Assembly (NCBI GenBank): GCA_025201865.1
Contig: MU602773.1
Location: 2,780-41,461, forward strand
Reading direction: 5' to 3'
DNA from: Ramicandelaber brevisporus
Taxonomy: Eukaryota; Kickxellomycota; Ramicandelaberales; Ramicandelaberaceae
DNA length: 38,682 nt
The notes beneath the pieces are model-generated. The model did not search any database, was not told where the DNA came from, and saw only the letters and a list, made by a program, of their open reading frames with translations. Numbering within the stretch: the first letter of the stretch is position 1; each line of letters starts with the position of its first letter. A program made the position numbers and the translations under genes. Of this stretch, positions 1 to 38,682 are shown one piece after another.

Positions 1-1
1 C

Positions 2-907
2 ATGTCCAAAGTGCTTGCCGTCGTGCAGTTTTGTGCCACCGCCGCCGTCCAAGCCAATCTGGACATCTGCCGTCGTCTGATTGCCTCTGCTGTTCGTCAA
101 GGAGCCACTGTTGTCTGTTTGCCCGAGGCGAGCGACTTCATCGCAGCTGAACCTCACTCCCGTGTACTGGAACTCACTCGGAATGAAACGCCTCTCTTTG
201 TTGATGGCTTGAAGGAGCTGGCGCGCCGTCACAACATCTGGATAACCGCTGGCATTCACAGATTATCCAATGCACCTTCGACACTTGACCCAGCGTTGAC
301 CAAAACGACTAATGTGAGCATTGTGCTGAATTCTGATGGAGTCGAGGCGTCGTCTTACTCAAAGATCCATCTATTTGATTACCACGGCGCATCTCGTTCT
401 TTGGTTGCCAATGACGATTCTACCGCTGCTAATGACGCCCAAGTCCGCAATCCGCGTCTCATGGAAAGTGACAACACACTTGCTGGCTCAGTTCCTGTTG
501 CGCCAATTCAAACTCCAGTGGGTATGCTTGGACAGGCAATATGTTACGATATACGGTTTCCTCAGCTAGCCCACTGGCTGTCGCGGAAAGGCGCAGACAT
601 AATTTTGTATCCCTCGGCGTTCACGTTGGCCACGGGTGAGGCACATTGGGAAGTGCTCCTGAGAGCTAGGGCGATTGAAACGCAGTGCTACGTGGCTGCA
701 GCTGCACAGGTTGGCAAGCATTCTCCGAAACGTGCATCCTATGGCCACTCGATGATTGTGGATCCATTCGGACGTATTCTCGCCGAAGCCGATGGCCAGA
801 GTGAAGCCGTCATCCTGGCACCGATCGATACTGAGTTGATTGCCAGCGTTCGAGAAAGAATGCCAATCTCTAGTCACCATCGCCAGGATGTTAACTGGCA
901 CAGTTAG
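2..907 (+). CDS. NIT1: Nitrilase-superfamily amidase, deaminated-glutathione amidase type (NIT1; yeast Nit2)
   Basis: 301-residue carbon-nitrogen hydrolase. The Glu-Lys-Cys triad is visible: E42 in LPEASDF, K121 in YSKIHLFD and C181 in GQAICYDIRFP. The C-terminal half carries the NIT1-type signature YPSAFTLATGEAHWEVLLRA, followed by RAIETQCYV and KRASYGHSMIVDP. Family members hydrolyse deaminated glutathione, a side product of transaminases, in cytosol and mitochondria (family knowledge). The ATG lies one base inside the window and the protein starts directly with the first beta strand of the fold (KVLAVVQF), so the CDS looks complete although its promoter is outside. No intron. It converges on the uL11m gene with 86 bp between the stops. 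Mammalian NIT2 (omega-amidase) is the main alternative, but the PEASDF and HWEVLLRARAIETQCY signatures favour NIT1. Confidence 0.93.
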   Translation: MSKVLAVVQFCATAAVQANLDICRRLIASAVRQGATVVCLPEASDFIAAEPHSRVLELTRNETPLFVDGLKELARRHNIWITAGIHRLSNAPSTLDPALTKTTNVSIVLNSDGVEASSYSKIHLFDYHGASRSLVANDDSTAANDAQVRNPRLMESDNTLAGSVPVAPIQTPVGMLGQAICYDIRFPQLAHWLSRKGADIILYPSAFTLATGEAHWEVLLRARAIETQCYVAAAAQVGKHSPKRASYGHSMIVDPFGRILAEADGQSEAVILAPIDTELIASVRERMPISSHHRQDVNWHS

Positions 908-993
908 CCCGGTCGGTTTTAAACATGCTGTCTAGTTTTTAGTCAACGACAGTAACTGTTTCGAATAATATATTATAGTTTACTTTGTATAGT

Positions 994-1437
994 TTATGGA
1001 ACAACGAGGACACCCATGGTATTGGACGTGGCAATGAGCATGCGGCAAATGCTTCGCAGTGGCAGGTGTCTCAGATTCTCATCGTGCTGCTTAATCTTTG
1101 CAATCTCGTAAATGTGTTTGAGCGAAATCTTGCCGGCAACTTCGTGGCCAGTACTGCCAGATCCCTTTTCGATACCAGCGGCTTTCAGCAAGAAATGTGT
1201 CGTGGTTGGAGTTCTGACTGCGAATTTGAACGTCTTGTCTGGATTGACGTCGATACGAACACGCATAGGTGTTTCTGGCTGGTACACTTTGGTCACTTCG
1301 TTGAACTGCTTGCAAAAATCGATGGCTTTTACACCTCGCTGACCGAGAGCTGGACCGATCGGAGGAGACGGCGTGGCCTTTCCAGCTGGAATAACCAGCC
1401 TGATCATGGCTGCTGTGGCTTTACCCTTTCCCGACAT
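994..1437 (-). CDS. MRPL19: Mitochondrial large-subunit ribosomal protein uL11m
   Basis: 147-residue L11-family protein. The N-terminal L11 domain shows the hallmark run IPAGKATPSPPIGPALGQRG then VKAIDFCKQFNE, and the C-terminal RNA-binding domain follows from about residue 70 (TTHFLLKAAGIEKGS). In mitoribosomes uL11m sits at the GTPase-associated centre on the large-subunit rRNA. The bacterial-type spacing, rather than a cytosolic uL11 sequence, points to the mitochondrial protein (yeast Mrpl19, human MRPL11). The start is set at the ATG for MSGKGK; the frame stays open five codons further upstream but without another ATG. There is no obvious presequence, which is also true of the yeast protein. 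It is divergent from V-ATPase subunit e across 218 bp. No intron. Confidence 0.93.
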   Translation of the reverse strand: MSGKGKATAAMIRLVIPAGKATPSPPIGPALGQRGVKAIDFCKQFNEVTKVYQPETPMRVRIDVNPDKTFKFAVRTPTTTHFLLKAAGIEKGSGSTGHEVAGKISLKHIYEIAKIKQHDENLRHLPLRSICRMLIATSNTMGVLVVP

Positions 1438-1655
1438 ACTTGTACAATTCAAACGGTGGTCCCTTTTTTTGATCTACTCGATCGTGCAAGGCTTGACTTT
1501 TGTGTTTCTTTTTTTGTGTGTTGATTTTCTTTTTACTACCTTCTCGACAGGACAGCCGCAATCGACACGTCTGTTTTGACCTCTGCCCTCGTTCACCGAA
1601 CTCACACACTTAAAGACTATTAGACGGGCATACCACGATTAGCTAGCGACGTAAG
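1438..1655. promoter_or_regulatory. Shared divergent promoter region of uL11m and V-ATPase subunit e
   Basis: 218 bp between the two ATGs. The uL11m side is pyrimidine-rich on the + strand near 1460-1540 with several T-runs. No clear TATA box is seen. Inferred as a bidirectional promoter from gene orientation only. Confidence 0.5.
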
Positions 1656-1889
1656 ATGGGTTTGGCGGTAGTAGTGTTCTCGGGAGCCTTTATGGCAGCG
1701 TTGGCAGCACTGCTGGTGTACTTCATTCCGAGAAACTGGGACAAGGTGCTGTGGAAGACGTGTATCATTTTGTCAGTACTTTGCATGTATCTCATGTGGG
1801 CAATCACCTATCTCGCCCAGCTTCACCCTCTAGTTGCACCTCAGCGAGCCGATTTGAAGCCCCGTGGCGGGCATAATGGCGAGTTATAA
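1656..1889 (+). CDS. VMA9: V-type H+-ATPase V0 subunit e
   Basis: 77-residue, two-helix membrane protein. Helix 1 spans about residues 4-25 and helix 2 about residues 34-55. The diagnostic segment after helix 2 reads LMWAITYLAQLHPLVAPQR, which is nearly invariant in V-ATPase e subunits (yeast Vma9, animal ATP6V0E). The length matches the family (about 70-85). It belongs to the membrane V0 sector of the vacuolar proton pump. Here it is intronless and faces the Tcp10_C gene tail-to-tail with 25 bp between the stops, so the 3' UTRs must overlap. Too short for many gene callers but unambiguous. Confidence 0.95.
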   Translation: MGLAVVVFSGAFMAALAALLVYFIPRNWDKVLWKTCIILSVLCMYLMWAITYLAQLHPLVAPQRADLKPRGGHNGEL

Positions 1890-1914
1890 TCCCCTCATTT
1901 CTTTAAAGCATTGT

Positions 1915-3198
1915 CTATGTGTCAATTAGTGCTGTTCCATCTAAAAAATGCCATTCGTGGCGACCATCGGCGTGGTCAATGTGCATCGTTCCAGAGTTGG
2001 CGAAAGTGTAGGTGGTTGCGCCAGTATACCAGTCGCTGATTTGCACATCTCCGTTGTTGAATATAAGGGTATCGGTCTGCTTGCATGGATCGGTACATTT
2101 GATATTGCCATCGGGATATGCAGCGATTGTTATGGTATAGGGTTGCTTGAGAGACACTGTATACTTTCGCACTGTTTTGCCGTTTTGCAGTCTTGATTCT
2201 GCGCACGAGATATGATTCTCGCCAAGAGTGCAAATTACATCTCCAAGCAACATATCCTCAGCAGCGTCCAACAATGCATGAGCTTCGTCGTCTCTCGATG
2301 TTCGTTGCGTTGAGGATACCATGCGGTAAACACCGTGACGCTGTCTTCGAATTGGAGACAATGGTGGAATCGGCCGGGGCACTTGTCTGAGCTTCTCTTT
2401 TGAGAGATGCTGCTGCTGCTGCTGCTGCTGCCGCTCTCTGCTACTCTGAACTTGTACCATTTGTTCTCTTAACTGATTAATTTGCTCTTGAAGTCCATCA
2501 ATGGCTGTCTGTTGTCGTTCTAGCCGCTCTACAGCATCTTCATGCACACTTTGATGAGAAGATAAGGATCCAACATTGCCTATTTTCCTCTGAGATGGCA
2601 TCACTAATCTTCCAGTCACTGTGTCATTCGAATGACCACCAATACCCTTGGCCTGTGTAGCGGCTGTGTCGGTGGCAGTTGCGCGAGATGATTCCTGGTG
2701 CTTGTTTATTCTCGCTCTCGGATCCAACGGCAGTCTAGATGGCTCAGCATGCCTTAACGGGGCTGGTATGCGAGGCAATGGTCTCCATTTTGGTGTTATA
2801 TTTTCCGATTTGCTTGATGAATGTAATTGACTACTGCCATTGCTATTGTTGCTGCCATTGTTGTTGCTGCTATTGTTGCTGCTGCTATTGTTGCTGCTAT
2901 TGTCGTTGTTGCTGCTGCTTGCACCACTAACAGCCATGACCTGTGTTGTACTGCCACCACTATTCATTCCACCATCGTTAACTCTCTTGGTGCCTTTTCT
3001 AGTGCCTTTGCCAGTAATCATATCAGCCGTTATTCGTTCTCGCATCCGCTGCATATGACCACGAAGCACTCGAATCTCGTCAAACACCAAAGCTGAATCC
3101 TCAGCAATGCTACTCGTCTCACTGCTCTGTACCTCTGCTGCTGCACTGCCTACATCAGCGTCAAGAGTACTTCCTTCGAAACTTGGAGTAGCAGACAT
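1915..3198 (-). CDS. T-complex protein 10 C-terminal (CPAP/SAS-4 G-box-like) domain protein
   Basis: 427-residue protein from the ATG giving MSATPSF; upstream codons in frame have no ATG. The order is: N-terminal S/T-rich region, a short basic helix, a long S/N tract (about residues 90-125), a P/R-rich segment, a coiled coil (about 225-270, ERLERQQTAIDGLQEQINQL onward) ending in poly-Q, and a C-terminal beta repeat region of about 90 residues. The last part shows spaced aromatic/Gly-Asp turns typical of a G-box: AAYPDGNIK, LIFNNGDVQI, HIDHADGRHEWHFLDGT. In animals and flagellates this domain belongs to centriole assembly factors (CPAP/SAS-4) and Tcp10; it is a single-layer beta sheet that binds STIL-type partners. 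The CPAP tubulin-binding motif is not seen. Function in this fungus is unknown; a spindle-pole-body role is conjecture. Confidence 0.75.
   Translation of the reverse strand: MSATPSFEGSTLDADVGSAAAEVQSSETSSIAEDSALVFDEIRVLRGHMQRMRERITADMITGKGTRKGTKRVNDGGMNSGGSTTQVMAVSGASSSNNDNSSNNSSSNNSSNNNGSNNSNGSSQLHSSSKSENITPKWRPLPRIPAPLRHAEPSRLPLDPRARINKHQESSRATATDTAATQAKGIGGHSNDTVTGRLVMPSQRKIGNVGSLSSHQSVHEDAVERLERQQTAIDGLQEQINQLREQMVQVQSSRERQQQQQQQHLSKEKLRQVPRPIPPLSPIRRQRHGVYRMVSSTQRTSRDDEAHALLDAAEDMLLGDVICTLGENHISCAESRLQNGKTVRKYTVSLKQPYTITIAAYPDGNIKCTDPCKQTDTLIFNNGDVQISDWYTGATTYTFANSGTMHIDHADGRHEWHFLDGTALIDT
2407..2440. repeat. Trinucleotide (GCT)n tract encoding poly-Q on the minus strand
   Basis: Pure GCT repeats inside the Tcp10_C gene, encoding seven to eight glutamines just after its coiled coil. 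A second TTG/CTG-type tract at about 2827-2930 encodes the Ser/Asn-rich stretch. Confidence 0.85.
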
Positions 3199-3255
3199 CT
3201 TGAGTAACAAAACAAAATAAACAAAAAATAAACAAAAAAATAAACAAATCAAAGA
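3199..3255. promoter_or_regulatory. 57-bp A-rich spacer between two divergent ATGs
   Basis: The Tcp10_C gene starts at 3198 (-) and NTM1 at 3256 (+), leaving 57 bp that hold both promoters and both 5' UTRs. The + strand is almost all A, with repeated AAATAAAC-like units and T only as single bases. Poly(dA:dT) of this kind typically excludes nucleosomes (family knowledge for fungal promoters). Either transcription starts inside this spacer with minimal leaders or the core promoters lie inside the opposite coding region. Confidence 0.6.
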
Positions 3256-4161
3256 ATGGGTATTCGGCGACAGAAAGGTTCTGATCTGAGCACATCAGCC
3301 AAGCGTAGAAAGGGTGAACAGCTCGAAACGATAGCGAAGGCAGAAGCAGGAACCGAAGCAGACGCAGTAGCAACTACACCATCGACGACAGAGTCGGATG
3401 ACAATACTCAGGAGAAACCGGGCTTTTACACCGACGCAATCAACTACTGGGAGACAGTGCCAGCAACTGTTGATGGCATGCTTGGTGGTCTCGAGACTGT
3501 GAATGCAGCCGATGTCCGTGGCTCCTTGTCTTTTCTTGCCGAGCTGCGCACACTGCATCCACCTGCCAAAAGACAGGGCACCCAATCAACAGCATCAGCC
3601 GATTCATCACAGAAGCAGTATCCATGGCGCCGTGCGTGCGACTGTGGAGCTGGCATTGGCCGCGTGACAAAGAACATGCTGTTAAAGTCATTTGAGCATG
3701 TTGATCTCGTTGAACAAAATGCAGCCTTTCTCGAAGAAGCCAAATCGAGCTTTTTGAAGAATGAAATTGCGGATGGCCGAGTAACTGTATTGCCGGCTTG
3801 TGGATTGCAAGATTTTGCACCACAGCCAGCCACTCTGGATGATGATAATAGCGGCTACGATGTAATTTGGTGTCAGTGGGTGCTGAGCCATCTTACAGAT
3901 GAGCATCTCGTCAACTTTTTTGAGCGATGCAAGGCTGCATTAAGACCAGAGAATAAAGGAAGGTGGATTATTGTCAAGGAGAATATTGCTGCAGTAGAAG
4001 ATCAGTTTGATGAGCAGGACAGCAGCGTCACTCGAACAGACGCATCGCTCCGTGCAATCTTTGACAAGGCCGGACTCAAAGTAGTTAAAACGAAGACACA
4101 AACGGGCTTCCCACACGGATTATTCAAGGTCAATATGTATGCACTCTCTTGTAATGAATGA
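3256..4161 (+). CDS. TAE1: Protein N-terminal alpha-amine methyltransferase (NTMT1/Tae1 type)
   Basis: 301-residue SAM-dependent methyltransferase. Residues 1-55 are a basic/acidic disordered extension. The catalytic domain begins at FYTDAINYWETVPATVDGML (residues 58-77), the conserved entry of NTMT1/Tae1 enzymes. Motif I is DCGAGIGRVTKNML (129-142), then DLVEQNAAFLEEAK, then WCQWVLSHLTDEHL and the C-terminal strand around IVKENIA. The family methylates the N-terminal amine of X-Pro-Lys proteins, including ribosomal proteins (yeast Tae1 acts on Rps25 and Rpl12). The extension is longer than in the human enzyme (223 residues). Head-to-head with the Tcp10_C gene. No intron. Confidence 0.92.
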   Translation: MGIRRQKGSDLSTSAKRRKGEQLETIAKAEAGTEADAVATTPSTTESDDNTQEKPGFYTDAINYWETVPATVDGMLGGLETVNAADVRGSLSFLAELRTLHPPAKRQGTQSTASADSSQKQYPWRRACDCGAGIGRVTKNMLLKSFEHVDLVEQNAAFLEEAKSSFLKNEIADGRVTVLPACGLQDFAPQPATLDDDNSGYDVIWCQWVLSHLTDEHLVNFFERCKAALRPENKGRWIIVKENIAAVEDQFDEQDSSVTRTDASLRAIFDKAGLKVVKTKTQTGFPHGLFKVNMYALSCNE

Positions 4162-4254
4162 TCACATGTATTTAATCATTGATTCTATTAATTGTGATGT
4201 ACAAACAATTAAAAATGAGTGATAAATGAGAAAAAGATGAGTAAATAGTAAACT

Positions 4255-4290
4255 AAAGATAAGGATAAGGATAAGGATAAGGATAAAGAT
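4255..4290. repeat. Hexanucleotide repeat AAGGAT/AAAGAT, six units
   Basis: Four AAGGAT units flanked on each side by an AAAGAT variant. It lies in the convergent 3' region. The unit does not match a fungal telomere repeat I recognise. Confidence 0.85.
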
Positions 4291-4338
4291 AAAAGCAAAA
4301 AGTAATAGAGAATAAACGAAATACTAATTCACAAATGT

Positions 4339-4376
4339 GATGGATGGATGGATGGATGGGTGGATGAATGGATGGG
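4339..4376. repeat. Tetranucleotide repeat (GATG)n
   Basis: About nine GATG-type units, with GGTG and AATG variants towards the right end. Noncoding. Confidence 0.85.
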
Positions 4377-4457
4377 TAACTGTAAAGAGGAGACACTTTA
4401 CTAACCATAGCAACAAGATACGGAACAGGTGAGACAAATGAATTAATAAAGGATACA

Positions 4458-6640
4458 TTAATGTTGGCCACCATCGCCGTCATCGTCATCATCGTCATCG
4501 ACTGCTCCATCTTCATCATCATCTCCATCTCCTGCATGTTGATCCTTGGCCTTTTGCTGAATCTGTGGGACTCTACTGCTGTCTGCTGTTTGAGCAATAC
4601 TATCGAAGGAGAAGAGCTGATCAGTGGGCGATACTGGTAATCCTGCATCTGCTGAACCAGATGTTGCCGCCGCCGCTGCTGCTGCTGCTGCCACCGCCAG
4701 TGCAAGTGGATTTTGCATTGCTAAACTACTACCGTTGTTTTCCACTTTGACACTCGAGCCGCCGGGCTGGGTTGTGGTTGCTGAGCCAGGCGGTGACGTT
4801 AATGTTGGACTTGTGACTGGTGCTGAGCCGGTGGTCGTTGCTGACAGAATTGTATCCACAGTGGTTGCTGCGCCGGCCGGAACGTTGGAGCCACTTCCGA
4901 GAGGAGGAATTGTGATGCCAGGAGGCATATCTTCAGTCTCGGCCTTGCGAATAAAGTGATCCTTGAGGAAAACATTGAGCTGATGCATGTTTGTTTGCTT
5001 CACGCCAGTAACTGCCTCCATCTTTGGATCGCAGTAGATTTCACGCTTATCATTTGGATTCTGCAGATTATTGGCACGAATGTGAGCCCAGACCCGTTTG
5101 GTGACATCGGTACGTGAGCATATGCGTGTGCCAATCAAGTCAGACAGTGTGTCAGATACAATCCATGGAACAGTAAGTGGTGTAACTCGCTTCGGCCGCG
5201 GATCTCCATTCTCAAGGAACGCACTCTGTGTCTTGCGCTTCTTCTTGCCTTGTGCATCTTGCTTGCTCGATGCGCCGCCACTGCCTTCTGACGCACCAGC
5301 GGCTGCTGCGGCTGCTGAATCGGCGTTCTTCGATTTACCACCTGCACCCTTCTTGCTCTTCTTGCCCTCAGCTGGCGCTTTTGTAGCTGTGGCGCCAGTG
5401 CCTTGGGTCAGAACATCGGGCGAAATGGACGTATCCGCACCCCACTCACCACTGCTGGCGCCAGAGTGGCCAACTGCTCCAGGAACGATGCCCATAGATG
5501 CACTGGGCGGGATGCTGGATGTGAAAGGGAATGCTGGAACTTGGTTTTGGTAGCCCATGTGTGGCAGATACTGAGATGGATATCCCTGAGCAAACTGCTG
5601 CATTGTGTGCGGGTAGTGAGAGCCGTCTCCTTGGTAAGCACCTGAACCAGCGCCAGCACCGGCTGCAGCAGCACCATACATCATTGCCTGACTTGGATCT
5701 TGGCCGGGCCATCCTAGTTGAAGCATCCCTGTCGCCGTAGTCGCATCGCTACCGTTGGCTCCTGGTAGTCCAGCAATATGCGAGCCTTGCTGAGGAGGAC
5801 GAACGATACCAGGCTGCCCAGCGGCGCCATAGTGATCAGTCACTCCAGGGATGTAATGGCCTCCAGCTGCGGCTGCGGCTGCGGCGGCTGTGACGGCTGC
5901 AGCGCCTGTGAAGGGAGCGCTGGTTGCAGCTGCAGATCCTACAACTCCAGCGTTCTGTGAATTGTGGAAAAGCTGACGAGTGAGTTCATCAACTTCCCCT
6001 TTGACTGGCGTCAAGTCAATGCCATATTCGCGTTCAAGTTGACGGCGAACGGCTTTGGCCGAAATTGTTTCGGGGTCAGACGATGAAAGAATCTCTGTAA
6101 ACAAGCGGAGATATTCACAATAACAACAACAATAACAATAACAATAACAATAACAATAGTATGGATATTAATCACTGTCAGTATATCTCATGTTCTGGCA
6201 AAGATGGGACAACAGGCGTAAATCCACATGACATTGGCCCTTAGTAAACGACAATGGTATGGATGAATGAATAACAAGCGAGATGGTGAAAGCAGGCCTG
6301 AAAATGGTCTGACCTGCATCATGGCATGACACGGGATGTCGGTGCACTAAATTGCTGACATTCCCTCCTCCTCCCACAAAGCATGATCCACAAATCCAAT
6401 GTGCATCCATACTCTATTACTTGTGCACCAAATAGCAGCCATTTGCCAGCAGTCGTGACCAGTGCAAGCCATTCGAATTGTGCCGGCGAGATCAGTGCTC
6501 CTTCGAGTCGTGCTGCGCCTTGAACATCTCGCCTTGTTGTTGCCGTCATCGGTCTCATCAGCCTTGTTGCCTGAGTCAAGTCTTGTGCAACGATAGCACT
6601 TACCTTGGATTCTATTGCTGTAATGAGCCACTGAGCTCAT
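4458..6640 (-). CDS. DEK_C + SWIB domain chromatin protein (Uaf30/Tri1-like), two exons
   Basis: Spliced gene. Exon 1 is 6604-6640 (12 codons plus one base), the intron 6095-6603, and exon 2 4458-6094, giving 557 residues. Without splicing the long frame has no ATG at its 5' end. The donor reads CAAG/GTAAGT and the acceptor TTTACAG. The join restores the start of a DEK_C domain (MSSVAHYSNRIQEILSSSDP, then AKAVRRQLEREYGIDL). After it come poly-Ala and Gly/Gln-rich linkers, a Lys-rich basic patch (about 256-300), the SWIB domain (about 312-392, LTVPWIVSDTLSDLIGTRIC through LNVFLKDHFIRK), and an acidic Asp-rich tail. DEK_C+SWIB is the layout of yeast Uaf30 (an RNA polymerase I upstream factor) and Tri1, but this protein is more than twice their length. 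Which of the two it equals cannot be decided here. Confidence 0.85.
6095..6603 (-). other. Intron of the DEK_C-SWIB gene (509 bp)
   Basis: Perfect GTAAGT donor (complement of 6598-6603) and a pyrimidine-containing acceptor ending ACAG (complement of 6095-6098). The phase is consistent: one base from exon 1 plus two from exon 2 make a Glu codon. The intron carries a (TAACAA)n repeat close to its 3' end, and no clear branch site other than weak candidates. It is the only intron I can support in the window. Confidence 0.8.
6118..6158. repeat. TAACAA/AACAAT microsatellite inside the intron
   Basis: Roughly six to seven AACAAT-type hexamers, with an AAC interruption, about 25 bp from the 3' splice site. 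On the transcribed strand this is a TTGTTA/TTATTG U-rich tract that may act as an extended polypyrimidine-like element. Confidence 0.8.
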
Positions 6641-6747
6641 AGGTGATCCAAAATGTGCAGATGAGCGGTGGCCTTTTGCAGTTTCCCAAACAAACCAAGT
6701 GACGCTACAGAGAGTCTTGCTGTTGAGCGTCAAGGCGGAAAGCGAGT

Positions 6748-6770
6748 TGTGTGTGTGTGTGTGTGTGTGT
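6748..6770. repeat. (GT)n microsatellite
   Basis: About eleven uninterrupted TG units, some 110 bp upstream of the SWIB gene ATG. Confidence 0.9.
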
Positions 6771-6884
6771 TGTTAGTCGCCAACGAGAAAAGAAAAAAAG
6801 ATGGTAGAGAGAATCGGAATCCGAGAGAGACAGAAACAGAGAGAGAGAAACAGAGAAAAAGAAAAAATTGAAATCGCAACCGCA

Positions 6885-6958
6885 GAAACAAAAACAAAAA
6901 ACAAAAACAAAAAACAAAAGCAGAAACAAAAGCAGAAACAAAAGCAAAAACAAAAACT
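6885..6958. repeat. A-rich hexamer array (CAAAAA / CAGAAA)
   Basis: Tandem CAAAAA-type units with G-containing variants. No TSD-like flanks or poly-A tail of a retroelement are visible. Confidence 0.75.
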
Positions 6959-7157
6959 GAAATCGAAATTGAAAAGAAAATCGAGATTTTATTGGAGGTT
7001 ACACCGAGAGCCATTTTTATTTGATAATTTGCACTGAAAAGTAGTTATCCCGAAGGCATCGATGCTCACGATATCCTGCTGTTATCATGACAAGTTGCTT
7101 TTAAGCAAGGGTTTCTAAAAAAGTTACTTGTTTTCGTGTAATTACTTGTTTACACTG

Positions 7158-8477
7158 TTAAAGCATCAACATTGTCTTGATTTCATTGCCAACGCTGGCA
7201 CCAGATGTGGCATTTGTCCAAATCTGTGCCTTTGAGTCGATGGCATCTGGAAACTCCAGTGCATTGAGCAACTCACGGAGATCAACAGACGGAGAGTGCT
7301 TCAGCATCAACGCCATGGCACAGAGTAGGCGGAATGCCGTTTGCTCATTATCTTCCTTAGCGAAGGCGGTGGTGATTGCGCTGAGACATTCGGTGAGCCA
7401 CTCCTCATCAGCAGTGTCAGAAATCAGTGACAGTTTGCAAGCAACGTTAAAGGCAAGAGAGGCGCCAGCTTGGCGTATTCCAGGAAGAGTGGCCAGGAGA
7501 CTGTTGACGAGAATATTCGTGACTTGAGGACGACCACCGCTGGGCGAAGCTAGTGTCTTGGAAAGAGCATCGATGGCTATAGCATGACACGCAAAGCGGA
7601 CCATCATCAGCATGTCAGCATCAGCTGTGGATGCATCATTGTATGATAGCAGGTTTGGAGCTGCCGTCGCCATTGCTTTGGTAAACTGAGGTGACACCGC
7701 AGGATCGGTGATGCAGATTCGTGCCAAGTCAATCAACGGGAAGAGCTGACCGGGTGCAAGACGCCGCTTGTACGTGGACTCGATCCACGCCACATGACGA
7801 GCTTCCAGCTTGGAACGAGGCTGCTTATCACCGCAGAGTGCATCGATAACTTCGGAATCGTGAGATTCTTTCGAACACTCCAAGAACGAGAGCAGCTTGG
7901 TGGTCAATGGCGCCATCTTTGCAGGTACGGAGAATAGAATCGGCTTCGACCCAATGCGGTCAATTGCTGGTGTTGCAGGCTTCGTGCTCGCACCATGAGG
8001 CACTGGTGGCAAAGGAGACGGCTCGCGTATTGCAGGTACAGCCCTGGATGGCCCAAAGAACGACGTAATCAATGGCAGCAGCTGCTGTCCAAGCGGCGTG
8101 GCGAGGAAGTTCGCTGGTAGCTGAGTGATTCGCTCCGGAATGCCGCGGCCGACCAAGAACCGACATAGCGCCTCCGTAAAGTTGTTGCAGTTATTGTCAA
8201 GCAGATGGTACGACTCTGCAGTCCATGTCCGGCTCATAGCGGCTATCTGAGCATCAAAGTCTGCACGACTAACGCTGGTACTGCCCATCGGTATCCTCTC
8301 AATAGCATGGCCATGCCCACTCTGGCCGGGCACGCAAGCCTGTACTCCAGCACCGAAGAAAACCTCGAGCCCAAACACAACGACGCTGGTGTGGTAGATG
8401 GCCTCAAGCTGACCGGCCGAGATTGCTCGAGCCATGCCGGCTGAGAGGTCGTAGACACAGAGGCTGACAGCGCTCAT
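7158..8477 (-). CDS. PPPDE (DeSI-type) isopeptidase domain fused to PUL domain
   Basis: 439 residues. The PPPDE domain is N-terminal (about 4-140), with catalytic His29 in IYHTSVVVFG and Cys97 in LLDNNCNNFTEALCRFL. This pair defines the deSUMOylating/deubiquitinating DeSI family of papain-like cysteine isopeptidases. A Pro/Ala-rich linker (about 143-185) leads to a C-terminal PUL domain (about 190-435, an Armadillo-like helical fold), which in Ufd3/PLAP binds Cdc48/p97. The combination suggests removal of ubiquitin-like modifiers coupled to Cdc48 (inference). Fungal homologues I know of often carry a thioredoxin-like domain between PPPDE and PUL; none is apparent here. It starts at the ATG giving MSAVSLCVYD, directly at the first strand. 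Only 29 bp separate this start from the 3' end of the protease gene. Confidence 0.88.
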   Translation of the reverse strand: MSAVSLCVYDLSAGMARAISAGQLEAIYHTSVVVFGLEVFFGAGVQACVPGQSGHGHAIERIPMGSTSVSRADFDAQIAAMSRTWTAESYHLLDNNCNNFTEALCRFLVGRGIPERITQLPANFLATPLGQQLLPLITSFFGPSRAVPAIREPSPLPPVPHGASTKPATPAIDRIGSKPILFSVPAKMAPLTTKLLSFLECSKESHDSEVIDALCGDKQPRSKLEARHVAWIESTYKRRLAPGQLFPLIDLARICITDPAVSPQFTKAMATAAPNLLSYNDASTADADMLMMVRFACHAIAIDALSKTLASPSGGRPQVTNILVNSLLATLPGIRQAGASLAFNVACKLSLISDTADEEWLTECLSAITTAFAKEDNEQTAFRLLCAMALMLKHSPSVDLRELLNALEFPDAIDSKAQIWTNATSGASVGNEIKTMLML

Positions 8478-8506
8478 TCTGAAGATGACGTGGTTTCAAA
8501 GAAAAT

Positions 8507-9655
8507 TTAAAGGAATGTGGAGAACGCGAGACCAAGGAGAATGATACCAAACGCAGGATTGCTGTCCATCGACGAGTTGGGCTTTGTGGACGACTTTGAT
8601 GAGCCCGGTGCAGAAGTGCTACCACCGTTGCCACTGCTGGCAGAGCTGGTTGGACCATTTCCGTCATTGCTAGGCTTTGTGCCAGTGCCGCCATTGCCGC
8701 CATCCTTGCCATCCTTGCCATCCTTGCCTCCATTTGACGAGTCGCTTGGCTGTGGAGAAGGGTTGCCAGTGCCCGAACGAAGGGCCTCCTGCGAGATGCC
8801 AGTCGTTGACGAAATCCAGCCCAAATGCTGTGAGACTCGAGTGTAGAATCCAACCGTGCCATCAGCTGCGCAGTTCTTTGAGTTGAAGTCTAGATAGTTG
8901 GCTTCAAATGATACAGCTCCAGCTAGCGAGTACGAGCCGGCGCTGCCAGCAAACAAGGGGCCGCCGGAATCACCATAGCAGGTGCCTTCACCGCGCTGTG
9001 GAACTGTGCAAATGAACTGGCCGTTGGAATCGGTGTATTCGTCGGCGCCTTTTTTGCAAGTTGCGGCGTCGCCAACAGTAAGAGTAGCCTTTAGCAGCGT
9101 GTTTGAGCCAAAATTGCCATTGTTGTCAGTACGACCCCATCCGGCAAGGGTCAGCGGGTTGCCGGTGCTAATTGAGCCTGTGAAGATTGGCGCCTGCTTG
9201 ACTTTCGCACCAAGTTGGATGGGGCTGGCTAGTTTTACAAGGCCAATGTCACTGTGCATCAGGGATGGATCGTACTGTGGATGTGGATAGACATTTGCAA
9301 TGCGAACTGCCCCATTGACGCTGGCAGCGTTTGTGCCCACCACTACCGTCAATTGTCCGGCCGGCACGAGAGTGAACGCGCCTGGACCGCTCTTCCCATC
9401 GATAGGATTTGCAAGACAATGTGCTGCCGTGACAATCCATTCACTGCCGATCACAGTTCCGCCGCAGTTTGGCCATCCAGAAAGGAACAGATGCGCTGCC
9501 GATGGAAACTCGCCATCGCCAGCTGAAGAGCCTCCAATGATATTGTCAGTACCGACTCCCGGGAATCCTTGTCTGGCTGCGCTCACAAGGCTAGCGGTAA
9601 TAGCAGTGGTGGCTACAGTAGCTGCGAGCAGACCAACAGGAGAAGTGTATCGCAT
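8507..9655 (-). CDS. Secreted chymotrypsin-fold (S1) serine protease with GPI-type C-terminus
   Basis: 382 residues. A signal peptide (about 1-26, ending SLVSAA) is followed by a short propeptide and a mature N-terminus at IIGG (39-42). The catalytic triad is His79 (TAAHC), Asp136 (HSDIGLV) and Ser230 (CYGDSGGP); the disulfide-type cysteines C64-C80, C200-C216 and C226-C262 are present. The residue six before the active Ser, equivalent to chymotrypsinogen 189, is Gly224 instead of the Asp of true trypsins, so cleavage after Lys/Arg is not expected. A Ser/Gly/Lys/Pro linker with GKD repeats (about 298-360) ends in a hydrophobic tail (FGIILLGLAFSTFL) without a basic stop. That layout fits a GPI anchor. 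Likely a cell-surface or wall-associated endopeptidase. No intron. Confidence 0.9.
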   Translation of the reverse strand: MRYTSPVGLLAATVATTAITASLVSAARQGFPGVGTDNIIGGSSAGDGEFPSAAHLFLSGWPNCGGTVIGSEWIVTAAHCLANPIDGKSGPGAFTLVPAGQLTVVVGTNAASVNGAVRIANVYPHPQYDPSLMHSDIGLVKLASPIQLGAKVKQAPIFTGSISTGNPLTLAGWGRTDNNGNFGSNTLLKATLTVGDAATCKKGADEYTDSNGQFICTVPQRGEGTCYGDSGGPLFAGSAGSYSLAGAVSFEANYLDFNSKNCAADGTVGFYTRVSQHLGWISSTTGISQEALRSGTGNPSPQPSDSSNGGKDGKDGKDGGNGGTGTKPSNDGNGPTSSASSGNGGSTSAPGSSKSSTKPNSSMDSNPAFGIILLGLAFSTFL

Positions 9656-10506
9656 AGTTCCAGTGGTTCGAGTCAGGAGGTATCGAGATGAGCTGTGCTG
9701 TCTGTGTCTTGCGGTATGCTCGAGTTGTACTAATCTATAGAGTTGCTATTGCTGTAGTGCTGAGCAACCAGAAGACCAAGAACTAGGTCGTCCTCGTACG
9801 AGCCAATACAACCTCCGCTCCGCTCTAAAAAAAACAACAACAACAACAACAAAAACAAAAGCACCAACAAAAGAGGACGAATCCAGGAACCGCACTTTTC
9901 TAATATTGGAGCATTAAAGTGATTGGCTGAATGTATATTTAACCTTTTGGCAACTTGAATAAAAGGCACATTCCAATCACTCGCTTTTAAATGCAGTTTA
10001 TGTCCATAAATCCTTTTAAATACTCGAACGCGATGACGAGTGCCTTCCATGACAACACAATTTTTGTTGTCGCCGGCGCTGTCGTCCACATTGAGGGACG
10101 TGCGTGTTTCGCTGTTTTGCTCTCTCTGAGTTTACTTTTTTTCTTGTTGCTGAAAGTGACCCGATTCGTCATGATGTGGGGCACCAATTGAATCGTGGTG
10201 CGGGGGTATCAATCAATATTTTGCCTTCGAAAAGAGGAACGACCCGCACACACACACAAGCAGACTCGTGCGCGCACTCCTCTCCGTTCTGTTCTGTTTC
10301 CTTCTCTCTTTTTTTTTCTTCCTCTTCATTCTTGTTCCTTCTTGTTCCTGCAGACTCTCGAACAACCTCCTTTGCCCGCAGAGCAACCTGTCAGCTCACT
10401 CCTTGCTTCTGTTACTCCTCAAATTGCTTTTGCCTTTTCTTTTGCTTTTGTTTTTCGTTTCCTGAAGCATCTTGGTTTGGACGTCTTTGTGTGAGTTTGT
10501 TTGAAC
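9656..10506. other. 851-bp divergent intergenic region between protease and RasGEF genes
   Basis: Holds both promoters. Seen: an (AAC)n tract at about 9830-9860, AT-rich sequence around 9930-10010, a short CA run at about 10248-10260, and a strongly C/T-rich stretch at 10270-10350 on the + strand ahead of the RasGEF start, as is common in fungal 5' regions. Short frames here are low complexity and unconvincing. A 5' UTR intron ending at a CTGCAG near 10353 is possible, but no matching donor stood out. Confidence 0.55.
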
Positions 10507-13500
10507 ATGAGCGTGCCTTCTTCGTATAGTCACCAGGCTCCAGGTGCTTGGCAACAACAGTATCAGCACCAGCCTCACTATAGCCAGTATGCTCACCAAC
10601 AGCAGCAACAACAACAGCAGCAGCAGCAGCAGCAGCAACACAATATGAATGGAAGTCGAGCCGTGCTCTCTTCTGTTACTGGTAGGTCTGGACCACCATC
10701 AGTGTTTAGTGAGCGCTCAGACGCGCATTCTGTGGCAGGAAGCACTGCGAGCTCGCAAGTAATGCTGACGTTGACATGGGATGCATTGCTGGCACCAGTG
10801 ATGCGCTCAGCGTCTACTGCGCTGCCCACTACACGTGGCGGATACGGCAGCTGGCTCGACCATTTATTGCTGAGCATTAACAATCTGTTTACAGCAGCTG
10901 GTATATTCCCAGATGGATTGAAGGCAATGTCTACACTGAAGCCAGGCAAAGATGGAGCGCCTCCAAAGCCAAGTGCAGCATGGCGTTTAAATTCTCCAAT
11001 TCTACAGCGCCATCCATCGTTCCATGCAGTATATGCATTGATATTGTCATCGCTGTCCCAGCTATTAATGCTGTGTAGATTGGCAGCCGCACGCTGGCCA
11101 CCCTCAGGTATTGAAAAGAGAGTTCAGAAATTGGTGGTTCAGGTCAGTGGATTGATTAAACAGTTTGTAGTGTTTGCCAAAGATGCAGGCATTCCATTGC
11201 AGCCGATTAACCCGCTAATGATGAGTGGCCAGCCTGGCTCACCTGTCCAGAATCCTCAGCTGATCCAGAGTGTTCCTCATGTTCCGCCGAGCTACACCAC
11301 ACCTCTTCAGCGCCAAATCTTATCACAGATCCGTGTGCTAATTTCAGATTTCCATCCAAACATTTATGCATCGCTGGTTGATTCATGCCGTCAGAATGTG
11401 AAAGTCATCGTGGTCGACTTCCTGGCACGTTTAACCGAAGAGCCATCGTTTAATTTGACCACGTATTCTGGAGATGTTTCATTAACACTATCTACCGTCG
11501 GCCAGTTAATAGCAGTGGTTCAGTCGCTCGGCCCATCAGCTGATAATGTTAAAACAGACGTCAATGCTCTCGGCCATTCTACATACCGTCCGTCTCAATC
11601 ACTGACTATTCAACAGCACTTGCAACAGCTGCTATTTGCCACCGGTGAGCTGGTTGCCATTATGCACGATGGACTAGCTGTGGCTGGTTTCCGCCCTGAG
11701 CATTTGGTTCGGCCATTGTCTGCCATTGATAACTCTGCCTCGGCTGTTGCGTTCTCTGCGAAAGCCCTCTTTGTTCCTGATCCGTCGGACAAGATTGCAG
11801 TTCAGGCGTATCATACCATCAAGGCTGATTTTATCCAATCGCTGATTGCATCCCAGCCCCCGCCCCATCCTGTCTTAACCAGCTTCCAACGCCGTGTTGA
11901 TGCATTCACAATGGCTGTTTTGTCCACAAACGCTCCATCATCACCCCCTCTCTCTCCTCAGCACCAGCCACAGCTAGGCTCACAGTCTCAGCCACTCCGT
12001 CCGACTACGTCTCCATATCAGGCCAGCCCTTCAATGTCTCCGATGTCATCTGCCTCTGTTCCAGCCGCCCCGCGCATCATGAGTCCGAAGCCAGCACAGA
12101 ACGCAAGTGGACTGCGTGGCCAAGTTCTTCTTCAACAACAACAACAGAATCAGCAACATCAATTGGCATCCAATGGCAGCACATATATTGAGCCGCCGTC
12201 CCCTCTTCCACTGCATCAGCAACAAGCGTCTACAGCATCGTCAACATCACCTCTGTCGCCAAGGAGTGGAAATATGAAGGGAACCGCCATGAACTTGGAT
12301 TCACTCCAGTCGATTGCTTCATCTGCCATCAACAGTAACAATGCTAACCAGTCAAATAGTGTTGGCGCAGTTTCCTCATCCCAGCAGTCTCGCTCGGCTG
12401 TTAACAATTTGCCAAATTCACCAACATTTGGTCCAACTGAGCCATCAAACAGTCCACAGATGGCCGATGATTCTGCTTCAGCTATCCAGTCAATGCCAGC
12501 TCAGGCTATTCAGTCTACTCAATCTACTCAATCTACTCAATCTACTCAATTGCCGCAAGTGTCAGCTCCGCAGTTTGCAGTAGAAATTGATCAGAATAAT
12601 GGAACAGTTGTTGGAGGGTCAATTGATGATCTGATTGAGTATTTGGTTCAGGGCAGCAGCAGTAGCAAAAATGGAGAACATTCTAAATTTGTGAGTGTGT
12701 TTTTGTTGAGTTTCCGTGGATTTATTACAGCTGACAGACTATTCCAAAAATTGCTAGAAAAGTTTAGAATATCACCATCTCTGGAGGTTAGCAATGACCC
12801 ACGCCTGCTTGACAAATGGGTTAAAAACCATCAAAGTCCGCTGCGCAGTGGAGTGATTGATATATTGACTCAGTGGTTTACTCATTATTTCTACCCAGAA
12901 GAAGATGCTCAGTCTTCAACGGTGGTTTATGAATTTGTGCAGAGCGAAGCTAGAGTTGCCCTGGGCTCCCAAACTGTTAATCTACAAAATATAGTGCGCA
13001 TGCGTGCTGTGGAATGCGAATCCATCATTTCTGGCCATCCTCCAACTATCCAGCCATTCACATCGTCAACTACAATTGATAAAATGCTCAATTCAGCTGG
13101 ATATCCTAGTAGAGTAGTAAACAAGGTTGATTCAATCTATCCGCCAGTTAGATTAACTAGACCAATGTTTAATCTAATTCAGCACAGCGTAATGGGCGAT
13201 AATAAATTACATCAGATTTTCACTGAAATTGATGCAGTTGAAATTGCACGTCAATTGACTCTAATGCAAAACAAGTTGTTTATGGCCATTCAGCCTTATG
13301 AGTTGATCAATATGAGATTTGCAAAGAACCTGGATGTGTCTCCTTCCATCAATGTACAGGCTCTGCTTGCATCCACGAACCGTATTACTAAATGGGTTAT
13401 TGTGTCTATAATGGCTGAGGAGGATCAGCGTATCCGTCTTGATATTATTAAGCATTTTGTTCGTATTGCAGAGACTCTTTACAGCAATGGTGACTATAAC

Positions 13501-14607
13501 ACATTGAGCGCAATTATGGCTGGATTAAATTCATCAATGGTGTCTAGATTGCAAAACACAGCCTGGACTCTGCTGCCCGATGTATTGAGAAATTCTCATC
13601 AAATTATTGCCGAAGTAAATGAAACTTTGGATGTTCAGAATAATTTTGCCGGCTATAGAACGAGATTGATGCAGCGTGGCTCTGATCGTCCATCCATCCC
13701 TCTTCTTGGTGTTTTGTTGAATGACTTGGTCAAAGTGGGAACTAACTCTGACAGTGATAAAAACAGCAACAGCGGTAATGGCAATAATAACAGTCGCGCT
13801 AATATATCTCGTGATGGATACATTAATTTGAAATCACACAATACAGTTGTCCAACTAATTATGGATTCCCTTAAACACCAGGTTCCATATCCATTCGCTG
13901 AACTTCCTGCTCTCGCCGAATACTTGACTTCCTCATTTGCACTTGCATTGCCTAAATTTGACGTTGCTAAATTCAAACAGCTCAGCCAGCTCTATGAACC
14001 AGATGCCAACTCTCCTTCAATCTCCACCGCAGCAACTTCTCCCAATATTAACAGCGCTGGTCGTAATGAATATGGTGCTGGAAACCATAACGCATCATTT
14101 GTTGGACAGGCTCAGCAGCACCATCAGCAGCATCAACAACAGCAGCAGTACTCTGGTACCAATGGTAATCAAAGCAACTATGGCTCGAGCTACGATCTTT
14201 ATGCTCGTCAAAGCTCTCAACACCAGCAACAGCAAAGCAGTATCCATGGATCAGGCGCGTCTGCTACCAGTCCATTGATGAAGCCAATTGTTCCACGCAG
14301 CGGTAGTGTTCCTGGTCTCACTTCTTCTCATGCAAGTGCAGCAGGCAACAGCAGTATGAATGGAAGCTCTCGTTATGCTGGAGGTCCTCATGATCAACAG
14401 TATCAACACACTCAGCAGCAGCAGCACAGTCAACACAATCAGCACAATCAGCATCATGCTCAGGGTTACCGCCCACAACAACAGGCTCAGCCAGTTGCCA
14501 TTCATCGTCAGCAGTCGCCACAACAGCAAGTTAAACAATCCAAGAGCTTCTCTCTCTTTTCATCATTCCGCAAGCGTCGCACCACTGTCAGCGAAGGCAC
14601 TGCTTAA
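10507..14607 (+). CDS. Ras guanine-nucleotide exchange factor (REM + CDC25 domains)
   Basis: 1366 residues from the first ATG (MSVPSSYSHQ). The order is: poly-Q (about 30-46), a conserved-looking all-helical region of about 400 residues (about 75-480; domain not recognised), a long S/Q/P-rich linker (480-695) with an STQ triplet repeat, a RasGEF_N/REM domain (about 699-850, starting GSIDDLIEYLVQ), and a CDC25 catalytic domain (about 870-1150). The last contains EIDAVEIARQLTLMQNKLF, RFAKNLDVSPSINVQALLAS and NRITKWVIVSIM, then IPLLGVLLNDLVKV. A Q/H-rich tail ends in a basic segment (SLFSSFRKRRTT) that could bind membrane. It should activate a Ras/Rap-type GTPase at the membrane. No SH3 domain is seen, unlike yeast Cdc25. 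A Ser/Asn/Gly insertion interrupts the CDC25 domain near residue 1080. Confidence 0.9.
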   Translation: MSVPSSYSHQAPGAWQQQYQHQPHYSQYAHQQQQQQQQQQQQQQHNMNGSRAVLSSVTGRSGPPSVFSERSDAHSVAGSTASSQVMLTLTWDALLAPVMRSASTALPTTRGGYGSWLDHLLLSINNLFTAAGIFPDGLKAMSTLKPGKDGAPPKPSAAWRLNSPILQRHPSFHAVYALILSSLSQLLMLCRLAAARWPPSGIEKRVQKLVVQVSGLIKQFVVFAKDAGIPLQPINPLMMSGQPGSPVQNPQLIQSVPHVPPSYTTPLQRQILSQIRVLISDFHPNIYASLVDSCRQNVKVIVVDFLARLTEEPSFNLTTYSGDVSLTLSTVGQLIAVVQSLGPSADNVKTDVNALGHSTYRPSQSLTIQQHLQQLLFATGELVAIMHDGLAVAGFRPEHLVRPLSAIDNSASAVAFSAKALFVPDPSDKIAVQAYHTIKADFIQSLIASQPPPHPVLTSFQRRVDAFTMAVLSTNAPSSPPLSPQHQPQLGSQSQPLRPTTSPYQASPSMSPMSSASVPAAPRIMSPKPAQNASGLRGQVLLQQQQQNQQHQLASNGSTYIEPPSPLPLHQQQASTASSTSPLSPRSGNMKGTAMNLDSLQSIASSAINSNNANQSNSVGAVSSSQQSRSAVNNLPNSPTFGPTEPSNSPQMADDSASAIQSMPAQAIQSTQSTQSTQSTQLPQVSAPQFAVEIDQNNGTVVGGSIDDLIEYLVQGSSSSKNGEHSKFVSVFLLSFRGFITADRLFQKLLEKFRISPSLEVSNDPRLLDKWVKNHQSPLRSGVIDILTQWFTHYFYPEEDAQSSTVVYEFVQSEARVALGSQTVNLQNIVRMRAVECESIISGHPPTIQPFTSSTTIDKMLNSAGYPSRVVNKVDSIYPPVRLTRPMFNLIQHSVMGDNKLHQIFTEIDAVEIARQLTLMQNKLFMAIQPYELINMRFAKNLDVSPSINVQALLASTNRITKWVIVSIMAEEDQRIRLDIIKHFVRIAETLYSNGDYNTLSAIMAGLNSSMVSRLQNTAWTLLPDVLRNSHQIIAEVNETLDVQNNFAGYRTRLMQRGSDRPSIPLLGVLLNDLVKVGTNSDSDKNSNSGNGNNNSRANISRDGYINLKSHNTVVQLIMDSLKHQVPYPFAELPALAEYLTSSFALALPKFDVAKFKQLSQLYEPDANSPSISTAATSPNINSAGRNEYGAGNHNASFVGQAQQHHQQHQQQQQYSGTNGNQSNYGSSYDLYARQSSQHQQQQSSIHGSGASATSPLMKPIVPRSGSVPGLTSSHASAAGNSSMNGSSRYAGGPHDQQYQHTQQQQHSQHNQHNQHHAQGYRPQQQAQPVAIHRQQSPQQQVKQSKSFSLFSSFRKRRTTVSEGTA
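10597..10640. repeat. (CAR)n tract encoding poly-Q at the RasGEF N-terminus
   Basis: Mixed CAA/CAG glutamine codons, about 14 in a row. Mixed codons make the tract more stable than a pure repeat. Confidence 0.9.
12514..12549. repeat. 9-bp tandem repeat encoding Ser-Thr-Gln
   Basis: Four near-identical TCTACTCAA-type units in the RasGEF linker. Confidence 0.85.
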
Positions 14608-14845
14608 TTTATTAAAATTACTCTTTTTATATTTAGTATTCCCCACTCCTTATCCTTGACCTCTCTTCCTCTCTAACTAACTAACTATCTCTCTGTCTTT
14701 AGTCTCTCGTCTTCTTACCTTCTCAATCTGCCCATTTGTTTCTCATTTTTTTTCTGTTTCGATTTTCAATAAAAACAAACAAACAAACAAGCTTAATTTT
14801 GTGGTATCATATTAATACTTTTAATTGGCAATGTCTAACTATGTT
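14608..14845. other. 3' flank of the RasGEF gene
   Basis: T/C-rich 3' UTR-like sequence with AATAAA-type signals near 14768 and short (AAAC)n. No gene seen. It ends at the left copy of the 8-bp direct repeat that bounds the next feature. Confidence 0.5.
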
Positions 14846-14848
14846 CAA

Positions 14849-14920
14849 GGGTGTTCCGTTTTTACGTAAAATTAGTCTTAACTTGTATGACATGGTATTT
14901 TACGCAAAAACGACCCACAC
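14849..14920. repeat. Left-end hairpin-like inverted repeat with TTTTACGTAAAA
   Basis: About 24 bp at 14849-14872 pair imperfectly with the complement of about 14897-14919; both arms read GGGT..CGTTTTT.CGTAAAAT. The second arm (from ACTTGTA through GACCCAC) also aligns in direct orientation with 15980-16015 at the right end. Confidence 0.6.
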
Positions 14921-15921
14921 CGAGTTGATATATGCACTTGGAGAGCAATGGCGACCGCCCTAATCACGACCAGATGACCAGGTTAGACCGGTTGCATCTA
15001 CACGAGGCAGACACGTGGCCGAGAGCCCTTGTACGATGCATTGTATACCGAGGAGAAGAGTAGCGAGCATCGACGACGGAAGGTGCGACCAGGCGAGTAG
15101 GCCGCAGAGCCGAGCGGATGCAGGCAGAGTTGTGCTAAATCAGCAATTGGGGGTGACCAGACCACCTTGAAAGAGGCGGCACGAGCGACAAGAAGCAACC
15201 AAGCGCGGACCGGCCGGCGAAGAGGAGGAAACGGCTGGCGAGAAGGGTGTCTACGCGAAGTGAGGACCGAGGTGGCGTAGACGACGGAGGCGGCAGCTGC
15301 AAGGAAACGGACGAGCAGAGCGACAGGGACTTGGTTGTCTTGAAGGGTCGAGGTGCAACCGACGGTGGCGCGACCAAGGAGGCGCGAGCACACACGTGCG
15401 GTGCAGAGGGAAGGGGGAAGAGTTGAGAGCAGGAAAGAGACGGTGCGGTTCAGGGACAAAGCAGAAGGACGAAGAGAGAGAGAGGGAAGGGATGAGACAC
15501 AGAAACAAACAGACACGGGAAAGGATGGTAGTTGTGCTGAGCGAGATAGCTGCATTTTTATACACTCGAGGTGCAGTAGCAGTTGTAGCACTCAGGAATG
15601 AAACACGGCTGACAATTGATTCGCTGGTTGATGTGTGTATTGATAGAGGAGAGTAGAGAAAGAACTACTTTACAGGCTGAGCCAATCGTGTGTTGAGAAA
15701 ATCAAAGGAGTGTAGTTGTGTTTGTGTGTGTTTTTCTATGCAGAGTGGCGAACCTCCTTTGATCGAACAACGCCTCTAGCAGTATCGTTCGTCGCTGTTT
15801 CGGCGCACGCTCTTCTGTAAACAACATGACCTAACTGTACCGCTCAGTGTGGGACTTTAGTGTCATTTAAATGTGATTTTATGTGATTTGATAAGAGGAA
15901 GGACGGGAAGGAAGGAATGCC

Positions 15922-16012
15922 TTTTACGCAACTGCCTTTTACGTAAAGCGCATGTTTTTGGGCAAGAAACTCTGGAAGACTTGTAGAGCAGGGAATTTTA
16001 CATAAAACACGG
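15922..16012. repeat. Right-end repeat cluster (three TTTTACRYAAA copies)
   Basis: Copies at 15922-15931, 15937-15947 and 15996-16007. The last forms the right terminal inverted repeat of the candidate element. Confidence 0.6.
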
Positions 16013-16016
16013 CCCA

Positions 16017-17165
16017 CTATGTTGGTTTACGGAATTTGCCTTGTAACCAAACTCGTTGCATTGTAATCTTCTTTGATCGATTAACCAGGAGTCTTCTATC
16101 AACTGCATTTTGTTCAATCTGGAACTTGCTTCCAAACAGTGTTGAAATCTCTTCCTGAGTAAAGAAATAGACTCTAGTTCCATCGCCTCTGACGTAGAAG
16201 TTGTCCTGTAGCAATCTGCCAGACTTGAATCTGACCTGTGCCAAATCATATCGGCCGTAGTCACGGAAGCACACTACACCACCTGGCTTCAACAGTGCAC
16301 ACAGGTTGTCAATAGCCTGCGACCAAGTATCGGGATGGATTGCAGACAGTACAAAAATGAGCATAATCATGTCAATGCTGCCAGGCTCAACGTGCTCAGG
16401 AAGAGTTGTGGATGTTAAATCCCATTGGAACACATTGCATTTGGATGTGTCGTATTCAGGGCTGGACTTTACAACATTAACTGCCGTGGACGAAAAGTCA
16501 CATCCATAAATGAACACATTCTTGGTCGGCGGGCGAGAGGAAGCTGGGGTGGAGGCTTGGCGCTTTGAAGGTACTATGGGTGGCACGCTACCGCTGTCAT
16601 CTGCCTCGGCTGGCGGCGACACAGTCTCAACACCCTCACCTTTGTTCTCGGCATCCTCAGCAGATTCGCCGCGCAACTCTGCCAACAATGGGAAGATTGT
16701 ATTGCCAGCACCGCATCCAATCTCAAATATACGGACCACATCATCCTTGCTAGCTTCGCTCTCTTTCTCTTCTTCTTTCTCTTCTTCACCACGACACAGT
16801 GCAAACAGCTCTGGGAATTCCACTCTCAGCCAATGTCTATCCTTAAAGAATCGATTATCATGGCTCTCATAGAATCGATCCCAAAACAAACCTGGACTAG
16901 CATTGTATTCTTCAGCCATATCAGCTGGCACTGGCTTCTCTCGCTGTTTGGCTATTTTCTCTTCAGCATCAGCAAGTGCCTCGGGTGTCATTTCGACACT
17001 GTCCCAGGCGTTATGAGTGAAAACATCAGACTGATCAGTCAGCAGTCGACTACCAAAAGCTGCCGTGCCGTCCTCGTTGACAACACTGGAGACAGTCTTG
17101 CGCTTCTTCTCTTGCTGCTGCCGTTGCTGTTGCTGTTGCTGTTGCTGCTCTGGAGTTGAAGTCAT
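16017..17165 (-). CDS. TRM140: tRNA N3-methylcytidine (m3C32) methyltransferase, METTL2/Trm140 type
   Basis: 382 residues. A poly-Q/Lys start leads into the conserved entry motif DVFTHNAWDSVEM (47-59), then FWDRFYESHDNRFFKDRHWL (94-113) and motif I IFEIGCGAGNTIFPLL (146-161). An acidic and Ser/Pro insertion (about 163-215) precedes VFIYGCDFSSTAVNVV, and the catalytic core continues through FRDYGRYDLAQVRF and VRGDGTRVYFFTQEE. The family methylates C32 in the anticodon loop of tRNA-Thr/Ser. There is no actin-binding extension as in budding-yeast Abp140/Trm140. The TAG stop falls inside the right copy of the 8-bp direct repeat that bounds the candidate mobile element, so an insertion there would have left the coding sequence intact. 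No intron. Confidence 0.93.
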   Translation of the reverse strand: MTSTPEQQQQQQQQRQQQEKKRKTVSSVVNEDGTAAFGSRLLTDQSDVFTHNAWDSVEMTPEALADAEEKIAKQREKPVPADMAEEYNASPGLFWDRFYESHDNRFFKDRHWLRVEFPELFALCRGEEEKEEEKESEASKDDVVRIFEIGCGAGNTIFPLLAELRGESAEDAENKGEGVETVSPPAEADDSGSVPPIVPSKRQASTPASSRPPTKNVFIYGCDFSSTAVNVVKSSPEYDTSKCNVFQWDLTSTTLPEHVEPGSIDMIMLIFVLSAIHPDTWSQAIDNLCALLKPGGVVCFRDYGRYDLAQVRFKSGRLLQDNFYVRGDGTRVYFFTQEEISTLFGSKFQIEQNAVDRRLLVNRSKKITMQRVWLQGKFRKPT

Positions 17166-17666
17166 TTCTCTTTGGAAAGGTTTCTAAAAAAAAATAAGAA
17201 TGAAACTGATCTTGGTCTTCGATGAGAACACAAACCACTCAACAGATGAATTCCAGATATCTGTGGCGAACACCACACAGAATGATGCGTCGCTGAGCAA
17301 CAAAAGGAACTCATGTAGCTCCAAAGTATCTGTGTAACTATCCATTATGACCGTCATGTGAAATTAAGGGCCATTAATCAAAAAGAGGAAAAGCGGGAGA
17401 CTGATAATCAGTGGAATAAGATAAATCAGGGAGAAATGGAAGTGGAAATGAAAATGAAATCAAAGGGAGGTCTCAAAGAATCCAAAGGGGGGAGGAGGAG
17501 GAGGACAACTCAGTGCATTGAAGAACAGCAAGATTCATCCACGGACGGTTACGATTAACTACATCTTTCCTATCACATTCTTTATAGCACTAACAACACT
17601 AACAATACTAACAACACTAACAGCACTAACATCGGCGATAAACGTTAATCCAGAGTATAATCGACA
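17166..17666. other. Divergent intergenic region with a 9-bp minisatellite
   Basis: 501 bp between TRM140 and the orphan membrane protein. It contains an A-run near the TRM140 start, a purine-rich stretch at about 17380-17510, and five tandem 9-bp units just before the orphan gene. A 66-codon frame at 17358-17558 is low complexity and rejected. Confidence 0.55.
17588..17632. repeat. Five tandem 9-bp units (CACTAACAA consensus)
   Basis: Units differ by single bases. Each contains ACTAAC, the textbook intron branch-site core, and the array ends 34 bp before the ATG of the orphan gene. Confidence 0.85.
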
Positions 17667-17996
17667 ATGAGCGACCAGGCCTCCAAGACTCCAGCAGTGG
17701 TTAAGCCAAGAAAGCAGTACAATGATCGAATTCCACGTAGTGAGCCGCTTCATCGACGGGTGTATGATGCGGTCCAGTCAACGTTAATCACCTTAATTTC
17801 ATTCCTTGTGCTCTACGTGACAATGCCAGAGAGTGGGTCGTCAACAGCATCGTATGTGTGGTATAGTATGAAAGTCCTCTATCTGGCAGGTATATACTCG
17901 ATTCTCCACGTTCAATCACGGGCAGTCGGTGCCAGCCAGTGCGACGTTCTCGGGATTCTGTTCCCGGCTGTTCTCGGTCTGTTCTTCGTAATCTAA
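17667..17996 (+). CDS. Small three-helix membrane protein, unrecognised
   Basis: 109 residues and not recognised. A polar basic N-terminus of about 30 residues (contains KPRKQYNDRIPRSEPLHRR) is followed by three hydrophobic segments: about 37-54 (STLITLISFLVLYVTMP), 64-82 (VWYSMKVLYLAGIYSILHV) and 91-109 (CDVLGILFPAVLGLFFVI), the last running to the C-terminus. The basic residues before helix 1 suggest a cytosolic N-terminus. A proper ATG, an uninterrupted frame and normal codon use support a real gene, but nothing in the sequence names a function. It ends 74 bp from the tyrosinase-fold gene, tail to tail. Candidates such as ER or secretory-pathway small subunits cannot be distinguished. Confidence 0.6.
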   Translation: MSDQASKTPAVVKPRKQYNDRIPRSEPLHRRVYDAVQSTLITLISFLVLYVTMPESGSSTASYVWYSMKVLYLAGIYSILHVQSRAVGASQCDVLGILFPAVLGLFFVI

Positions 17997-18070
17997 CAAC
18001 TAATCCCAAGCCATCATTCAAAGCGAAAAAGAGAGGCTTATTTGGAAGAGTTAAAAAAGAGGAGGGGGAG

Positions 18071-18901
18071 TTAGGAGTAGGAGTAGCACATGGATGCCTT
18101 CTTGAGATTAAGGACGTCGCGGATCTTGTACTTCTCGTTGGCAAAGCCGGGGACGTATGCAGACAGGTTGCCGCCTTGGGCATAGGCGGTGGTGCGCGTC
18201 TTGGAGTCGGCATTCTGCCAGGCGGTGTAGATGCGGTCGATCATGGCGAGGTGGAAGTACAGAACCGGGTCGTTTGGCCGGAAGCGAGTGGCCATGTCGC
18301 CGCCCATGAACAGCTGCACGGCCCGGTCCGCACCCTGCAGCGCCGAGTTGATGCCGTCGTACGCCTTCTCCTGGCGCAGCATGGCGTCGACACTCGACTG
18401 CGGCCATGGCGTCACGCTGGTGCTGAACTGGCGCTGCACGCAGTGCGGGGTCGGGGTCATCATGGTCCAGCTGAAGAGCCAGTCGTCGACGCAGTGGTTG
18501 TTGTCGGGGTTGCCGTCGCTGCCCCACATGAAGCTGTTGAAGATGGTGCTCTCGGCCGGACGCGCGGCATCCTGAGCCCAGTTGAAGTACGGCAGCGTGA
18601 TGGACGGGTCGAGCGACTGCAGCTGGATCTCGAGCGCGCGGATGAATGAGCGGATGTATGGCAGGAACTCGGGCTTGCCGTCGAAGCTGTCGAGGTCGCC
18701 GTTCCACTTCTGCGCAAAGTAGTCGAGCCAGCCGAGCGTCTTGAGGCGGTCGAATGCCGCGGCGAGGTTGTAGCCCTCCTGCACGGTCAGCTGGCGCAGC
18801 TCCTTGCGCAGCTTTGGCGCGGAGCACGTCTGGGCAGCGGCAAGGAGTGCGCTGCTGCAGCCGAGCGCTGCGACCACGGTGAGTTTGGAGAAGAGCTTCA
18901 T
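18071..18901 (-). CDS. Secreted tyrosinase-fold protein lacking copper ligands (predicted pseudoenzyme)
   Basis: 276 residues with a signal peptide (about 1-23). The fold is clearly tyrosinase: EFLPYIRSFIRALE (78-91), LDPSITLPYFNWA (97-109), MGGDM (199-203), PNDPVLYFHLAMIDRIYTAW (209-228) and a CYSYS end. The copper ligands are gone. In the CuA signature H-x(4)-F-L-P-W-H-R the two His are Asp74 and Ile83. In CuB the two His before GGDM are Asp192 and Gln196, and the His of D-P-x-F-x(3)-H-x(3)-D is Leu218. The first CuA His has no counterpart near 55-70. Oxidase or monooxygenase activity is therefore not expected, while the intact frame argues for a retained structural or binding role. The gene is markedly GC-richer than its neighbours, producing long spurious frames on the other strand. 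Confidence 0.88.
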   Translation of the reverse strand: MKLFSKLTVVAALGCSSALLAAAQTCSAPKLRKELRQLTVQEGYNLAAAFDRLKTLGWLDYFAQKWNGDLDSFDGKPEFLPYIRSFIRALEIQLQSLDPSITLPYFNWAQDAARPAESTIFNSFMWGSDGNPDNNHCVDDWLFSWTMMTPTPHCVQRQFSTSVTPWPQSSVDAMLRQEKAYDGINSALQGADRAVQLFMGGDMATRFRPNDPVLYFHLAMIDRIYTAWQNADSKTRTTAYAQGGNLSAYVPGFANEKYKIRDVLNLKKASMCYSYS

Positions 18902-19232
18902 TGTTTAGCGGGGAGTTGTGGAGACGGGACAAGGCAAGACGAGACGAGACAGGACGAGGGAGAAACGGTGGTAGACTTGGAGACGAGGTATGGGAGAAGA
19001 AGGAAAAGAACAGGAAGAAGAAGAAGAGTGGGGTTGGAGATTGCGGGAAGGAAGAAGAGCAGCACAGGCAAAGGAGGTGCTGGTGTCGTTGCGGACTGGC
19101 GGTGGTTGAGCTGGCGGCCGGGCCAGCGAGTTATTTTCGGCAGACCAGGAACACAAAGTGCGGAGTTTTGACTAGGAGCGGGCCGCATGGAGGAGACTGA
19201 TGTGCTTTGGCGAAGAAAGAGCAAAAGACATC
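18902..19232. other. Upstream region of the tyrosinase-fold gene
   Basis: 331 bp, strongly pyrimidine-rich on the minus strand for about 200 bp (runs of CTC, TTCC), as expected for a strong fungal promoter and 5' UTR of the minus-strand gene. It then passes into the 5' flank of tRNA-Trp. No other gene is seen. Confidence 0.5.
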
Positions 19233-19304
19233 GACTCCATGGCGCAATGGTAGCGCGTTCGCCTCCAGAGCGAAAGGCTGGGTGTTCGAGTCACTCTGGG
19301 GTCA
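19233..19304 (+). tRNA. tRNA-Trp (CCA)
   Basis: 72 nt, intronless. The acceptor stem GACTCCA pairs with TGGGGTC plus discriminator A. The D arm is GCGC/GCGC. The anticodon stem is TTCGC/GCGAA with loop CTCCAGA, anticodon CCA at 19265-19267. The T arm is GGGTG/CACTC around loop TTCGAGT. The internal A box (TGGCGCAATGG) and B box (GTTCGAGTC) match the Pol III pattern. Confidence 0.96.
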
Positions 19305-19786
19305 TCTTCCTTTTTGCGCTCCATCCACCCCATCTCTGTTTTGCCTGTCGAGCCGCCTCCCGCTGGTTATTCCTCCTTGCTGTCGCACCAAGCCGAGCAG
19401 CAGTGGCCAGCAAAGGAACACGAAGAAGAATCGCGGCAATAGCAGCAATGCCAGCAATGCCAGTCATGAGAAGAAGATTTTGTTTCAAAAGTGCGGTGGT
19501 GGAATGTGGATTGTGAGAAATCAATGAGCTGTTTAGAACGTATCCTCCTCGCCTAGATGCATGTTCTGCATGTCTTGCTCATACTGTGGCCCATCGTTTG
19601 GCAGCTTCCGCTAATGACGCTATCAACAGTCTCGTACACACAGTGATATCACAGTACCCCAGACCATTGTCACCCAGATCATGGCCGTCTGTGTTCACCC
19701 TCATTTTCAGACACTTTCGATTACTCAACCGATGTTCACACTCGTCCATATCCCTCGCACAACCACACTATCTTTTATACCACACA
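19305..19786. other. Spacer between tRNA-Trp and the P450 gene
   Basis: 482 bp. After the tRNA terminator there is mixed sequence with short CAGCAATG-type repeats at about 19440-19465. It must include the P450 promoter. The P450 frame extends upstream into this spacer to 19586 but without an ATG, so that part is treated as leader. Confidence 0.5.
19311..19315 (+). terminator. Pol III terminator T-run after tRNA-Trp
   Basis: Five T residues, 7 nt past the tRNA 3' end. Confidence 0.8.
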
Positions 19787-21331
19787 ATGGCGTTGCTTTC
19801 GACCGTACTCTACGCCAGCCTTCTGTACCTGCTTTACAAACTGGCTTTGCTTGCTGGTACGCTGGTAATCCCACCGCAGCTGCGCACGATCCCGTCACTT
19901 GCTCTGTGGCGGCTACCACTCGAGTTGTTTGTGCTCGAGGATGTTCACAGCATGTGGAGAACATTTCAAAGCTACATTGAAGATCCGGTGCTTGGACTGC
20001 TCTGGGCATTTGGAGAGTGGCACGTGGTCATTACAAATCCAACGGACGCTCGCTTCGCGCTAGCAGAGGCAAAACCTGATATTTTGGACAAGTACCAGAT
20101 TCAAGACGTGCTGCCTGGTACTATAATCAGCAAGTTTCTCTCGAACAATATTGTTACCTCGGAGCACAGTGATTGGAAAAGACATCGACGGGTGACTAAC
20201 CCGGCATTTGCACGATCAGCCTGGGACACTGAGCCAATCGCGCAGTGTACACGGCATGCCATGGCTACTATTGATGCATGGACGGAATCCAGTGAGCACC
20301 GTCTGGTAAATATTCACGAGCTCATGTCTGGCATCACCATTGATGTTATGGGCAAATTGCTGTTTGATACGAATTTTGGAGCCATTGATGACTCAAGCAA
20401 TCGGTTCAATACCCTGTATCGCAGGATTATAACATCAATATTCAACCCAGTGTACATGTTGTTGCCGTTTTTGGATACACGCTGGAATCCATTTCGCCGC
20501 CAGCTGTATCATGACCTCGACGAGCTCGACGAGTTGTTTTATGTTATATTCCAACAGAAGCTGGCAAATATCAAGCAAGCCCAGGATGAAGGTGACGAGA
20601 CAAAGTCGGATTTGCTGACGCTGTTAATCAAGAGTTGCCAGTCTGAAGCTACCGATGATGACACAAAGACCTGGCCACTGAGTGTGCACGAAATCAAGAT
20701 GGATGCCATCTTGTACTATCTAGCTTCGGTTGACAGTAGCGCCAACGCCCTCGCATGCGCCATTTACGAGCTGGCCAGGAACCAGACGCTGCAAGACCGT
20801 GCGCGCCAAGAAGTGATGTCGATTCTTGGTGATGATCTCAGTGATGCTCCGACGTATCATCAACAGCGACAAATGGAGTACTTGACCATGGTTATCAAGG
20901 AAACACTTCGCAAGTACCCCTCGATTGCTGTGGTTCCCACTCGTCGTGCCAAGCAGGATCTCATTCTACCAAGCACAGGTCAGTTTGTGCCACGCGGAAC
21001 ACCAATTCTCGTCTGGAGCTGGGCCATTCATAACCATCCGCTCTTCTTTTCGGACCCTGAAGTGTTTGATCCTGCGCGGTTTAGCGCCAGTTCGGGAGCC
21101 GATGCCATCTACTCGGCCGATCACCTGGGTTGGATGCCGTTTGGCGGCGGCAGACGTGCGTGCATTGGGTTTTCGCTGGCAATGACTGAAATGCGCACGG
21201 TGCTTGCAATGCTGCTGAGAAAGTATAGATTCAGGCTACGTGAATGCGACATGAATAGCCGATTGCGATTCAAGCTTGGTGTGATGCTGCAGCCAACAAA
21301 TGCAATGGTCGTGATCGAAAAGATTTCTTAG
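19787..21331 (+). CDS. Cytochrome P450 monooxygenase
   Basis: 514 residues from the ATG giving MALLSTVLYA, which places a membrane anchor (about 3-25) at the N-terminus as in microsomal P450s. Hallmarks: the helix C WKRHRR segment, the I-helix ASVDSSANA (A313-D316-S317) in place of the usual A-G-x-D/E-T, the ExxR motif KETLR (E372, R375), the PxRF-type DPARF, and the heme loop FGGGRRACIG (452-461) with Cys459 as iron ligand. All elements for activity are present. The Ser at the conserved Thr position is a conservative change seen in some P450s; Ser314 for Gly is less usual. Fungal class II enzymes are reduced by CPR at the ER. The substrate cannot be predicted. Confidence 0.93.
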   Translation: MALLSTVLYASLLYLLYKLALLAGTLVIPPQLRTIPSLALWRLPLELFVLEDVHSMWRTFQSYIEDPVLGLLWAFGEWHVVITNPTDARFALAEAKPDILDKYQIQDVLPGTIISKFLSNNIVTSEHSDWKRHRRVTNPAFARSAWDTEPIAQCTRHAMATIDAWTESSEHRLVNIHELMSGITIDVMGKLLFDTNFGAIDDSSNRFNTLYRRIITSIFNPVYMLLPFLDTRWNPFRRQLYHDLDELDELFYVIFQQKLANIKQAQDEGDETKSDLLTLLIKSCQSEATDDDTKTWPLSVHEIKMDAILYYLASVDSSANALACAIYELARNQTLQDRARQEVMSILGDDLSDAPTYHQQRQMEYLTMVIKETLRKYPSIAVVPTRRAKQDLILPSTGQFVPRGTPILVWSWAIHNHPLFFSDPEVFDPARFSASSGADAIYSADHLGWMPFGGGRRACIGFSLAMTEMRTVLAMLLRKYRFRLRECDMNSRLRFKLGVMLQPTNAMVVIEKIS

Positions 21332-21536
21332 ACTTTAACATTGTAAATGATGTACTATTGAGCACAAGTATAAAATGTGTTAAAGAGATAAAACGAGAGA
21401 AGGAGAAAGAAAAAAAGAGAGACAGGGTGAGGGAGAGAGATAGAGAAAATGGCTTCGAATGTGCACTATGAGTAAGAATGAGAGAACGATAAAAAAAAAG
21501 AGAAACAAACCAGATGGACTCCCTCGTTGTCAAGCT

Positions 21537-21815
21537 TTAATGGATGCCCTTAGCACGGAGGTCAGACTTGGCTTCGCTAATTTCCTTCTGGAGCTCTTCG
21601 AACGCGTCTGGGCAATCTCTGAATGTGAGCAGTGCGTATCCGATGGAGGCGAGAGAGTATGCACCAAACGACACGAGTCCAACAAGCGGCAAAACTGGCC
21701 AGATCTCGGTCTCTACTGTTGGTGAAAGTTCGATCGGAATCAGCTTCCAAAGGACGCCGAACCAGAAGAGCATCAAGGAACCGAGAACAGCAGCAGCCTG
21801 CGTTGCCTTTGACAT
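21537..21815 (-). CDS. DPM3: Dolichol-phosphate mannose synthase subunit 3
   Basis: 92 residues, the exact family length. Two N-terminal transmembrane helices (about 5-27 and 36-60) are followed by the conserved C-terminal segment LTFRDCPDAFEELQKEISEA, then KSDLRAKG, which in DPM3 binds the catalytic subunit DPM1 and tethers it to the ER. The frame is open upstream, but the ATG for MSKATQ gives the family N-terminus. It lies 73 bp downstream of the ubiquitin-like gene on the same strand. The gap is enough for a fungal terminator and a very short promoter, or the two share a transcript (speculative). A separate DPM3 implies a human-type three-subunit synthase rather than the single-chain yeast Dpm1. 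Confidence 0.93.
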   Translation of the reverse strand: MSKATQAAAVLGSLMLFWFGVLWKLIPIELSPTVETEIWPVLPLVGLVSFGAYSLASIGYALLTFRDCPDAFEELQKEISEAKSDLRAKGIH

Positions 21816-21888
21816 TTCGTAGATCGTTTGTGTGAGAGATTTACTTTTTTTATTTCTTCTTAAAATTGAGTACGTGTGTGGTTCACAG

Positions 21889-22416
21889 CTAGAAGGGTTC
21901 CTCATCGTCATCGTCACCAATACCAATACCAATACCACCACCACTGACACCATCATGGTCATCGGCCATACCAGCCATGAGCGGAGGTGGTGCATCGACG
22001 TGAACTTCTTCCCATACTAAAGCCATGCTGGCATCGTCGTCGAGATAGTCCCGGCGCAGTGCCATTGCCAGATTGTTCTTGTCGACAAGGCCGAGCGAGC
22101 GCAGCTTTGTGTCCAGCTTTTCAGTTATCAGGTCCCATTGTGCACCACTGCGGATGGCACCTACAGCGACCGATGAATGCGCCAATTGAGCAGCGGATGT
22201 CACCGAAGAGGTGCTAGTTGATGTGGCCGAAGCCACTCTAGGTTTGTAAAACCGCAGCTGATCAGCAGAGGGTGCGCTGCTACGGTCGCTGAATTCCTTT
22301 GTGCCTCGGAGCATCTGAGCCGTGTTAACAGCCAGCTGCCTAAGCGTGTCTGTAGGAAATACTGGCACGTACAGCACCGTCTTGCGTCGCTTGATACATA
22401 TAACCGAAAGCTCCAT
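21889..22416 (-). CDS. Small protein with N-terminal ubiquitin-like region, unrecognised
   Basis: 175 residues from the ATG for MELSVICIKR. Residues 1-60 look like a ubiquitin-type beta-grasp: strand MELSVICIKRRK, strand TVLYVPVFPTDTL, helix RQLAVNTAQMLRG, then a strand at DQLRFYKPRV. A Ser/Thr/Ala linker follows, then a second conserved-looking segment (about 105-140) containing WDLITEKLDTKLRSLGLVDK and LAMALRRDYLDDD, and an acidic end with GIGIGIG and a run of Asp/Glu before PF. No C-terminal di-glycine, so it is not a conjugated modifier. I could not match it to a named family. It sits between DPM3 and the carnosine methyltransferase, all on the minus strand. Confidence 0.7.
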   Translation of the reverse strand: MELSVICIKRRKTVLYVPVFPTDTLRQLAVNTAQMLRGTKEFSDRSSAPSADQLRFYKPRVASATSTSTSSVTSAAQLAHSSVAVGAIRSGAQWDLITEKLDTKLRSLGLVDKNNLAMALRRDYLDDDASMALVWEEVHVDAPPPLMAGMADDHDGVSGGGIGIGIGDDDDEEPF

Positions 22417-22521
22417 CTCGAAACCGCTCGTCAACAAACAAAAAAAAGCGATAAAACAAAAAGAGTAAAAATGAAAAATGAAAAACAAAAAGTGAATAAT
22501 GAAAAAAAAAAATGAATAGAA

Positions 22522-23589
22522 TTACATTCGGAAGGCAGTAAAGGCAGCTGCAGTGTAGGAAAATTTGAGCATTGACTGCGGATCTCCAGCATATCCAGCA
22601 TCATGGAATGTCACCGGGCGGTTGATCTCAAATCCAGATTGCTTGATAACTTCGAGTAATTCCTCCAGCGTGAGTTCGATTGAACCTTTGCCATCATCGC
22701 GTCCTTCAAAATGATACAGTAATGGGCCAACGTTGATCCAGACACCACCACGCCGCAGAATCTTGTGGATTGTGTCAATGTATTGCAGAATGTTGCGAGA
22801 TGTATCAATAAAGAAGCATGTGACTACAGCATCCCACTCGGCTGGCTCATCTGCTGCATAAATTTCAGTGAACTCACCCATTCCCATTGAGAACTGCCCG
22901 TCAGATTTGACTGGCAGCACATCCGGGAATACTACGGTTCGTATTTGGCTTGCTACAGAATAAGCGTTGGAGAATGTAGATGCATACGGCGCAATCGAAT
23001 ATTCGCATACCTGCTTGGCATGGTTAAGAATAATGTTAGAGACAAGTAGCATATAATAGGAGATCTCATTACCTTCGCATGTATAGCCATTCTGCCAGAT
23101 GTCAAAGCTTAATCTGCCCAATCCAGCTCCAGGAACAAGTACTCGGACGTCTGCCTTATTGGCGCCAGTTGACGCAAAGTGCTCGTTCAGGCGTCGTATC
23201 GCTGCTCCAAATGAAGCATCTCGCTCTGCAGCGCTTTCGCTTGACCATTCTCGCGCAATCTGTCTGAGGACGGCTTGGATTCGATTCTGGTGTTCACTCA
23301 TCGTCGTGGGATCACTTTCAATTGATGCCTTGATAAACATCGGCGATGCAGGTTCATGGAAACCTTGTAAATCGACACAGGTATCAAGGAAGCTGCTGTT
23401 TAGCTCAAGACATTGTTCCACTTGATCGAGTTTATCAAAGAAGCCAGATGTAACTAACGATGCTCTATGGGTCTTACTGAGGACGGAAGCAGCACTGCGA
23501 CGGCTCTGTAGCTGTGCTGCCGAAGCCAGACGATACTCTCGAAACGCGCTGACCACGCGACAAAAGTGAGAAAGCTCCTCATCTGGCAT
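22522..23589 (-). CDS. Carnosine N-methyltransferase family (CARNMT1/N2227; yeast YNL092W)
   Basis: 355 residues from the ATG for MPDEELSHFC. Family signatures are clear: VLVPGAGLGRLSFDIWQNGY (150-169) as the SAM motif I with the N2227-specific LVPGAGLGRL, then CEGNEISYYMLLVSNIILNH, WDAVVTCFFIDTSRNILQYI, and the WINVGPLLYHF segment. The family transfers methyl from SAM to carnosine-type dipeptides or to protein histidine; the fungal substrate is uncertain. Slightly shorter than the human enzyme (409) because the N-terminal extension is reduced. The long upstream frame without ATG is pyrimidine-rich promoter. Head-to-head with NUP42 across 99 bp. Confidence 0.93.
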   Translation of the reverse strand: MPDEELSHFCRVVSAFREYRLASAAQLQSRRSAASVLSKTHRASLVTSGFFDKLDQVEQCLELNSSFLDTCVDLQGFHEPASPMFIKASIESDPTTMSEHQNRIQAVLRQIAREWSSESAAERDASFGAAIRRLNEHFASTGANKADVRVLVPGAGLGRLSFDIWQNGYTCEGNEISYYMLLVSNIILNHAKQVCEYSIAPYASTFSNAYSVASQIRTVVFPDVLPVKSDGQFSMGMGEFTEIYAADEPAEWDAVVTCFFIDTSRNILQYIDTIHKILRRGGVWINVGPLLYHFEGRDDGKGSIELTLEELLEVIKQSGFEINRPVTFHDAGYAGDPQSMLKFSYTAAAFTAFRM

Positions 23590-23688
23590 CTTAAGCGCAA
23601 TAAAAGAAAGAAAAGAAAAGAAAAATAAAGAAAAAAAACACAGACACACACACACACAAAGCTCAATCAGATCAATCGTGTAAGACGG
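23590..23688. promoter_or_regulatory. 99-bp bidirectional promoter of CARNMT1-type gene and NUP42
   Basis: Purine-rich on the + strand (AAAGAAAAG-type repeats at about 23604-23638) followed by a (CA)n tract at about 23640-23658. No TATA box is visible. Confidence 0.55.
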
Positions 23689-24519
23689 ATGGCGGTGTGT
23701 CAGTTCTTTCTCCGTGGATCCTGCAGGTTTGGAAACAACTGTCGCAACGAGCATCCTCGACAGCAGACGCAGTTCAACGGCAGCAGTCAGTCCACACAGC
23801 CTAGACGTGGGTTCAACGATGGAGGAGGAGGAGGAGGAGGAGGAGGAGGAGCAGCTGGCTCGACACGAAGCGAGAATCGAGACGCCTCTGCTTCCGACAC
23901 GCTTGCTGCAGAGACATTCAAGAACACATTTGAAGCTGATGCAAAGCTCGGCGTTTGGCCATTGACAGTGGAGGCATTTGTGCCCAATGGGCCAAACATG
24001 ATATCAGGCACAGATTTCTCGCCAAAAGAGGCTCGTGTTGCATACTACGAAGCGCTGTTTAATAGTAATGGGCAGGCAATGGCAGCACAGGCAATTTATG
24101 ATCAGAGAATGAATGAGTTTGTTAATAGCTATAATCAGCAGAAGCAGCAATGGATGGCGATGTCACAAAATGCAGTCATTATGGAACATAGGAGACTGAG
24201 AGAAGAACGGGAGCTGTACGAACAGACCGTGTTAACCACGCAGGGAGGATTATCATTTAGTCAATTCAAACAGAATCAACAACAATTCCAGCAACAGCCG
24301 ACAGTGCTTATGGGAGGTAATCCATTCAGTCAACTACAACAACAACAACAACAGCAGCAGCCCGTGCAATCTACTCAACAGCAGTTTCAACCACAACAAG
24401 CATCGCCATTTGGAGGACTTTCAGCAAATGGACAGCAAAGCACTCTTGGGCTTAATAATAATCCATTTGGAAACACTCCCCTTGGTGGCCAGACCGAGTT
24501 TTCTTCATTCCAAACTGGC

Positions 24520-24551
<32 letters not shown>

Positions 24552-25059
24552 ACAAAATCCATCTCACGGATTATTTGCACAACAAATGCCCCTACAGCAA
24601 TCTCAACAGCAGCAGCAGCAGCAGCAGCATCAACAACCACCACCTTCATTTAACCTTCAACAGCCACAGCAAGCCCAGCAACTGATACCACAACCAACTT
24701 TACAATCTCGGATACAGTCAGCCAACGATCGGCCACCAACTGGTCGCTTGGAACTTGGAAAAGAAGCCGGAGACCATGGCATCACGAGTGATATTCTGAG
24801 GCAAACAAATGCACTTGGAATGGCAATCACGAATTCCCAGACCACAGCCAACATGACAAATGCACTACAGGCAAGGAATCAGCTAAATGCACTTGGAAAT
24901 ATGTTACCAGTCATGCCTACAAATCTGGCAACTGCAGCAAATCAGAGAAACCCTGGATTTGCACATCGGCCACTATCAGACGAGGAGCGAACATCTCTTG
25001 GTGCTCATCAATTCAATAGGGCCAGTCTATCAACAGCAGCGCCTAAAATTCGCTCATAA
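23689..25059 (+). CDS. NUP42: CCCH zinc-finger FG nucleoporin (Nup42/hCG1 type)
   Basis: 456 residues. The first residues form the family CCCH finger: C4, C12, C18 and H22 in VCQFFLRGSCRFGNNCRNEH. After a Gly/Ser linker comes a conserved segment (about 71-155: ETFKNTFEADAKLGVWPLTV, then FSPKEARVAYYEAL and a helix). It is followed by a Q-rich region with sparse FG/PF dipeptides (NPFSQL, SPFGGL, NPFGNTPLGG, HGLFAQ) and a C-terminal conserved element containing LSDEERTSLGAHQFNRASL. Nup42 sits on the cytoplasmic face of the nuclear pore, where its C-terminus binds Gle1 for mRNA export (family knowledge). The FG content is low and heavily interrupted by poly-Q. It converges on NDC1, itself a nucleoporin. 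Confidence 0.88.
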
Positions 25060-25340
25060 TTCTCTTCAAATGACAATAGCCTTTTATTTAAAGTCAAAGA
25101 CACGCTTTTAACTGTCGGTATGCACCTCTTAAATTGATGCATCTATTACATATGCGAATCTGCCTGTTCCCAGGTGAATTTGGTCTATGAATTTTTTTAA
25201 ACACCCTCATAAACGGTGAGCAGAGATAGCAACCGACAACAGAAGCAGTGAGATGTAGCTTGCTTATATTGATAAAACGAATGTTCTTGTATAAAAAATA
25301 ATGAATAAGACTTTAAAAAAAAAAAGTAATAAGAATGCGA
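25060..25340. other. Convergent 3' region of NUP42 and NDC1
   Basis: 281 bp of AT-rich 3' UTR-like sequence with AATAA signals around 25300 and an A-run at 25313-25325. No gene seen. Confidence 0.6.
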
Positions 25341-27689
25341 TTACAGTGGCTTACCAAGAAGTTCATCACAGCGCTTTTTAATGAACTCCTTGTAATTGGG
25401 TGACATGTCGATAGTCGCAACTGCTGGACCAAACGCAATCACGATCTCATCAATAGCGATCGAAGCTGCCCTCTGAAGAGAAACGGCACGGCCAACAATA
25501 TCATCATGCTGTCGAAGAGACCCACTCATAACTTTCAATCGGCCAACTCCACCATCACGGGGCGGAGTAATCAGCCACATCATATAGCCGTAAATGGCCA
25601 TGAAAAGGGTGTACATGCTCAGAGAAGTACCACTGCTACCTGCCACTGTACGCTTGCCAGCTTGAGCTTTGATTGGATCATGCGCATTAGGCGGCGGTGG
25701 ACGCAGGGCACGGCTGGCAGATCCATTCGATTGATGGACAACTTCGTCGCCAGTCACAGATATGAGGGAGTGGCGCCAGAAACCGCGATCTTGCTCGAGC
25801 GCGAAAACATCCAGTTCGCGCACAGTACGATGGGAACGGGATGCAACTTCGCTGGTGGTTTCGTGCAAGTCGATCAAAGACCCAATGATCCGCGGCAAGT
25901 CATTCTGAACACTGCCATACAAATCTTCGGAGACAGAGGCAGCCGTGAAAAGACCGAGAGCCTGGCATGACCAAACAGCAAGTGGGCTTCGACTGAAGAT
26001 GTTATCAAATTTGACAAGCGTTGTAAAGCGACGGGCAGCAGCATTGAGCTCGTGCTTACGGAGTGATAGCTCTGAAGTGAGCCCAATGAGTCCGGCAACT
26101 GCGTAGAGCAGATGCCAAATTCCACTGTAAATAGAATCGACAACAATAGCAACAATCGACAGCTCTTGGCCAGGCGTAGGTTGCGGGTTATTGGTGAGCG
26201 TGGCTGAGCCTGGAGCTACAGTTGCACGAGCAAAGCTATAGAGAGCCGATGGCTGGTGAGTACGAAGCAGGGTGGGGTTGACAGAATTGGCGGTTGCTGT
26301 TGTAGTTGCTGTTGTGGCTGTGGTTGGTACTGACTTGTCTGATGGAGCTGGGTTCTTTGGAGAAGTAGTAGAAGCAGAGGCAGAAATAGCAACGGGTTCA
26401 GAGGCAGGAGCAGGAGCAGGAACAGGAGCAGGTGGGCGGTTTGATGAGCGCAGCTCGGTCACAATAGCGCCAATTTCGTTGATGCAGCTATTGGCAATCT
26501 GTGACCACAGCGGACCACCGCGAGACGCTGGGCGATCAATGTCATTGATGATAACCTTGCGGCGAGTTGGATCGTAGCGAGCAATGTGGGCTAACTCACG
26601 GAAGGCATGCGCTTCGGCTACAGAGCTGTTCAGTTCATCGCTATTGCTGGCCAACGCAGATGGAATGCTGAGACCATTGGCCAGACAGTCGTTGGATGAG
26701 AGACTAAGCGCAGAGACAGGCAGAATGCGCGTCCATGACAGCTCTATAGCATGGGCAGTAAGCTCACAGATGAAAACGGCAGAGAAAACCATCCAGAACA
26801 TTGCATACAGGAGCGACGGGTCGATAACTGTCTTTGGATAGGCACCAGTTTGGGAGGAGACTGCACCGTTGCGAACCAACGTTGACAGAACGAGGCTCAG
26901 CCACGGTCTACGGCCTTGGATGAACACAATAGAGGCTGCATAAGACAGAGTGAGGATATTGACTGTGTATTTGAGTGCCGCAAAGATTGCAATCCTGACT
27001 TTCAGTGGGAAGGCAAACGATGGTGGCTGCGAGACAGACGGAACCTGAATAACATGACCACACGTCACACTGAGATCAAGTGAATACACCAGCGTAGCCA
27101 CAGCCATTGTAAACGCAGCCATGTCGAACCGAGGATTCAAGACACGGGGGCCACCGCAGCGGTCGTCGTCGGCAGGATGATTTGGACACTCCATGCCAGT
27201 ATAAGCGTAGCTGGATGGATCCTGAGACCGCGGAAGTGGGTGGACCGGACTGAGGAAAGAAAAGCTAGTGTTCCGATGAACAAATGCAATGTAGAAGACA
27301 AGGTAGCATCCAAACCATAGACCATAGCGAATGATGGCAGCTAGCGACTTGATGTTCCAAATGCGCTGCCAAAGGGCATAGGGACCTCGGTCAGACACTC
27401 TACGGCGCATCGAATACATGTCGGATGTCCACTTGTACACCAAGTACGGGGCTGCCATGTACCCAGCGAGTGTAACCAATGTGCTCGGTGTAAACACGGA
27501 TCCTCCGTTGGCTATCAACAACGAGATCGCGAGTACATACAGCGTTGCGGCACTGAGACCCAGAACAGCCGGAGGAGGCAGCCGATTCAGATGAGATCGA
27601 AGAATAGCTGCGTAGTCAGAAGAAGGTACACGCAGCGTCGCGTCTATAGGCGCCAACACGCCAGAAGCAGTCTGCGATTGCACCTGCAT
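25341..27689 (-). CDS. NDC1: Transmembrane nucleoporin Ndc1
   Basis: 782 residues from the ATG for MQVQSQTASG. Six hydrophobic segments lie in the first half (about 41-61, 70-88, 116-137, 190-210, 233-256, 293-317). They precede the conserved cytoplasmic entry motif FRELAHIARYDPTRRKVII (about 362-380), diagnostic for Ndc1_Nup proteins. An Ala/Pro/Thr-rich linker and a helical C-terminal domain follow. Ndc1 anchors nuclear pore complexes and, in fungi, spindle pole bodies in the nuclear envelope. The C-terminal half contains a weak extra hydrophobic stretch (MYTLFMAIYGYMMWL). The frame continues upstream without an ATG. Divergent from the Ubl-WLM gene across 130 bp, convergent with NUP42. Confidence 0.88.
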   Translation of the reverse strand: MQVQSQTASGVLAPIDATLRVPSSDYAAILRSHLNRLPPPAVLGLSAATLYVLAISLLIANGGSVFTPSTLVTLAGYMAAPYLVYKWTSDMYSMRRRVSDRGPYALWQRIWNIKSLAAIIRYGLWFGCYLVFYIAFVHRNTSFSFLSPVHPLPRSQDPSSYAYTGMECPNHPADDDRCGGPRVLNPRFDMAAFTMAVATLVYSLDLSVTCGHVIQVPSVSQPPSFAFPLKVRIAIFAALKYTVNILTLSYAASIVFIQGRRPWLSLVLSTLVRNGAVSSQTGAYPKTVIDPSLLYAMFWMVFSAVFICELTAHAIELSWTRILPVSALSLSSNDCLANGLSIPSALASNSDELNSSVAEAHAFRELAHIARYDPTRRKVIINDIDRPASRGGPLWSQIANSCINEIGAIVTELRSSNRPPAPVPAPAPASEPVAISASASTTSPKNPAPSDKSVPTTATTATTTATANSVNPTLLRTHQPSALYSFARATVAPGSATLTNNPQPTPGQELSIVAIVVDSIYSGIWHLLYAVAGLIGLTSELSLRKHELNAAARRFTTLVKFDNIFSRSPLAVWSCQALGLFTAASVSEDLYGSVQNDLPRIIGSLIDLHETTSEVASRSHRTVRELDVFALEQDRGFWRHSLISVTGDEVVHQSNGSASRALRPPPPNAHDPIKAQAGKRTVAGSSGTSLSMYTLFMAIYGYMMWLITPPRDGGVGRLKVMSGSLRQHDDIVGRAVSLQRAASIAIDEIVIAFGPAVATIDMSPNYKEFIKKRCDELLGKPL

Positions 27690-27819
27690 ATTTTTTTTCG
27701 GTATAGACTCTTGATTGTTTGTGTTGTCTCGTCTCGTCTCGTTGTGGGGAGCACGGCGTTGGCAATGTTGAATTCTGCACACTACTCCAGGATTTCAAAT
27801 TCAGAAAAACACTGCAAAA
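27690..27819. promoter_or_regulatory. 130-bp divergent promoter of NDC1 and Ubl-WLM gene
   Basis: Contains a T8 run next to the NDC1 start and four tandem GTCTC repeats at about 27725-27743. No TATA box. Confidence 0.5.
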
Positions 27820-28824
27820 ATGGACTCGTCATCTCTGACCATCTGCTTTGGGAAAGAGCGCAAGAGCGTCGAGCTGCCGGTGAATGCGACACTTGGGGAC
27901 CTTCGTACAGCCATTTCTATCCAGTTTGGCATTGCGCCAGCTCAGCAAAAGCTGCTGAGTGGTCGAACGCTTCCTCCATCCGACAGCTCGACGAATGATG
28001 CCCTTGAGCTCTTTACACTGGTCAAACCCAAAGGCACGGTTACTCTAATAGCCAGCAAGCGTGATACAGTCGCAGCCATCAACGCGGCATCGGATAAAGC
28101 CAGAGAGGCTTGGAGGAACAATGAACTGTACTCAACACACATTGGTGGTCGAACAAAACAAACTGCCGGTGCACTGTACTCTGGAAATGGCGGCGTGGCA
28201 ACATTGGACAATGTCTCGTATGGATTCCGTCGCATTGAAGTGCTGCCTGAGTTCCCGAGTCCGAACGAAGCGAAGCGTATCTTGGAGAAACTGGCGGCCG
28301 ACCCTGGCGTTGAGGCAGTGATGGCCAAGTACAAGTGGACAGTTCAAGTCTTGAAGGAGCTTTCACCAGCAGAAGTCAAAATCCTGGGACACAATAAAGG
28401 CCGAGGGCTTGAGATTGCACTTCGTTTAAGAGAGCCAAGTAATGTGGATGAGTTTCGATCTTATTCGTCTATTCTATCGGTGCTGTGCCACGAACTTGCC
28501 CACATGGTCCATGATGAGCATGACGAAGACTTTCGCAGCCTTGATCGAGAGCTGAATAGAGAGGTACAACGGCTGAATTGGAAGAAAGGTGGTCAGAAGG
28601 TGGACTCGTCTGTAGACATCTATCGCTCCTCAGCAGCAGCAGCATCGCCATCAAGTGGCTCTGGAACAGCGAGCGGTGTACGACTAGGTGGAAGCAACAC
28701 GAGCGACCAGACTCATCCAAATCGCGAGATGGTTGCCGCAGCAGTCCGCAGACGATTGACTCAGCTGGAGCAAGAACAGGAGCAAGGCTGCGGAACAAGT
28801 TCATCAGGTGCCACCAGAAATTGA
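27820..28824 (+). CDS. Ubiquitin-like + WLM (Wss1-like) metalloprotease
   Basis: 334 residues. The N-terminal ubiquitin-like domain (about 5-75: LTICFGKERKSVELPVNATL, then LRTAISIQFGIAPAQQKLL) is followed by a WLM domain (about 120-260). The zinc-binding site is HELAHMVHDEH with H224, E225, H228 and H234, then DEDFRSLDREL. This is the layout of the fission-yeast/plant Ubl-WLM proteases, relatives of Wss1/Spartan that cut proteins crosslinked to DNA and act with Cdc48 and SUMO/ubiquitin (family knowledge). The tail is Ser/Gly-rich and ends in an Arg/Glu/Gln helix; no zinc-ribbon or PUB domain is seen. All metal ligands are intact, so it should be active. Confidence 0.92.
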   Translation: MDSSSLTICFGKERKSVELPVNATLGDLRTAISIQFGIAPAQQKLLSGRTLPPSDSSTNDALELFTLVKPKGTVTLIASKRDTVAAINAASDKAREAWRNNELYSTHIGGRTKQTAGALYSGNGGVATLDNVSYGFRRIEVLPEFPSPNEAKRILEKLAADPGVEAVMAKYKWTVQVLKELSPAEVKILGHNKGRGLEIALRLREPSNVDEFRSYSSILSVLCHELAHMVHDEHDEDFRSLDRELNREVQRLNWKKGGQKVDSSVDIYRSSAAAASPSSGSGTASGVRLGGSNTSDQTHPNREMVAAAVRRRLTQLEQEQEQGCGTSSSGATRN

Positions 28825-28959
28825 CAGTATTATTAGCCTTTAGGATATAAAGGTGCATTGTTGACCAGATAGCCAAGCAACGAAAGCCAACTGGCCAAAT
28901 CCACCTGAATAAGGTTAAATATTAAGATGAAGCTTTTTTAAAATATAATACGTTAGTAC

Positions 28960-30426
28960 TTATGGACGCCATTTGCTCAGCCATTGATCACGCTTCCATG
29001 TGCGACGAATTTTGGCCATTACTTCATCGCCAAATGCCTCCGCGAGGATCGAGTCAGCTTCTTCGGCGGTACAGTCGTTGTTTGCCGTGATTTTCTCGGC
29101 AACAATTTTGTTGTATTTGTTAACACCGGCGGCGCCTTTCGCCAAGCAGACACAGTTTTGAACAGAGAGCGGACGCAGTGGATTCCATCTAATGAGAGTT
29201 GTCTTGTCCACAGCGCCAGTGGCAGCACATCTGCCACGCCACACTTCTTCGTAGATATAGGCAACATCGCTCTCATGGAATGGGAATGTGGCACGCGCTT
29301 CATCTGCATCTGAGCACAAGGAGGCCTCGCGAAGATAGAGCTCTTGAGTCACGCGCTTGTACACTGAATCGCGCTTCTTGACAGGAAGGGGGTCGACGGG
29401 ATGCCCAGCCAAAACACACACAACATAGGAAGCGAGGGTCATGCCAAAGATTGCAGGAAGAGTTCCCAGGACAGGCATGATACGAGAGCGGAAGCCAGGC
29501 AGCACAGCAAACTCATCAGCCTCAGACACGAGAGATTCATCGAGTGCTCTGAGCTGTCTAGCCTGATCTGGCTTCTCGGTTGAGTAAACAACAGGAATGT
29601 TATCATTGATTCCCTTCTTTCTCAATCGTTTACGCACAGCACGGGCCAACGGGTCTTCAAATGTTTCAGTAATGTCAGCAATTTGAATACGAGATGGATC
29701 AGTTTTACCGCCAGCTCCCATGGATGCAATAACAGGCAGATTATTCTTCACACAGTACTCAATCAGCTCAATTTTAGTATCGATGTTATCGATGGCATCA
29801 ACCACATAATCAGGACGGTCTCTCAGTAAATAGTCGGCTCTATTTCCAGTAAACATTTCTCTTTCAATCTCCACAACAGTGTGAGGCGCAAAGTCATGGA
29901 TTGCATCCCTGAGCACCTCGACCTTAGAATGGCCCACATCTGATCTCCCAGCCACTGCATGTCTGTTTAAACTAGATACCGTGATTTGATCAAAGTCAAT
30001 CAATCTTAGCTTCTCAACTCCAGATCTCGCAATCAATGTCGCCGCATGCGATCCCACTCCTCCAACTCCAACCACCACAACAAATGATTTACGGACACGT
30101 TTCACTCCATCTTCTCCTAACATCGCAATGGTACGCGATAACTGCTCATCAATAAGCGACTCGGCCGGCTGAGTCAGAGATGTAACCTCGGCTGGCACAG
30201 TGCCATCTTGCACACTGGATGGCTGTACGCTGGAGCCTTCCTCAGTGCCAAACTCGCTCAGATTGCCATAATCAAGAGGCACACTGCGATCAAACGAGGT
30301 GCGGCGTTTGCGAATGGCACGGCGAGCGCGCTGGCCACCAAAGATGGCTGCAGCGGTAACAGCGGCCGACGCAGCAGCCACGGCCAGCAGCTGAGTGCGT
30401 GGAGTCGCCGACTGGATCCAGTTCAT
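28960..30426 (-). CDS. TCD1: tRNA threonylcarbamoyladenosine dehydratase (cyclic t6A synthase, Tcd1/Tcd2)
   Basis: 488 residues from the ATG for MNWIQSATPR. An N-terminal hydrophobic segment (about 11-31) followed by Arg-rich sequence fits mitochondrial outer-membrane anchoring as in yeast. The E1-like adenylation domain starts near 95 with SRTIAMLGEDGV and holds the nucleotide motif VVVGVGGVGSHAATLIARSG (117-136), DFDQITVSSLNRH, and YVVDAIDNIDTKIELIEYC. A Lys-rich loop (RKRLRKKGI) and the family C-terminal region follow, ending KRDQWLSKW. The enzyme dehydrates t6A37 to the cyclic hydantoin form using ATP. Yeast has two paralogues (TCD1, TCD2) and the assignment between them is arbitrary here. 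Confidence 0.92.
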   Translation of the reverse strand: MNWIQSATPRTQLLAVAAASAAVTAAAIFGGQRARRAIRKRRTSFDRSVPLDYGNLSEFGTEEGSSVQPSSVQDGTVPAEVTSLTQPAESLIDEQLSRTIAMLGEDGVKRVRKSFVVVVGVGGVGSHAATLIARSGVEKLRLIDFDQITVSSLNRHAVAGRSDVGHSKVEVLRDAIHDFAPHTVVEIEREMFTGNRADYLLRDRPDYVVDAIDNIDTKIELIEYCVKNNLPVIASMGAGGKTDPSRIQIADITETFEDPLARAVRKRLRKKGINDNIPVVYSTEKPDQARQLRALDESLVSEADEFAVLPGFRSRIMPVLGTLPAIFGMTLASYVVCVLAGHPVDPLPVKKRDSVYKRVTQELYLREASLCSDADEARATFPFHESDVAYIYEEVWRGRCAATGAVDKTTLIRWNPLRPLSVQNCVCLAKGAAGVNKYNKIVAEKITANNDCTAEEADSILAEAFGDEVMAKIRRTWKRDQWLSKWRP

Positions 30427-30517
30427 TCTATGCAAAAAACGAAAAAGAAAACGAAAAATGAAAAGGTTTGTGTGCTTTGTGTGCTTTGTGTGTAATTTTT
30501 TTGTTGATTTTTTGTTT

Positions 30518-32290
30518 TTAGAGCTTGGACGATGTCTTTGGTGTGGCGGATGATGACGACATCCAGGCAAACTCAAGCTTCTGGTTCGGCTCTCCGGGCG
30601 TGATCACGCAGTTGATGACCGAGACATGGTCCGTGTCTTGGATTGCCGCACGAACGGCTGAATCGAGTTCGGCATGATCACGAGCCAAGTATCCTTTTCC
30701 TCCGACCATTTCGGCAAACAGTTCGTAGCGAGTGCCTGGCATCAGGGCGGTGGATGGCAGCTTGCCAGAGTCGGCGAGCTGCTGATACTGCGAAGCAGGC
30801 GCAACACCGTGGTACACTCCAGAGTTGTTAACGACGATGATGACCAGCGGAAGACCATGTCGGGCAGCAGTCTCGACCTCGATTGCGCTAAACCCGAATG
30901 CAGAGTCGCCAATGATTGTCACAACTCGCTTGGTGAATGACAGCTTCTTGTTAGAGTCTGTGTGAGAGTGGTAAAGCTGTGCAGCAATGGCGTATCCAAG
31001 GCCGACTCCCATGGTTGCATTTGTTGATGCATCCAGGCGCAGTCTCGGCTCTTCCATGCCAAAGATTGATCTGCCAATGTCCATTGAGCGTGCACCTTCG
31101 TTGACCAAGACACATCCGGCCGGAAGCAGTGGTCGAATTACGCCGTACGCGCCTTGGTACGACATTGGAAGCGACTGATCCTGCAACTTCTTGTTCAGCG
31201 ATGCCGTGTTGCGTACTTCAATCGCACGGAGTTCCGCCAAATACTTGGACGCATTTGAACGGAGAGTCGACAGCTGTTGAGAAGAGTCCCGAGTAGCACT
31301 CGACAGGTGCTCCAGCACCAGTGGCAAATGGCCGACAAGAGGGACGATGCCAGCGAAATTGCCCTCAGAAGCAGTGGCCGGATCAATGTCAATGTGAATA
31401 ATCTTGACATCGGGACGGAAGCGGGTTCCAAAATGCAGGATCCAGTTGAGACGCGCGCCAGCCAGCACAATCACATCACTCTTTGACAGAGCCTGGGAAC
31501 GAGCAGCAGCCACGCATTGTGGATGCGAGTCAGGCAAAAGACCTTTGGCCATCGGTGTTGGGAGGAATGGGATGCCGGTCAGAGCAGCAAAGTCGGCAAT
31601 CTGCGACTCGGCGCCAGCATACGATGCGCCTTTACCGGCAATCAACAACGGAGACTTTGCATGGAGAAGAAGCGATGCTGCCGTCGCAATGTCCGCAGGA
31701 TTGGCAGAGTGCGAGATGGTGCCGGAAACAAGAGGTGCCGTATCATGGAATGCAGCTGACTGTGGCACATCTGTGGGGTGATTGATGAAGTTGGCCGGAA
31801 GGTCAACATAAACGGCACCAGGGCGGCCAGAGATTGCCAACTCGAGAGCGTGATCGACGGTTTGTGGAATATGGGATGTCTGGGCAGGCTGCACTGACAG
31901 CTTTGTATACTGCGCGGTAGCGCGGAGCTGGTCAAGTTCTTGGAACGCACCTTTGCCTAGGTTCTCCTGTTCGGCCGAGCCGCCAATCAGCACCATTGGC
32001 CAGCAATTGGCCTGGGCATTGAACAGACCGGCCAGAGCATTGACCAATCCAGGTCCGGACACGCACAGACACACGCCAGGAGCTATGCCGCGGGCCAGAT
32101 ATCCCCAGATGGACGCGGCCATGGCTGCAGACTGTTCGTGACGGAAGCCGACAAAGCGGATTCCAGCCTCAGTGCACGCCTCGGCAACTTCGACGACAGG
32201 GATACCGACCACCCCAAAAACCACTTTGATGCCGCGCCGAGCGAGCGCGTGGGCGACCAGTTGTGCGCCGGTCATCTTGCTTTGTGTCAT
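30518..32290 (-). CDS. HACL1: Peroxisomal 2-hydroxyacyl-CoA lyase (ThDP-dependent)
   Basis: 590 residues, a three-domain ThDP enzyme. The catalytic Glu52 lies in GFRHEQSAAMAASIWGYL. The middle domain is recognisable (LIAGKGASYAGAE, VIVLAGARLNWILHFG). The ThDP/Mg motif begins at IGDSAFGFSAIEVETA and ends at VVNNSGVY. The last three residues, SKL, form a canonical type 1 peroxisomal signal. HACL1 cleaves 2-hydroxyacyl-CoA to formyl-CoA and an aldehyde in alpha-oxidation; oxalyl-CoA decarboxylase is the nearest alternative, and the SKL end plus the RFRPDVKIIHIDIDP segment suit either. The start is the only ATG before MTGAQL. Divergent from GUT2 across 348 bp. Confidence 0.9.
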   Translation of the reverse strand: MTQSKMTGAQLVAHALARRGIKVVFGVVGIPVVEVAEACTEAGIRFVGFRHEQSAAMAASIWGYLARGIAPGVCLCVSGPGLVNALAGLFNAQANCWPMVLIGGSAEQENLGKGAFQELDQLRATAQYTKLSVQPAQTSHIPQTVDHALELAISGRPGAVYVDLPANFINHPTDVPQSAAFHDTAPLVSGTISHSANPADIATAASLLLHAKSPLLIAGKGASYAGAESQIADFAALTGIPFLPTPMAKGLLPDSHPQCVAAARSQALSKSDVIVLAGARLNWILHFGTRFRPDVKIIHIDIDPATASEGNFAGIVPLVGHLPLVLEHLSSATRDSSQQLSTLRSNASKYLAELRAIEVRNTASLNKKLQDQSLPMSYQGAYGVIRPLLPAGCVLVNEGARSMDIGRSIFGMEEPRLRLDASTNATMGVGLGYAIAAQLYHSHTDSNKKLSFTKRVVTIIGDSAFGFSAIEVETAARHGLPLVIIVVNNSGVYHGVAPASQYQQLADSGKLPSTALMPGTRYELFAEMVGGKGYLARDHAELDSAVRAAIQDTDHVSVINCVITPGEPNQKLEFAWMSSSSATPKTSSKL

Positions 32291-32638
32291 GTTCCAGGTT
32301 GGGGAAAGTGTGAAAAATATATCTGCCGCGTAAAATCGATGAGACTCGAAGATACTTGTGTGGAGTGGTGGAGTGGTGAGGTGAAGCGAGGTGAAGTGGG
32401 GGATGCAAGCGTTAGATCACTCCACCTCCACCAGACTTCACGAGTCGCTCTGTCACGCACACACACACATATATATATATCTTTCTCCCCCACTCTCCCA
32501 CTCTGGCTAAAGCCCGCGCACGGATAGCCAGCTCTTACGCCATCCTGCTCCAAAGTTCCGTGTTGGCCCACGCACTCTTACACTCCTCTTTTGATAGATA
32601 GACCTTCGCCAATTATTTTCTTTTCTTGCTCGACTCAC
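32291..32638. other. 348-bp divergent promoter region of HACL1 and GUT2
   Basis: Contains a (CA)n(TA)n tract at about 32457-32480 and CT-rich sequence towards GUT2. There is a GCGTAAAAT at 32328-32336 resembling the motif of the 14.8-16.0 kb repeats, but as a single copy. No gene seen. Confidence 0.5.
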
Positions 32639-35155
32639 ATGTGGTCTCGTTTTGCCCGAAACACCGTCACACCAACAGCACGTCGCCTCTTCTCCACGGG
32701 CGGCAGCAGCGGCGGTGGTAACGCCGGAGGCAGCCAGGGACGCCGTCTCGCCATGTACGCGGGTGGTGCTGCTGCTGCTGCACTTGCCGCGACATCTGCG
32801 TACAAGCTGTGGCGCTCAAGCCAAGATGACACCGCCAGAGCAACCACCACCGCCGAGCGCGTTCTGGCCCTCGCTGGCCTTGGTGTGCCTGCCTATGCTG
32901 ATCACGAGGCCGGCTCTCCATCTCTAACAACGGAGAGCGGCAAGCCGCACGCGTTCTGGACGCCGCCGTCGCGTCGCGAGATGCTGGCCATGCTTGCCGC
33001 CAGCGCCGAAAGCGACGGCGAAGAGTTTGACCTTCTGATCATTGGCGGTGGCGCTACCGGCACTGGCGCAGTGCTGGACGCAGCTACACGTGGATTGCGT
33101 GTTGCTCTCGTGGAGCGTGACGACTTTGCCAGCGGAACCTCTTCCCGTTCAACCAAGCTGGTGCATGGCGGTGTCCGCTATCTCGAAAAGGCATTCCGTG
33201 AACTTGACTACGAGCAATACAAGCTGGTGTGCGAGGCACTGCATGAGCGCCGTACTTTCTTGGACATTGCGCCGTATCTGAGCACTCAGCTGCCAATCAT
33301 GCTGCCAGTGTATAAATGGTGGCAAGTTCCGTACTACTGGGCTGGCTGTAAAGCGTACGACTTCTTTGCTGGACGCGAGGCTATCCAAAAGTCATATTTC
33401 CTGTCGCGCAGTAGAGCCATTGAAGCCTTCCCAATGCTGAAGCGCGACAATCTGGTTGGTGCATTGGTATACTTTGACGGCCAGCACAACGACTCTCGAA
33501 TGGCTGTTGCACTGGCTCTAACCGCTGTTAGCCACGGCGCTGTGGTTGCAAACCACACCGAGGTTACTGGCCTGATCAAGGAACGTGATATTGCCACTGG
33601 AGCTGAGAAGTGCCGCGGAGCTGTGGTTAGAGATACGCTTTCTGGCGAACAATTTGTAGTCAAGTGCAAAGGCATCATCAATGCCACTGGTCCATTCACT
33701 GATGCAATTCGCAAGATGGACGATCCTTCTATTCCTGACATTGTTGCTCCATCTGCTGGTGTTCACATTGTGCTGCCCAACTACTATTCTCCTGAGAACA
33801 TGGGTCTCATTGATCCCTCCACCAGCGATGGCCGTGTCATCTTCTTCCTGCCATGGCAAGGCAACGTGGTTGCTGGTACCACCGACTCGCCAACCTCGCT
33901 CACATTCGATCCAGTGCCCAAGGAGTCTGAGATCCAATGGATTCTTGACGAGGTGCGGCACTACCTGAGCCCAGACGTCAAGGTCCGCCGTGGCGATGTT
34001 CTTGCTGCCTGGTCTGGCATCCGCCCGTTGGTTCGCGACCCGAACGCTAGCAAGAACAGCACCGAGGCTTTGGTTCGCAACCACATTGTGACCACTAGCC
34101 CGAGCGGCCTCATCACGATCGCCGGTGGAAAGTGGACCACATATCGCAACATGGCCCAGGAGACAATCGACGCGGCCATCAAGGAGTTTGATCTCAAGCC
34201 ACTTACAGAATGTCGCACTGAGCGCGTCAAGTTGATTGGTTCCCATGGCTACTCGGACACCATGTTCATCAAGCTGATCCAGAACTTCGGCCTGGAGACC
34301 GAGGTTGCCAAGCACCTCGCCGCCAACTATGGCGACCGCGCCTGGGGCGTGTGCTCTCTTGCCGAGCCAACTGGCAAGCGGTTCCCAGTGTATGGGCAGC
34401 GCCTCTCTCCGCTGTATCCATACCTGGAAGCTGAGGTCAAGTACGCCATTCAGCGTGAGTATGCATGCACCGCCGTAGACGTCATTGCCAGACGTACTCG
34501 TCTCGCCTTCTTGAGTGCCCGCGCTGCCAAGGAATCTCTGCCACGCGTTATTGACATTATGGCGGCCGAGCTCAACTGGTCTACAGAGCGCAAGGAGCAG
34601 GAGCAGCGCGAAGCCATGGAGTATCTGCGCACAATGGGTCTGCCGCCGCGTGAGTCGCCTGCTGAAATCGCCAAGCTGGAGTTTGAGCCTCGCGCTGCCA
34701 TCGCTCCATCTCCATCGCTTCCTCCAGTGTCGCAAGGTGTTGATCCTCATGTTTCGCACTACGAGCGTGCTCGCTTCCATTCTGACGAGATTGGCCGATT
34801 CACAGCAGCCTTTAGCGATTACGACCGCACCGGCTCTGGCCACATCACCAGCAGCGATCTGCCCAATGTGCTGACTGCCCTCGGTCTGGACCCAACTGAC
34901 AGTTTCACCGCGTCGACTCTGACCAAAGTCACCACTGAGATTGGCATCACGAACGAGAGCGGCATTGAATTCGACGAGTATCTGGAGCTCATGTCTCGCA
35001 TGAAGGACAGCTTCTTTGACCAGCTGCAGCCAAGCGCTCAGCAAGACAACGCCACGGTTGCCAAGCAGCGCAAGCTTCGCGACTGGCTTCTGCGGCGAAA
35101 GAGCCAGGAAGAGACTGGCCGTATCCCGACAGAACGCAGCGGCGGTGGCATCTAA
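32639..35155 (+). CDS. GUT2: Mitochondrial FAD-dependent glycerol-3-phosphate dehydrogenase with C-terminal EF-hand region
   Basis: 838 residues from the ATG for MWSRFARNTV. The N-terminus is a mitochondrial presequence (Arg/Ser/Thr, no acids) with a hydrophobic Ala-rich segment (about 37-52). The FAD-binding motif is LLIIGGGATGTGA (136-141 core), then VERDDFASGTSSRSTKLVHG and GGVRYLEKAF. The C-terminal half keeps VAGTTDS, WSGIRPLV and GGKWTTYR. It donates electrons from glycerol-3-phosphate to ubiquinone at the outer face of the inner membrane. After about residue 700 there is an EF-hand pair: loop 1 DRTGSGHITSSD (729-740) is plausible for calcium, while loop 2 (TNESGIEFDE) lacks the first Asp. 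Animal GPD2 has this region; budding-yeast Gut2 does not. GC-richer than neighbours, as expected for high expression. Confidence 0.95.
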   Translation: MWSRFARNTVTPTARRLFSTGGSSGGGNAGGSQGRRLAMYAGGAAAAALAATSAYKLWRSSQDDTARATTTAERVLALAGLGVPAYADHEAGSPSLTTESGKPHAFWTPPSRREMLAMLAASAESDGEEFDLLIIGGGATGTGAVLDAATRGLRVALVERDDFASGTSSRSTKLVHGGVRYLEKAFRELDYEQYKLVCEALHERRTFLDIAPYLSTQLPIMLPVYKWWQVPYYWAGCKAYDFFAGREAIQKSYFLSRSRAIEAFPMLKRDNLVGALVYFDGQHNDSRMAVALALTAVSHGAVVANHTEVTGLIKERDIATGAEKCRGAVVRDTLSGEQFVVKCKGIINATGPFTDAIRKMDDPSIPDIVAPSAGVHIVLPNYYSPENMGLIDPSTSDGRVIFFLPWQGNVVAGTTDSPTSLTFDPVPKESEIQWILDEVRHYLSPDVKVRRGDVLAAWSGIRPLVRDPNASKNSTEALVRNHIVTTSPSGLITIAGGKWTTYRNMAQETIDAAIKEFDLKPLTECRTERVKLIGSHGYSDTMFIKLIQNFGLETEVAKHLAANYGDRAWGVCSLAEPTGKRFPVYGQRLSPLYPYLEAEVKYAIQREYACTAVDVIARRTRLAFLSARAAKESLPRVIDIMAAELNWSTERKEQEQREAMEYLRTMGLPPRESPAEIAKLEFEPRAAIAPSPSLPPVSQGVDPHVSHYERARFHSDEIGRFTAAFSDYDRTGSGHITSSDLPNVLTALGLDPTDSFTASTLTKVTTEIGITNESGIEFDEYLELMSRMKDSFFDQLQPSAQQDNATVAKQRKLRDWLLRRKSQEETGRIPTERSGGGI

Positions 35156-35194
35156 ATGAACAAAAGCATCTAAATGAACAAAGGCATCTAAATG
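35148..35194. repeat. 18-bp tandem repeat duplicating the GUT2 stop codon
   Basis: 2.6 copies of GCATCTAAATGAACAAAR beginning within the last codons of GUT2. Because 18 is a multiple of three, each copy repeats the TAA in frame, giving three in-frame stops. Confidence 0.85.
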
Positions 35195-35379
35195 TACTGT
35201 TTGCTCGACATTCAATTATTCAATCTGTTTAAGTGTCATGGCTGGAGTGCCTCCTTTTTCAGTTGTGAAAGATCCAGGAACGAACACAACAAACGAAAGT
35301 GGAGACCAAAAAAAAAAAACTGGTGACGTTGACACTAGTCCCTGCCGTGCACTATCACTTTTGAAATAAACAGGTCGCG

Positions 35380-36124
35380 ATGGGCAACACGGCTTCCAAA
35401 GTCGGCCACCATCTACAGTCGCCGTCGTTGCATAGCCAGCATCAGCAACAGCAACAGCACCATAATCTCGTCGACCGACAACTATCTGAGAGCAACGGCG
35501 GAGGTGGCGGCGTTGGCAGTGGAGGCAACAGCGCTCCAGGGGTCAAATGGCGGCATCGCGCTTCAGTCGAACTACGCCTCAAAGACGCAACCTTAGCTGC
35601 CGCGCACAAGGCAGTCTCCAAAGACTCTGCTCTGGCACGGCTACTAGCCGCAAAGGCACAGCGCCACGCAGCACGAGCTGAGGCGTATCACCAGCGGGCA
35701 GCAAACGAGATATTTGCAGCCTTCAATCGTGGGTTTGATTCGGAGACTGTCGTGCTGGAGGGTTTGTTTGTTTGGGAAGTCGAACAAAGGTTGAAGAGTG
35801 CTTTGCGGAAAGCTGTACGGAAGAAGATACAGGACAGACTGACGGTGGTAATCGGTGCATGGTTCCCTCCAACGGAACTGGCGTTGAGTCAACTCGTCGC
35901 AGCTAGTTCATCTCCAGCGAGCGTCATTGGACATTCATCATCGCAGCTAAACATACCGAGACAAGGACTGTTTGGTGGTATAAGCAGCCGATTCTCTTCT
36001 CCACTGGCGTCAAATGCATCGGCTGGATCATTGGGTGATGGCAGCAAGTTACTTTACAGCAATGCATCGATTCGCACTCGTCTCTCTCCACATAGCCACC
36101 AATCTCAGCTGCAGCTACACCAGC

Positions 36125-36166
<42 letters not shown>

Positions 36167-37242
36167 ATCATCAACCGCGCATCCATGAGCATAGATCACT
36201 ACAGCCCATGGAATTGGATGAGCCTTCTTACTCCAATAATGCACGACATCAGTTCTCCCCTGTGCCAAGGAATCACCATCGGAGTCACAACAGCGGATAT
36301 GGAGCATTGGATGTTCGATCTGTCTCATACGGACATCTTGGAAACGAACCCATTCGTGGTATGTTTGACACTTCTCATCATTACATATCGGATGTACGCC
36401 ATGCCTCCGCTGGTCCAGAGATTAGCTACGCGCATGGTTCAATGTCTCACCAGATGTGGGATCACAGTCATTATACTCATCAATCCCAGTACCAGCAACA
36501 GCAGCAACAACAGCAACAACAACAGCAACAATATCCGTTGGTATCGCCTCCGCGCTCTTCCAATCGGCAGTCGGGAGATAGTTTCATGCTGAGTGGATTT
36601 GATAGTGTTTTGATTCACCAGCCATCGATGGCCGACAGCGTCATGAACCAAGCTAATCACGACTATTCGAGGGAAACCAGCCATTCATTTGGTCTGGGTA
36701 TATCTGGCATAGCTCCAGGTACTGCCAGTGATGCTATGCACCTTGAAGACCATACAATGATGGACTCCTATGGTAACCTTATCACAGATGCTACAGACGA
36801 TCCCAGCTACTATGGATACTATCAGCAGCAGCAGCAGCAGCAGCAGCACCAGCAGCACCAGCACCAGCAACATGAACCCTACTCTCCACCCAGTGTTCAT
36901 TTTGCCGACGTGCTGCGGTCTACAGTGCCGGGAGTCGATGCCAGTGACTGTGACACCTTCGGCCTCCATCAACATAGCTCATTCAATCAATTGGACAGTG
37001 CAATTGACGTTGTGGCAAATCCATCCAGTGATATGGAGATTGTGATTCGCACCGCCGTAGAACAGCTGTTGAGGCGTGCTAGATTTAGGTATGAGCCCGA
37101 TGTGCCAAGCAGAGGCTGTCTACTTGTCGACATTGCATCTTGGCGCGCAAAATATTCACATACTGCTCTGGCTCAAGAGTTTGGCGGCAACGGTGGTGAT
37201 AAAAACGGCAGTAAACGATACACTGACTGCAACTTAATGTAA
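35380..37242 (+). CDS. DUF1771 + split, degenerate Smr domain protein with myristoylation and CaaX-like ends
   Basis: 620 residues. The N-terminus MGNTASK fits N-myristoylation. A helical segment (about 62-120: ATLAAAHKAVSKDSALARLL, then AAKAQRHAARAEAYHQRAAN, EIFAAFN) matches the DUF1771 region that precedes Smr domains. The Smr fold follows (SETVVLEGLFVWEVEQRLKS, then DRLTVVIGAW, to about 161), with the conserved DLHG replaced by VLEG (125-128) and no TGxG. Around 390 residues of Q/H/S-rich sequence then intervene, after which the C-terminal Smr helix and strand resume (552-585: IVIRTAVEQLLRRARFRY, then GCLLVDI). The protein ends CNLM, a possible farnesyl CaaX box. Smr domains act as RNA endonucleases or RNA-binding modules; loss of DLHG argues against nuclease activity. 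Function unknown. Confidence 0.75.
36118..36167. repeat. (CAA)n tract encoding poly-Q in the Smr-domain insertion
   Basis: Almost pure CAA units. Further mixed CAA/CAG tracts at about 36496-36532 and 36823-36870 belong to the same insertion. Confidence 0.9.
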
Positions 37243-37482
37243 AACATTCTCTAACGACTCATTCTCCATGTTCTTTCTTCTTTCCTCTCCTCTTCTCTTC
37301 TCTTTTCTCTTTTTCTTCTCTTCCCACCGACTTCTCATGCTTCTTTACCGCCTGTTTCTTTGCTCAAGAAACCACTATTCACTCACTCACTCACTCATTC
37401 AATCAATCAATCGCTCTCTCTCTCTTTTTACTGGTGTTAGTGTTAAAACAAAAAGATTTACTCCTTTAAATGGATGCCGAGG
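37243..37482. other. Convergent region of Smr-domain gene and PRE8
   Basis: 240 bp, strongly T/C-rich on the + strand (37268-37330), with (ACTC)n and (AATC)n short repeats at about 37379-37420. No gene seen. Confidence 0.55.
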
Positions 37483-38277
37483 TTAAGCAATGTTGGCGAG
37501 ATAGTCTGTAATCTCAGCCTTGGTCAATCTACGGAATACACGCTGTCCAATGCTGCTCTGCGCAAGGGGTGCCGTCTCGTCAATTGTCGGATGAGGTGGT
37601 GCAACAGTCTCGCCAATGATGCCAATGTCGAGCATATCCGCAGTCATCTCACCTTCAAATCCTTCCTTAAGAGTCAAAATGGCTGTGTGGACCGCATCTT
37701 CCAAATGCATGTCTTCCGCATAGCGCTTCTGCAAAAAGGTCTTTGCATTGGCCATGTTCTTACCAATGACTGTGCCCTTCCATGGGAAGTATGAGCCGGA
37801 TGGATCAACTTGGTACAACAGCGGCTTGCCGCCACTGCTGCCATCTGTGCTATCGTCAAATCCAGCAACCAAAAGAGACACGCCGAATGGTCTAACACCG
37901 CCGCTTTGAGTGTACTCCTGCATGATGGATGCCAATTCTTTCACAATGATGCCGACTGGAGGATCTTGGCCGTACGTGTGGCGATACGACTGTGCAAACT
38001 TGCGGGCTCCAGCAATGAGAACACGAGCATCTGGAGTCAAGCCTGAGGCAACAACGCCGACACGGTCGCAGATGATGCTGACGCGTTCCATCGTAGTCTT
38101 GTCGACAAGCGAGGTTGAGGCACGCTTCTCCGTCGCAATGACAACACCGTTTGCAGCCTTGATGCCGACACTGGTGAAGCCCATTGTAACCGCTCTGATT
38201 GCGTGTTCTATCTGCAAAAGCTTGCCCTCTGGCGAGAACGTCGTCAGCGAGAAGCGGTAGCGGGTGTTGCTAGCCAT
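37483..38277 (-). CDS. PRE8: 20S proteasome subunit alpha2
   Basis: 264 residues. The alpha-type N-terminal motif RYRFSLTTFSPEGKLLQIEH is present, and the alpha2 signature is KRASTSLVDKTTMERVSIIC followed by DRVGVVASGLTPDARVL. The conserved GGVRPFGVSLLVAGFD and LYQVDPSGSYFPWKGTVIGK strands follow. Alpha2 is a non-catalytic outer-ring subunit. The tail is longer than usual (family about 234-250), with an extra Pro-rich and RRLTKAEITDYLANIA segment. The ATG for MASNTRYRFS is the only sensible start. No intron. Tail-to-tail with the Smr-domain gene, 240 bp between the stops. Confidence 0.95.
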   Translation of the reverse strand: MASNTRYRFSLTTFSPEGKLLQIEHAIRAVTMGFTSVGIKAANGVVIATEKRASTSLVDKTTMERVSIICDRVGVVASGLTPDARVLIAGARKFAQSYRHTYGQDPPVGIIVKELASIMQEYTQSGGVRPFGVSLLVAGFDDSTDGSSGGKPLLYQVDPSGSYFPWKGTVIGKNMANAKTFLQKRYAEDMHLEDAVHTAILTLKEGFEGEMTADMLDIGIIGETVAPPHPTIDETAPLAQSSIGQRVFRRLTKAEITDYLANIA

Positions 38278-38512
38278 TGTTCAATACACTTGTTGATGTT
38301 TGCTGTTGACGATCAATGACGAACGCGCGTCCTGTTACGAAAGGAAAAAAAAAAACAACAATAAACGGTTGGTACAGAAGCCAGAAAATCTCCTGCACTC
38401 TGTTTGCAGTCAGTATCAAGACTCAAGACTCGAAGTTGATGTATACATATGCATATATATAGGATAATATCCAGCTTGAATGGTTAATGGAAGCTGCCTT
38501 GCTGCTGCGCAC
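38278..38512. promoter_or_regulatory. Upstream region of PRE8
   Basis: 235 bp with an A-run at 38346-38355 and a TA-rich stretch (TATACATATGCATATATATA) near 38440-38460. It presumably serves as PRE8 promoter and as terminator of the gene to its right. I found no obvious PACE-type (GGTGGCAAA) proteasome element. Confidence 0.4.
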
Positions 38513-38682
38513 TTACACAGGAATCACTGAGGAGATTTCAATGGATAGTCGTCCTCCAAATGTGTACATATTAGCGTTAAAGACATGTGCTCGTCCGCCT
38601 GGAACCAGTGAATCAAAGAAATTCACAAAGAACCAGGCTTCCTCCGAGCTAGGATAGAAGTCGCCAAAGAGACAGTATAGGG
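38513..38682 (-). CDS. Partial gene, C-terminal end (or internal exon) cut by the window edge
   Basis: An open frame of 56 codons enters from the right edge and reads LYCLFGDFYPSSEEAWFFVN, then FFDSLVPGGRAHVFNANMYT and FGGRLSIEISSVIPV before TAA at 38513-38515. The sequence looks like genuine protein (alternating hydrophobic strands, Gly turns), loosely OB-fold-like in VPGGRAHVFNANMYTFGGRL, but I cannot name it. The stop overlaps a perfect GTAAGT (complement of 38511-38516), so an alternative is that the exon ends at 38517 and the gene continues after an intron; no downstream exon was convincing. The other two frames have early stops. Confidence 0.5.
   Translation of the reverse strand, partial: LYCLFGDFYPSSEEAWFFVNFFDSLVPGGRAHVFNANMYTFGGRLSIEISSVIPV

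Follow-up and report, generated by a model that had tools for sequence, protein, structure and literature searches.

Six His, three at a CuA site and three at a CuB site, are what defines the type-3 copper proteins, a textbook group of metalloenzymes, and a gene that encodes the tyrosinase fold with none of these ligands raises the question of whether it is an enzyme in decay or a protein retained for something else. Such a gene lies on contig C106 of the Ramicandelaber brevisporus assembly (17.9 Mb, 510 contigs), in a window of 38,682 nucleotides (contig positions 2780–41461), the whole stretch of DNA analysed and the frame for the coordinates below. Its reading frame is intact, as originally predicted, with 276 codons and no internal stop. 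The product matches the Pfam Tyrosinase common central domain (PF00264; E 5e-18, 66.7 bits against a curated cut-off of 22.6) and its best PDB match by sequence is a Streptomyces tyrosinase (E 6e-18), with Bacillus tyrosinases matching too; these matches bear out the earlier claim of a tyrosinase core along the whole protein. The structure predicted by AF2, built on an alignment of tyrosinases, has the tyrosinase core fold, with low confidence at residues 1–3 and 8–12. The gene and the copper-site positions are as follows.

18071..18901, (-) strand: copper-free tyrosinase-fold coding sequence, 276 aa, ATG to TAA
18704..18706, (-) strand: W66, at the first CuA His position (alignment)
18680..18682, (-) strand: D74, at the second CuA His position (alignment)
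18653..18655, (-) strand: I83, at the third CuA His position (alignment)
18335..18337, (-) strand: Q189, at the position of a conserved Glu before the first CuB His, HB1 (E189Q; conservation comparison)
18326..18328, (-) strand: D192, at the first CuB His position (alignment)
18314..18316, (-) strand: Q196, at the second CuB His position (alignment)
18248..18250, (-) strand: L218, at the third CuB His position, adjoining the non-ligand H217 (alignment)

None of the six ligand positions holds His, and neither copper site has the three of a type-3 copper protein. Alignment agrees with all five replacements that had been placed from the sequence (D74, I83, D192, Q196 and L218), and the first CuA His, which had not been evident, proves to be occupied by W66. 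The CuA register is free of gaps against paralogue C71 (ARHAANLRNVHNHAQFLPWHR in the target, QKWNGDLDSFDGKPEFLPYIR in C71), and H217 aligns with a non-ligand His preceding the third CuB ligand, HB3. Placement of six His in another register, an alternative raised with the original prediction, is ruled out: the whole protein has three, at 136, 153 and 217, so no register can accommodate six. The conserved Glu that is Gln at position 189 is one we take to be the 'water keeper'. This term and the role attached to it are given in the available part of PMC11608171.

A profile search of the genome contigs gave 21 PF00264 matches, read as 20 ORFs (C254 matches in two pieces), which is a lower bound for the family; introns were ignored in reading the frames. 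The in-genome alignment holds 19 ORFs, with C409 and C430 counted once and C249 a contig-end fragment. An identical tyrosinase ORF occupies the same coordinates on the first two (C409:6840-8657 and C430:6840-8657), which is haplotig or assembly redundancy. With the target and C249 left out, 16 of the 17 full-core paralogues have all six copper His; C254 has four. Addition of 64 database proteins (two identical to C470 and C71 and bearing the name Ramicandelaber brevisporus) brought the scored rows to 81, and six His are present in 78 of these, the others being C254 with four, P0004 with two and P0008 with five. The last is probably an alignment shift rather than a loss (Q at HA2, with His three residues upstream). 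Paired six-His tyrosinase genes on C115, C170, C181 and C293 suggest local duplication in this fungus.

A tree built from 44 of the 83 rows places the target beside C71 as its sister (aLRT 95.9, UFBoot 96); the branch lengths are 0.89 for the target and 0.71 for C71. Within this tree, free of arthropod sequences, the fungal sisterhood would speak against descent from arthropod hemocyanin. Six-His tyrosinases of Kickxellomycotina (C71, which is P0009, from R. brevisporus, P0010 from Kickxella, and P0012 and P0013 from Coemansia) have the core domain, four Cys and conserved non-ligand residues in common with the target, and C71 has a similar hydrophobic start; unlike the target, all of them keep six His and continue for 118–321 residues after the YxY motif. 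When homologues were sought with the paralogue alignment left untrimmed, so that low-complexity tails probably wasted words, the search returned eight proteins among the best 7999 candidates by shared words. No orthologue was found in a close species, the target itself being the only match at E 0.01 among 877 candidates.

The losses are concentrated at the copper site. Against a reference of 23 six-His sequences (16 in-genome and 7 database) out of the 81 rows, the target keeps 30 of 35 non-ligand positions that are at least 80% conserved versus 0 of 6 ligands (Fisher p 1e-4); the non-ligand positions kept are 20 of 24 at the 90% level and 12 of 13 at the 100% level. All four conserved Cys are retained (C26, C137, C154 and C272) and probably pair into two disulfides. 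Three features mark the ends of the protein.

18830..18901, (-) strand: signal-peptide-like N terminus, residues 1–24 (hydrophobicity; cleavage site by eye)
18824..18826, (-) strand: C26, conserved Cys retained (conservation comparison)
18071..18079, (-) strand: protein end, one residue past the core YxY and then the stop, with no C-terminal extension (sequence)

A hydrophobic stretch of signal-peptide type is indeed present at the N terminus, as had been claimed (mean Kyte–Doolittle 2.14 over 12 residues starting at residue 9). At the other end, the single residue after YxY compares with 107–342 in 18 of 18 other in-genome members, one of which is the contig-end fragment, and the target has no C-terminal shielding domain of the fungal-tyrosinase kind. 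In mushroom tyrosinase, according to the accessible portion of PMC4157443, the active site is shielded by the C-terminal domain, which may serve for copper loading as well. Its absence here is in keeping with a protein that needs neither copper loading nor restraint of quinone chemistry; alone it proves nothing, because several six-His tyrosinases outside this genome (P0005, P0006) likewise end at the core.

Codon usage is strongly biased. With a reference set of one GAPDH gene and two for HSP70, the target has a CAI of 0.54 and a GC3 of 0.89, the maxima of 19 neighbouring ORFs being 0.43 and 0.61, and 1000 random codings at the GC3 of the target gave a CAI of at most 0.45. With two HSP70 genes and actin as the reference the values are 0.64 for the target and 0.52 for the highest of the 19 neighbours; with two GAPDH genes they are 0.45 and 0.37. 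The CAI of 14 of the 17 paralogues spans 0.17–0.68. The reference genes themselves reach 0.70–0.84 (leave-one-out) at a GC3 of 0.70–0.75, which the target exceeds, so local base composition may explain part of the bias; flanking GC is 0.55 upstream and 0.42 downstream. The codon bias from which strong expression was originally suggested thus stands above the neighbours and the GC3-matched null, but the CAI falls below that of the reference genes.

We consider it probable that the target is a copper-free secreted protein that acts by binding or structure, its fold kept under selection after loss of the six ligands. A six-His secreted fungal tyrosinase would have duplicated, leaving the target as the sister of C71, and this duplicate would have lost its six copper ligands together with the C-terminal extension and the conserved Glu that precedes HB1, with the tyrosinase fold and the four Cys retained under selection. 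The product would bind no copper pair or other metal and have no phenol oxidase activity; it would be exported and abundant, and may act stoichiometrically outside the cell as a wall, matrix or phenolic-binding protein. The analogy is with the hexamerins and cryptocyanins of arthropods, abundant secreted proteins in which an oxygen-binding fold is put to new use without its copper.

The main rival, which we regard as unlikely, is that the target forms a complex with active secreted tyrosinases (one or several, for example C71) and regulates, stabilises or chaperones them. Active enzymes are often regulated by inactive paralogues, and 16 six-His paralogues share the genome. A rate near that of C71 would suit a shared interface, and this is what most outgroups give: with ligands excluded, no significant difference is seen with 8 of 10, the target being significantly faster with P0010 (32 versus 16 specific changes) and P0012 (37 versus 21); with ligands counted, it is significantly faster with 4 of 10. 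No partner lies beside the gene, however, since contig C106 carries no PF00264 match other than the target.

It is improbable that D74, D192 and Q196, with some residue close by, hold another metal ion in the old pocket. Acidic or polar side chains do occupy three of the six sites, as such a use might require, but none of W66, I83 and L218 is a metal ligand and the protein has only its three His. Asp has a shorter side chain than His, and from the same backbone sites it would be unlikely to reach an ion in common. Nor do the replacements in P0004 (R, R, H, L, H, M) show a pattern common with the target. With three His remaining and no replacement shared with P0004, the original suggestion of a fold reused with another cofactor is left unsupported.

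Decay, with the gene caught ahead of its first stop codon, is more improbable still. What speaks for it is that there is one sequence, without a close orthologue for direct dN/dS, and that the NG86 estimate (dN/dS) to C3, 0.83/0.98, is close to 1, though saturated. The estimate to C71 is 0.63/1.59, and as pairwise values near saturation both are weak evidence. A 5.3-kb DNA search of the genome gave no second allele or haplotig for pN/pS, its two other matches being about 83 bases over a tRNA-Trp and 45 bases within a P450 ORF. Against decay, neutral drift simulations started from the target's own gene, as a stand-in for the ancestor, left the frame stop-free in 0 of 300 runs at 50% identity, and at 60% and 70% identity it stayed open in 2 and 5 of 300 runs, respectively; the losses moreover cluster at the copper site, and codon bias is present. 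The protein combines lost catalytic residues and a recognisable domain, as a pseudoenzyme does, with indirect signs that selection keeps the gene (ligand-concentrated loss, drift runs and codon bias, dN/dS being saturated). Selection on the target appears supported, as far as a single sequence and its distant paralogues allow it to be judged, and the description of a maintained pseudoenzyme rather than a decaying one gains from the drift runs, the ligand-concentrated loss, the rate relative to C71 and the codon bias. An artefact, whether misalignment with His in another register or a chimeric assembly region, is scarcely credible, nothing having been found in its favour: the protein has three His overall, the register around CuA is gap-free, the match on C106 is one continuous piece and the 5.3-kb search gave no second copy.

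Two other tyrosinase folds in the set have lost ligands. P0004 (308 aa; ENA, from a contig of 3072 bases) is a second, independent ligand-poor case, which resembles the target in fold, in ligand loss (R, R, H at CuA; L, H, M at CuB) and in lacking a C-terminal extension; it differs in keeping 2 of 6 His, in lacking the conserved Cys (C31 is its sole Cys) and in grouping elsewhere. C254 (11066-14530) encodes a 1154-aa paralogue whose tyrosinase core is interrupted by a Thr-rich insert; its CuA residues are H, R and Y, two of three His being lost, and its CuB is intact. A joint clade of the target and P0004 is rejected (AU p 0.0007), as is common ancestry of the target and C254 (AU p 0.005); a joint clade of P0004 and C254 is not rejected (AU p 0.08). 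The deep losses, in the target (0 of 6 His) and P0004 (2 of 6), are both in proteins without the C-terminal domain, and C254 is half-lost at 4 of 6. Tentatively, tyrosinases may repeatedly become copper-free binding or structural proteins ('pseudotyrosinases'), the fold freed from redox chemistry being the selected product.

The closest parallels are in animals. Hexamerins, cryptocyanins and the myriapod CleHcBI2, members of the arthropod hemocyanin superfamily, resemble the target in ligand loss; in the available sections of PMC6034248 they are described as a type-3 copper lineage that lost its ligands, does not bind oxygen and is thought to serve as storage proteins. The same sections give CleHcBI2 as having 3 of 6 His replaced and put its rate of evolution at about 4.5 times that of the active paralogue, a wider gap than that between the target and C71. 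The snail Biomphalaria glabrata has Hcl-1 and Hcl-2, built of molluscan-hemocyanin functional units with His replacements (excerpts of PMC5201427): one per unit in Hcl-1 and at least one in 4 of 6 units in Hcl-2, both multi-unit animal proteins unlike the target. The same excerpts give the albumen gland as a site of Hcl-1 expression, and this protein is perhaps a functional parallel. In the vertebrate TYRP1/TYRP2 pair, TYRP2 keeps the His ligands that the target has lost (PMC3658974, available part). Total ligand loss is absent from the portions at hand of the literature on ascidian phenol oxidases and plant PPOs and of the tyrosinase review PMC11608171, and ligand loss goes unmentioned in those on mega-hemocyanin. 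Surveys may miss His-lacking proteins through such filtering as that of PMC3472199, which, in its available part, removed sequences of this kind ahead of analysis. The original statement that no such class is known to have been described must accordingly yield to the copper-less arthropod proteins and to partial loss in snail hemocyanin-like proteins, and stands in that no tyrosinase with total ligand loss, nor any fungal case, was found in the accessible parts of the literature searched.

If the favoured reading of a copper-free binding or structural protein is right, a selected and probably abundant core without its six ligands would mean that non-redox uses can maintain the fold outside animals as well. 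The target would be a natural copper-free reference that shares a small fungal genome with 16 six-His paralogues, and would open non-catalytic uses of the tyrosinase fold to experiment. Counts of phenol oxidases that rely on Pfam matches alone can be too high: the score of the target is roughly threefold the curated cut-off.

The nearest genes (a methyltransferase, a small ORF at 17667..17996, a tRNA-Trp and a cytochrome P450) form no pathway-indicating cluster that we could see. The small ORF has no Pfam match and to the eye resembles EMC6. The tRNA-Trp lies just upstream of the target (19233-19304) and has an approximately 83-base copy, 98% identical, on contig C491. A genome search for EF-Tu domain 3 gave two matches, no obvious EF-1A among them, and one is partial (C1:122292-122468) within a 15,245-codon open frame. 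Further along the window, a 420-codon open frame (33518-34780, (-) strand) runs antisense to a long ORF (32639-35155) and is probably a by-product of codon usage.
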